From NCBI GenBank assembly GCA_020027535.1, contig JAHRAK010000068.1, forward strand, positions 1 to 33,988: DNA of 33,988 bases. Reading direction: 5' to 3'. The DNA comes from Nitrospirales bacterium. GTDB taxonomy: Bacteria > Nitrospirota > Nitrospiria > Nitrospirales > UBA8639. Made by a program: the position numbers and the translations under genes. A model generated the notes under the pieces. The model was not told the origin of the DNA and did no database searches. It was given only the letters and a program-made list of their open reading frames with translations. Position 1 is the first letter of the stretch. Each line of letters starts with the position of its first letter. Below, in pieces: positions 1-33,988 of this stretch.

Positions 1-455
1 CCTCCCTGCACAACGTACCAAGTTATCACTTTGAGCCACAGCAAGGAACTGTAGGGTCGCATCTTATGCGACCAAAGAAAGCGCCATGAGATGGCGTCGA
101 TCAAGGGTGTCACCTCGGCACTGCGGTATTGGTCGAGTTGGATTTCACCCGGAGCGGAAATGATTTCAGGCAGGAATTCCGCCTTGAGAATGGTGACGTG
201 GATATCCGCGGCTTGGATGGATTCGGCGGACAGTTCGACGATCCCTCCCTCGGATTCTTCCCCATGGTCTGCTTGACCGGATGCGGTGACATCGTGGTCT
301 TCATGAGCACCGAGTCCGGCTTCATGGCTGTCCCCATGATCGCTCTCGTCGTGGGTGTGTTGCCCGGTCGCTTCCAGCGACGTGAGTGCGGCTGTCAGGA
401 GAACGGCGGTGCCGAACCCGATCATCGACAAGGGGACTGCGCGAAAACGCTTCAT
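1..455 (-). CDS. czcB: CzcB-like RND efflux periplasmic adaptor, N-terminal part, probably disrupted
   Basis: This is the N-terminus of a membrane-fusion (periplasmic adaptor) protein that would link an inner-membrane RND metal pump to the CzcC outer-membrane factor. It begins MKRFRAVPLSMIGFG, a signal-peptide-like segment. A His/Asp-rich stretch follows (HTHDESDHGDSHE, then HEDHD), as in metal-efflux adaptors, and then the family-like run LSAESIQAADIHV, SAPGEIQLDQYRSAEVTPLIDA. It starts 16 bp after the czcC stop, so the two were one operon. From about residue 122 (near base 90) the expected adaptor sequence stops. The frame stays open to base 1 but reads SWRFLWSHKMRPYSS, unlike the family, through a double-hairpin element. 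The gene therefore looks interrupted as well as cut by the window edge. Confidence 0.6.
   Translation of the reverse strand, partial: MKRFRAVPLSMIGFGTAVLLTAALTSLEATGQHTHDESDHGDSHEAGLGAHEDHDVTASGQADHGEESEGGIVELSAESIQAADIHVTILKAEFLPEIISAPGEIQLDQYRSAEVTPLIDAISWRFLWSHKMRPYSSLLWLKVITWYVVQG
51..96 (+). repeat. GTAG-led double hairpin (REP-like element)
   Basis: GTAG at 51-54 is followed at once by a perfect hairpin, GGTCGCAT / ATGCGACC around CTT (55-73). After eight bases comes a second hairpin, CGCCAT / ATGGCG around GAG (82-96). The right arm of the second hairpin is the adaptor gene's own coding sequence. A GTAG tetranucleotide beside a short hairpin is the form of REP sequences mobilised by RAYT (IS200-like tyrosine) transposases. 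No transposase gene is inside the window, so membership of that class is inference. Confidence 0.45.
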
Positions 456-471
456 TGATCGTCTCCCCGAA

Positions 472-1775
472 TCAATGAGGGGTGCCGTCGGTTTTCGCAT
501 AGCTGCGGACGTTGAGCCATTCATCCACTTTTCCGGATGCGACCAGCCATTCAAACCAGGCGAGCCACAGCGCCTGACGCAGTTGAAGGGCGCTGTCCTG
601 GCTGTCGATGGTCCGGCTGGTTTGCACCAGGAATTCCGTGGCGTTGAGTTCGCCGGATAGCCACAGGCGACGGAGATGGTCTGCCTGTTGCTGAGCGCTG
701 GACGGCCCGATGCGCTGCCAATCCCGCCAGGCGTTGTGGGCGATCCCGTAGCGCTCGAACGCGTTGACGAGGCGGGCGCGGGCGCGCCGTAAGATGTCGT
801 TGACCGTCTGTTGCGCCTGCCGGTATTGCTCGTAGGCCGCCGTGACTTCATATCTGAAGGGATTACGAAGGGGGAGGGGGAGGGTCAGGTTCACCCCAAG
901 CAGCGCCTGACCGGCCTCGTCTCCGCCGGTTACGCCGACGGTCGGGTCGAGGACTCTTTGGCGCTTCCGTAAAGAAATCGCTGCTTTGGCTGACTCGACT
1001 CGACTCGACGCTGCGCCGCTTGCACCTCCGGTAACGCCGTCAATAAGGATTCCAGGTCATCCTGGGCCGGCAACGCGGGCAGCCCTGCCTCCAGCGTGGG
1101 CCAGGGCGTGGTGATATCCGGAGGGATGAGGTTGGTCACCTGTTGCCGGGCATCGATCAGCGCGGTTCTCACGGTGGCTTGTCTCATCCGGGCGTCGGCA
1201 AAGACCAGAATCGCCAGGTTGAATTCGACCCGAGCCATATCCCCGGCCTCAAAGCGTTTTTTTGTCAGCGTGGCGAAGTCCTGCATCAAACGAACGCGCT
1301 TTGTCGCGAGGACGTCGCGTTCGACGCCCGTCTGGTAGCCGGCCAGACCCGATAACAGGCCCGCGGTGACGGCCCGGCGCGTGAAGATATAGTCGGCGTG
1401 AACGGCGAGGCGGTCCGCCGCCGCGACCGCGGTACGGGCCGAGCGTTTGTCGATCAGGTCGATCCTTTGCCGTAATCCGTAGTAGTGCCTGTTTTCATGG
1501 CCATGTTGCGAGTCGTATGTGAATCTCGGGTTGTAGAGGGGTTGCGATGCGGCTGCTTGAAACGCCCCCCTCGCGTTCAACGCCGAGCGCGCCGCTTGGA
1601 CGCGCGGGTTGGAGGGAACGACGTTCCGCACGAATTCAATCAGCGCGGGGCTGGAGACCGGAAGGGCCGACACCGCATTCTTCCCGTTGGGCGGTTCGGT
1701 CGCCTGGCCGGCGGTGGCCAGGCTTCCGAGAAGCAAGGCGGTGAGAACAGCTCTTGAAGGTTTCAATCGACACAT
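472..1775 (-). pseudogene. czcC: CzcC-like outer-membrane efflux protein, frameshifted
   Basis: This is a TolC/CzcC-type outer-membrane factor, the outer channel of a tripartite metal efflux pump. The first part (1775 to about 1010) carries a hydrophobic signal segment (SRAVLTALLLGSLATAGQA) and the first helical repeat (AARSALNARGAFQAAASQPLYNPRFTYDSQ). The second part (to 472) continues in another frame with VNLTLPLPLRNPFRYEV and the second helical repeat. The frames split in a GACTC pentanucleotide repeat at 992-1010. Removing one 5-base unit restores RRVESAKAAISLRKRQ without a gap. The start is ATG at 1775; a TTG at 1787 is possible. The combined length of about 434 codons is normal for the family. 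It lies between the ZIP gene and czcB. Confidence 0.75.
992..1010. repeat. GACTC pentanucleotide microsatellite at the czcC frameshift
   Basis: Three exact tandem GACTC units (992-1006) are followed by GACG. On the coding strand they read as GAGTC repeats inside czcC. A five-base unit shifts the frame with each copy gained or lost. Two units would give one continuous CzcC frame; three units break it. Confidence 0.8.
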
Positions 1776-1912
1776 GATGAGGAACAATCCGTAGAAGTCT
1801 TGTCCTCTATAATGAATCTCCCTTACGTTTCTTTCAAGTGCCTCACTATTGGAAACGAATCAGGGAGAACGGTTCCCGGCGAGAGGATCACGCCAAACCG
1901 CGAACCGCCGAA

Positions 1913-2770
1913 TCAATGAAGGCCGGCGGGTTCGAGGTAGTGAAGCATATAGGCGAGGCCGATTCCCGCGAAGAACGCCAGCGTGAGTTTGGTGCGGTCA
2001 TGGCTGTGGAAATGAACTTCCGGGAGCAGGTCGCTCAGGGCGATACACAGTAACGCCCCGGCCGCGAACGCCAACGCTGCCCCGACAACGTATTCCTCCC
2101 ACGGGCCGAGCATTCCCACGCCCCAGAACGTCAACAAAGCGGCCACCGGGCAGACCAGGGAAAAGAGGACATTGGCCAAAACACGCTGGTGCCTTCCGAA
2201 TCCCGCGGCCCGCATCGTGCCGATAATGGAGAGGCCATCGAGGGGTTTATGGAGCACGATCGCCAGAAACACACTGAGACTGAGGCCGATCGCACCGTCG
2301 GACTCACCGGCCCTGATGCTGGTGCCCAACGTCACCCCTTCCGTCATCGTGTGCAACCCGAGGCCCATGGTGATCCCGACCCAACTCATCGGATTCACCG
2401 AGACGTGACCATGGTCGTGGTGCTCGTGGGTATGGTCATGGGCATGATCGTGCGAACTGCTCTCTTCATGACTGAAGTCATGCTGGTGAAATGAGAAAAC
2501 GCGCAACAGCACCACCATGAGCACGGTGCCCACCAGCATCCACCACACGGCTGTTTCGGCGGAGTGCTCGCCGGGAAGTTCTATCATACTGTGGGGCAGG
2601 AGATAATACAGGGAGACGCAGAGAATCACGCCCGCTACGAAACTCGTCACGATCTGGGTGAAGGTGTGAGTCATCCGGAAGATGGACGGCAGCCATCCCC
2701 CGAACAGGGAGACGGCCATGATGACGACGGAGTACCCCGCCAGCAGCAGCAGAGAATTAGAAGGATCCAT
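1913..2770 (-). CDS. ZIP-family metal transporter
   Basis: This is an inner-membrane divalent-metal transporter of the ZIP (SLC39-like) family, 285 aa. It has about eight hydrophobic segments. A long His-rich cytoplasmic-type loop around residues 95-122 (HQHDFSHEESSSHDHAHDHTHEHH) precedes the two signature helices. These carry GLGLHTMTEGVTLG (the H-x-x-x-E-G metal site) and VLHKPLDGLS. A C-terminal LSDLLPEVHFHSH adds further ligands. The family usually moves zinc or related metals into the cytosol, although bacterial members can run either way. Here it sits among exporters, between the His-rich protein gene (separated by a terminator) and czcC. The metal cannot be read from sequence. The start ATG at 2770 has only a weak, distant GAGGAG ahead of it. 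Confidence 0.85.
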   Translation of the reverse strand: MDPSNSLLLLAGYSVVIMAVSLFGGWLPSIFRMTHTFTQIVTSFVAGVILCVSLYYLLPHSMIELPGEHSAETAVWWMLVGTVLMVVLLRVFSFHQHDFSHEESSSHDHAHDHTHEHHDHGHVSVNPMSWVGITMGLGLHTMTEGVTLGTSIRAGESDGAIGLSLSVFLAIVLHKPLDGLSIIGTMRAAGFGRHQRVLANVLFSLVCPVAALLTFWGVGMLGPWEEYVVGAALAFAAGALLCIALSDLLPEVHFHSHDRTKLTLAFFAGIGLAYMLHYLEPAGLH

Positions 2771-2842
2771 GATGGCTGACGATACTCCTCATACCCGCTT
2801 GCCGTTTCGCCCCGACCGTCCCGGAAGGGGTGTTTCGCTTTG

Positions 2843-2880
2843 AAAAAACGGAGAGCCGCTGAAACGGAACAGCGGCTCTC
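2843..2880 (-). terminator. Rho-independent terminator of the His-rich protein gene
   Basis: A perfect 10-bp inverted repeat, GAGAGCCGCT (2851-2860) and AGCGGCTCTC (2871-2880), has a 10-base loop. On the minus strand it is followed by CGTTTTTTC. It lies 40 bases past the stop of the His-rich gene and ahead of the ZIP gene, so the two are probably transcribed apart. Confidence 0.85.
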
Positions 2881-2919
2881 CCGGTTACCGGACCTCGGCC
2901 TATGGTCTGTCTCTCAGGT

Positions 2920-3261
2920 CTAGACCTTGCCGTGGTCGTCGCAGTGCTCACCATGTGGATGATGCAGGTGACCGCCGACGAGATAGTCCGTGTGATCCCC
3001 GTGGGGAACGGCTTCGTGGCCGCAATCGGCGCCATGTTGATGCCCCGCGGCATGGTCGCTGCATGAATGATCGGGCGTACAGGCGTCGGGGTTCTGGCTC
3101 GTGACGCCTACTGCATGTTCATCATGATGATCTTCATGCTGGTGGTGCAAGTGGCCATCGTGCAAATAGTCGGTGTGCCCTTCGTGCTGAATCGCGGTAT
3201 GACCGCAATCGGGACCATGGGTATGGTCGCCGTGGTCGTGAGTTTTGTGATCGTCAGTCAT
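2920..3261 (-). CDS. Duplicated His-rich putative metal-binding protein
   Basis: This is a small soluble protein of 113 aa with no signal peptide or membrane segment, composed largely of His, Asp and Gly. It contains two copies of one module. The first runs about residues 15-46 (HGPDCGHTAIQHEGHTDYLH, then DGHLHHQHEDH). The second runs about residues 76-110 (HGADCGHEAVPHGDHTDYLV, then GGHLHHPHGEH). Each module has one DCGH and one HTDYL-x2-GHLHH element, so each may form one metal site. I know no assigned function. Buffering or delivery of zinc, nickel or cobalt is inferred from composition and from the ZIP and CDF neighbours. A good AAGGAG lies 9 bases before the ATG at 3261. Confidence 0.8.
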   Translation of the reverse strand: MTDDHKTHDHGDHTHGPDCGHTAIQHEGHTDYLHDGHLHHQHEDHHDEHAVGVTSQNPDACTPDHSCSDHAAGHQHGADCGHEAVPHGDHTDYLVGGHLHHPHGEHCDDHGKV

Positions 3262-3446
3262 GGGTTGTTTCTCCTTTCCAGTGAGTTAAAGATACATGAG
3301 GCCAATGAGTTGTCAGCCTGCGAATGAACAATTTTTGCACTCATGCTTGTGTCTTGGTGTCGTCACTCGTCCCGGCGTCACCCGTCGACGAACATGAACC
3401 TCAAGCCCGTGGGGTGCTCGCGACAAAATGGGCCGGCCAATCCGGT

Positions 3447-4485
3447 TCAGTAAGGCGACGGACGCGCATGGGCGAACAGATGGTCAACGTGGTGGTCTTC
3501 GGTGCATCCTTTCTTCGATTTTTCCAACTGGAGCGTAATGTGACCGATACCGAAGTCACGGGAGGCAATTTCCCGCATGCGATGGCGCAAGGTGTCGAGG
3601 TCGCCCTGGTAATCGGGATCGATGAGGACGTGCGCGGTGAGCGCCTCGTAACTCGGAGCGATCGTCCAGACGTGGACGTCGTGGATCAGGGTCACGCCTT
3701 CCACTTCTTCGATCTTGCTGCATAGGCCGATACACGTCAATATGTTCGGGGGTCCCTTCGAGCAGCACGTGGACGACCTTGGCAAGCAGACTCCAGGTGC
3801 TTCTGAGGATCAGGATGCAGATCACCACGCTGACGATGGGATCGGCAAGCGTCCACCCGAAGGCCCAAACGAGGCTGCCTGAAATGACCACACCGACGGA
3901 CCCCAACAGGTCGGCCATGACGTGCTGAAAGGCTCCTTCGACGTTGAGGCTGTGCTCGGCGGAACTGTGAAGGATCCAGGCCGCCCCGACGTTGACGAAA
4001 AGACCGATCACCCCGACGGTCAGCATCAGCGCGCCGTTCACCTCGGGCACCTCCCAGAAACGGTGGTAGGCTTCCATGGCCACCCAGGCGGCGACCAGCC
4101 AGAGCGTGAGAGCATTGATCAGGGCCGCCAGGATCTCGAGATGGTGAAAGCCGAACGTGCGTTCCGTAGTCGCCCGTTGAGTGGCGAACTGCATGGCAAC
4201 CAGCGCAAGGGCGATGGAGGCCGCATCGGTCAGCATGTGTCCCGCGTCGGCAAGCAACGCCAGACTGCCGGACAGGATGCCGCCGATGACCTCGGCGAAC
4301 ATATAACCGAGAATCAGGACGAAAGCGGAAAGTAAGGCTGTCTTGCTCGCATTGCGCAATTCGTGGGAATGGTCATGTCCACCAAAACCGTGATGATGGT
4401 GGCCATGGTCATGCCCGTGCCCGTGATCATGCTCGTGCTCGTGGTCGTGGGTATGACCGGTATGCTTGTCGGAGGGAGAATCCAT
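3447..4485 (-). pseudogene. czcD: CDF-family metal exporter (CzcD-like), frameshifted
   Basis: This is a cation diffusion facilitator, an inner-membrane proton/metal antiporter that exports zinc, cobalt or cadmium from the cytosol. The His-rich N-terminus (about residues 8-42, HDHEHEHDHGHGHDHGHHHH) leads into six membrane segments. The metal-site signatures are LLADAGHMLTDAAS and QHVMADLLGSVGVV. The frame ends early because of a one-base shift near 3728-3735: after EGTPEHIDVYR it reads out of frame. In the next frame the cytoplasmic domain resumes as LCSKIEEVEGVTLIHDVHVW and runs to 3447. Dropping one C from GGCC joins the two cleanly. It is either a true pseudogene or a one-base sequence error. 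No clear Shine-Dalgarno precedes the ATG at 4485; a 12-bp direct repeat lies there instead. Confidence 0.75.
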
Positions 4486-4493
4486 GTGGTCTA

Positions 4494-4517
4494 AACTGTA
4501 GTATTAACTGTATTATT
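4494..4517. promoter_or_regulatory. Tandem 12-bp direct repeat upstream of the CDF gene
   Basis: AACTGTAGTATT (4494-4505) is followed directly by AACTGTATTATT (4506-4517), 11 of 12 bases alike. It lies 9 bp before the CDF start in AT-rich DNA where a promoter or operator is expected. A role as a metal-regulator binding site is inference. The rest of 4518-4751 shows no gene; it is AT-rich and has several loosely spaced ATTC motifs between 4582 and 4625. Confidence 0.4.
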
Positions 4518-4751
4518 GAAAGGCTGGATCTTACACTTTAAGTAGTTCGAGATCAAGAATTTTACATGTCTTCAACATCATTCTATTCGATCATTCAGTC
4601 AATTCATGAGACGATTCAGGCAGTTCGTGTGCATTGGTATTGGCGTATCTTTCACCCGTCGAGTGCAGTATGATCTGATCCGCGTGTCTGGATCCGTCCA
4701 CTATGCGTCCCGGTCGTTGGACAGAAAGAGGCGGGAAGCCGGAGAATTTCT

Positions 4752-5912
4752 ATGAAATGCCTTGGGTTGATGTCGGGGACCTCGATGGATGGCGTGGATT
4801 GCGCCATCGTCGACGTGAGGCCCGGCCGTTTCACGTTACGGATCGCGCTGCTGGCCCACCGGACGCGCCCGTACCCGCCGGCGCTTCGGGAACAGATCCT
4901 GTCGCTGCTCCGCACCGGCATGGTGGCAGAAGTGAGCCGGCTGCACGTGGCCGTGGGGGAGGTGTTCGCCCGTGTGGCCAACCAAACCATCCGGCAGGCG
5001 AAGCTGTCCGCCGGGGACGTCGCCGTCATCGGCTCTCACGGACAAACCGTGTGGCACAGCCCCCGGCGGGTGTCGGTGCCCGGGGCCGGGTCGGTCCGGT
5101 CCTCGTTGCAGATCGGCGACCCGTCGGTCATTGCCGAGCGCACGGGTATCACGACCGTCGCCGATTTTCGTGCCAGGGATTTGGCTGCGGGCGGAGAGGG
5201 GGCCCCGTTGACGCCGTACGTGCACTATCACGTGTTTCAGTCCCGGAAAACGTCGCGGCTGATCGTCAATCTCGGCGGGATTGCGAACGTGACCTGGTTG
5301 CCGCGTGGAGGCGATTTGCAGGACGTGGTCGCATTTGACGTGGGCCCCTGTAACCTTTTGTTGGATGGGTTGATGGCCCAGGCCACGCAGGGACAACAAT
5401 CGATCGATCGGAACGGGGCCCTGGCCTCTCGCGGGCGCGAGCAGGACGTGCTCGTCAATGAACTCCTGAAGCATGCGTTCTTTGCACGGCGGCCCCCGAA
5501 ATCCACGGGGCGGGAAGAATTCGGCGACCGCTATATCCGGCGCGTCCGGCAGGTCGCCGCGCGACACGGCCTGTCGTTGGAAGATACGCTGGCCTCGGCT
5601 TGTGCCGGGATTGCGCGAACGATTCGCGAGTCCGGGCCCTGGACGGTTGACGAGGTGATTGCCGGGGGCGGCGGCGTGCGGAATCGAGGGCTCTTGGCAG
5701 TCCTGAAACGGGAATTCGGTCCGGGTCGCGTCATGTCCATGGACCAGGCCGGTGTCAATAGCAAGGCCGCGGAAGCCATGGCCTTTGCGGTGTTGGCCCA
5801 TGAGACCGTCAGGGGCGTACCGGCCAACCTGCCTTGGGTCACCGGCGCGAAGTCGCCGGTCGTGCTGGGCACGGTGACCCCTGGACACAAGCCATTCGTT
5901 CTCACCAAATAG
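4752..5912 (+). CDS. anmK: Anhydro-N-acetylmuramic acid kinase
   Basis: This enzyme converts 1,6-anhydro-MurNAc, released by lytic transglycosylases, to MurNAc-6-phosphate with ATP, in cytosolic peptidoglycan recycling. At 386 aa it is slightly longer than the usual 370 or so. The nucleotide and sugar motifs of the family are present: GLMSGTSMDGVD at residues 5-16, VIGSHGQTVWH, LIVNLGGIANVT, VAFDVGPCNLLLDG and the late glycine loop VIAGGGGVRNRGLL. The start is ATG at 4752, with GGAGAA six bases before it. A DUF2726 gene follows after 16 bp and is probably co-transcribed. The matching lytic transglycosylase, slt, is also in this window at 27680. Confidence 0.95.
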   Translation: MKCLGLMSGTSMDGVDCAIVDVRPGRFTLRIALLAHRTRPYPPALREQILSLLRTGMVAEVSRLHVAVGEVFARVANQTIRQAKLSAGDVAVIGSHGQTVWHSPRRVSVPGAGSVRSSLQIGDPSVIAERTGITTVADFRARDLAAGGEGAPLTPYVHYHVFQSRKTSRLIVNLGGIANVTWLPRGGDLQDVVAFDVGPCNLLLDGLMAQATQGQQSIDRNGALASRGREQDVLVNELLKHAFFARRPPKSTGREEFGDRYIRRVRQVAARHGLSLEDTLASACAGIARTIRESGPWTVDEVIAGGGGVRNRGLLAVLKREFGPGRVMSMDQAGVNSKAAEAMAFAVLAHETVRGVPANLPWVTGAKSPVVLGTVTPGHKPFVLTK

Positions 5913-5928
5913 CGCGTTCGGAGAGATC

Positions 5929-6534
5929 GTGGATTTTTTCCAGAGACTGCTTGAGAGACTTCTTGATTGGCTTCCTCTTGATTGGCTCCCACTTGCCTCT
6001 CACCCTCCGCTCTCTCAGGTCCTCGTGGCGGGGCTGATTATCGTGGCAGGGCTCGTGATCGTCGTGTTGCTGCGACCACGGCGACCCAAAGGCGTGTCTG
6101 CTCGCGACGTGCGGATCGACGGGATTGAAGAGCGGGTCGCGGTGAAGGCCCAACCACTCATGAACGGCTCGGAGGTCTGGATATTCAACCTCCTGCTCTT
6201 GGCTGTTCGCGACCACTTTTTGTTGCTGTCGAAAATTCCCTTGAAGAGCCTTGTGCACCTGCGCGTCGATGACGATTCTTCCAAACGTGTGTTGGCTCAA
6301 ACCCTTCGAAACGTGACGGTTGATTTTGTCGCGGTCCATCCGGGGACCAAATTGCCCGTCAAAGCCATTTTTGTCAGAAAACCGGAACACGATGCCATGG
6401 CTTCGCGTTCGCAGGAACGATTGGTGGAGGCCTTGTTTCATAAGGCCGGGATCGAAGTGATCCGGCTCGATCAGGAAGTCCGGTATAGCGTGGAGCGATT
6501 AAACAATCTGTTGGGACTCGAAGAAGACTCGTGA
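5929..6534 (+). CDS. DUF2726-like membrane-anchored protein
   Basis: This 201-aa protein has an amphipathic N-terminus containing a small tandem repeat (LLDWLPLDWLPLAS), then one membrane helix at about residues 32-48 (VLVAGLIIVAGLVIVVLL), then a soluble domain. The soluble part resembles DUF2726: it starts at LMNGSEVWIFNLLLLAV, continues through VDFVAVHPGTKLPVKAIFV, and ends with SRSQERLVEALFHKAGIEVI. The arrangement, with an Asp in VDF and a later KAIF, recalls the restriction-endonuclease-like fold to which DUF2726 is usually likened. No activity is known to me. The start is GTG at 5929, with GGAGAG close ahead. It follows anmK by 16 bp. Confidence 0.7.
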   Translation: MDFFQRLLERLLDWLPLDWLPLASHPPLSQVLVAGLIIVAGLVIVVLLRPRRPKGVSARDVRIDGIEERVAVKAQPLMNGSEVWIFNLLLLAVRDHFLLLSKIPLKSLVHLRVDDDSSKRVLAQTLRNVTVDFVAVHPGTKLPVKAIFVRKPEHDAMASRSQERLVEALFHKAGIEVIRLDQEVRYSVERLNNLLGLEEDS

Positions 6535-6560
6535 CGCGGGGAGGCCCGGATCGGGAATGT

Positions 6561-7169
6561 TTATTCGGTCATCACCGGCAGCACGGCGCGCAGGGTCTCG
6601 TGGGCAAGGCGATGAGCCTCACCGCTCAGGACGGCGGGGTCGCTGAACGGAACAAACCGGGCCAGCTTGAAAAAGGGCCGGTGGGCCAACACGGCCGCCA
6701 CTTCGGAGGATCGCCCTCGGGTGAGGTCCAGCGTGTAGCCGGGGCCCCGTTTCCACTCCCACAATGAATGGCTCAAACAGAGGTGGATATCGCGATCCGC
6801 GACGGAAGGAAAGCGGTTGATGAGGTTTTCCTTGTAACGCCGTAGATGGCCGCCTTCCAGAATCAGTGCAAAGACCATGTGGTGGCCCCACCAGACGAGT
6901 GAACGAAAGGAAAATTTGACGTCTTTGGTAAAGAACCTGGGGTAATCCAGGTATTGATACGGGAAATCTTCCAGGTGTTCGCCCTTGACGAATTGGCTGG
7001 CGTCCGGGTCGAAGGCGTCCGGGACCAGCAGGTGATGGGCCTTGAGTTCACCTTGAAAGGATTCATGGATCCGTTCCAGCAGGTCACGGATTTTGGGGGA
7101 GACGCGGGCCTTGGCTGAAAAGAACTCGGTGTCGGAAAGCAGGGAAATTTCTTTGGAGGTGAAATTCAT
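6561..7169 (-). CDS. Conserved hypothetical protein, 202 aa
   Basis: I do not recognise this family. The protein is soluble, with no signal peptide or membrane helix. It has many aromatic residues, notably HLEDFPYQYLDYPRFFTKDV, SFRSLVWWGHHMVFALIL and HSLWEWKRGPGYTLDL. Codon use matches its neighbours, so it is probably a real resident gene. It converges with the DUF2726 gene (26-bp gap) and diverges from xth, whose start lies 78 bp away. The ATG at 7169 opens a compact N-terminus (MNFTSKEISLLSDTEFFS) with no strong ribosome site. Confidence 0.65.
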   Translation of the reverse strand: MNFTSKEISLLSDTEFFSAKARVSPKIRDLLERIHESFQGELKAHHLLVPDAFDPDASQFVKGEHLEDFPYQYLDYPRFFTKDVKFSFRSLVWWGHHMVFALILEGGHLRRYKENLINRFPSVADRDIHLCLSHSLWEWKRGPGYTLDLTRGRSSEVAAVLAHRPFFKLARFVPFSDPAVLSGEAHRLAHETLRAVLPVMTE

Positions 7170-7247
7170 GAGTCACGACGGGGCAACGATGACACACGGG
7201 CATACTGGCATGGTCCGCAAAACGGCTGCAAGCGCGGGAGCCGGCTT

Positions 7248-8021
7248 ATGAAAGTGGCCACGTTCAACGTGAATTCGCTCCGGAAGCGGTTGTCCGTGGT
7301 GAAACGGTGGTTGAAAAACCATGCCCCGGACGTGCTGTGTCTCCAGGAAACGAAGGTGCAGGATTCGGAGTTCCCCGCACAAGCATTTGCCGCCACCGGT
7401 TATCACGTGCGGTTTTGCGGGATGAAAGGATATAACGGGGTGGCCCTTTTCACCCGGCGCGAGCCCGAGTGGGTCTCGTATGGGTTGAGCAAGGGCTCCG
7501 GCGGGGACGGGCCGCGTCTGCTGCACGCCGTGGTGGACGGCATTTCCATCGTCAACACGTATATCCCGCAGGGCTTCAGGATCGACCATCCCAAGTATCG
7601 CTACAAATTGGATTGGTTCAAACGGCTGCGCCGGTATTTCACCCGTCACCTGTCTCCCGATGAGCCCGCGATCTGGTGCGGGGACATGAACGTGGCCCCG
7701 GAACCGATTGACGTCCATCATCCGGAAAAACACTTCACCCACGTCTGTTTTCATTACGAGGCCCGGCAAGCCTACCGGCACGTCGTCGAATGGGGGTTCG
7801 AGGACCTGTTCCGGCGTCTCTACCCGGACCGGCAACAGTTTACGTTTTTTGACTACCGGCAACCCGATGCCCTCAAGGCCAATCGGGGCTGGCGCGTGGA
7901 CCACATCCTGGCGACCGGATCATTGGCCCGGCGTTGTACGGCCGTCGAAGTCGATATCAACCCCAGGAAAGGAAAAACTCCGTCGGACCATACCGTGCTC
8001 TGGGCGGAATTTTCTCGGTGA
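7248..8021 (+). CDS. xth: Exodeoxyribonuclease III / AP endonuclease
   Basis: This is an Mg-dependent apurinic/apyrimidinic endonuclease and 3'-5' exonuclease of base-excision repair, 257 aa, the normal length for ExoIII-type enzymes. Family motifs in order are: ATFNVNSLRKR near the N-terminus, LCLQETK with the metal-binding Glu34, GYNGVALFTR, NTYIPQG, the catalytic WCGDMNVAPEPID, RGWRVDHILAT and the terminal PSDHTVLW with the catalytic Asp-His pair. The ATG at 7248 has GGGAG seven bases upstream. It stands alone between two minus-strand genes. Confidence 0.95.
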   Translation: MKVATFNVNSLRKRLSVVKRWLKNHAPDVLCLQETKVQDSEFPAQAFAATGYHVRFCGMKGYNGVALFTRREPEWVSYGLSKGSGGDGPRLLHAVVDGISIVNTYIPQGFRIDHPKYRYKLDWFKRLRRYFTRHLSPDEPAIWCGDMNVAPEPIDVHHPEKHFTHVCFHYEARQAYRHVVEWGFEDLFRRLYPDRQQFTFFDYRQPDALKANRGWRVDHILATGSLARRCTAVEVDINPRKGKTPSDHTVLWAEFSR

Positions 8022-8044
8022 GACAGAGGTGTCGCGACGAAGAG

Positions 8045-8632
8045 CTACTTGCGGGGTCGTCGTTTCTTCGTGGCGTGAGGAATGTTTTCAAGCGGGATGA
8101 ACACCGCGAGGGCCACCACGGTGGTCCACACCCCGGGTTTCCCGATAGCCGACTGGGTGATGTTTTGCGTCCGAACGATTTTCCCACCCATTTTAAAGAC
8201 CTGCTCCCGTTCCTTCCAAGCGACGTCCGGATCAAAGTCGATCCCTAACGCCGCGGCCAGCATTTGGGCCGCAAGGTCTTCCGTGTAGTCGCCGGCTTCT
8301 TCGTCGGTTTCCCCATACGCGTGATGTTCGGAAAGATAGCCATAGGTCTTATGCCGGCCTTGAGGGATCGCCACGCCAATGGATGCGGAAATCAACCGGT
8401 TGCGTTCGTTGGTTTCACTCCTGGCCATGACGCAGTAGGTGATCTCACCGGGGTTCAACAGGCTTTCACCTCGCTTCCGTGGAATGATTTTGCAATTGGG
8501 CGGCAGGATGGACGATACGCTGACCAGATTGCAGTAGGCCACACCGGCGCTTCGCAAGGCTTCTTCAAACGACGCCAGCTTTTCCCGATGGACGCCGACC
8601 CCTCGGGTCAGAAAAATATGAGTGGGAACCAT
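8045..8632 (-). CDS. pdaD: Pyruvoyl-dependent arginine decarboxylase
   Basis: This enzyme decarboxylates arginine to agmatine using a covalent pyruvoyl group made by self-cleavage. The proenzyme is 195 aa. The cleavage motif NLVSVSSILPP is intact, and family precedent places the cut between Ser40 and Ser41. That gives a beta chain of about 40 residues and an alpha chain of about 155. Other family blocks are HIFLTRGVGVHREKLASFE, CVMARSETNERNRLISASIG and a GYLSEHHAYGETDEEAG loop. GGGAG precedes the ATG at 8632 by five bases. Its likely partner in polyamine metabolism is the DHS-like gene about 3 kb upstream on the same strand. The family is commonest in archaea and scattered in bacteria. Confidence 0.9.
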   Translation of the reverse strand: MVPTHIFLTRGVGVHREKLASFEEALRSAGVAYCNLVSVSSILPPNCKIIPRKRGESLLNPGEITYCVMARSETNERNRLISASIGVAIPQGRHKTYGYLSEHHAYGETDEEAGDYTEDLAAQMLAAALGIDFDPDVAWKEREQVFKMGGKIVRTQNITQSAIGKPGVWTTVVALAVFIPLENIPHATKKRRPRK

Positions 8633-8720
8633 GTCTACTCCCGGTCCTCAAGACAGGGCGTGCCTGTGTATGGACAAAACGAGTGCTATAGTGACAAATC
8701 TTTACGGGAAACTGCAAGAC

Positions 8721-8871
8721 CTCTACCCCACCCCCGCTTTCGCGGGGGCATGCCTAGCTCGACCTCCCCTTACAAAGGGGAGGGAACAGACGGCTGTCCC
8801 TTTGCTCTTTCCCCTCCTTTGCCTGTCCTGAGCGAAGTCGAAGGGTAAGGAGGGGCGAAGGGGAGGTAGAG
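8721..8871. repeat. Paired repeat A copies, the right one with a nested insert
   Basis: A reverse copy of repeat family A lies at 8721-8783: CTCTACCCCAC, then a CCCCCGC / GCGGGGG hairpin, then CCTCCCCTT / AAGGGGAGG around ACA. It faces a forward copy at 8811-8871. In the forward copy the arms CCCCTCCTT and AAGGAGGGG are separated by 27 bases that contain repeat family C (CCTGAGCGAAGTCGAAGGG) in place of the usual TGT loop. The copy ends with GGGGAGGTAGAG. The pair fills most of the 273-bp gap between pdaD and the aldehyde dehydrogenase. Confidence 0.75.
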
Positions 8872-8905
8872 GGAGGGACAAGACGCCGACAAAAAAGGGC
8901 ACGGG

Positions 8906-10339
8906 TTATTGGGACAGGTGTAAGACCAACAGCTTTTGGTCCGAGAGTTCCTGGATCGTGTATTTGACGCCTTCACGTCCCAGCCCGGAATCTTTCATCC
9001 CGCCGTACGGCATGTGGTCGGCCCGGAACGTCGGGATTTCATTGGCCAGCACCGTGCCGACGTCCAGGGCCTGGTAGGCGCGGAAGATCGCATCGACGTT
9101 GCGGGTAAAAATCCCGGCCTGGAGTCCATAGGGGGAGTCATTCACCATGTCGAAGGCCTGGTCGAGCTGTTGGTACCGGGAGAGGGTGATGACCGGACCA
9201 AAGACTTCTTCGCAGGAGATTTTCATGCGTTGGTCCACGTCGGTCAGGATCGCGGGCCGGATCAACGCCCGGTCACGAGTCCCGCCCGTCCTGAGCCTGG
9301 CGCCTTGCCGGACGGCTTCTTGGATCCAGGTCTCCACCCGGATGGCCGCGCGTTCGTCGATCAGCGGACCGACGACCGTGGAATCGTCCGCGGGGTCCCC
9401 GGCAGCCAGGGATTCGACGAGCGGGAGCACCCGGTCGAGAAAGGCGTCATACACGTCGTCGTGGAGGTACATGCGCTGCACGGAAATGCAGGTCTGTCCG
9501 GAATACGCAAATCCGCCCGTCACGCACCGTTGTGCGGCCTGGTGCAGGTCGGCATCGGGTTCGATGATGACCGCGGCGTTGCCTCCCAACTCGAGCAGAA
9601 CCCGTTTTTTCCCTGCTTTGTCTTTCAGGCTCCAGCCGACCGCGGCGCTGCCCGTAAAACTCAAGGCTTGAATTCTCGGATCGCGGACCATGGATTCCGC
9701 CAGGGCGTTTTCGCACGGCAGGATGCTCAAGGTTCCTTCCGGGAGATCGAGTTCTTGAAAGAGCCGTCCCAATCGCAACGCGGTGAGCGGGGTTTGCGGA
9801 GCCGGTTTCAGCAGAATGGGATTGCCGACGGCGAGGCACGGAGCCACTTTATGCGCGACCAGATTCAGGGGGAAATTAAACGGGGTAATGCACAGGACCG
9901 GCCCGATCGGCACGCGTTGCCCAATGCCCAGGTGACGTTCCATCCCCGGGCTGACGTCCATCGGGATGACTTCTCCCGGTATCCGTTTGGCTTCCTCGCA
10001 CGCGATCGAAAAGGTTTGAATGGCCCGGTCCACTTCACGCCGGGCGTCGGTGATGGGTTTGCCCGCTTCCAGGCAGATGGTTTGGGCAAAGTCTTCCTTT
10101 TGTTCTTTCAGCCTGCCGGCCACGTGTTGAAGTGCCGTGGCGCGGGTATGGGAAGAAGAGCGGGCGAGACTGGAAAAGGCTTTCAGGCTGAGGGTCACGG
10201 CTTCTTCGGCGTCTGCCGGTTGGGCGAGGCAGACCTCGGCGATCGGGGTTTCGGTAAAGGGGTTGGTCACGGTCTGACGCGTAGGGGTTTCACGCCATTC
10301 GGAACCGACGAGGATGGGAGCGATGGTTTCCACGGACAC
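8906..10339 (-). CDS. NAD(P)-dependent aldehyde dehydrogenase
   Basis: This is a soluble ALDH-superfamily enzyme that oxidises an aldehyde to its acid, 477 aa. Seen directly are: the proton-relay Asn155 (ITPFNFPLNL), cofactor-binding Lys178 (LLKPAPQTPL), the FTGS nucleotide loop at 228-231, general base Glu250 (LELGGN), nucleophile Cys284 (GQTCISVQR), and the C-terminal EEVFGPV block. The GQTCISVQR form is shared with lactaldehyde- and semialdehyde-type members; the substrate is not determined. With arginine decarboxylase next to it, an aminoaldehyde from polyamine breakdown is one possibility, by context only. The start is GTG at 10339, with no Shine-Dalgarno in front, so the true start is uncertain. 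Confidence 0.88.
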   Translation of the reverse strand: MSVETIAPILVGSEWRETPTRQTVTNPFTETPIAEVCLAQPADAEEAVTLSLKAFSSLARSSSHTRATALQHVAGRLKEQKEDFAQTICLEAGKPITDARREVDRAIQTFSIACEEAKRIPGEVIPMDVSPGMERHLGIGQRVPIGPVLCITPFNFPLNLVAHKVAPCLAVGNPILLKPAPQTPLTALRLGRLFQELDLPEGTLSILPCENALAESMVRDPRIQALSFTGSAAVGWSLKDKAGKKRVLLELGGNAAVIIEPDADLHQAAQRCVTGGFAYSGQTCISVQRMYLHDDVYDAFLDRVLPLVESLAAGDPADDSTVVGPLIDERAAIRVETWIQEAVRQGARLRTGGTRDRALIRPAILTDVDQRMKISCEEVFGPVITLSRYQQLDQAFDMVNDSPYGLQAGIFTRNVDAIFRAYQALDVGTVLANEIPTFRADHMPYGGMKDSGLGREGVKYTIQELSDQKLLVLHLSQ

Positions 10340-10400
10340 GGGAGGAAATCAGGCGCAGTGTTGAACGTTCAGCCGTACTCGCATGATGACAAGGGGCGTC

Positions 10401-11105
10401 TTATAAGGACTCGGAAGAAGTTTTTGGGGAAGACGCCGTTTGGAGCAGCTTGTCGATCTCTTCTTTGAACACCTCATAGGGAAAGGCGCCGGGGATCACG
10501 ACGGCTTCTTGCGGATGATCCGTGACGTACAAAATAAAATGCGGGGTACCCCGGATACCCAGTTGGCCCGCCTCCATCCGATCTTTAAAAATGTCCTGGG
10601 TATAACGTGATGCCTCGAGGCATGCGGTAAATTGCTTGGCATCGAGCTGGAGATCTTCAGCCTGCTGCCGGAGTTGCGCCGCCGAGAATTTGTTGCTGCT
10701 TGTAAATAAACGGTCGTGCATCGCCCAATACTGTCCCTGTTCTCCCGCGCATCGGGCCGCCATGGCGGTATCCACGCTCGGACCGCTGGGGGACCGCGGG
10801 AAATCACGATACACCAGGCGCATCTTGCCGGTGTCAATGTATTCGGAGAACAGGATCGGCCAGGTTTCTTGGAAAAACTTTTCGCAATACCCACACGTGA
10901 AATCCGAATATTCCAAAAGCGTGATCGGGGCCTGAGGGTTGCCGCGGACCCGGTCATCTTCCTCGGTAAACCCTTGACCCGCTTGGGCCCCGGCCGACAA
11001 CGCGAGCCCGAGGCTCAAAACCGCAATCGCCAGCCCGTTTATGCTTTTCAAACGACCGGACCGCATGGGGGAAGATGTATACGCCGATGGTGAAGAGGTC
11101 TTCAT
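10401..11105 (-). CDS. DsbA-family periplasmic thioredoxin-fold protein
   Basis: This is a secreted thiol oxidoreductase-like protein of 234 aa. The N-terminal signal ends SLGLALSAGAQA, before GQGFTEED. The active site is C71-G-Y-C74 in EYSDFTCGYCEKFF, followed by the helical insert and the cis-proline loop GIRGTPHFILYV. This pattern fits the DsbA/DsbG-like 'thioredoxin_4' group, which oxidises or isomerises disulfides in the periplasm. AAGGAGA sits four bases before the ATG at 11105. An open frame reaches 11294, but its extra residues run through repeat DNA, so I reject the longer start. No dsbB partner is visible. Confidence 0.88.
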   Translation of the reverse strand: MKTSSPSAYTSSPMRSGRLKSINGLAIAVLSLGLALSAGAQAGQGFTEEDDRVRGNPQAPITLLEYSDFTCGYCEKFFQETWPILFSEYIDTGKMRLVYRDFPRSPSGPSVDTAMAARCAGEQGQYWAMHDRLFTSSNKFSAAQLRQQAEDLQLDAKQFTACLEASRYTQDIFKDRMEAGQLGIRGTPHFILYVTDHPQEAVVIPGAFPYEVFKEEIDKLLQTASSPKTSSESL

Positions 11106-11224
11106 CGTGTCTCCTTTTTCATGAAGAAACCCGTTTCTTATAGTGTGGGGTGACGGAAGGTTTCTGTCAAGCCGAAGCGTCAGGAGGGCCGTTTTTTTCG
11201 ACGCCTTCGTTCGGTACCCCGGTT

Positions 11225-11340
11225 CCCCTCCTTTGTAAGGAGGGGTGAGGGGAGGTAGAGGCGATGGCCAGAATGGCGAAAACCCGTGCACCATGGCGAG
11301 GTGGTTCTACCCCACCTATCCTCCCCTTACAAAGGGGAGG
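11225..11340. repeat. Head-to-head pair of repeat family A
   Basis: The forward copy at 11225-11260 has perfect nine-base arms, CCCCTCCTT and AAGGAGGGG, around TGT, then TGAGGGGAGGTAGAG. The reverse copy at 11305-11340 has CCTCCCCTT and AAGGGGAGG around ACA, preceded by TTCTACCCCACC. They are 44 bp apart in the 263-bp gap between the dsbA-like and DHS-like genes. No other feature is seen in that gap. Confidence 0.85.
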
Positions 11341-11368
11341 GATAAACATGTGTCTGCCGTCTGGCAGG

Positions 11369-12478
11369 TCACGGATTGCCGGCGTTCGATTGAGCGGAAG
11401 GCCCTTCGAGTAAGGCCATGAGCAACAGCGGCCAGACCACGGTCGCGTCACTCAACACTTCTGCGAACCGTCCCCCTTGTTCGGGTGGAACGAATTTCCC
11501 CCAGGAGATTCCTTCCTGGTAGGTGCAGCCACTGAGCCCTCCCCAATAGTCGGGTTCCGGGCAAATGCGGACGCCATAGTGGAACCGGGGCGGGGTGATG
11601 GTGGTGCCTAACCGCATATTCAGGATTTCGATGTACGGCGGAACCTGTTGCGCCCAATTGCGGGGCACGCCGCCGCCGATGGTAAAGATGCCCAATCGCT
11701 TGGCGCCCAGGAGGTTATGCGTATAACTGTTGAGATCGAGAAACGGATTAAAGGCGGGACGACGTTGTTGCAAGCGTTCCCAAATCGCCTGGTCATCATC
11801 GGGAACGGGTTCCGCGTTCGATTGAGCCGGTCCATGCTCTTTCATGGACCAGATGGACGTATCGAGGCCCAGTTCGGAATCCGTGAATGCGGGGATGTAG
11901 ACTGGGACCCCTTGCAGGAAGGCACTTTTGAGGATGCCCGGGCCGGGAAATTGCTCGGCCAGCGTCCGCCCCAGTTCCCGGTTCAGGAGTTCCGAAGAGA
12001 GCGGTTCGTCGGGACGCAGCCGGTTCAGGGTGACGGCGGCCACTTCCTCGACGTGGTTCAGGTTCAATTCCATTTCGAGCGTGTCATAGACCCGGTTGTA
12101 CCCCTTTTCAAAGAGTTCGACGTCGTCCATGACCGGCTGGTATTTATAATGCGTTTGTCCGACGGCTTCGCTCATGCCATGGGCCATCAACGCACCGGTC
12201 GAGACGATGGCCTGGACCATCCCCCGATCGAGCATGGTACAGATGATTTTCCCCATTTTGGCGATGGTCATGGCCCCTGAAAGCGTCATGACCACGAAAC
12301 AGTCGGGGTCCTCGATCATGGCCTTGAGCACTTCGAAGGCTTCCCCGAGCCGCCGGCCCCCGAATGCGGTTTTTTTCATCGCAGCCAGCAGATCGGAAAA
12401 GGAATGAATGCGTGCGGGATCCAGGGCTTCCAGGGCCTCGAGCCCGTCGTCGGCCCCGTCATGAAAGTTTCGCGTCAT
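11369..12478 (-). CDS. Deoxyhypusine synthase-like protein
   Basis: This is a member of the deoxyhypusine/homospermidine synthase family, 369 aa. These enzymes use NAD to transfer the aminobutyl group of a polyamine to an amine acceptor through an enzyme-lysine imine. The family core is clear: MTLSGAMTIAKMG, VSTGALMAHGMSEA, LNSYTHNLLGAKRLGIFTIG, GGGVPRNWAQQ, and the catalytic segment GLSGCTYQEGISWGKFVPPE with Lys328. Bacteria lack eIF5A, so the acceptor is probably a free amine rather than a protein lysine; this is inference. CAGGAAA lies a few bases before the ATG at 12478. An in-frame start at 12529 gives a poor extension. A pyruvoyl arginine decarboxylase lies 2.7 kb downstream on the same strand. 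Confidence 0.87.
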   Translation of the reverse strand: MTRNFHDGADDGLEALEALDPARIHSFSDLLAAMKKTAFGGRRLGEAFEVLKAMIEDPDCFVVMTLSGAMTIAKMGKIICTMLDRGMVQAIVSTGALMAHGMSEAVGQTHYKYQPVMDDVELFEKGYNRVYDTLEMELNLNHVEEVAAVTLNRLRPDEPLSSELLNRELGRTLAEQFPGPGILKSAFLQGVPVYIPAFTDSELGLDTSIWSMKEHGPAQSNAEPVPDDDQAIWERLQQRRPAFNPFLDLNSYTHNLLGAKRLGIFTIGGGVPRNWAQQVPPYIEILNMRLGTTITPPRFHYGVRICPEPDYWGGLSGCTYQEGISWGKFVPPEQGGRFAEVLSDATVVWPLLLMALLEGPSAQSNAGNP

Positions 12479-12614
12479 CGGATTTCCTGATTGTGACGTT
12501 GCCCGATGTGAGGGTAGGGCGTCGCGCAAAAAGTCGAAGCGGGATCAACGGAAGTACTGCCCGTACAAAAGGACACGAGAAAAGGGCATGTGGTCATGAG
12601 GAAATGCCGGGCGT

Positions 12615-12692
12615 TGGTGGTCCCAACGGGATTTGAACCCGTGTCTGCACCTTGAGAGGGTGCCGTCCTGGGCCAAGCTAGACGATGGGACC
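12615..12692 (-). tRNA. tRNA-Glu (anticodon CTC)
   Basis: On the minus strand a full cloverleaf can be drawn. The acceptor stem is GGTCCCA with TGGGACC. The anticodon stem is GCACC/GGTGC around CTCTCAA, giving anticodon CTC. The T-arm is ACGGG-TTCAAAT-CCCGT. The discriminator is A, and CCA is encoded. It reads GAG codons. Confidence 0.95.
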
Positions 12693-12737
12693 AGCCTATG
12701 GGTTATGCTGTCGCGTTCGATGCGTCTGAACGGCAGC

Positions 12738-12767
12738 ACTCTACCATTAGCGAAACGCGCCGTGCAA
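12738..12767 (-). promoter_or_regulatory. Possible sigma-70 promoter for tRNA-Glu
   Basis: On the minus strand TTGCAC (12767-12762) and TAGAGT (12743-12738) are separated by 18 bases. The predicted start is about 40 bases before the tRNA. Neither box is perfect. Confidence 0.35.
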
Positions 12768-12784
12768 TCGACCGTATAAATCCA

Positions 12785-12824
12785 CTCTCTCCCTCTCCTT
12801 CCGGGAGAGGGCCGGGGTGAGGGG
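12785..12824. repeat. Repeat family B copy
   Basis: CCCTCTC and GAGAGGG arms surround a seven-base loop (12791-12811), followed by CCGGGGTGAGGGG. The same pattern occurs at 16852-16884 and 25076-25109. This copy lies just past the rpiA stop, between rpiA and tRNA-Glu. Confidence 0.7.
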
Positions 12825-12832
12825 GGACTTGT

Positions 12833-13570
12833 TCAGGAATTTTGTACGGCAGAAGACGCTGAAGCGGAAGAGCAGTGTTTGATTTGTACGCCGTCGGGCG
12901 CCCCGATGATTAACGTCGAGGTCCGGTCGACGAAGAGGCCGTTTTCCACGACGCCCGGTATGCGATTGAGACGCGCTTCGAGTTCGCCGGGGTCTTTGAT
13001 CGAGTCCACCAGAAAATCAAGAATATAATGGCCGCCGTCAGTCTCGAACACCGTTCCCTGTTTTTCCCTGAGCGTCGGGACGCCTCCCAATGCCTGAAGC
13101 TGTTTGGCGGACTGTGGCCATCCGAACGGGGTCACTTCCACGGGAACGGGCATGGGTTTGCCCAATACCGGCACGCATTTCTTGTGATCGACCAGGACAA
13201 TGAACGTGCGCGCGGCGGCGGCCACGATTTTTTCCCGCAGTAAGGCCCCGCCTCCACCCTTGATCAACTGAAAGTGGGGATCAACCTGATCCGCCCCATC
13301 GACCGCCACGTCCAATGCCCATTCTTCCTGTTCAGGGAGAAGGGGAATCTGCAATTGCCTGGCCAATTCCGCGGTTTCACGAGACGTGGGCACGCCGTGA
13401 ACCCGGAGCCCGGCTTGCACGCGTTTGCCTAGGGCCAGAAGAAAATATTTCACGGTCGAGCCGGTTCCCAAACCCACGAGCGCCCCATCCCGGATGAAGT
13501 CCAGGGCGGCTTCGCCGGCCGCGCGTTTGCCGGTTTCCTGCGGGTCGGGCGATGGTGGAGAAAGCGTCAT
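12833..13570 (-). CDS. rpiA: Ribose-5-phosphate isomerase A
   Basis: This cytosolic enzyme interconverts ribose-5-phosphate and ribulose-5-phosphate in the pentose phosphate pathway. It is 245 aa, slightly longer than the usual 220-230 because of a short Ser/Ala-rich C-terminal tail. Motifs are the phosphate loop GLGTGSTVKYF (33-43), DVAVDGADQVD (87-97) and the active-site loop LIKGGGGALLREKIV (102-116). It starts 7 bp after the glk stop, so the two share a transcript: glucose phosphorylation followed by the non-oxidative pentose pathway. The start ATG at 13570 has a weak ribosome site, as is common for a tightly coupled downstream gene. Confidence 0.95.
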   Translation of the reverse strand: MTLSPPSPDPQETGKRAAGEAALDFIRDGALVGLGTGSTVKYFLLALGKRVQAGLRVHGVPTSRETAELARQLQIPLLPEQEEWALDVAVDGADQVDPHFQLIKGGGGALLREKIVAAAARTFIVLVDHKKCVPVLGKPMPVPVEVTPFGWPQSAKQLQALGGVPTLREKQGTVFETDGGHYILDFLVDSIKDPGELEARLNRIPGVVENGLFVDRTSTLIIGAPDGVQIKHCSSASASSAVQNS

Positions 13571-13577
13571 GGACGGC

Positions 13578-14633
13578 TTACGAATCCGTGCCCATGCGTG
13601 CGGCCACGGACGCCGCGCCGAGAAGGGCGGCTTTGTCGTTCAGGATGACGTGGACCGGAATCGACGAGAGCAGCCGTTTGTACCGGCCCTTGCTGATGAA
13701 CGCCTGGCTAAAACGTTGATCGCGGAGCTTGTCGATAATTTTCGGAGAGATCCCACCCCCGATATAGACCCCGCCCCGCGCCAACGTGTTCAGGGCGCAA
13801 TTCCCGGCTTCCGCAGCCAGGACGGAGACGAACAGGTCCAACGCCTGGACGCAAATTTCGGGTTTGCCGGTGAGCCCGGCTTCAGCGATCAGCGCCGGCG
13901 GGTCTCCGGTGGGAAGACGTTCGGCAAACCAGGTCGGTTCATTCTTCTTGGTGTCACGGAGAAACTGGTAGATGCCGTGCAGGCCGGTTCCCGACAATAC
14001 CCGTTCGAAACTGACGTGCAGAAAACTCGTGCGCAGGTAGCGGAGCAGGTCGATCTCGAGATCGGTCCCCGGGGCAAAGCTGGCGTGCCCGCCTTCGGAC
14101 GGCAACGCGTGGTACCGTTCCCCGTCCCAATACAGCACGCCCTCGCCCAATCCGGTTCCCGGCGCGATCAGAACTTTGGTGCCGTCTTCCTGCCGTTCGC
14201 CGTGGACCACTTCGGTTTCTTCCGGCTCGAGGACCAGCACGCCGTAGGCCATGGCTTCGACGTCATTGAGCAAGCGGACGCAGGAGGTGTTCAAGGTGTC
14301 GGTCAAGGCGTGACCGTCGATGACCCACGGAAGATTCGTGGTGCGGCAGCGGTTGTCCACGATCGGGCCGGCGACGCCGAAACAGGCCGCCTGGAGGGGC
14401 ATGGTCGGTGAAATCTCAGGAGCGTCTTCATCAACGCCCGTGTCTTCAACTTCTTCTCCATCGCCCTCCTCGGCAGGGGCAGGAGGCTGCAAAAATTCTT
14501 CGAGGATTTCCTCGAACGACTCGAAGTCCGCGTTCCAGAACTTCTCCTCCCGAATAGGAGCGACGCGCGTCTCCTGCCAATCAAACAAGCCCAGATAGGT
14601 TTTGGTTCCGCCGATGTCTCCCGCTAAAATCAT
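13578..14633 (-). CDS. glk: Glucokinase with an acidic insert
   Basis: This is an ATP-dependent glucokinase of the ROK-unrelated bacterial Glk family, 351 aa against about 320 for E. coli Glk. Motifs are the N-terminal phosphate loop GDIGGTKTYLGLFD (5-18), LLNDVEAMAYG with catalytic Asp124, PGTGLGEGVLYW (158-169), and the sugar-binding EGGHASFAP (180-188). Residues about 50-80 form an unusual Pro-then-acid-rich insert (PAPAEEGDGEEVEDTGVDED) between the first lobe and FGVAGPIVDN. The insert accounts for most of the extra length. AAAAGGG sits just before the ATG at 14633. rpiA follows 7 bp downstream. Confidence 0.92.
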   Translation of the reverse strand: MILAGDIGGTKTYLGLFDWQETRVAPIREEKFWNADFESFEEILEEFLQPPAPAEEGDGEEVEDTGVDEDAPEISPTMPLQAACFGVAGPIVDNRCRTTNLPWVIDGHALTDTLNTSCVRLLNDVEAMAYGVLVLEPEETEVVHGERQEDGTKVLIAPGTGLGEGVLYWDGERYHALPSEGGHASFAPGTDLEIDLLRYLRTSFLHVSFERVLSGTGLHGIYQFLRDTKKNEPTWFAERLPTGDPPALIAEAGLTGKPEICVQALDLFVSVLAAEAGNCALNTLARGGVYIGGGISPKIIDKLRDQRFSQAFISKGRYKRLLSSIPVHVILNDKAALLGAASVAARMGTDS

Positions 14634-14695
14634 GGTTTTCCCTTTTCGTTATTCAGGTGTTCACGACTTCGTTGACCGTTCTCCCCGCCTCGCTT

Positions 14696-14755
14696 CCCCT
14701 CCTTTGCCTGCCCTGAGCCCGCCGAAGGGTAAGGAAGGGCAAAGGGGAGGTAGAG
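14696..14755 (+). repeat. Repeat family A copy with nested repeat C
   Basis: CCCCTCCTT (14696-14704) and AAGGAAGGGC (14731-14740) are separated by 26 bases that include CCTGAGCCCGCCGAAGGG, a diverged repeat C. AAAGGGGAGGTAGAG follows. The insertion point is the same as in the 8811-8871 copy. It lies in the 276-bp gap between glk and tacT, which otherwise shows nothing. Confidence 0.7.
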
Positions 14756-14909
14756 ACTGAAGAAGTTGTGAGGATGTCAAGACGAATTCTACAACAGCCA
14801 CCATAAAAGAAGCGTCTGCCCGTTTGCAACGAGCGTTGGCTGGGACACGAATTTTTGTCGTCACGTCACGTCATATTCCGCAGGATGAGTTTCATTCCGG
14901 GAAGAGCGC

Positions 14910-15434
14910 TTATGATAAATATGCCTTCGCATCTTTCAGGGTCATCATCAGATCCATCGGGTCCGTGGGAGAGGACTGAAATCCAAACCGTTCGTAAAAC
15001 CGTTTAGCCTCATCGGAGAGGGCGTGAACCACAAAGGCACGGATGCCGGCAATATCCGCGGCTTGGAGGGTACGTCTGATGGCATCGGCAAGAAGGTCTC
15101 GCCCCAGGCCTTTCTTTTGCCAATCGAGGTGTACGGCCAAGCGACCAAGAACCATGACGGGAATAGGGTCCGGCATATTGCGGCGGACCCGGCCGGGGGC
15201 ATGCCCGCATTGCACGGCACCGGTTGCCAACGAGTAATACGCAACCACGTGGCTCTGGTGGCCGGCCACATAGGTCCGTGACGCGCCTGAAGCCTCGTTT
15301 TTGATGGCACGGTGCTTCAGCCAGCCATTCAGCGCGTCATGACCACAATCAAAGTCATCAAGAATATGATGTGTGTTGAGAGCTTTGGGTGCGGTAAGAT
15401 TTGGCGTCGATGAGTCTGTGCTCAGTTTTCCCAA
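14910..15434 (-). CDS. tacT: GNAT acetyltransferase toxin (TacT-like)
   Basis: This is a GCN5-type N-acetyltransferase of the TacT toxin group, which blocks translation by acetylating the amino acid on charged tRNA. It is 174 aa. The acetyl-CoA loop is Q106-K-K-G-L-G (HLDWQKKGLGRDLL), preceded by the strand VMVLGRLAVHL. The likely catalytic Tyr147 lies in AKRFYERFGF. The early FDCGHDALNGWLKHRA block is typical of this toxin class. It overlaps the upstream DUF1778 antitoxin gene by 13 bp, the usual arrangement. Repression and neutralisation by the antitoxin are expected from the family. Confidence 0.9.
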   Translation of the reverse strand: MGKLSTDSSTPNLTAPKALNTHHILDDFDCGHDALNGWLKHRAIKNEASGASRTYVAGHQSHVVAYYSLATGAVQCGHAPGRVRRNMPDPIPVMVLGRLAVHLDWQKKGLGRDLLADAIRRTLQAADIAGIRAFVVHALSDEAKRFYERFGFQSSPTDPMDLMMTLKDAKAYLS

Positions 15435-15718
15435 AGCGGCTTCCGGCTCAGTAATTTTTTGAGTTCGGGGTGGCGTCGTGTCGGCGCATCGAGCGCATCA
15501 ATAAACGCCTGATATGCTGATTCGTCCAGATTGAACAGCCTCCGGTCGAGGAGTACGTCCTCGGCCTCACGACACGCCGCATCGAGAACGAAGTCCGTGA
15601 TTCTCTTATCGGTGATAGCGCAGGCACGATCGATTAAAGAACGCGCATGAGGTTTCACCCGAAGGTTGATGTTTTTCGGTGGTCCCTTGCGTCGTGTTTT
15701 GGCCGTGTGTTTGCGCAT
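15422..15718 (-). CDS. tacA: DUF1778 ribbon-helix-helix antitoxin (TacA-like)
   Basis: This antitoxin partner of the GNAT toxin is 98 aa. A basic N-terminus (MRKHTAKTRRKGPPK) leads to the ribbon-helix-helix core INLRVKPHARSLIDRACAIT, then KRITDFVLDAACREAEDVLL. A toxin-wrapping C-terminal tail follows (LDESAYQAFIDALDAP). TacA-type proteins bind their own promoter through the RHH domain and mask the toxin active site through the tail. The ATG is at 15718. A perfect palindrome, TGTGCGCACA, lies 45 bp upstream at 15763-15772. Confidence 0.9.
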   Translation of the reverse strand: MRKHTAKTRRKGPPKNINLRVKPHARSLIDRACAITDKRITDFVLDAACREAEDVLLDRRLFNLDESAYQAFIDALDAPTRRHPELKKLLSRKPLWEN

Positions 15719-15762
15719 ACGAATTCCGTTCCTTCTATGCCTTGATCCGCATTATCGTTTGG

Positions 15763-15772
15763 TGTGCGCACA
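15763..15772. promoter_or_regulatory. Candidate TacA operator
   Basis: TGTGCGCACA is a perfect 10-bp palindrome 45 bp upstream of the antitoxin ATG, in the only intergenic stretch available for its promoter. Autoregulation by RHH antitoxins is established; this particular site is inferred. Confidence 0.35.
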
Positions 15773-15805
15773 ATGTCAATGCATTTGCCATATGGAAGGG
15801 GCTCT

Positions 15806-16288
15806 TTAATCTTCAGCCAGCGGGTGCCATTGAGAAAACGTCGCGGCTTGCCCTTGGGTGATCCCGTGGTCATCCAGGATGTTCCAGACCGTGGCCTGTT
15901 GGACGAGAAACCGCCGGCCGCTTCGCGAAATGCGTATTCCCTGGTAATCGGTCACGAATCCGTGTGTGGCCACCTGGTCGAGCATCCGGGCCCGCTCGGC
16001 TTGATTCGCGGGTTCCGCGGTCAAGCGCGAAGAGGTCGAGGTAAATTCCTCCCAGGTCCCTTCCCACAAGGCGAGGGCCTGTCGATTGCCGAAATTGAGG
16101 ATGGGGTCTTCCGCCTTGGTGTGGGAGGCCACCACAAACGGCGAAACATAGAGCCGTTCGCTTTGCTCCTCAAGCGTGCCCGTCCGGTCGATGAGTTCGC
16201 GCTTCAACCAGAACGCATAGCTGTCCAACAGCCATCGGATCCAGGTGAGGTCCATGGGGGGTAGTGGCTCTGAAGAACCGGTGTTCAT
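15806..16288 (-). CDS. MEKHLA domain protein (PAS-like)
   Basis: This 160-aa protein consists almost wholly of a MEKHLA domain, a PAS-related sensory or ligand-binding fold. Matching blocks are RLYVSPFVVASHTKAEDPIL, NFGNRQALALWEGTWEEF, then SRLTAEPANQAERARMLDQV, YQGIRISRSGRRFLVQQATV and WNILDD. The order NFGNRQAL-x-LWE...SGRRF...ATVWN is characteristic of the family. No signal peptide or output domain is present, so its role is unknown. It lies 33 bp downstream of aroK on the same strand and may be in that operon. The start is ATG at 16288; an internal ATG 11 codons later is possible. Confidence 0.85.
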   Translation of the reverse strand: MNTGSSEPLPPMDLTWIRWLLDSYAFWLKRELIDRTGTLEEQSERLYVSPFVVASHTKAEDPILNFGNRQALALWEGTWEEFTSTSSRLTAEPANQAERARMLDQVATHGFVTDYQGIRISRSGRRFLVQQATVWNILDDHGITQGQAATFSQWHPLAED

Positions 16289-16321
16289 ACGTTCTGTCCG
16301 GACAAAAGACCCACGATGCGG

Positions 16322-16849
16322 CTAGAACGATCGATCGATACCGTGGCCGCTGGCAATGGTCAGAATGTGAGAGGCGATCTCCTCCGGTGAGAGGTCGTTG
16401 GTGGCAATGATATGATCGGCCGCAGCTTGGTATTTCGGAGTACGCTCGGTCAGGACTTCTTGAATTTCCTCGAGAAACGTTTTCCCGGAGGTGAGCGCCG
16501 GGCGTTGCGTGTCATCCGAGATCCGCCGGGAAATCGTCGAAACCTCGGCGGTCAGCCAAAACACCAGGCCGTTGGGCTTCAATGCTTTTACGTTGTCCGG
16601 TCGCAGGATCAACCCCCCGCCGGTATCGATGACCAGGCAATCCCGGTCTTTGAGCGCGAGGCACACCTCCGTTTCGAGATTGCGAAAGTGTTCCCACCCG
16701 TGCTGGGCGACAATGTCCGGAATCGCTCTTTGAGCCTTTTCGACGATTTGCGCGTCCGTGGAGACGGCCCTCCACCCGAGTCGCGTCGCGAGGAGTTCCG
16801 CAACGGTGCTTTTCCCCGTTCCTCGATAACCGATGAGCACGAGATTCAT
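16322..16849 (-). CDS. aroK: Shikimate kinase
   Basis: This cytosolic kinase phosphorylates shikimate at the 3-OH with ATP, in the chorismate (aromatic amino acid) pathway. It is 175 aa, normal length. Motifs are Walker A GYRGTGKS (7-14), shikimate-binding Asp32 and Arg56 (STDAQIVEK; HFRNLETEV), the glycine-rich DTGGGLILR (75-83), and the lid region DTQRPALTSG. I chose ATG at 16849. An in-frame GTG at 16858 lies inside the aroE stop region and repeat B. It directly follows aroE, the preceding step of the pathway, in a single operon. Confidence 0.94.
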   Translation of the reverse strand: MNLVLIGYRGTGKSTVAELLATRLGWRAVSTDAQIVEKAQRAIPDIVAQHGWEHFRNLETEVCLALKDRDCLVIDTGGGLILRPDNVKALKPNGLVFWLTAEVSTISRRISDDTQRPALTSGKTFLEEIQEVLTERTPKYQAAADHIIATNDLSPEEIASHILTIASGHGIDRSF

Positions 16850-16851
16850 GG

Positions 16852-16884
16852 CCCTCACCCTTGCCCTCTCCCGGGGGGAGAGGG
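16852..16884. repeat. Repeat family B at the aroE/aroK junction
   Basis: CCCTCACCCTTG, then CCCTCTCC and GGGAGAGGG arms. This is the reverse orientation of the copies at 12785 and 25076. It encodes the last residues of AroE and supplies the leader and Shine-Dalgarno-like purines of aroK. Confidence 0.75.
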
Positions 16885-17754
16885 AGAACTAGAGGGAGAT
16901 CTTGAAAATTGGGACTCCAGGACCTGACGCATGACGGGGATTGGTGCGGATTGGCCCGTCCACAATTCGAATTGGGCGACGGCCTGATGCAGGAACATTT
17001 CCAAGCCACGGATCGTCGGGCATCCGGCGTCCCGCGCTTCCTTCAGTAATTGCGTGTCCAAGGGGTTGTAGACGATATCCATGACCGTCAGGTTTGGATG
17101 GAAAAAGCGTTGGGGTACACAGGTCTGTTCGGTGTGCGGATCCATCCCCACGGGGGTGCAGTGGATCATGACCTGCGCCTGGGCCAGGGCCGGCTCCAGT
17201 GTGTTCGCATCGAGCGGGTGATCTTCAATGTGAAGCGTCGTACCTTCACGAAGATTACGGGCCAGGGTTTGGCGTTCCTCCTCTTCGATTGCAAGGATCG
17301 TGAGCCCGCGGGCGGGAGTCGCAAGCGCGAGCCCGAACGTAATGGCCCGTGCGGCTCCGCCCGATCCGATAACAACGACCTGTTTCCCGGCGAGTTCGAC
17401 GCCTGCGTGTTGTAACGCCAGGAGGGCGCCGGAGGCGTCCGTATTGTATCCGGCAAGGGTGTCGTCCGATTTCACGATGGTGTTGACGGCCCCGATGTGG
17501 CGGGCCGTGGGATCGATCGTATCCAGGTGGGCCATGACCGAGACTTTATGGGGGATCGTGACGCTGAACCCCCTGAGGTTGCCTAACGCGCGGATTCCGT
17601 GAAGGGCATGGAGCACGTCTTCAACGGGAAAGGCCAGGTACACGTAATTCAGCCCCAAGTGTCGAAACGCGGCATTGTGAATGGCCGGGGATAGCGAGTG
17701 TTTCACCGGATGGCCGAGGACTCCGCACAATTGCGTGTCGGTATTGATTTTCAT
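16855..17754 (-). CDS. aroE: Shikimate dehydrogenase
   Basis: This NADP-dependent enzyme reduces 3-dehydroshikimate to shikimate. It is 299 aa, somewhat over the usual 270-290. Motifs are VLGHPVKHSLSPAIHNAAF (substrate Ser residues), SVTIPHKVSVM with catalytic Lys70, GAVNTIV, GYNTDASG with Asp106, the NADP loop VVIGSGGAARA (128-137), and the C-terminal GLEMFLHQAVAQFELW block. The last 15 or so residues (SRSPSSSPSPPGRGQG) are encoded by repeat B rather than by family sequence. AAGGAG lies five bases before the ATG at 17754, so the longer open frame to 18150 is rejected. Confidence 0.94.
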   Translation of the reverse strand: MKINTDTQLCGVLGHPVKHSLSPAIHNAAFRHLGLNYVYLAFPVEDVLHALHGIRALGNLRGFSVTIPHKVSVMAHLDTIDPTARHIGAVNTIVKSDDTLAGYNTDASGALLALQHAGVELAGKQVVVIGSGGAARAITFGLALATPARGLTILAIEEEERQTLARNLREGTTLHIEDHPLDANTLEPALAQAQVMIHCTPVGMDPHTEQTCVPQRFFHPNLTVMDIVYNPLDTQLLKEARDAGCPTIRGLEMFLHQAVAQFELWTGQSAPIPVMRQVLESQFSRSPSSSPSPPGRGQG

Positions 17755-17774
17755 GAAGGCTCCTTCACGTCTTG

Positions 17775-17795
17775 CCGGGCCGGGTTCCGGCCCGG
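17775..17795 (-). promoter_or_regulatory. GC-rich hairpin in the aroE leader
   Basis: CCGGGCCGG and CCGGCCCGG form a perfect nine-base stem with loop GTT. The 5' edge of the aroE Shine-Dalgarno is about 9-10 bases away. Such a stem in the transcript leader could affect translation or termination; function is inferred only. Confidence 0.35.
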
Positions 17796-17817
17796 GATAG
17801 GCCTGATGCCGCCCGTT

Positions 17818-17976
17818 CCCCTCCTTTGTAAGGACGGGAACTTTTTCCGAAGAGGGAAAAGTTGGGAGGTAGAGCGGTTGATTGGAAGGCTGAACTGTGC
17901 AGGGTTGATCCCTCCAGTGCCCAGAAGTGCCCGTATGAACTCTACCCCACCGTCGTCTCCCCTTACAAAGGGGAGG
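17818..17976. repeat. Head-to-head pair of repeat family A upstream of aroE
   Basis: The forward copy (17818-17874) has CCCCTCCTT and AAGGACGGG around TGT, then an extra AACTTTTTCC / GGGAAAAGTT hairpin before GGGAGGTAGAG. The reverse copy (17940-17976) has CTCTACCCCAC, then CTCCCCTT / AAGGGGAG around ACA. Both lie in the 452-bp gap between aroE and the VOC gene. Apart from these, the aroE leader hairpin and the promoter at 18123, I see nothing in that gap. Confidence 0.8.
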
Positions 17977-18122
17977 AAAAGAGCAACGTCTCTGCTCGAA
18001 GGCAGTGATCTGCCTCATGCCGCAGGGTGTGTAGTTATCACATAATGATTGCCCCGAACTCAACGGCCCCGGAGGACCGGGAGAGCATACTCCGCTGCAG
18101 AACGTGAAAAAGTCGGGTTGTG

Positions 18123-18151
18123 TTGTTGGAAGCCGTGAGGTGCAGTACAAT
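18123..18151 (+). promoter_or_regulatory. Sigma-70-like promoter for the VOC gene and uvrC
   Basis: TTGTTG (18123-18128) and TACAAT (18146-18151) are separated by 17 bases. A start near 18158 would give a leader of about 50 bases before the ATG at 18207. Confidence 0.45.
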
Positions 18152-18206
18152 ACTGATGTGTCTGCCGCGACAAGTCTGTTCCTGTAAACGCGGAAGGATT
18201 CCTGCG

Positions 18207-18605
18207 ATGATCGTCAAAAAATTGCTGCACACACGAATGCGCGTCAGTGACATGGATGCTACCATCGCGTTTTACCGGGACGTGCTGGGGTTGGAAGTGT
18301 TGGAACGCAAGGTGTCGCCGCGCGGGTCGCACTTGGCCTTTCTGGCGGTTCCCAACAGCGAGGAACTCATTGAACTGTGCAGTTTCCCGGAGAGTGGGCC
18401 CGTCAGCGTGCAGGAAGATCTGGTCCATCTCGCGTTTGAGGTCGATGACCTTGACCGGACGATCGATCAGTTGCAGGCCAAGCACGTTCCCATCACGGAT
18501 GGCCCGACTCGAACCTCGTCGGGAAGCCGGTTTCTTTTCATCGATGCTCCGGATGGCTATGAAGTGGAGTTGATCGAACGACCGCCGGGTACGGTGACCG
18601 CGTAG
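18207..18605 (+). CDS. VOC-family protein (glyoxalase I-like)
   Basis: This is a single-fold vicinal-oxygen-chelate metalloprotein of 132 aa, closest in look to lactoylglutathione lyase (glyoxalase I). The first half-module has LLHTRMRVSDMDATIAFYRD with the metal His near residue 8, then LGLEVLERK and NSEELIELC with a metal Glu. The second half has VHLAFEVDDLDRTIDQLQ with a metal His, and a terminal DGYEVELIER with a metal Glu. All four expected ligands are thus present. The substrate could be the methylglyoxal hemithioacetal or another small molecule. AAGGA lies eight bases before the ATG at 18207. uvrC follows 12 bp later. Confidence 0.85.
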   Translation: MIVKKLLHTRMRVSDMDATIAFYRDVLGLEVLERKVSPRGSHLAFLAVPNSEELIELCSFPESGPVSVQEDLVHLAFEVDDLDRTIDQLQAKHVPITDGPTRTSSGSRFLFIDAPDGYEVELIERPPGTVTA

Positions 18606-18617
18606 CAGGCTTCACCC

Positions 18618-20348
18618 ATGACCAACCCCCGCCCGAACATCCTGAGCGGAGCGAAGCGGAGTCGAAGGGCTCTCGAATCGACCCTGGCCCACCTGCCCAA
18701 TCAGCCCGGCGTGTACCTGATGAAAGGCAAGGGCGGTGAAATACTCTACATCGGGAAAGCCCTGGTGTTGGCGGACCGGGTGCGCTCGTATTTTCAGAAA
18801 GGCAGCGACCCGAGTCCCAAGACTCGCGTGTTGACGTCCCTGATTCATGATATCGAAACGATCGTCACACGATCAGACTTGGAAGCCCTCTTACTCGAAA
18901 GCAGCCTGGTCAAACGCCATCGACCCAGGTTCAACGTGGTGCTTCGCGATGATAAGCACTATCCGTATCTCCGCCTGCCGGTGAAGGACAATTTTCCCCG
19001 TCTCTCGATTGTGCGTCGCGTGAAGAACGACGGGGCGCTGTATTTTGGCCCCTACGTGCCCTCGGGAGCGCTTCGAGAAACCTTGAAAGTCATCAAAAAA
19101 GTGTTCCCGCTGGCGACGTGCAAGATCGACATCAATGGGACGGCCGACCGGGCCTGTCTGGAATTTGAAATCAAACGCTGCATGGCGCCCTGTACCGGCA
19201 ACCAGTCGCAGGAAGATTATCATCGCATCGTCGACCAGGTTCGCTGTTTTCTGGAGGGGCGGGATAAGGAATTGCTGGACGGGTTGCGAAAGGACATGGA
19301 AACGGCCGCCGGCCACGAAGCATTTGAAGAAGCGGCCCGGTTGCGGGATCGTATGGCAAGCATCTCCAAGACGTTGGAAAAACAGCGCGTGGCTCAAATA
19401 GGCCCCATGGACCAGGATATCATCGGCTTGGCCAGGATCGGACGGGCGGCGGATCTGCAACTGTTGTTTGTGCGCGGCGGCTTGTTGATCGGTCGCAAGG
19501 ACTTTTTTTGGGTTGATACGAAAGAGGCTGCCGGCGAGGAGTTGATTCGATCGGCCATCGAGCAATTCTACAATAAGGACACCTTGCCCCCCAAGGAACT
19601 GTTGGTGTCCGAAGCGCTGTCCGACCGGGAATTGCTTCAACGCTGGCTCAGTCACAAGAAAGGCCGGCGGGTGCGGATCCTGATTCCCGAACGAGGGGTG
19701 AAACGCCAACTGCTCCAATTAGCCGAAGAAAATGCCGCTACGGCCATTGGGGAACATCTGCGTAAAATCGCGGTGGAACACAAGGAAGCCGAAGACTTGC
19801 AGCGCTTTCTCGGGTTGCCGAAGGCGCCGAGCCGGGTGGAAGGGTTTGATATTTCCAATACCATGGGCACCCATTCCGTGGCTTCGATGGTGGTGTGGGA
19901 AGACGGCAAAATGAAGAAAGCGGATTACCGGCGGTTTCGCATCAGGACCGTCGAGGGGGCGAACGATTTTGCGAGCATGGAGGAAGTCGTCAAGCGCCGG
20001 TACGGCGGCACCCTCGCCACCCGGGCCAATAAGATGCTGCCGCTTCCCGATCTTATCCTGATCGATGGAGGAGTCGGGCAATTGGGAGCCGCGGTGGACG
20101 CGTTGCGGGAACTCGGCTATGGTCACCTCCCCATCATCGGGTTAGCCAAGGCCAAAGGGGAGAAAGAAGAGCGAATATACGCACCCGGGCATCGTGACCC
20201 GCTCATCCTGTCCCCGACGTCCCACGTTTCCCGCTTGGTCCAGCGCATCCGGGACGAAGCGCATCGCTTCGCCATCGCCTACCATCGAAAACTCCGAGGC
20301 CAGGCCTTCGTCGTGCCGGTGTCGAAATCGGCCAAATCCCGGAAATAA
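18618..20348 (+). CDS. uvrC: UvrC excinuclease subunit, lacking the C-terminal HhH domain
   Basis: This nuclease of UvrABC nucleotide-excision repair is 576 aa. The GIY-YIG domain that makes the 3' cut has GVY (31-33), YIG (44-46) and Arg54. A Cys-containing block follows (CLEFEIKRCMAPCTG), then the UvrB-interacting UVR segment (GHEAFEEAARLRDRMASI). The RNase H-like domain that makes the 5' cut has EGFDISNTMG, LPDLILIDGGVGQLGA and RDEAHRFAIAYHRKLR. Family members then carry a tandem helix-hairpin-helix domain of about 50 residues. Here the protein ends 18 residues on, at VPVSKSAKSRK, and no HhH sequence appears in other frames. Codons 7-17 are encoded by a dispersed repeat (family C). Confidence 0.93.
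   Translation: MTNPRPNILSGAKRSRRALESTLAHLPNQPGVYLMKGKGGEILYIGKALVLADRVRSYFQKGSDPSPKTRVLTSLIHDIETIVTRSDLEALLLESSLVKRHRPRFNVVLRDDKHYPYLRLPVKDNFPRLSIVRRVKNDGALYFGPYVPSGALRETLKVIKKVFPLATCKIDINGTADRACLEFEIKRCMAPCTGNQSQEDYHRIVDQVRCFLEGRDKELLDGLRKDMETAAGHEAFEEAARLRDRMASISKTLEKQRVAQIGPMDQDIIGLARIGRAADLQLLFVRGGLLIGRKDFFWVDTKEAAGEELIRSAIEQFYNKDTLPPKELLVSEALSDRELLQRWLSHKKGRRVRILIPERGVKRQLLQLAEENAATAIGEHLRKIAVEHKEAEDLQRFLGLPKAPSRVEGFDISNTMGTHSVASMVVWEDGKMKKADYRRFRIRTVEGANDFASMEEVVKRRYGGTLATRANKMLPLPDLILIDGGVGQLGAAVDALRELGYGHLPIIGLAKAKGEKEERIYAPGHRDPLILSPTSHVSRLVQRIRDEAHRFAIAYHRKLRGQAFVVPVSKSAKSRK
18638..18669 (+). repeat. Repeat family C inside the uvrC coding start
   Basis: The element begins CATCCTGAGCGGAGCG and ends GGAGTCGAAGGG. 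Its shared ends, CCTGAGC and GTCGAAGGG, match the elements at 8827-8845 and (diverged) 14711-14729. It is read in frame as codons 7-17 of uvrC. Confidence 0.7.
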
Positions 20349-20491
20349 GCGGAAGGTGCTCCCGCCGCCTCCGTTATCCCTCCGCTCACCGAAAGTGTTA
20401 CAGCAGATTCCTACGAGGTGCCGAAAAATGATTCCCAAAGACTCCGAGCCGGTTGATTGCTGAATGCTGTTAATGATGGAATAATGCGTTC

Positions 20492-20728
20492 ATGGCAGTA
20501 CAGATCACCATCAAGGGTGTGCCCGAGGAAGTTCGCGATGAACTCGCAATGCGTGCCGCCCTCCAACGCCAGTCCATGCAGGAATTCCTCCGTTGCGAAT
20601 TGGAGCGTATCGCGTCGCGGCCATCCGTTGGCGCGTGGCTGCAAGGCGTTCGCAACCGCAAGGCAGGAACGAAAACTCGGACCCCACCGTCTCGCATCCT
20701 CCGCGCCCGTGATGCGGGACGGACGTAA
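20492..20728 (+). CDS. FitA/VapB-like RHH antitoxin, orphan
   Basis: This small antitoxin of 78 aa has an N-terminal ribbon-helix-helix of the FitA type: AVQITIKGVPEEVRDELAMRA, then LQRQSMQEFLRCELERIA. The C-terminal tail (WLQGVRNRKAGTKTRTPPSRI) would wrap the PIN toxin. The stop overlaps the ATG of what should be vapC, but that gene is only a stub. The protein may now be orphan, or may repress other promoters. It follows uvrC by 143 bp. That gap shows no other feature. Confidence 0.75.
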   Translation: MAVQITIKGVPEEVRDELAMRAALQRQSMQEFLRCELERIASRPSVGAWLQGVRNRKAGTKTRTPPSRILRARDAGRT

Positions 20729-20772
20729 TGATTATCGTGGATAGCTTCGTGCCGGTGGCTGGTGCTGCCTGA
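20728..20772 (+). pseudogene. vapC remnant (first 14 codons)
   Basis: Overlapping the antitoxin stop as TAATG, this frame reads MIIVDSFVPVAGAA and then stops. The start matches PIN-domain toxins (M-I-V-D-x-S-V-x-V-A), and D5 is the first metal-binding Asp. No continuation of a PIN domain is apparent in 20773-20931. The toxin gene has been cut off, leaving only its start. Confidence 0.6.
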
Positions 20773-20931
20773 CCGGAAGCTCAGCCGCGCCTCCGGACCC
20801 ACGTGCGAAGTCATCACTCCACCCCGTTTGTAGACAAGAACGAAAAGCCCAGAGCCGAACTTTTCCAGATAGTTTAAGAAGTTATCTTCGACGAGGATCG
20901 TCGGCATGCGCATTTTCTCGGTTCTCGCTGT

Positions 20932-21330
20932 CTACAGCCGCTGCACGTTGGACAATGTGGCCATCCTGCGGTCCAGCGTCAGGGTCTCCAACCCGGCCCG
21001 TGAGTAGTCATCGGCGATGAGTCTGTCGAAGAGTCCGGGACCGCCTGAGGCTGAAAGGGCTTCAATGACGGCCGGCCCATTCAGGGGGGCAACCAAGCCG
21101 CTGGTCAACGCATCGAGGAGACCGGCACGGGCGTTGGCGCTGAGGATGCCGTAGTGGTGCATCAAGGCGACGTAGGCTTCATCTATGGCTTGGTTGGACG
21201 CGAATAGTTCGCACTTCCGTTCCTTCGTTAAGGCGACAAGACGGCATATACAACGCTCGAAGTCGTCTTGCGGCTCCCGTACAACCAGCCTGACCAGGAT
21301 TGAGGTGTCAACGCCGTAGTGAGGGGCCAT
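20932..21330 (-). CDS. PIN-domain toxin (VapC-like)
   Basis: This is a metal-dependent ribonuclease toxin of the PIN family, 132 aa. The expected acidic residues occur in order: VDTSILVRLV (Asp8), NQAIDEAYVAL (central Asp/Glu), LFDRLIADDYSRAG, and the late LTLDRRMATL. VapC-type enzymes usually cut tRNA or rRNA loops, but the target is not predictable from sequence. The ATG lies within the last codons of the upstream AbrB-type antitoxin gene (23-bp overlap), as in many VapBC operons. Confidence 0.85.
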   Translation of the reverse strand: MAPHYGVDTSILVRLVVREPQDDFERCICRLVALTKERKCELFASNQAIDEAYVALMHHYGILSANARAGLLDALTSGLVAPLNGPAVIEALSASGGPGLFDRLIADDYSRAGLETLTLDRRMATLSNVQRL

Positions 21331-21559
21331 ATCCTTGTTCCCGTTGGTCCCGGAATTTGCGGATGTCGAATGGCGGATGTCCGGGGGGAATCTTGTCTCT
21401 GAGCGTCCCCAATTTCGAATAGTCGATCCGTCTTGGTCGCAGAATGAAGCCGTCGGGACTCTCTTGCAGTTCGAGTTGGTCGCCCGGGCCTACGCCCAGC
21501 GCATCCAGCACCCGAGCCGGGAACGTGACCTGTCGCTTTGATGTAATCTTGACGATCAT
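21308..21559 (-). CDS. AbrB/SpoVT-type antitoxin (VapB-like)
   Basis: This antitoxin partner of the PIN toxin is 83 aa. The swapped-hairpin AbrB DNA-binding domain fills the N-terminus (IVKITSKRQVTFPARVLDAL, then GVGPGDQLELQESPDGFILR). The C-terminal tail (LGTLRDKIPPGHPPFDIRKF) would neutralise the toxin. The true start is ATG at 21559, with GTAAGGAGG a few bases upstream. The much longer frame to 21763 adds non-family residues and is rejected. Confidence 0.87.
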   Translation of the reverse strand: MIVKITSKRQVTFPARVLDALGVGPGDQLELQESPDGFILRPRRIDYSKLGTLRDKIPPGHPPFDIRKFRDQREQGYGPSLRR

Positions 21560-21568
21560 GGCGATCCT

Positions 21569-21595
21569 CCTTACCAAAATCTTATATAAGTAAGG
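21569..21595. promoter_or_regulatory. Candidate operator of the VapB-like antitoxin
   Basis: CCTTAC (21569-21574) and GTAAGG (21590-21595) form an inverted repeat. Inside it lies a perfect palindrome, CTTATATAAG (21581-21590), which also offers a -10-like TATAAG. The site overlaps the ribosome-binding region of the antitoxin gene. Autoregulation is usual for VapB proteins; this site is inferred. Confidence 0.4.
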
Positions 21596-21807
21596 CGAAA
21601 GAATCAAACATGGAGTAGCTTGTCCGGCGTCGGCCGTTGTGGTCGTTGGACTCAAAAGGTGAAACATAAAATCGGCAATCTGCCAAGGAACCGACAACAG
21701 TGACAGGGCCGAACTGCTCTTATCTTGTCGCCTGTCTGTCGCTGTGGTACATTTTTTCTTCATCCTAGGCGCGGGGCGGGCATTGCCTGACCGCGTTCAT
21801 CCAACCC

Positions 21808-24438
21808 ATGTCCAAATTCTACGATCACCAGGCCATTGAAAAGAAGTGGCAAGCTTACTGGCGCGAGCATCAGCCTTTTCGTTCTGACATCGATCCCGCG
21901 AAACCCAAGTTTTACGTCCTCGATATGTTCCCGTATCCGTCGGGAGCCGGACTCCACGTGGGCCATCCCAAAGGCTATATTGCGACCGACATCATCGCTC
22001 GCTACAAACGGATGCTGGGTTATAACGTGTTGCATCCCATGGGATGGGATGCCTTTGGCCTGCCGGCGGAACAATACGCGATTGAAACAGGGACCCATCC
22101 GCGAGAAACCACCAAACGGAATATTGAAAACTTCAGACGGCAATTCCAAGCCCTGGGTATGGATTACGACTGGTCACGGGAAATCGATACCACGGACCCC
22201 GAGTACGTGCGATGGACGCAATGGATCTTTCGTAAACTCTATGAAAAGGGGCTGGCGTATCTGGCGGAAGTTCCGGTGAATTGGTGCCCGGCTCTGGGCA
22301 CCGTGTTGGCCAACGAAGAAGTGATCGATGGCAAGAGCGAGCGAGGCGGGCATCCGGTTGTGCGGGTGCCCATGCGGCAGTGGATGCTGCGCATCACGGC
22401 CTATGCCGAGCGGTTGATTGACGACCTGGCGTTGGTGGATTGGCCGGAGTCCATCAAGCGGATGCAGCGGGAGTGGGTCGGCCGTTCGGAAGGCGCCAGA
22501 ATTTTCTTCGAGGTCGCGGGGCATGCGCCACGATCGATCGAGGTGTTTACCACCCGGCCCGACACCCTGTTCGGCGCCACGTATATGGTCCTGGCCCCGG
22601 AACATTCATTGGTGACGGCCATCACGACCCCCGAACAACGTCCGGCGGTGGAGGCCTACGTCGAAGCCGTATCCCGACGGAGCGAACGGGCGCGCGTGGC
22701 CGAACTGGGTGAGAAAACCGGGGTCTTCACCGGAGCATGTGCCGTGCACCCGGTTACGGGCAAGCCCATTCCGATCTGGATTGCGGATTACGTGTTGGCG
22801 ACTTATGGAACCGGCGCGATCATGGCGGTGCCGGCGCATGATACGCGGGATCATGCCTTTGCGCATCAGTTTAGCTTGCCGATTGTCGAAGTCGTCTCCG
22901 GCGGCGATCTTTCCACCGGCGCGTATGCGGGCGACGGCACGAACGTGAATTCCGATTTTTTGGATGGTTTGGCCACTCCCGAAGCCAAGACCCGCATGTG
23001 CGACTGGCTGGTGCAGCACGGCAAGGGTGAGAAGACCGTGAACTATAAACTGCGCGATTGGCTCTTCAGCCGGCAGCGGTATTGGGGTGAGCCGTTTCCC
23101 GTGCTGCACCTTGAAGACGGCACGACGAAACTCGTTCCGGAATCGGAGTTGCCGGTGGTGCTTCCCGAGTTGGAGGATTTTCGCCCGAGCGGGGAGTTCG
23201 AAACGCCCCTGGCTCGCGTCCGCGATTGGGTGGAAGTGACGGACCCCGAGACCCGGCACAAGGCCCTGCGTGACACCAATACCATGCCCCAGTGGGCTGG
23301 CAGTTGCTGGTATTACCTTCGCTTTTGCGACCCCCGCAATGACCGGGAACCGTGGTCCAAAGACGCCGAACAGTATTGGATGCCGGTGGACCTGTACGTA
23401 GGCGGAGCCGAGCACGCCGTGTTGCACCTGCTCTATTCGCGGTTTTGGCATAAGGTGTTGTATGACCTCGGGCTGGTTCATACGCCCGAACCGTTTCAGA
23501 AATTGCTGAACCCGGGCATGATCCTGGGACACAGCTATCGCTACTTCGACAACAATCTCTCCGATGATCCCGGCTTTGCGGCGCGAGCGTATCCCGCATC
23601 AGAGGTGCGTTTTGACCACGACACTCCGGTTCACGCACAGACGGGAGAGGAAGTCAAAGCCCGATGGGTGGCTTCACAAGACGTGCGGTGGTCGGAGGAC
23701 GGGACGCCGTTGCATCCGACGCTCGACGGGTTGGTGTTGGAAGAAGTCACGGAGAAAATGTCGAAGAGCCGCGGCAACGTGGTGAATCCGGACGAGATCA
23801 TCGCCGAATACGGGACCGATGCGCTACGGCTGTATGAAATGTTCATGGGGCCGTTGGAAAAAGGTGCCCCCTGGGCCTCCGAATCCATCCCGGGAGTGGT
23901 GCGGTTTCTGCAGCGCGCGTATCGCCTCGTGGTTGGTGAAGAAGAACGCGTGCCGGTCGTCGAGGGAAATGGCACGCCCAATCAGGCGCGACTCACGGCC
24001 CGGACGATTCAGGGCGTGACGCAGGACATCGAGGAGATGAGTTTCAATACGGCCATTTCGAAACTGATGGTCTTTGTGCGGGATATTACCAAAGACGGAC
24101 CTCTGCCGCGTGCGTCGGCCGAATCCTTTGTCTTGTTACTGTCGCCGTTTGCCCCGCATCTGGCGGAAGAGTTATGGGAAGGGTTGGGACACGCACCAAG
24201 CCTCGCCCACCGGTCATGGCCGGCGTTTGAGCCCGCCCTGGTGGTGCGCGAAGAATTGACGATCCCTCTTCAGGTCAACGGCAAGCTGCGAAGCAAGATT
24301 CAGGTATCGGCCGATGCGAAGAAAGAGGAAATTCTCGAACTCGCGCAGAGGGATAAAAAATTGGGGGAATGGTTGCAGGGGACCACGCCTCGAAAAGTGA
24401 TTTACGTCGAAAAGAAGTTGGTCAATTTTGTGGTCTGA
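21808..24438 (+). CDS. leuS: Leucyl-tRNA synthetase
   Basis: This class I synthetase charges tRNA-Leu in the cytosol. It is 876 aa, within the family range. The N-terminal catalytic half has [19 protein letters not shown], with HVGH as the HIGH motif. The CP1 editing domain has the threonine-rich [19 protein letters not shown] and a later AVPAHDTRD. The second half has [34 protein letters not shown], the EKMSKSRGN loop (KMSKS), an anticodon-binding helical domain and a C-terminal domain ending KKLVNFVV. The ATG at 21808 has a weak ribosome site. lptE follows by 18 bp and holA soon after. No T-box leader is seen. Confidence 0.97.
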
Positions 24439-24456
24439 AGGGGGGGAACCCACTCG

Positions 24457-25125
24457 ATGAACAAATCGGCTCTGGTTTTCGTCTTGATGGTGCTTGTCGT
24501 TCTCCCGGGATGCGGCTACCAATTTTCCATGGAAGGGCCGGGCCCGCGGATCGGGGGAGGTCCTGACCTTCAACAGGATGGACCGCCGGTACGATTGGTC
24601 ATTCGAGACCTGCTCAACCGCACGTTCCAGAGCAATCTGGAATTTGCGTATACCAGATACATGCGGGAGCAATTTGCCGTCAGCAGCGGGGCGCAGGTCG
24701 TGGCGGAAGACGCGCAAGCCGATTACGTCATGACGGGCGAGATCGTCTCGGTGACGATCCCGTCACTCACGTTTTCGGCCGGTCAGACGCGAGAACGTCG
24801 CGTGAACGTGGTCGTGCGAATCACGGTGGCCCATCGACGGACGGGCAAGAGTCTCTGGACGGAAACGGCCACGGGTGCCGGAGAATTTTTTGTGAATCGT
24901 GCGCCCGACGTCGAAGCCCGCCAGGATCAAATTCAGTTTAACCGGGTCCTGCAGGACCGGGCCTTGGAGCAGGCCGGCCAGGACGTTGCGGAAATGTTGG
25001 CCGCAGCCTTCTGGGCCGCGAGGGACCAGGGAATCTTTTCCGGGGCGGGCGCCCAGTCCCCTTCTTCCGAGGATTCCCTCTCTCTCCGGGAGAGGGCTAG
25101 GGTGAAGGGAAAAGAGCTGGGGTGA
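24457..25125 (+). CDS. lptE: LPS-assembly lipoprotein LptE-like
   Basis: This outer-membrane lipoprotein is the plug partner of LptD, needed for LPS insertion in the outer membrane. It is 222 aa. A signal peptide ends in the lipobox LPGC (16-19), followed by GYQF, the usual start of the mature protein. The body has VIRDLLNRTFQSNLEFAYTR, AQADYVMTGEIVSV and LDE-like terminal helices (QAGQDVAEMLAAAFWAAR). The last 16 or so residues (LSLRERARVKGKELG) are encoded by repeat B, not by family sequence. Its position between leuS and holA matches the leuS-lptE-holA order seen in many Gram-negatives. Confidence 0.88.
   Translation: MNKSALVFVLMVLVVLPGCGYQFSMEGPGPRIGGGPDLQQDGPPVRLVIRDLLNRTFQSNLEFAYTRYMREQFAVSSGAQVVAEDAQADYVMTGEIVSVTIPSLTFSAGQTRERRVNVVVRITVAHRRTGKSLWTETATGAGEFFVNRAPDVEARQDQIQFNRVLQDRALEQAGQDVAEMLAAAFWAARDQGIFSGAGAQSPSSEDSLSLRERARVKGKELG
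25076..25109 (+). repeat. Repeat family B in the lptE 3' end
   Basis: CCCTCTC-type and GGGAGAGGG arms, then CTAGGGTGAAGGG. The copy is read in frame as LptE residues LSLRERARVKG and ends about 24 bp before the holA start. A second short GGGGTGAAGG follows at about 25119. Confidence 0.75.
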
Positions 25126-25132
25126 AGGTCCG

Positions 25133-26200
25133 GTGATCAAACCTGGTGAACTCGGTCCGTCTTTACAAAAGCAGAGGCTGTTTCTGGTCCTTGGAGAAGA
25201 GGACTGCCTTCGCGATCAGGCCATCGAGACGATTCGAGCCCATGGCGCCTTGCGTTCCAAGGACTCGAGTGCGGGCGCGGTGCGGAGCAACGGTGACGAT
25301 TTTTTTTGTGACGTCCTGTACGGCGATGAAACGAATGCCCAGGAAATTTTGGCCCGTGTGCAGGAAGTCCCCTTCTTTTCGACCCACCAGGTGGTTCTTC
25401 TGAAATGGGCGGACAAGCTTCCCACCAAGGAAGGGGAAGCCCTTATTCCATATTTTTCCGCACCGTCCGATTCAACAACCATGATCGTCTCCGCGTCGAA
25501 ACTGGATGGCCGGCTGAAATGGGTTCAAGCCTTGAAGAAGCAGGCGGTGGTAGTGAATTGTGCGTCTTTGTATGACAATCAACGATTGGGCTGGGTTCGC
25601 CAGGAGGCCGCACGTGTGGGGATTCGGCTGGATGCCGAAGCGGCGGGGTTACTGAAAGAACTGGCGGGCGAAGGGTTGTCCGTGGTCAGGCGGGAATTGG
25701 AGAAGTTGTCGCTCTATGTGTCAACGAAGGAAACGGTCAATGCACATGACGTCGTCGCCGTCCAAGGGGCGGAACCCGGTGCGTCGGTGTTTGACCTGTC
25801 GGGAGCTATCATCCACGGCAAGGTGTCGCAAGCCCTCCTCATTTTGGAGAAAACCTTGGAGTCGGGTGAGGCCCCGCTTCGGATTCTCGGCGCGTTGTTG
25901 TGGCAGTACCGGCGTCTGTGGAAAGTCAAAGACGGCCTGAGTCGTCGTGTCGGTGAAGCCGCGGTTGCGAAATCCCTGGGGATCACTCCTTTCCGGCAGG
26001 GCGAGTTTTTCGCCATGGTCAGACGCGTTCCCTTGGCGCATTTTCCCGAGGCGTTTCAAGCCTTTTCGGTCACGGATCGTGCGCTGAAAGGGGCAGCCGC
26101 CGCTTCCCCTCACCGGATCATGCATGCATTGATCATGGACTTGTACCGGTCGGCAAACTCTCCGTCTCGGCCCCAATTGCGACATGAACGTGTGGGGTAG
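25133..26200 (+). CDS. holA: DNA polymerase III delta subunit
   Basis: This clamp-loader subunit opens the beta sliding clamp. It is 355 aa, the usual size. It has a RecA-like N-terminal domain with FLVLGEEDCLRDQAIETIR, then YGDETNAQEILARVQEVPFF, STHQVVLLKWADKLP, and VSASKLDGRLKWVQALKK. The middle domain has the family-typical LLKELAGEGLSVVRRELEKL, and the C-terminal collar has GAPLRILGALLWQYRRLWKV-like helices. The start is GTG at 25133, with GGTGAAGG just upstream from repeat DNA. It converges with rpsT. Confidence 0.92.
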   Translation: MIKPGELGPSLQKQRLFLVLGEEDCLRDQAIETIRAHGALRSKDSSAGAVRSNGDDFFCDVLYGDETNAQEILARVQEVPFFSTHQVVLLKWADKLPTKEGEALIPYFSAPSDSTTMIVSASKLDGRLKWVQALKKQAVVVNCASLYDNQRLGWVRQEAARVGIRLDAEAAGLLKELAGEGLSVVRRELEKLSLYVSTKETVNAHDVVAVQGAEPGASVFDLSGAIIHGKVSQALLILEKTLESGEAPLRILGALLWQYRRLWKVKDGLSRRVGEAAVAKSLGITPFRQGEFFAMVRRVPLAHFPEAFQAFSVTDRALKGAAAASPHRIMHALIMDLYRSANSPSRPQLRHERVG

Positions 26201-26246
26201 GACCGTCTCAGGGCATGTCACGGAACTTGATTGTTGCCGCTTGTTG

Positions 26247-26282
26247 CCCTCCTTTGTAAGGAGGGGTGAAGGGGAGGTAGAG
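26247..26282 (+). repeat. Repeat family A between holA and rpsT
   Basis: CCCTCCTT and AAGGAGGG arms around TGT are followed by TGAAGGGGAGGTAGAG. The copy sits exactly between the convergent holA and rpsT stops, where it could act as a shared transcription stop. It has no T-tract on either side, so termination is unproven. Confidence 0.8.
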
Positions 26283-26288
26283 CGCAGT

Positions 26289-26561
26289 TTATTGGGCTTT
26301 GAGGGCGTTGAACTGCGTCGAAAGTTGAGAAATGCGTCGGGAAGCGGTATTCCGATGGAGCGCGCCTTTGGTCACGGCCCTGTGAAGGGCCGAGGTGGCT
26401 TCCCGGAGAAGGGGGTGCGCCGCATCGGCACCGTGCTGTTGGAGAGCGGTTTTAAATTTTTTCACAACCGTGTTGGTGCGATGCAGGATCGCGTGGTTCC
26501 GGGCGTGACGCTTCTCGGACTGACGGGCACGTTTAATGGCTGATTTATGAACAACCGGCAT
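26289..26561 (-). CDS. rpsT: 30S ribosomal protein S20
   Basis: This primary-binding protein of the 30S subunit is 90 aa and strongly basic: MPVVHKSAIKRARQSEKRHA, then RNHAILHRTNTVVKKFKTAL, and the late helix LHRAVTKGALHRNTASRRIS, all typical of S20. The start is ATG at 26561, with GGAG ahead of an A-rich spacer. The 11-residue upstream extension of the open frame is not family-like. It is transcribed away from pyrF and toward holA. Confidence 0.95.
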   Translation of the reverse strand: MPVVHKSAIKRARQSEKRHARNHAILHRTNTVVKKFKTALQQHGADAAHPLLREATSALHRAVTKGALHRNTASRRISQLSTQFNALKAQ

Positions 26562-26595
26562 CTTTTTTTCTCCATTGAGAGGGTTGAACCTCAAT

Positions 26596-26624
26596 TATTA
26601 ACATAGCCCTTTCTCGATGGTCAA
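26596..26624 (-). promoter_or_regulatory. Sigma-70-like promoter for rpsT
   Basis: On the minus strand TTGACC (26624-26619) and TTAATA (26601-26596) are separated by 17 bases, with a start about 28 bases before the rpsT ATG. It overlaps the first possible pyrF start at 26617, which favours the later pyrF start. Confidence 0.45.
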
Positions 26625-26640
26625 CGGGAAAGAGACAAGA

Positions 26641-27381
26641 ATGGGTCGGAACGTAAGAGGCGAGGAGATTCAAGCTCAAGAGCGACTCGTGTTTGCCTTG
26701 GACGTGCCTACGGCAAAGGTAGCCGAGGCACTGTTGGATCGTGTCCAGGAGTCCGTCGGTGTGATAAAAATCGGATTGGAACTCTTTGCGAGCGAAGGCC
26801 CTGCGGTCGTCCGGATGGTACGGAAATATGGGAAACCCGTGTTTCTCGACTTGAAGGTGTTGGATATTGCGGAGACGGTGCAACGGACCACCACGCGGGT
26901 CGCGGACATGGGCGTCTCCTTCCTGACCGTGCATGCCGAGCGAAAAGCCCTGGCTGCCTCCGTGAAAGGACGGGCTGGCCACCCGGAGATGAAGATTCTG
27001 GCGGTGACGGTGTTGACGAACGTCGAGCCTGCGGATCTTCGGGAATGTGGATATGACGGGACCGTCGAGCAAATGGTGGTGGCTCGTGCAAGAGCGGCTG
27101 CCGAGGTGGGGTGTGACGGGGTGATCGCCTCGGGGAAGGAACCAACGGCCATTCGATCGGCCATCGACTCGCCGTTGTTGATTGTGACGCCAGGCGTCCG
27201 GCCGGCCGGTAAGGGAGTGGATGAGCATGCACGTCCCACGACGCCGCGCCAAGCCATTCACGCGGGAGCGGATTATCTGGTGGTGGGCCGGCCGATTCGG
27301 GATGCGCCGGATCCACGTGCCGCGGCTCAGGCGATCGTGGACGAAATGCAAGCAGCCTTTGCCGAGCGTCTCCAGTCCTGA
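26641..27381 (+). CDS. pyrF: Orotidine 5'-phosphate decarboxylase
   Basis: This enzyme makes UMP from OMP, the last step of pyrimidine synthesis. It is 246 aa from ATG 26641. Motifs are LVFALDVPT at the first strand, IKIGLELF, the catalytic FLDLKVLDIAETV (the D-x-K-x-x-D triad of the family), ILAVTVLTNV, IVTPGVRP and YLVVGRPI with the phosphate-binding loop. An in-frame ATG at 26617 would add MVNGKETR; I prefer 26641, which has a GAG-rich upstream and leaves the rpsT promoter free. The protein N-terminus is not conserved enough to decide. Confidence 0.94.
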   Translation: MGRNVRGEEIQAQERLVFALDVPTAKVAEALLDRVQESVGVIKIGLELFASEGPAVVRMVRKYGKPVFLDLKVLDIAETVQRTTTRVADMGVSFLTVHAERKALAASVKGRAGHPEMKILAVTVLTNVEPADLRECGYDGTVEQMVVARARAAAEVGCDGVIASGKEPTAIRSAIDSPLLIVTPGVRPAGKGVDEHARPTTPRQAIHAGADYLVVGRPIRDAPDPRAAAQAIVDEMQAAFAERLQS

Positions 27382-27410
27382 CCATCGTGGCCCGACCTGT
27401 AGGGGGGGAG

Positions 27411-27422
27411 CAACGATCGTTG
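27411..27422. repeat. CAACGATCGTTG palindrome after pyrF
   Basis: This perfect 12-bp palindrome lies inside a looser GGGAG...TCCC stem and is preceded by CTGTAGGG. The same 12-mer is the core of a 20-bp palindrome at 30989-31008. The two copies, both between genes, may be a protein-binding site or a mobile palindrome. The rest of 27382-27524 shows only a possible tRNA promoter: TTGCGT at 27452, 18 bases, TAAGAT. Confidence 0.5.
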
Positions 27423-27524
27423 TCCCAAAGATCAAAACCAAGGCGTGTGTCTTGCGTCGTGTCGGGCCTTTTCAGTAAGATCTCGCTACGTTCGTGAAAC
27501 GGTTTTTGTCACGACTCGTCGGGT

Positions 27525-27602
27525 GGTGGGTGTAGCTCAGTTGGTTAGAGCGCCGGATTGTGGTTCCGGAGGTCGCGGGTTCAATTCCCGTCACTCACCC
27601 CA
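27525..27602 (+). tRNA. tRNA-His (anticodon GTG)
   Basis: The cloverleaf has acceptor GTGGGTG with CACTCAC. The His-specific extra G at -1 (27525) lies opposite C73. Anticodon stem CCGGA/TCCGG surrounds TTGTGGT. The T-arm is GCGGG-TTCAATT-CCCGT, and CCA is encoded. A T-run (CATTTTTTTA) follows directly and may aid termination. Confidence 0.97.
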
Positions 27603-27679
27603 TTTTTTTACCTCTCAATGTTCAGCCTTCCTGCTTCGTTTAACTTCTTCACCCTAGTTGGTGCTTCACGGTCCGTTGA

Positions 27680-29932
27680 ATGGTGTGGCGTGAACAGAAA
27701 CGTTGGTCAGTGAGGCCGTCCCGTTCATGGGCCCGTCGTGTGAGCTTCCTCGTCGTTTTTCTTTTGACGAGTGTCTGTTCATGGCCCCAATCCGAGGCCG
27801 GGGACGTGGCCTGTGAATCGGCGGAAGCCTGTTTTCGACAGGCCGCGTCTTTTGCCGACGAGCATCCCGATCAGGTGCTTCTGCAGGTCGACCGTTTTCG
27901 CCACGTGCAGGAGGCGTATCCGGGTACCCTCTGGGCCCGGCGCGCGGGCTTTCGCATAGGATGGTCCCTGCTCGAACGGGAACCGGCCCGGGCCATTGAA
28001 TATCTCCGGGCGGCCCGCAAGGATTTCCCGCTCCTCGAAGACTACGTCTTGTTGGAACTTGGTCAGGCTTTAGGGCGTATGGGTTCCTTTCATGAATCCG
28101 CACTGACGTTTGAAGCGGCGTTGGAGTTGGCCGCTCCTTCCGCCTTGAGCAATGAAACGTCGTATGAAGCGGGATTCGCCCGGTTCGAGAACGGGCAATG
28201 CCAGCCGGCCATTCCGCATCTGGAGCAGGCCACTTCCGGTGATCCGGATTCTCCGTCTACCCCCCGAGCCTTCTCCGTTCTTGCCGATTGCGCCGTCCGG
28301 TTACAACACGTGACCCGGGCGAAACACGCGCTGGGCGAACTTTGGCGGAAGTATCCCGAATCTCCCGAAGCCCAAACGGTGGAGCAAGTCGTGCAGTCCG
28401 GTCAGCCGGATGCGCTGCCTTGGAACCCTTCGTCGGAAGATTATTATCAACGAGCCGAAACGTTCTATGACTTGGCACGCTTTGAAGCAGCCATTCAGGA
28501 CCTGCAGAAGTTTTTGGCCGGTCGCCCGCATGGTCCACAGTACGAACAGGGGCTTTTTCAGTTGGGGATGGCCCACGTGCGGTTGAAACAGTATCCCCAA
28601 GCCGAGGAAATTTTTCGCCGGCTGTCGGCGACCTCTTCCGCGTATGCCGGCAAAGCCGCAGTATGGCTGGCCAAGGTGTACTTGCGACAGGATCAGGGGC
28701 GGCTGCTTCTGAAGTTTCGCGATTCGGTCCCTTCCGGATTAAGCGTGGACGAACGGGGCCGGATCCGGTGGCTGAGTGGCGTGTGGGCTGAAGGGGAAAA
28801 CACGATTCAGCAAGCGGTCACGGCTTATGAGGACGCCTATCGCGTGGCTGATCTTCCTGCAATCAAAAGAGACGCCTTATGGCGTTTGGGATGGCTGCAT
28901 TATCAACAAGGCGCGTGGGAAGACGCGGTTGAAGCCTTTCACGAGCTTGCGATGACCGCTTCCGGTCGGAATTGGCAAAATCGGGCGTACTATTGGGCCG
29001 CGCGCGCGCTTGAACGGATGGGCCAAACCGATGAGGCGCAAACATTGTATAAGCAGGTATCTGCCGAATGGCCCATGACCTATTACGGGCAATTGTCCGC
29101 GTTGCGTCTGCGGCGTCCACTCCACGTGGAACGCGAGCAAGGTGACAACCGCGCGAACCAAGTGCTGAACGGTCCCGTGTCGTCTTCATTCCGAATCAAT
29201 CCGCATTTCCAAAAGGCCATGGAACTGTCGAGACTGGGGCTTCGCCGGGAAGCGGCGGAAGAATTGTTGTTGGTCAAGGAGCACTATGGCGATCAGCCGC
29301 AAACCCTCTATGCCCTGGCGCGGCACATGCTGGAAGTCGGAGATTATGCATCGGCGATATTGATAGCCAAACGGAACTTTCGGGAGCCCATGGAACGTCA
29401 CCGGGTTTCCCTTGATTCCCCGTTATGGCGTATGGCGTATCCAACGGTCTATATCCCGAAGATCCGGCGCTATGCCGATCCGCACGTGGACCCTTTTTTG
29501 GTTGCGGGGATTATCCGTGAGGAAAGTTTGTATAATCCCAAGGCATTGTCACCCGTCGGCGCCATGGGGTTGATGCAATTGATGCCGGAGACGGCAACTC
29601 GCGTTGCCCACCGTTTAGGCCTTGGATCCGTGAACCGGGAGGATTTGTTGAAAGGCGAGGTGAACGTCCGGTTAGGGGTTGCCTACGTTGGTGAACTGTT
29701 ACGTGACTATAAGGGCAATCTCATTCGAGCCGTTGCGGCGTATAATGCCGGTCCCGACGCGGCGAACCGTTGGATTGCCAAGTTTGGCGACCGGGACCCG
29801 GACGAATTTGTCGAGCTGATTTCCTATAGGGAAACCCGTCGGTACGTGAAGCGGGTTCTTACAAGTTATCGTATCTATCACACCCTTCATTCCACAACAT
29901 GTGGTATTCTTCCTCTTGACAGGGCTTGCTAA
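27680..29932 (+). CDS. slt: Soluble lytic murein transglycosylase
   Basis: This periplasmic enzyme cleaves the MurNAc-GlcNAc bond in peptidoglycan, releasing 1,6-anhydro-muropeptides. It is 750 aa. The N-terminal signal is SFLVVFLLTSVCSWPQSEA. A long helical superhelix of TPR-like repeats follows (EAALELAAPSAL; FYDLARFEAAIQDLQKFL; WLHYQQGAWEDAVEAFHELA). The C-terminal SLT domain has catalytic Glu615 in IIREESLYNPKALSPVGAMG, then LMQLMPETA and AAYNAGPDAANRW. Its product feeds the AnmK recycling step encoded at 4752. The start ATG at 27680 has no strong ribosome site. Confidence 0.93.
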   Translation: MVWREQKRWSVRPSRSWARRVSFLVVFLLTSVCSWPQSEAGDVACESAEACFRQAASFADEHPDQVLLQVDRFRHVQEAYPGTLWARRAGFRIGWSLLEREPARAIEYLRAARKDFPLLEDYVLLELGQALGRMGSFHESALTFEAALELAAPSALSNETSYEAGFARFENGQCQPAIPHLEQATSGDPDSPSTPRAFSVLADCAVRLQHVTRAKHALGELWRKYPESPEAQTVEQVVQSGQPDALPWNPSSEDYYQRAETFYDLARFEAAIQDLQKFLAGRPHGPQYEQGLFQLGMAHVRLKQYPQAEEIFRRLSATSSAYAGKAAVWLAKVYLRQDQGRLLLKFRDSVPSGLSVDERGRIRWLSGVWAEGENTIQQAVTAYEDAYRVADLPAIKRDALWRLGWLHYQQGAWEDAVEAFHELAMTASGRNWQNRAYYWAARALERMGQTDEAQTLYKQVSAEWPMTYYGQLSALRLRRPLHVEREQGDNRANQVLNGPVSSSFRINPHFQKAMELSRLGLRREAAEELLLVKEHYGDQPQTLYALARHMLEVGDYASAILIAKRNFREPMERHRVSLDSPLWRMAYPTVYIPKIRRYADPHVDPFLVAGIIREESLYNPKALSPVGAMGLMQLMPETATRVAHRLGLGSVNREDLLKGEVNVRLGVAYVGELLRDYKGNLIRAVAAYNAGPDAANRWIAKFGDRDPDEFVELISYRETRRYVKRVLTSYRIYHTLHSTTCGILPLDRAC

Positions 29933-29944
29933 AGATTTTATTTT
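29916..29944 (+). promoter_or_regulatory. Sigma-70-like promoter for the zapB-like/zapA pair
   Basis: A perfect TTGACA (29916-29921) and TATTTT (29939-29944) are separated by 17 bases, overlapping the end of slt. The predicted leader is about 38 bases. The -10 region is notably AT-rich against the window. Confidence 0.55.
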
Positions 29945-29988
29945 AGTCATATTGTATTATCTCGGATTTTTACCAGGGAGTTGTCACT

Positions 29989-30246
29989 ATGAGTCTTGAG
30001 AAAATGGAAACATTGGAGGTTCGAGTACGGGGATTAGTGGAGTTGATCCAGGAATTAAAGCAGGCCAATGAGTCTCTTCAAGAACAGTTGAACGTGGTTC
30101 AAGAGGACTTGTCGAGGCAGGAGGCCTTGGCACGCGAGTGGGAAGAAGAGCGCGTGAATATCAAGTTACGCATTGAAAAGGTATTGGGGCAACTGGATAG
30201 CCTGGAAACGTCGGAGGCCGGCCTGCAAGAGGCGGTTCATGACTAA
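29989..30246 (+). CDS. Small coiled-coil protein, ZapB-like
   Basis: This 85-aa protein is predicted to be one long coiled coil (LVELIQELKQANESLQEQLN, then VVQEDLSRQEALAREWEEER, with leucine heptads). Its stop overlaps the zapA start by eight bases. Small coiled-coil proteins directly before zapA are often ZapB-like division factors that bridge ZapA and chromosome-end proteins. Homology by sequence cannot be judged for such low-complexity coils, so the role is by context. The start is ATG at 29989, with a GGGAG a few bases ahead. Confidence 0.7.
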   Translation: MSLEKMETLEVRVRGLVELIQELKQANESLQEQLNVVQEDLSRQEALAREWEEERVNIKLRIEKVLGQLDSLETSEAGLQEAVHD

Positions 30247-30532
30247 GAACATCGAGGTTGAGGTATACGGGCAGAAATTGACCTTGCGGCCCATTGAAGA
30301 TGAAGGCTATGCGCACGAACTCGCCCGATACGTTGAAGGGCAAATGCAGACTATCGCACAAAGGGCGACCAGATCCACGCCCACCAAAGTTGCCATTTTG
30401 GCCGCGATGAATATTGCGGATCAACTGTTTCGACAAGAACGTCGTCGGCAGGCGGGCGAGGCCGAGATTGAGCGTCGAGCCGAGGGGTTATTGGAGTGTA
30501 TCGAATCCCATTTAGAGACGGACCACCCCTGA
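30239..30532 (+). CDS. zapA: Cell division protein ZapA
   Basis: This FtsZ-binding protein bundles protofilaments at the division ring. It is 97 aa. The N-terminal globular part has NIEVEVYGQKLTLRPIEDEG, then YAHELARYVEGQMQTIAQRA; the conserved helix has TPTKVAILAAMNIADQLFRQ; a C-terminal coiled coil mediates tetramer formation. The ATG at 30239 lies inside the end of the zapB-like gene, giving translational coupling. The 573-bp gap after it leads to rny. Confidence 0.92.
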   Translation: MTKNIEVEVYGQKLTLRPIEDEGYAHELARYVEGQMQTIAQRATRSTPTKVAILAAMNIADQLFRQERRRQAGEAEIERRAEGLLECIESHLETDHP

Positions 30533-31105
30533 CATATCCCTTGATCAGTCTATGTTCTTGCATGAAGTACGACTCTCTGCTAACGTGTGAATAACGTGAC
30601 TAAGAATTTCAACCTTTGAGAGAGAGGAATACATTCGTCGATCAGGAAAAACGAGTGGCGTATGGCATGGAATGAAGCGAGTTGTATAAGACTGAGGGTG
30701 TGAATAACTGATGAGGTTTGAATTGAAGGATGGCTCACCCTGCCGGGCTGAAGAGTATCCATGAGGCAGAAAGCATCATCCAGGTAGAGAATTCGGAAGA
30801 GAGACCTGAGCTTAATGGATCCAAGCTAATGGCGGATAGAATGTTAAACAGATGTAGAAACCTGGGCGTCAGCCAATATCTACCTTTTGTGATGTTTTTC
30901 TCACACCCTGACATCGCGTAGAGTCCGTTCTCGTCATTCCCTGCCTTTTCTTCGTTCTCCACGTTTCCTGAGTCCACCGTGAGATAAGGGATCAACGATC
31001 GTTGATCCTTATGGCAACATGAAAATTGTCAATGATTTCAAAGGCTGACGTGAGCGCCTTTGTCGTAGGGACAGTGCCTATGTGCCTGTCTTGTGAGAGA
31101 AGGGG
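30533..31105 (+). other. 573-bp intergenic region, candidate structured RNA
   Basis: No convincing gene is seen between zapA and rny. A 63-codon frame at 30730-30921 has unlikely composition and an ill-placed ribosome site. Base composition is more AT-rich than in the flanks. Local stems can be drawn: CTGCC/GGCAG near 30738-30770, CAGGT/ACCTG near 30781-30808, and GTAGA/TCTAC near 30855-30883. In several lineages the 6S RNA gene lies just after zapA, so this is a plausible spot. I could not draw a full 6S fold and make no firm call. Confidence 0.25.
30989..31008. repeat. 20-bp perfect palindrome upstream of rny
   Basis: GGATCAACGATCGTTGATCC is perfectly self-complementary and is flanked by AAG and TT that nearly extend it. 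Its 12-base core is the same as at 27411-27422. It could be a dimer-binding operator for rny, which starts 98 bp later, or a terminator stem; there is no T-tract. Confidence 0.6.
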
Positions 31106-32683
31106 GTGACGACCATTTTTACGGATATCATCATCATGGCAGCCGTTGGCGGCATCGGCCTTGGTGTGGGATTTCTGTTGAATGGAGTGATTCAACGGAC
31201 GCGCTTCACCACGCAACGTCGTAAAGCCGAAGACGAACTGCTCCAATTAAGGCAATCAGCGGAACGCGAAGCCGAGCATATTGTCAAGGAAGCGAAGATT
31301 GAGGCGAAGGACCTGGTGTTCCAATCCAAAGCGCAATTGGAAAAGACGGAAAAAGAAAAACGAAGCGAATTGCAGTGGCTGGAAAAACGAACGGGGCAAC
31401 GGGAAGAAGGATTGGAAAGAAAAATCGCGAATTTTGAGCGTCGCGAGGAGGAATTTCACAAGAAAGAACGTACCGTATCGGACCGGGAAGTCTCGTTGGG
31501 GAAACAAGAACGGGTCTGTGAGCAAACGATACGAAAACATCGTGAGGCCTTGGAGCGGGTGGCCGGGTTGACCACGGAAGAAGGCAAACGGCAACTGTTG
31601 GCCGAGATTGAAGGTGAAGTTCGTTTGGAAGCCACGGGCCTGACGAAACGGATCCTTGAGGAAGCTCGGGAACATGCGGACCGGGAAGCCCAACAAATCG
31701 TGACCAACTCGATTCAACGGATCACTCGTGATTACGTCAATGAAGCCACCATCTCGGTGGTGTCCCTGGCCAGTGACGGGATGAAGGGGCGAATCATTGG
31801 ACGGGAAGGCCGAAACATTCGAGCCCTGGAAGCGGCAACGGGCGTGGATTTAATCGTCGACGAAACACCGGAAGCCGTGATCGTTTCCGGGTTCGATCCC
31901 TTGCGACGCGAGATTGCCAAAATCGCGCTTGAGCGGCTGATGCAGGATGGTCGCATTCATCCGGCGCGAATTGAAGAGGTCGTGGAAAAAGTCAAAGGCG
32001 ATCTTGAGAAGGTGATGCGGGAAGAAGCCGAAAAGGTGATCTTCGAGGTCGGCCTTTCGGAGTTTCATCCCGAGATCGTGAAACTCCTGGGCCGGTTACG
32101 CTACCGCACCAGCTACGGACAAAACAATTTGTATCATGCCCGGGAGGCGTCGTATATCTGCGGCATCATGGCCGCGGAATTAGGCTTGGATATCAAGTTG
32201 GCCAAACGTGGGGCGCTGTTGCACGACATCGGGAAAGTGGTGAGCCACGAAGAAGAGGGCACGCATGCGATGTTGGGCGCCGAAATCGCGAAGAAGTACG
32301 GCGAGTCCGAAAAGGTCGTGAATGCGATTGCCGCACACCATGAACAGGTTGACCCGATTTGCCCGGAATCCGTGTTGGTCGCGGCGGCGGAAGCCTTGTC
32401 CGCTGCCAGGCCCGGTGCGCGACGCGAAACGCTGGAAGCCTACGTGAAACGATTGGAAAAATTGGAAGGCTTGGCCGTGGGCTATGAGGGAGTGGATAAA
32501 GTCTATGCCATTCAGGCCGGGCGGGAAGTGCGCGTGATTGTTCGACAGGAAAAACTGTCCGACAATGAAGCCCTTGTCCTGTCTCGTGACCTGTCCAAGA
32601 AAATCGAACAAGAAATGACGTACCCCGGCCAGATTAAAGTGACGGTGATTCGGGAAAGTCGATTCGTCGAATTTGCCAAATAG
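31106..32683 (+). CDS. rny: Ribonuclease Y
   Basis: This membrane-anchored endoribonuclease initiates mRNA decay. It is 525 aa, normal for the family. One N-terminal membrane helix (DIIIMAAVGGIGLGVGFLLN) is followed by a long charged coiled coil (about residues 35-200). Then come a KH RNA-binding domain (MKGRIIGREGRNIRALEAAT) and an HD domain with the metal ligands in RGALLHDIGKVVSHEEEGTH, NAIAAHHEQVDP, and the Ala/Asp block VLVAAAEALSAARPGARRE. The start is GTG at 31106, preceded by GAGAGAAGGGG. ymdB follows at once; the pair is widely conserved. Confidence 0.97.
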   Translation: MTTIFTDIIIMAAVGGIGLGVGFLLNGVIQRTRFTTQRRKAEDELLQLRQSAEREAEHIVKEAKIEAKDLVFQSKAQLEKTEKEKRSELQWLEKRTGQREEGLERKIANFERREEEFHKKERTVSDREVSLGKQERVCEQTIRKHREALERVAGLTTEEGKRQLLAEIEGEVRLEATGLTKRILEEAREHADREAQQIVTNSIQRITRDYVNEATISVVSLASDGMKGRIIGREGRNIRALEAATGVDLIVDETPEAVIVSGFDPLRREIAKIALERLMQDGRIHPARIEEVVEKVKGDLEKVMREEAEKVIFEVGLSEFHPEIVKLLGRLRYRTSYGQNNLYHAREASYICGIMAAELGLDIKLAKRGALLHDIGKVVSHEEEGTHAMLGAEIAKKYGESEKVVNAIAAHHEQVDPICPESVLVAAAEALSAARPGARRETLEAYVKRLEKLEGLAVGYEGVDKVYAIQAGREVRVIVRQEKLSDNEALVLSRDLSKKIEQEMTYPGQIKVTVIRESRFVEFAK

Positions 32684-32714
32684 AGAAGACGGGCAACGGG
32701 AAGCGATTGAATTT

Positions 32715-33494
32715 GTGGTTGTGTTGTTTATCGGTGACATTGTTGGTGAACCGGGACGGCGTAGCATCACCCAGAATATTCATAGGGTGAGCGAACAGTA
32801 TCACGTCGATATTGTGGTCGGGAACGCCGAGAACGTGGCCGGTGGATTCGGCCTTACGGCTGACCTGGCCAATGATTTATTTGACCTGGGGTTTTCGGCA
32901 CTCACGACGGGCAATCACGTCTGGGATAAAAAGGAAATGGTGGAGTATATTCGCAAGGACCCCAGGATCCTGCGCCCGGCCAATTATCCCGACGGCACGC
33001 CCGGGCAAGGGTCGTTCGTCATTGAGAGGCCGAATGGCAGGAAAATCGGGCTGATCCAGGTCATGGGCCGGGCCTTTATGCCGGCGCTTGATTGTCCCTT
33101 TCGGGTGGTCAAACGCGAAGTCGAAAAACTGCAATCCGAGACCCCCTGCATTATTGTGGATATGCACGCGGAAACGACGGCGGAGAAGATGGCCATGGGA
33201 TATTTTTTGGACGGCCAGGTGACGGCCGTCGTGGGCACGCATACGCACGTGCAAACCGCGGATGAACAGATCCTTCCCAAGGGGACGGCCTATTTGACGG
33301 ATATTGGAATGACCGGCCCCGTCAATTCCGTGATCGGAATGAAAAAAGAACTGGTGATCGACAAATTTCTGACGCAGATGCCCAGACGGTTTGAAGTCGC
33401 CTCCGGCCCGGCGGTTCTGGGTGCAACCGTGATTGAATTTGATTCCGCAACCGGCAAAGCCACCGGAATCCAACGCGTGCGAGAAATCGCGTAA
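32715..33494 (+). CDS. ymdB: YmdB-family metallophosphoesterase (TIGR00282)
   Basis: This dimetal phosphodiesterase of the YmdB family hydrolyses 2',3'-cAMP-type nucleotides in studied members. It is 259 aa. Metal and active-site blocks are FIGDIVGEPGRRS, GNAENVAGGFG, TTGNHVWDKKEMVEYI, VDMHAETTAEKMAMGYFLDG, VVGTHTHVQTADEQ and TDIGMTGPVNSVIG. I chose GTG at 32715 (MVVLFIGDIVG), with GGGAAG 11 bases upstream. A TTG at 32673 would overlap the end of rny and add non-family residues. It lies between rny and xseA, a common order. Confidence 0.93.
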   Translation: MVVLFIGDIVGEPGRRSITQNIHRVSEQYHVDIVVGNAENVAGGFGLTADLANDLFDLGFSALTTGNHVWDKKEMVEYIRKDPRILRPANYPDGTPGQGSFVIERPNGRKIGLIQVMGRAFMPALDCPFRVVKREVEKLQSETPCIIVDMHAETTAEKMAMGYFLDGQVTAVVGTHTHVQTADEQILPKGTAYLTDIGMTGPVNSVIGMKKELVIDKFLTQMPRRFEVASGPAVLGATVIEFDSATGKATGIQRVREIA

Positions 33495-33511
33495 CTGTGC
33501 ATTCCTGACTC

Positions 33512-33988
33512 GTGTCTGCTTCTCTCCCGACCGTTTATACGGTTACCCAACTGACGACGCGCATTCGCGCGACCATGGAACACGCGTTTCCGGAAGTATG
33601 GGTCGAAGGGGAGGTTTCGAACCTTCGCATTCCCTCCTCCGGGCACGTCTATTTTTCCCTGAACGATCAGGAAAGCCAAATACGAGCGGTCCTCTTTCGT
33701 CGCATGGCCGCGGCGCTCCCGTTTCACGTGGAAAACGGCCTCACGGTGCTGGGAAAAGGACACGTCAGCGTCTATGAACCGAGAGGTGATTATCAGCTTC
33801 TTTTGGAGTATCTCGAACCCAAGGGCATCGGCGCCCTGCAGGTGGCCTTTGAACAACGCAAAAAACAATTCGAACAGGAAGGGTTGTTTGATCCGGCACG
33901 CAAGCGCCCCCTTCCGTTTTTTCCTCGCCACGTCGGGGTGATCACCTCCGGCACGGGAGCCGCGCTGCACGATATTGTGACGGTTGTC
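33512..33988 (+). CDS. xseA: Exodeoxyribonuclease VII large subunit, N-terminal part
   Basis: This large subunit of ExoVII degrades single-stranded DNA to oligonucleotides. 159 codons are in the window and the gene runs off the end. The start GTG at 33512 opens SASLPTVYTVTQLTTRIRAT. The OB-fold nucleic-acid-binding domain follows: VWVEGEVSNLRIPSSGHVYF, then LLEYLEPKGIGALQVAFEQR, and LFDPARKRPLPFFPRHVGVI, then TSGTGAALHDIVTVV at the edge, the usual start of the catalytic half. It is 17 bp after ymdB and probably co-transcribed with rny and ymdB. The small subunit xseB would be expected downstream. Confidence 0.95.
   Translation, partial: MSASLPTVYTVTQLTTRIRATMEHAFPEVWVEGEVSNLRIPSSGHVYFSLNDQESQIRAVLFRRMAAALPFHVENGLTVLGKGHVSVYEPRGDYQLLLEYLEPKGIGALQVAFEQRKKQFEQEGLFDPARKRPLPFFPRHVGVITSGTGAALHDIVTVV

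Follow-up and report, generated by a model that had tools for sequence, protein, structure and literature searches.

A five-base tandem array interrupts a czcC-like outer-membrane channel gene in a Nitrospirales bacterium and probably reflects its recent loss

The pentanucleotide tracts of meningococcal opa genes are repeats of a five-base unit whose number sets the reading frame of an outer-membrane protein gene. These tracts undergo 0.007 changes per month when they contain five or fewer units and 0.16 when they contain nine or more, and 83% of opa genes, for which switching has been measured, carry at least five units (PMC7157529). The (CTGG)3 repeat of Escherichia coli lacI, whose mutation spectra were measured in Pseudomonas putida, consists of three copies of a short unit within a coding gene; there, gains and losses of one unit shift the frame, inactivate the gene and represent the largest fraction of lacI-inactivating mutations, with slippage as the accepted cause (PMC3485313). 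The heavy-metal efflux systems CzcCBA, CusCBA and ZneCAB share a gene order of OEP channel, HlyD-type adaptor and RND pump. Here we describe a czcC-like gene of a Nitrospirales bacterium that lies in a locus of this order and that, like opa, contains a five-base repeat in which the number of units determines the frame and, like lacI, harbors three copies of a short unit in coding sequence. Whereas the mutation frequency was measured in lacI, our data concern a single allele with a five-base unit.

The window that we analyzed comprises 33,988 nucleotides and is the whole of contig C105 of a draft genome (2.23 Mb, 140 contigs, contamination 3.33%), to which metagenome-assembled Nitrospirales and Nitrospira are the closest relatives that have been named. 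For comparison we used 14 genomes of the genus, this one and 13 others. The channel gene and the start of the adaptor gene lie at the beginning of the window, and the remainder of czcB together with an intact czcA begins at base 2 of a second contig, C107. The pump encoded on C107 passes the TIGR00914 model (CusA/CzcA family) with 993 bits against a cut-off of 701, the solved chains closest to it are ZneA and CusA, and the adaptor matches HlyD_D23. The order of channel, adaptor and pump is found as a single order in the relative G010 (L016). With a pump beside an adaptor and an OEP gene, the locus has the gene content of a heavy-metal RND efflux operon of the CusA/CzcA family; it differs from CzcCBA, CusCBA and ZneCAB in that its channel gene is broken and its substrate assignment is putative. 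Neither an NCBIfam model nor a solved chain matched the intact ortholog of the channel, and the name czcC is therefore given on the basis of context. Three other two-domain OEP proteins are encoded in the genome and, as candidates, might act as partners for the C107 pump. Another RND pump gene of the same genome appears to be split in two, with a TAG inside it (G000, contig C47, 21–3061; L061). A literature search on metal efflux in sponge-associated Nitrospira yielded nothing useful.

The czcC-like gene is located on the minus strand and is split into two parts. The 5′ part (930–1787) encodes ~264 native residues followed by ~21 out-of-frame residues, SQPKQRFLYGSAKESSTRPSA, up to a stop that ends at 930, and the 3′ part (472–991) continues in a shifted frame to a stop at 472–474. 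Both pieces match PF02321 (OEP), with 47.7 and 37.1 bits against a cut-off of 22, and the shift falls ~60% along the gene. At this point the minus strand carries a perfect period-5 tandem array (GTCGA/GACTC; 992–1009) of 3.6 copies and 18 bases, which reads GACTCGACTCGACTCGAC on the plus strand and in which the number of units sets the frame. An earlier note on this DNA had proposed that a GACTC array at 992–1010 puts czcC out of frame; the presence of two PF02321 pieces in different frames confirms this, and the residues quoted there agree with both frames flanking the array. The start of the array was placed correctly and its last base is 1009, so that the end given was one base too far. The array is the longest of period five in the window, and among 200 sequences as long as the window, simulated with a second-order Markov model, none contained a period-5 array of at least 18 bases. 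The simulation thus indicates that chance alone would not be expected to produce an array of this kind, and the observation stands. The three-unit motif, GTCGAGTCGAGTCGA, occurs once in the 14 genomes of the genus, at the czcC array described here. Another perfect array of period five, CGTCA x3, is located at 14859–14873 of the window and is apparently intergenic.

Orthologs of czcC are present in six of the 13 other genomes of the genus, with 83–93% protein identity over 255 residues. The earlier note had considered that relatives might carry three units with the same broken frame; instead, all six orthologs consist of a single open frame of 436–518 amino acids. In the DNA alignment each of them lacks exactly five bases at the position of the array, and this +5 is the sole indel within czcC relative to the six. 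The site reads CGTCGAGTCGATTC in five relatives, CGTCGAATCGATTC in one and CGTCGAGTCGAGTCGAGTC here; the five contain only GTCGAGTCGA, followed by a T, while the sixth contains an interrupted GTCGAATCGA. The array is not conserved with a varying number of units in these relatives, as no ortholog among the six has more than two units, and in one of them these are interrupted. Since none of the six has it as a repeat, the array is not ancestral, and the alignment therefore assigns two changes to the lineage of the window, a T-to-G substitution and the addition of one five-base unit, which together turn a two-unit stretch into 3.6 units. With intact orthologs and a copy here that is interrupted by a non-triplet indel, the gene has the makeup of a frameshift pseudogene.

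We consider it probable that the break in czcC is a recent, lineage-specific loss-of-function mutation and that it represents ordinary erosion. A T-to-G substitution beside the 10-base GTCGAGTCGA stretch would have lengthened a short repeat that arose by chance, and one five-base unit would have been gained via replication slippage; the order of the two events is immaterial to the result. If the assembled sequence is that present in the cells, as we infer, the frame shift would remove the second OEP half and leave ~264 native residues, and no working channel would be expected from the gene. To place the lesion in time, dN/dS was computed for each half in its own frame, and the counts are small. 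Compared to the nearest relative, the values are 0.35 for the 5′ half and 0.21 for the 3′ half; pairs of the window with all six relatives give 0.25–0.43 and 0.19–0.29, respectively, and pairs among the intact relatives 0.20–0.34 and 0.16–0.34. With such small counts, the 5′ half shows at most a possible slight elevation. Because coding constraint remains visible in both halves, the lesion appears to be young, and the usual constraint on czcC would have persisted into the very recent past.

Low dN/dS in both halves also fits a gene that is still used despite the break, either through cooperation of the fragments or through ribosomal frameshifting that joins them, and a GTG start ~36 bases past the first stop could restart translation. 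We regard continued use as extremely improbable: the gene is split close to where the second OEP repeat begins, and a restart fragment would lose part of that repeat; none of the six orthologs is split; and channels of the OEP/TolC fold are built from both repeats within one chain.

The same ratios, taken alone, would also be compatible with a gene that switches. The array would then be a contingency locus that toggles the outer-membrane channel, and hence metal efflux, by gain and loss of units. Such phase variation accords with a perfect 18-base array inside an outer-membrane protein gene, with a unit that is not a multiple of three and with two czcC parts that are exactly one unit apart in frame. 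However, unlike the opa tracts (PMC7157529), the czcC array has 3.6 units only, which is below typical contingency repeats, is located mid-gene and is missing in the relatives, in none of whose six orthologs it occurs; its motif is found nowhere else in the genus, and the island contains another frameshift, which does not involve a tandem repeat. In light of these data, phase variation is unlikely. The earlier note had suggested that the channel is either reversibly switched or recently lost. Recent loss agrees with the intact relatives, the unique +5 and the constraint seen in both halves, whereas reversible switching is not supported, given the lack of a repeat in the orthologs, the position and length of the array, the single occurrence of its motif in 14 genomes and the second, non-repeat frameshift. 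The loss that we favor need not be permanent, as reversion is possible, at a low rate, in an array of three copies.

The czcC-like gene forms part of a metal-efflux island on the minus strand. It is adjoined by an intact ZIP-family metal transporter gene (1913–2770), and the same island contains an intact gene for a histidine-rich small protein (2920–3261) and a gene for a CDF-family metal exporter (3447–4485), which is broken by one extra base at ~3728. This +1 is missing from all five aligned relatives and is not at a tandem repeat. G005, one of these five relatives, has its own independent 10-bp deletion in the CDF gene, and close orthologs of czcC and czcA are found in only seven of the 14 genomes of the genus. 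As the CDF gene has lost its frame both here and, through a separate event, in a relative, and as the island is present in seven of the 14 genomes, the data point to a patchy metal-efflux island that is eroding in more than one lineage.

Our survey of frame breaks outside and inside the window was limited to a total of 56 orthologous ORFs (66 kb). Among the window genes up to ~27.4 kb, no further frame breaks were found in comparison with G010 and G004; an apparent break at 10276–10987 was rejected, as it reflects a spurious ORF in G010 and the DsbA-like gene is intact. On contig C101, one-base shifts relative to G010 were found in a YcaO-family gene (L059, 1449–3844) and in an ABC-transporter gene (L058, 11018–13924), the latter with two one-base shifts that compensate each other. 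Frame breaks thus also occur outside the metal island, which implies that a general decay rate or assembly error contributes, inseparably from the erosion of the island.

Against recent loss, the CDF lesion and the frame breaks elsewhere could thus mean assembly errors, and the extra unit in czcC, as well as the CDF +1, would then be an assembly or strain-mixture error in the 140-contig draft. The end of the contig bears on this point. The start of the czcB-like adaptor gene is located at 93–455 on the minus strand, and homology to all relatives ends at ~93. Bases 1–99 do not belong to czcB and are identical to the interior of contig C112 (1999–2097), where the stretch is intergenic, between two genes, and includes a short hairpin repeat that recurs at several places in the genome. 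An insertion element in czcB was considered and rejected, as no transposase was recognized in the surrounding ORFs. Since czcB and C112 have six to ten bases in common at the join, and no transposase was recognized, a chimera at the end of the contig is a likelier explanation than an insertion, and the window probably begins with an assembly chimera. The overlap with the start of C107, where czcB resumes, is 15 bases and imperfect; no matching overlap was found when the opposite end of the contig and the start of C107 were searched. Hairpin-like intergenic repeats resembling GCGCCATCTCATGGCGC recur in the genome (L022, 1500–1550; L023–L027 around matches) and are possibly REP- or MITE-like elements.

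The probably chimeric end is a warning of flaws in the assembly, though it lies ~900 bases from the array. Together with the imperfect resumption of czcB on C107, the frame breaks elsewhere and the contamination of 3.33%, it lends some weight to an artefact, which we nonetheless consider rather unlikely. Any read spans an 18-base array, and the gain of a whole unit is not a usual sequencing error. Moreover, the other window genes that were compared are intact, with both breaks within the first 4.5 kb, and decay of the island is also seen in a relative, in the CDF gene of G005. Recent loss of the channel gene thus remains our preferred explanation.

The comparison with orthologs shows that the czcC repeat is new, and the locus cautions that disruption of a frame by a short tandem unit does not alone make a gene phase-variable. 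We think it very unlikely that the array is a newly born contingency locus, that is, a chance repeat in an uncultured Nitrospirales lineage that has only now reached a length at which it could turn a metal-efflux channel on and off, caught before any conservation. Should this be true, as mixed unit numbers would indicate, the locus would show a contingency repeat as it emerges, and Nitrospirales would include a lineage whose metal efflux can be switched.
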